DNA of 6,078 nucleotides from Lentimicrobium sp. (GTDB taxonomy: Bacteria; Bacteroidota; Bacteroidia; Bacteroidales; Lentimicrobiaceae), in assembly GCA_013336205.1 (NCBI GenBank), contig JAAXUD010000189.1, positions 1 to 6,078 of the forward strand, written 5' to 3'. Each line of letters starts with the position of its first letter. Positions within the stretch are counted from its first letter, which is position 1. Position numbers and translations under genes: made by a program. This document shows positions 1 to 6,078 of the stretch, piece after piece. The notes below the pieces were generated by a model. It had not been told where the DNA came from, did no database searches, and saw nothing but the letters and a program-made list of their open reading frames with translations.

Positions 1-1
1 T

Positions 2-1729
2 GAAACCGCGTTTGATAAGCACCTTAGTAAAAGGGATAAACTTTTCAGAGTCGTTGAGATTCAGAACGAGCCAGGGGTGGGCGAGCAGCATGTTGCAATT
101 ACCATGGGGCCATTGGCGGCAAGTTTAAAATCAGACTACCCACAGGTGGTTGATGCGGTGAGGCTGATGCCTGGGTTCGATATTTCTGTGGTGAGTTTTG
201 GAGAAAAGAATTTCAGAGAAAGAAACCTTTATTATTCCGATCCTTCTGTAATAAGCATGTTCGACATAAATTTGCTTCAGGGAGATCCCAAAACAGCACT
301 CACAGAACCAATGTCAGTAGTGCTCTCGGAAAAAATTGCAAAAAAATATTTTGGTTCCTTACGCAATGTGGTTGGTAAATCAATGTTTCTTGGGAAGCGG
401 AGTTTTGTCGTAACAGGCATAATGAGCAATCAACCTGAAAAAACTCATCTTTCGATTGATATACTCGTTTCAATTTCATCGGTGGAAAACCTTCCTGAAT
501 TTGAATGGATGAAAGGCTGGGGCTCAAATTCACTGATAACCTATGTTCAGCTTGATAGCCCTGATTCTCAGTCTTTAATCAATAATAATTTTCCTGCTTT
601 TCTAAAAAAGTATGTATTCAGTCAGGAAGAAGGTTGGGAGTTTCTCGAAATGTATCTTCAGCCCCTTAGCCAGGTTTATCTTAAGTCTCAGCATATCAAG
701 TTTCAAAATGTTTCTGCCGCCGGTGACATTAACCTGGTTATAATTTTCTCCGTTATTGCTATTCTTATTCTGCTGGTCGCTTGTGTTAATTTTATTAATA
801 TTTCTATTGCCAGATCCGTAAAACGTTCAAAGGAGGTTGGAATCCGCAAGGTGCTGGGAGCCGACAGGCAAAGCCTGGTTTATCAGTTTATAAGTGAATC
901 CATGCTGCTTACGTTAGTGGCGATTTTTATCTCGGTTGGCCTTGTTGAATTGGCGCTTCCAATGCTGAACAACTTGCTGGTTACTGATTTTCAGATCGAT
1001 TTTACAGGGAATTACCTTTTTAACATCGGGCTTTTGGGGTTACTTATAATTATCAGTCTTGCTTCAGGATCTTATCCTGCTTTCTATCTTTCACGATATC
1101 AGCCTGTTAAAGTATTAAAGGGTGGGCCAGCGATAAAGGGAAGCAGTGCCGGTAACTTAAGTAAAGGGCTGGTAATTTTTCAGTTCTTTATTTCAGTTGG
1201 ACTGATGTTCTCTGTGCTGGTAATTAATGATCAGGTTAAGTATCTTCAGCATAAAGACATGGGTATCAGCTACCGGAATGCCGTCTTTGTTTACTTTGGT
1301 GATGAAGAATCCGGAAGCAGCTATGAGCCATTTCGTGCTGAACTTCTTAAGGATGCAAGGATTAAAAATGTTGCCGGCTGTTCATTTCTGAATGGCGTTA
1401 GTGGAAGTCAGGGGCCGGTTTTTGTCGATGATTCCGCGAAAACCAAGCTCACTGTTCGTTTTGGCTATGTTGACTACGATTTCTTCGATATGATGGAAGT
1501 CAGATTTGTTAACGGCCGTAATTTTGACCGAAGTATTGCTTCTGATAACGGAAGCGCGGTTATTCTCAACCAGGCTGCTGCCCGGAAACTGGGATGGAGC
1601 AATCCTATCGGTAAAAAGTTCAACAGCATCATGGGTGCGGATACCACAAGAAAAACTGAAGTTATTGGCGTGGTGAGTGATTACCATTACTTTTCAATGC
1701 GAAGTATTATTGAACCAGGGTGTATGTAA
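2..1729 (+). CDS. FtsX/MacB-type ABC transporter permease, N-terminal and central part (5' end outside window; frame broken at 3' end)
   Basis: This is the larger piece of an inner-membrane ABC permease of the FtsX/MacB family, which lacks its own ATPase domain and works with a separate ATP-binding subunit. The frame is open from base 2, and residues before the first in-window start (GTG at 77) already look like the family's periplasmic domain, so the true start and first helix lie off the left edge. In order come a periplasmic MacB-like domain (about 2-725), a helix at about 731-802, the cytoplasmic coupling motif EVGIRKVLGA (833-862), helices at about 902-970, 1010-1087 and 1166-1228, and most of a second periplasmic domain ending in VIGVVSDYHYFS (to about 1696). 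The frame then ends early at TAA 1727-1729; the rest of the family sequence continues in another frame from 1720. Substrate unknown: the family exports lipoproteins, peptides or antibiotics, or acts in cell-envelope signalling. No ATPase gene is visible. Family call is secure, function is not. Confidence 0.88.
   Translation, partial: ETAFDKHLSKRDKLFRVVEIQNEPGVGEQHVAITMGPLAASLKSDYPQVVDAVRLMPGFDISVVSFGEKNFRERNLYYSDPSVISMFDINLLQGDPKTALTEPMSVVLSEKIAKKYFGSLRNVVGKSMFLGKRSFVVTGIMSNQPEKTHLSIDILVSISSVENLPEFEWMKGWGSNSLITYVQLDSPDSQSLINNNFPAFLKKYVFSQEEGWEFLEMYLQPLSQVYLKSQHIKFQNVSAAGDINLVIIFSVIAILILLVACVNFINISIARSVKRSKEVGIRKVLGADRQSLVYQFISESMLLTLVAIFISVGLVELALPMLNNLLVTDFQIDFTGNYLFNIGLLGLLIIISLASGSYPAFYLSRYQPVKVLKGGPAIKGSSAGNLSKGLVIFQFFISVGLMFSVLVINDQVKYLQHKDMGISYRNAVFVYFGDEESGSSYEPFRAELLKDARIKNVAGCSFLNGVSGSQGPVFVDDSAKTKLTVRFGYVDYDFFDMMEVRFVNGRNFDRSIASDNGSAVILNQAAARKLGWSNPIGKKFNSIMGADTTRKTEVIGVVSDYHYFSMRSIIEPGCM
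1718..1729 (+). other. Apparent -1 frameshift joining the two permease pieces
   Basis: The family sequence runs through ...SIIEP in one frame and continues as VYVIAPDRF in the next. Adding one G to the GGG at 1718-1720 gives Glu-Pro-Gly-Val-Tyr-Val-Ile with no stop and restores a single frame to 2283. Seen: the two frames overlap over 1720-1729 with no family residues missing. Inference: a single-base loss in a short G run, either a real mutation or a sequencing or assembly error. No X-XXY-YYZ slippery heptamer is present here, so programmed frameshifting is unlikely. Confidence 0.75.
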
Positions 1730-2283
1730 TAGCTCCGGACCGTTTTAGAGGGCTTGTTATAGGATATCATTCTGAAAACCAGCAACAGGGAATACTTAAA
1801 CTTATTGAAGATAAATGGCAGCAATTTTTCCCCGGAACACCTTTTCAACCTGTCCTTGCCACTGAATTTGCTGCTGAAAGCTATAAAAACGATCAGAAAC
1901 TATTTTCATTGTTTGTCTATTTTACGATTATTTCGGTATTGTTATCTGTTCTTGGATTGTTTGGACTTACTTCCCTGCTTATTGAGCAGAAAACACGGAT
2001 TATCGGAATCAGAAGAGTACTGGGAGGTTCCGTTTGGGGAATTACTTCTCACCTTATACGCGATTATATGTTTCTTGTATTATTGGCTGGGATTATCTCA
2101 ATACCACTCACATACTATCTTTTGGAAAAGCAACTAAACCAGTTTGCTTATCATATCGAAATTGATGCCTGGCATATGATTGCAGCTGTTGTATTACTCT
2201 CCTTAATTGCTTTTTTAACGATAGTCTTCAAGGCTTTTCAGGCCGCGAAAGCCAACCCGGTCAGTGCCCTGAAGTATGAATAG
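1720..2283 (+). CDS. FtsX/MacB-type ABC transporter permease, C-terminal part (continuation of the preceding gene in another frame)
   Basis: This frame carries the missing end of the same permease. Residues 4-58 finish the second periplasmic domain (IAPDRF..., then the typical stretch before the membrane). Hydrophobic helices follow at about residues 62-88, 114-135 and 151-172, with the second coupling motif IGIRRVLGG at 95-103 between the first two. The protein ends ANPVSALKYE, close to the usual ANPVxxLRYE terminus of Bacteroidota permeases. The GTG at 1720 is only the first possible codon in this frame; there is no convincing ribosome binding site, and a 187-residue fragment with half a periplasmic domain is unlikely to be made independently. 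With the left piece it gives at least 760 residues and seven visible helices, which with the missing first helix matches the family's usual eight. If the frameshift is real the gene is probably inactive. Confidence 0.82.
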   Translation: MYVIAPDRFRGLVIGYHSENQQQGILKLIEDKWQQFFPGTPFQPVLATEFAAESYKNDQKLFSLFVYFTIISVLLSVLGLFGLTSLLIEQKTRIIGIRRVLGGSVWGITSHLIRDYMFLVLLAGIISIPLTYYLLEKQLNQFAYHIEIDAWHMIAAVVLLSLIAFLTIVFKAFQAAKANPVSALKYE

Positions 2284-2823
2284 AAGGCTTGGGCAAATGC
2301 CCGAAGTTATCGGGAATCTTATAAATGCATAGCTGGTTCCTTCACTCAATTAGGTTCAATTATCCTCAGTTGTCGTATGCGAATCAAAGTTACTCAATCA
2401 TTGTGCATTGTTTTTTCGAAAGAAAATTATTGACAAATCCTCTGCCAGATTCATTTAGAGTTCCTGGATTATCACTCTGCAACAATTTTCTATAGTTGAA
2501 AATGAAGAGTTATTAGCCCTTTGAAATGTAATAATTCTCAAATGCATCATTGCTGAAGTTGCTATTTATTGATAATCTGTGTTTTGGAAGTTGTGACTAA
2601 TTTCCGGTTAACTAATTTCAGTCACTCGATGGATGGTTTATGTAAAGCAACCGGATCAGATGATTAATGTTAATTCAATTCATTCAAAGTTATCGGAAAA
2701 CAATGGAATTTGGTATTCGATTTTTAGTCAGAATATTTATATAGCTCAATATCAATAGAATAGAATATTTTTGAATATTATTAATTTGTGATTTAGTTAA
2801 CATGGATCAAAATAGTTTATTAA

Positions 2824-2840
2824 TTCCGCATTGAGCGGAA
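2824..2840. repeat. Perfect inverted repeat just upstream of the decarboxylase promoter
   Basis: TTCCGC (2824-2829) and GCGGAA (2835-2840) are perfect complements around the 5-base spacer ATTGA. On the plus strand the repeat is followed by a run of A, not T, so it does not look like a terminator in that direction. Lying 17 bases before the presumed -33 box, it could be an operator, but that is inference from position alone. Confidence 0.35.
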
Positions 2841-2857
2841 AAAAAGCAAAGAATTGA

Positions 2858-2888
2858 TTTAAAGTCATCGCAATAACAATTATATTTG
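2858..2888 (+). promoter_or_regulatory. Bacteroidota-type promoter for the decarboxylase gene
   Basis: TATATTTG at 2881-2888 is an exact match to the Bacteroidota -7 consensus TAnnTTTG. TTTA at 2858-2861 sits 19 bases upstream, the expected spacing for the weaker TTTG-like -33 element. Transcription would start near 2894, giving a short leader of about 28 bases before the ATG at 2922. The leader has only AAGG (2916-2919), placed too close to the start to be a strong Shine-Dalgarno, which is normal in this phylum. Confidence 0.6.
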
Positions 2889-2921
2889 CAATCCTTTATC
2901 CTAAAGTGAATAAACAAGGCA

Positions 2922-4313
2922 ATGAAAAACAAATACAGCGATCTGATCGAACAGACATTCGATTTTCCTCAGGACGAATTCAGAGTTGAGGATAATGAAC
3001 TCTATTTTCATAATATTCCTTTAATGGATGTTATTAAGCAATATGGAACACCATTAAAAATCAGTTATTTGCCCAAGATAAGCCAACAGATCCAAAAGGC
3101 TAAAAAGATGTTTAATGTTGCCATCGCTAAAGCAGACTATAAAGCTGATTACCACTATTGCTATTGTACCAAGAGCTCACACTTCTCTTTTGTTTTGGAG
3201 GAAGTTCTTAAAAATGATGTAAACCTTGAAACATCTTCTGCATTTGATATCTTCATTCTCGAATCTTTGCGTGAGCAGGGTCTCATCAATCAGGAAAACT
3301 ACATTATTTGTAATGGCTTTAAGCGACCCCAGTACATAGAGAATATCAGCAATCTTATAAATGAAGGCTTTGAGAATACAATTCCAATCCTTGACAACAA
3401 GTTTGAGATAGACCAGCTGGATAAAAACATTACACGAAAATGTAAGATTGGAATCCGGATTGCTTCAGAAGAAGAGCCTAAATTTGAATTTTACACTTCC
3501 AGGCTTGGGATTCGTTACAATGATATAATCCCCTATTACGAAGAAAAGATTAAAAATAATCCGAAGTTTCAGCTAAAAATGCTGCACTTCTTCATTAATA
3601 CCGGAATAAAAGACTCCGCGTATTATTGGAACGAACTTTCAAAATGTGTGAATATGTATTGCCAGTTGAAGCAGATTTGCCCTGAACTGGATTCCTTGAA
3701 TATCGGGGGTGGATTCCCTATTAAGAATTCACTTTCGTTTGATTACGATTATGAATATATGGCTGAGGAGATTATTGCGCAGATTAAAATGATCTGTGAC
3801 CGCAACAATACTCCGGAACCTGATATTTTTACTGAATTTGGTTCTTATACTGTGGGTGAAAGCGGAGCAACACTTTACTCCATCATCGATCAGAAACAGC
3901 AAAACGACAGGGAGCTTTGGGATATGATCGACTCGTCATTTATGACAACCCTGCCCGATACCTGGGCACTGAATCAGCGGTTTATTTTACTGGGTATCAA
4001 TAAGTGGGACTCAGAATATGAACGGGTTTTCCTTGGTGGATTAACCTGCGACAGTGAGGACTATTACAATGCGGAGGCTCACTCCAATGCAATTTTCCTT
4101 CCAAAAATAGACAACGATGAACCGCTTTATATTGGTCTTTTCCACACCGGGGCGTATCAGGAATCTATTGGCGGGTATGGTGGTATACAGCACTGCCTGA
4201 TTCCGGCACCCAAGCACATTATTATAGATGTTGATGAGGAGGGAGAATATACTACCAAACTGTTTGCCAAGGAACAGTCGCACAAATCAATGCTTAGGAT
4301 ACTCGGCTATTGA
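2922..4313 (+). CDS. speA: PLP-dependent decarboxylase, probable arginine decarboxylase (short Bacteroidota form)
   Basis: This is a cytoplasmic pyridoxal-phosphate enzyme of the alanine-racemase-fold (ornithine/diaminopimelate/arginine) decarboxylase group, most likely making agmatine from arginine as the first step of polyamine synthesis. Active-site residues all appear intact: Lys84 in YCTKSSH for the PLP Schiff base, His222 in LHFF for ring stacking, Gly262-264 in IGGGFP and Glu305 in TEFGS for phosphate and pyridine nitrogen, Cys376-Asp377-Ser378 in LTCDSED from the partner subunit of the dimer, and Tyr412 in HTGAYQ. At 463 residues it is much shorter than the roughly 650-residue E. coli biosynthetic SpeA, but matches the form usually annotated as arginine decarboxylase in Bacteroidota. 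The ATG is secure: an in-frame TGA lies at 2907-2909 with no start codon between. A ureohydrolase gene follows after 111 bp on the same strand. Substrate is inferred from family and context; ornithine, lysine or a carboxylated polyamine is possible. Confidence 0.88.
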   Translation: MKNKYSDLIEQTFDFPQDEFRVEDNELYFHNIPLMDVIKQYGTPLKISYLPKISQQIQKAKKMFNVAIAKADYKADYHYCYCTKSSHFSFVLEEVLKNDVNLETSSAFDIFILESLREQGLINQENYIICNGFKRPQYIENISNLINEGFENTIPILDNKFEIDQLDKNITRKCKIGIRIASEEEPKFEFYTSRLGIRYNDIIPYYEEKIKNNPKFQLKMLHFFINTGIKDSAYYWNELSKCVNMYCQLKQICPELDSLNIGGGFPIKNSLSFDYDYEYMAEEIIAQIKMICDRNNTPEPDIFTEFGSYTVGESGATLYSIIDQKQQNDRELWDMIDSSFMTTLPDTWALNQRFILLGINKWDSEYERVFLGGLTCDSEDYYNAEAHSNAIFLPKIDNDEPLYIGLFHTGAYQESIGGYGGIQHCLIPAPKHIIIDVDEEGEYTTKLFAKEQSHKSMLRILGY

Positions 4314-4370
4314 TTTTTTTTCCGGCTTGCATTAATTTAGCTGTTTAATTAAGTCCCTTCCGGATTTTTT
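4314..4370 (+). terminator. Possible weak terminator or attenuator after the decarboxylase gene
   Basis: TCCGG (4321-4325) is complementary to CCGGA (4360-4364), and inside it TTAATT (4332-4337) can pair with AATTAA (4347-4352). The outer stem is followed by TTTTTT (4365-4370). The stem is interrupted and rather weak, so it may only reduce read-through into the next gene. Low certainty. Confidence 0.3.
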
Positions 4371-4409
4371 AAATCTGTATTTATTAATGAACCTGCATTT
4401 GTTTGTAAT

Positions 4410-4417
4410 TAAGTTTG
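4410..4417 (+). promoter_or_regulatory. Possible -7 promoter element directly before the ureohydrolase gene
   Basis: TAAGTTTG matches TAnnTTTG exactly and ends 7 bases before the ATG at 4425. If used, transcription would begin at or within a few bases of the start codon, giving a leaderless or nearly leaderless message. No TTTG-like -33 box is found at the usual 19-base distance; TTTG words at 4398-4405 are too close. It may be chance in AT-rich DNA. Confidence 0.3.
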
Positions 4418-4424
4418 TAAACCT

Positions 4425-5297
4425 ATGAAAATAAAGCAATTTGGTAATATTTCCGAGCAATTTTCGAATTTTGAAAATGCAAAAGTAGTCATCCTTCCGG
4501 TCCCCTTTGAGGCTGGAAATAATTGGATTAAGGGAGCTGACAAAGGCCCTGAAGCCTTGATTGAAGCATCTGCATCAATGCATCTTTATGATATCCAATC
4601 TGACTTTGAGGTTTTCAGGACAGGTATTCATACGGCAGAGGCTATTAAAGAGGGTAAATCGCACGAGAAGATGGTTAAGGAGGTTGAGGCCAGAACCACG
4701 CAATTATTGAAAAAAAGGAAGTTCCCTGTTATAATCGGAGGAGAACATTCAACCGGTATCGGTTCCATGAAAGCGTGTGCTGATTATTACAAGGATAAGG
4801 ATTTCTGCGTGCTTCAGTTAGGAGCACATGCCAACCAGCGCCAAACCTATAATGGATCGGCTTATCATCATAGTTGTGTAATGGCAAGGGCTTCGGAAGT
4901 GGCACCGGTGCTGCAGGTCGGTATCAGAAGCATGAGTAGTGAAGAAAGAGATAATATTAAGCCTGACCGGATGTTTTATGCCCACAATATCCTGGATAGC
5001 AGCAATAAAACCTGGATGTATGATTTTTTAAATAAACTTAACAAACACGTTTATATCTCAATCGATCTGGATGTATTTGAACCCTCAATCATGCCTGCAA
5101 CTGCTAACCCTGAGCCTGGCGGGCTGGGCTGGTACCAGGTGCTTGATGTTTTACACACCGTAAGTCAAAAATCAACTATTGTTGGTTTTGATGTAACCGG
5201 GTTATGCCCGATAAAATATAACAAAGCGCCAAATCTTTTGGCTGCCAGACTGGTTTATCAGGTCTTGAATTTCAGGTTTTCAGGCCTGATTAAATAG
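4425..5297 (+). CDS. Agmatinase/arginase-family ureohydrolase with a degenerate metal site
   Basis: The 290-residue length and overall sequence fit the agmatinase family, whose dinuclear-manganese enzymes hydrolyse agmatine to putrescine and urea. Family features kept: PVPFEAGNNWIKGADKGPEA near the N-terminus, GGEHS with metal ligand His108, His149 in the HHSC segment, Asp214 and Asp216 in SIDLD, and PEPGG at 229-233. The second metal motif DAHxD reads G133-A-H135-A-N137, so both aspartates, including one that bridges the two metals, are lost. The usual Glu of the VGFDxxE segment is Gly259, and the GTGT before PEPGG is altered to ATAN. The frame is intact, so this is not an obvious pseudogene. 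The ATG is supported by an in-frame TAA at 4410-4412 with no start codon between; there is no Shine-Dalgarno. The gene follows the decarboxylase by 111 bp and may be co-transcribed. Family assignment is firm. Ordinary agmatinase activity is doubtful: a pseudoenzyme, a partner subunit or an enzyme with a changed reaction are all possible. Confidence 0.85.
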   Translation: MKIKQFGNISEQFSNFENAKVVILPVPFEAGNNWIKGADKGPEALIEASASMHLYDIQSDFEVFRTGIHTAEAIKEGKSHEKMVKEVEARTTQLLKKRKFPVIIGGEHSTGIGSMKACADYYKDKDFCVLQLGAHANQRQTYNGSAYHHSCVMARASEVAPVLQVGIRSMSSEERDNIKPDRMFYAHNILDSSNKTWMYDFLNKLNKHVYISIDLDVFEPSIMPATANPEPGGLGWYQVLDVLHTVSQKSTIVGFDVTGLCPIKYNKAPNLLAARLVYQVLNFRFSGLIK

Positions 5298-5320
5298 CAT
5301 CATTATTGCGATATCAGCTG

Positions 5321-5356
5321 ATTAAAAAAGCATCAGATAGCTGATGCTTTTTTAAT
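5321..5356. terminator. Bidirectional intrinsic terminator between convergent genes
   Basis: ATTAAAAAAGCATCAG (5321-5336) and CTGATGCTTTTTTAAT (5341-5356) are perfect reverse complements around the loop ATAG. The stem has a GCATCAG/CTGATGC core flanked by six A and six T, so either strand gives a hairpin followed by a U run. It lies 23 bases past the ureohydrolase stop and can serve both that gene and the convergent minus-strand gene. Confidence 0.85.
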
Positions 5357-5447
5357 TTCCGGAATAAATCAGCTTTTCTTGTGTAACTGTAACCCAGTTG
5401 AAGGTAATGGCTCAGGTTGAGTAAATCCGAAAGAAAAAAAGAGTAGG

Positions 5448-5478
5448 TTTTTACTTTTTACTTTTTACTTTTTACTTT
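5448..5478. repeat. Four tandem copies of the heptamer TTTTTAC
   Basis: Four perfect TTTTTAC units occupy 5448-5454, 5455-5461, 5462-5468 and 5469-5475, followed by a partial TTT. On the minus strand this reads as repeated GTAAAAA starting about 20 bases past the stop of the deoxyhypusine-synthase-like gene. Such repeats are prone to copy-number change by slippage. It lies in the 3' untranslated side of both neighbours, so an effect on expression is not obvious. Confidence 0.8.
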
Positions 5479-5497
5479 GAGCTTTAAGCTTGAAGCC

Positions 5498-6078
5498 CTA
5501 CCATCCAAGCAGCCAGGCGAAAATCAGCGGTGCAACAATAGTGGCATCACTTTCAATGATATATTTTGGGGTATCAATGTCTAGTTTTCCCCAGGTAATT
5601 TTTTCGTTAGGCACAGCTCCTGAATAAGATCCATAGGAGGTGGTTGAATCACTGATCTGGCAGAAGTAAGACCAGAAAGGAACATCGTGCCACTCGAGAT
5701 CCTGATACATCATAGGAACTACACAGATGGGGAAATCACCTGCAATGCCCCCGCCAATCTGGAAGAACCCAACACCTTTACCCGATGAATTTTTGCGATA
5801 CCATTCTGAAAGCCAGACCATATACTCAATACCGGTTTTCATGGTTGATGGGGAAAGCTCGCCTTTTATACAATAGGAGGCGAAAATGTTACCCATGGTG
5901 CTGTCTTCCCAGCCAGGAACAATAATTGGCAGGTTTTTTTCGGCGGCAGCCAGCATCCAGGAATGTTTGGGATCAATTTCATAGTCCTTTTCCATTACCC
6001 TGCTCAAAAGCAGTTTATACATATATTCATGTGGGAAATATCGCTCTCCGGCGGACTGGGCATCTTTCCAAATCTTTT
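5498..6078 (-). CDS. Deoxyhypusine-synthase-family protein, probable homospermidine-forming enzyme (N-terminal part outside window)
   Basis: The minus-strand frame ends at TAG (5500-5498) and stays open to the right edge. Translation upstream of the ATG at 6022 (WKDAQSAGERYFPHEYMYK) continues the family sequence, so that ATG is internal; about 193 C-terminal residues are visible of roughly 320 expected. Family motifs seen, numbered from the 6022 ATG: PGWEDSTMGN at 36-45, GFFQIGGGIAGD at 85-96 (NAD-binding region), SDSTTSYGSYSGA at 124-136, and TWGK with Lys146 (5587-5585), the equivalent of the lysine that forms the enzyme-imine intermediate in eukaryotic deoxyhypusine synthase. The eukaryotic enzyme uses NAD to transfer an aminobutyl group from spermidine to eIF5A. 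Bacteria have no eIF5A, so the likely acceptor is a small amine such as putrescine, giving homospermidine; this is inference. The gene converges on the decarboxylase/ureohydrolase pair, which supports a polyamine role. Cytoplasmic, as no hydrophobic segment suggests otherwise. Confidence 0.88.
   Translation of the reverse strand, partial: KIWKDAQSAGERYFPHEYMYKLLLSRVMEKDYEIDPKHSWMLAAAEKNLPIIVPGWEDSTMGNIFASYCIKGELSPSTMKTGIEYMVWLSEWYRKNSSGKGVGFFQIGGGIAGDFPICVVPMMYQDLEWHDVPFWSYFCQISDSTTSYGSYSGAVPNEKITWGKLDIDTPKYIIESDATIVAPLIFAWLLGW

Follow-up and report, generated by a model that had tools for sequence, protein, structure and literature searches.

We report here that a decarboxylase-linked gene of the agmatinase family, found in a 6,078-nucleotide stretch of Lentimicrobium DNA (the window), encodes a pseudo-agmatinase which has kept the ureohydrolase fold but lacks two metal-binding Asp residues and the active-site Glu, and which is under strong purifying selection. 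As the best explanation, still a tentative one, this protein may be a non-catalytic subunit that pairs with an unlinked intact ureohydrolase, named Agm2 in this work, and Agm2 would now carry out the hydrolysis. A non-catalytic subunit is also the simplest role for which the protein could have been kept.

The pseudo-agmatinase and its replaced residues

The gene and the residues of its active site are as follows, with intact and deficient sequences counted among the aligned homologues described below.

4425..5297, + strand: pseudo-agmatinase, agmatinase-family (PF00491), 290 codons, ATG to TAG
4746-4748, + strand: His108 (CAT), ligand of the first motif, kept; His in 36 of 41 deficient sequences
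4821-4823, + strand: Gly133 (GGA), replaces Asp; Gly in 18 of 41 deficient sequences
4827-4829, + strand: His135 (CAT), ligand kept; His in 41 of 41 deficient sequences
4833-4835, + strand: Asn137 (AAC), replaces Asp; Asp lost in 37 of 41 deficient sequences
4869-4871, + strand: His149 (CAT), kept; His in 35 of 41 deficient and 157 of 157 intact sequences
5064..5072, + strand: Asp214 (GAT, 5064-5066) and Asp216 (GAT, 5070-5072), ligands kept; each in 39 of 41 deficient sequences
5199-5201, + strand: Gly259 (GGG), replaces the active-site Glu; Glu lost in 41 of 41 deficient sequences (40 Gly, 1 Asn)

An earlier note on this DNA had given codons and coordinates for the three replaced residues, and a direct reading of the DNA agrees with them. 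Its inventory of motifs also holds, except that the first motif is GGEH and not GGDH; GGEH is also found in most of the listed homologues. The proposal that the fold is kept despite the missing ligands is borne out by the 290 open codons and by a predicted model with a pLDDT of 92.7. We assume that the Asp expected at position 133 is the metal-bridging Asp of arginase and that the Glu expected at position 259 is equivalent to its guanidinium-binding Glu, and His149 presumably corresponds to the catalytic His141. In arginase numbering, we take the lost residues to be D124, D128 and E277.

Compared with the agmatinase SpeB (TIGR01230) and other PF00491 ureohydrolases (3pzl, 7lol), the window protein has the fold and the family profile but differs in the active site. 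Among the six metal ligands (the His of GG[DE]H, DxHxD and DxD), Gly133 and Asn137 stand in place of Asp, and in the GFDxxE segment the active-site Glu is Gly259. With two metal-site Asp and the Glu missing, at most the second metal site remains, and judged from these residues catalysis at the decarboxylase-linked locus is likely gone. The NCBIfam equivalog TIGR01230 accepts the protein as an agmatinase (188 against a cut-off of 174.3), and a pathway call based on this model would credit it with a reaction likely beyond its ability, which makes the model a possible source of wrong calls.

The deficient pattern among homologues

A homologue search found 5659 proteins, and of the best 120, which were listed, 31 deviate from the intact pattern, including the 12 closest. 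All of these 12 listed proteins (79-93% identical) have G133 and G259, and position 137 is N in 11 of them and S in P0003, while P0012 additionally carries N214. The earlier idea that the G/H/N/G pattern marks a conserved clade is therefore upheld with small variations, and the opposite outcome, in which all close homologues would be intact, did not occur. When the listed best homologues and the fetched loci were aligned as 198 distinct sequences, 157 had the intact pattern H/D/H/D/D/D/E and 41 deviated, the latter being the deficient sequences, all 289-303 aa long. Their losses are unevenly distributed, with Glu259 lost in 41, Asp137 in 37, Asp133 in 18, His108 in 5, Asp214 in 2, Asp216 in 2 and His135 in none. 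In P0060 and P0065 the Glu alone is lost and all six ligands are present. Among 80 named loci retained out of 550 relatives, 70 are intact and 10 deviate, and all 10 deviants lie within the genus of the window.

The loss of the Glu equivalent in every deficient sequence bears on the proposal that the protein binds agmatine or a polyamine as a sensor, without hydrolysis. The retained fold and a part of the conserved positions would suit such a sensor, but without the guanidinium-binding residue agmatine itself is an unlikely ligand, and we consider this role, which the earlier note had put forward, to be very improbable.

Parallel loss within the genus

To describe the distribution of the gene, 19 genomes of the genus were used, mostly drafts of 72-98% completeness, in which the genome of the window (G000) is 89.75% complete. 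The agmatinase gene is present in 18 of the 19, and the decarboxylase gene adjoins it in all 18. Fourteen of these genomes are deficient and four (G006, G014, G016, G018) are intact. In G004, two deficient copies, each with a decarboxylase gene beside it, were seen on two short contigs, and a strain mixture is possible. In G003 (89% complete), neither an agmatinase of the decarboxylase-linked kind nor an Agm2 match was found; its sole decarboxylase match is weak (E 4.7e-4), and the synthase-like gene described below is kept.

Deficiency apparently arose several times in parallel, as read from sequence trees. In the larger agmatinase tree, the intact P0013 is sister to the clade of the window together with P0015 and P0041 (support 92/86), the intact P0016 pairs with P0018 (99/94), the intact G006, G014 and G018 cluster with P0047, P0060 and P0065 (93/93), and the intact G016 group is sister to a large second clade (90/82). 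If changes are presumed to be losses and not regains, the minimum is 4 on this larger, best tree, and 3 are forced by the well-supported branches alone; an earlier, smaller tree gave 3. A single origin of the deficient forms was rejected (p-AU 2.99e-6) in a test in which 23 deficient rows were held together against 21 intact rows, using 44 chosen rows with 14 trait columns removed. The rpoB species tree covered 17 of the 19 genomes, with no sequence from G008 or G016 and partial ones from G000 and G015, and the ADC trees did not settle the deep order within the genus. As intact and deficient orthologues share one locus, with P0060 and P0065 as apparent intermediates, direct tests can be made of which residues were lost first, of any dependence on a second enzyme and of the job that was retained.

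Selection on the deficient gene

The deficient gene appears to be maintained for a role other than ordinary agmatinase catalysis, as had been suggested from the open frame. In four close deficient pairs, the NG86 dN/dS values were 0.031, 0.043, 0.080 and 0.094, far from the value near 1 named beforehand as the contrary outcome; in most distant pairs, dS was saturated or could not be defined. G000 and G011 share the base at 22 of 89 four-fold third positions, which is chance, and their proteins are 81% identical; in nine further pairs the third-base agreement was 0.25-0.43 against a chance level of 0.25-0.28. In the clade of the window (four genomes), Gly133, Asn137 and Gly259 are kept with differing codons (GGA/GGT/GGG, AAC/AAT and GGG/GGT/GGA, respectively). 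Conserved in this way while synonymous sites are close to saturation, the replacement residues are themselves constrained.

These data leave little room for a gene that was inactivated recently and is decaying, or for an error of sequencing, both of which we find hardly credible and reject. The agmatinase does evolve faster than its neighbours, as such decay would predict. However, the pattern is common to 12 separate database clusters, the length is held in all 41 deficient sequences, dN/dS is low, and the replaced residues persist despite the synonymous divergence. The constraint may still be looser than on the intact enzyme: the ratio of AGM dN to ADC dN was 3.0-6.1 in 4 of 9 deficient pairs with both genes and 3.8-5.0 in four intact pairs, but it was about 9 or more, or undefined (ADC dN about 0), in the other 5 of 9 deficient pairs. 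This comparison covered the 18 ADC genes except the three of G010, G012 and G015.

In the 157 intact sequences, 65 positions are conserved at 97% or more; clade A (16 sequences) retains 50 of them at 90% or more, and clade B (19 sequences) retains 41. Most of A or B has lost 18 positions, and many of these (111, 133, 137, 139, 212, 226-228, 256, 259) belong to the ligand motifs or flank them, as judged by sequence position. Four changes (Y28F, D29E, S225A and E259G) are common to both clades, and Phe28 and Ala225 are present in some intact genes too. The changes near ligand motifs fixed in the two clades could be read as a remodelled pocket of a one-metal enzyme, working at the second site (His135, Asp214 and Asp216) on a substrate without a guanidino group. 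Such an enzyme would also be consistent with the high retention of these three ligands and of His149, and with P0060 and P0065, in which the ligands outlast the Glu. On the other hand, the ligand losses vary by lineage (His108 is replaced by Gln or Thr in 5 of 41), unlike what one new active site would give, and the bridging Asp is absent from the clade of the window. We therefore regard a one-metal enzyme as unlikely.

Agm2, a second ureohydrolase

In 13 of the 14 deficient genomes of the genus, a protein of about 350 aa with a PF00491 match, Agm2, was found with all six ligands and the Glu present. The 13 Agm2 proteins are 64-97% identical to each other. PF00491 searches found Agm2 in none of the four intact genomes of the genus, two of which are only 78-79% complete. 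The association of Agm2 with deficiency gave a Fisher p of 0.0016, with kinship ignored. The gene is unlinked, lying on another contig in the genomes that have it or, in G001, about 0.87 Mb away. A search of the window's own genome did not find Agm2, but the assembly is broken close to where the gene would be expected: in G009 about 750 bp lie between Agm2 and its usual neighbour gene, and in G000 the two best matches to this neighbour are on short contigs which end 2 and 263 bases past the match. Because these contigs end before the place where Agm2 is expected, its absence from the window's genome is unproven.

Intact agmatinase and a 48-50% identical relative of Agm2 occur together in G014 and, outside the genus, in G024 and G025, which are 2 of the 14 relatives searched; the other 12 have agmatinase alone. 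Compared with the 13 Agm2 proteins, the relative in G014 is 45-49% identical. Thus, the second enzyme alone does not cause the loss. The neighbours of Agm2 are shared by both deficient clades, so Agm2 is probably ancestral and few independent events are involved. Its substrate is not assured, as its score of 151.9 bits falls short of the agmatinase cut-off (174.3). The Agm2 search covered the genomes of the genus and the 14 relatives outside it, and not those behind P0013, P0018, P0041, P0047, P0060 and P0065.

From these observations, the following course of events can be proposed. An ancestor would have carried both the decarboxylase-linked agmatinase and Agm2, and Agm2 would have supplied catalysis. 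The decarboxylase-linked protein would then have lost guanidinium recognition (Glu259) first and metal ligands afterwards, independently in several lineages, and a structural role would have preserved its sequence throughout. In this course, the takeover by Agm2 would make the loss tolerable, and selection would be the reason why the protein stayed. Takeover alone would also explain the co-occurrence with Agm2, and it is from this co-occurrence that we infer the step to binding. A stronger version, which we hold with less confidence, is that parallel conversion to a pseudoenzyme, probably beginning with guanidinium recognition, has produced an obligate non-catalytic half of a split agmatinase, with Agm2 as the catalytic half. 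If true, this would be a repeatable natural experiment in the change from enzyme to scaffold.

The adjacent decarboxylase and comparison with known systems

The earlier note had proposed a non-catalytic partner of the neighbouring decarboxylase or of the deoxyhypusine-synthase relative. The partner idea fits best among its role proposals, but we rank the unlinked intact Agm2 above the two partners named. The decarboxylase lies immediately upstream.

2922..4313, + strand: pyridoxal-phosphate decarboxylase, SpeA-like (PF02784), 463 aa; separate ORF, 111 bp upstream of the pseudo-agmatinase

This protein is related to the arginine decarboxylase SpeA (PRK05354, 171 bits, under the cut-off of 369), its best solved relative is the arginine decarboxylase 3n2o, and a full-length match is present in 18 of the 19 genomes of the genus. 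A somewhat less probable alternative is that hydrolysis passed to Agm2 and that the dead agmatinase is kept because it stabilises or regulates the adjacent decarboxylase as its partner, as may happen in a Fusobacterium fusion described below. The two genes adjoin in all 18 genomes in which the agmatinase was found, G003 has neither, and a pre-existing binding role would explain the parallel loss without gene loss. However, intact genes outside the genus are adjacent as well, so adjacency is no mark of the dead state, and there is no sign of co-variation (across the genus, the decarboxylase is 92-96% and the agmatinase 53-84% identical to its counterpart in the window). A published case bears on both sides. 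In passages of PMC8503589, a Fusobacterium ornithine decarboxylase fusion is described in whose ureohydrolase domain Ser and Asn take the place of two metal Asp, and activity of this domain is considered unlikely; on the other side, the isolated decarboxylase domain is about as active as the fusion. The window protein resembles this fusion (8d27), as presented there, in its decarboxylase link and in the replacement of two metal aspartates, but it is a separate ORF beside a SpeA-like PF02784 decarboxylase, unlike the AAT-fold fusion. We slightly prefer Agm2 as the partner, since in the genus Agm2 occurs only with a deficient gene (13 of 13) and since a deficient gene without Agm2 was seen only in the broken assembly of the window.

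For the preferred pairing with Agm2, the closest parallel is a metal-free ureohydrolase subunit, MetCb, which MetCa needs (passages of PMC11271267). The window protein would have given up hydrolysis, which Agm2 would have taken over, and the two would bind each other in a mixed oligomer like that of MetCaCb. In the sections of that paper used here, three to five of the six ligands are missing in MetCb-clade proteins, and metCa and metCb are adjacent. As with MetCb/MfmB (8ryi, 8snf, 8x3g), the ureohydrolase fold is retained and the metal site is incomplete. An intact paralogue is present in 13 of the 14 deficient genomes and was not found in G000, whose assembly breaks off near the place where it would lie. 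In contrast to MetCb as described there, the window protein has 2 of 6 ligands changed, no intact catalytic paralogue lies at its locus, Agm2 being unlinked, and its role is presumed to be in polyamine metabolism. No earlier report of a metal-deficient agmatinase in Lentimicrobium was found in the open-licence papers searched.

We know of no decarboxylase linkage or repeated loss for the arginase-like protein of Trypanosoma brucei. This protein, eukaryotic and without the manganese cluster, is mentioned in parts of PMC8503589 and PMC11271267, and it shares with the window protein the character of a metal-site-deficient ureohydrolase. A passage of PMC11271267 calls it mostly elusive what ureohydrolases that lack a metal cluster do.

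Other candidate catalysts

N-carbamoylputrescine amidase was above the curated cut-off in none of the 19 genomes of the genus, and 16 had weaker matches. PF04371 matches are present in 18 of the 19, and most of the frames that hold them are about 550 or 800 aa long; two frames that were scanned (284 aa in G005 and 552 aa in G010) gave 56 and 55 bits against the agmatine deiminase cut-off of 381.8, and a divergent agmatine deiminase may be among the others. Carboxynorspermidine decarboxylase (nspC) was found in 0 of 19 genomes, with a model that passed its cut-off in only 1 of 14 control genomes. A third PF00491 protein was set aside as a catalyst, as in the window's genome it is by eye without the usual ligand motifs. 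This protein of 391 aa (L032:1130-2302, G000:C822) has degenerate-looking GGGQ, VVDPMFDL and SFDIGAI motifs, and is possibly another pseudo-ureohydrolase. Frames of 370-409 aa with a PF00491 match are seen repeatedly in the genus, whether the genome is intact or deficient, and one more match comes from a 351-aa frame of G003.

Neighbouring genes and the intergenic hairpin

Downstream of the pseudo-agmatinase, two further features are located.

5323..5354, no strand: terminator-like hairpin GCATCAG-ATAG-CTGATGC with flanking A and T runs, seen by eye between the convergent genes and not flagged by the scan
5498..6078, - strand: deoxyhypusine/homospermidine-synthase-like gene, convergent (PF01916, 73.8 bits), cut by the window end, WGK motif kept

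The scan for promoters and terminators near the agmatinase gene gave sites no more frequent than in shuffles. We take the lysine of the WGK motif to be the assigned lysine of the synthase-like gene. Relatives with a full match share about 90-96% identity with the 192 residues that the window holds of this gene, far above the agmatinase. In an NCBIfam scan of the full-length gene of G009, the deoxyhypusine synthase, homospermidine and agmatine-coupling models were all below cut-off. The lysine assignment in a synthase-like protein is given in a passage of PMC10981699, and the Thermus caldomycin route presented there is only a lead to the product of this gene. The gene is interrupted in G018 (L105; 2 TGA in one match) and was matched in pieces only in G005 (L005), in each case by a real change or an assembly error.

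In six genomes (G001, G007, G008, G010, G012 and G013), the pseudo-agmatinase and the synthase-like gene are about 8.5 kb apart, and the insert of G001 (L104:2947-11482) contains ORFs which by eye resemble a SusC/SusD pair. At the other end of the window, a MacB/FtsX-type permease is split into two overlapping ORFs in different frames (2-1729 and 1720-2283, + strand) by a frameshift, either real or an assembly error.
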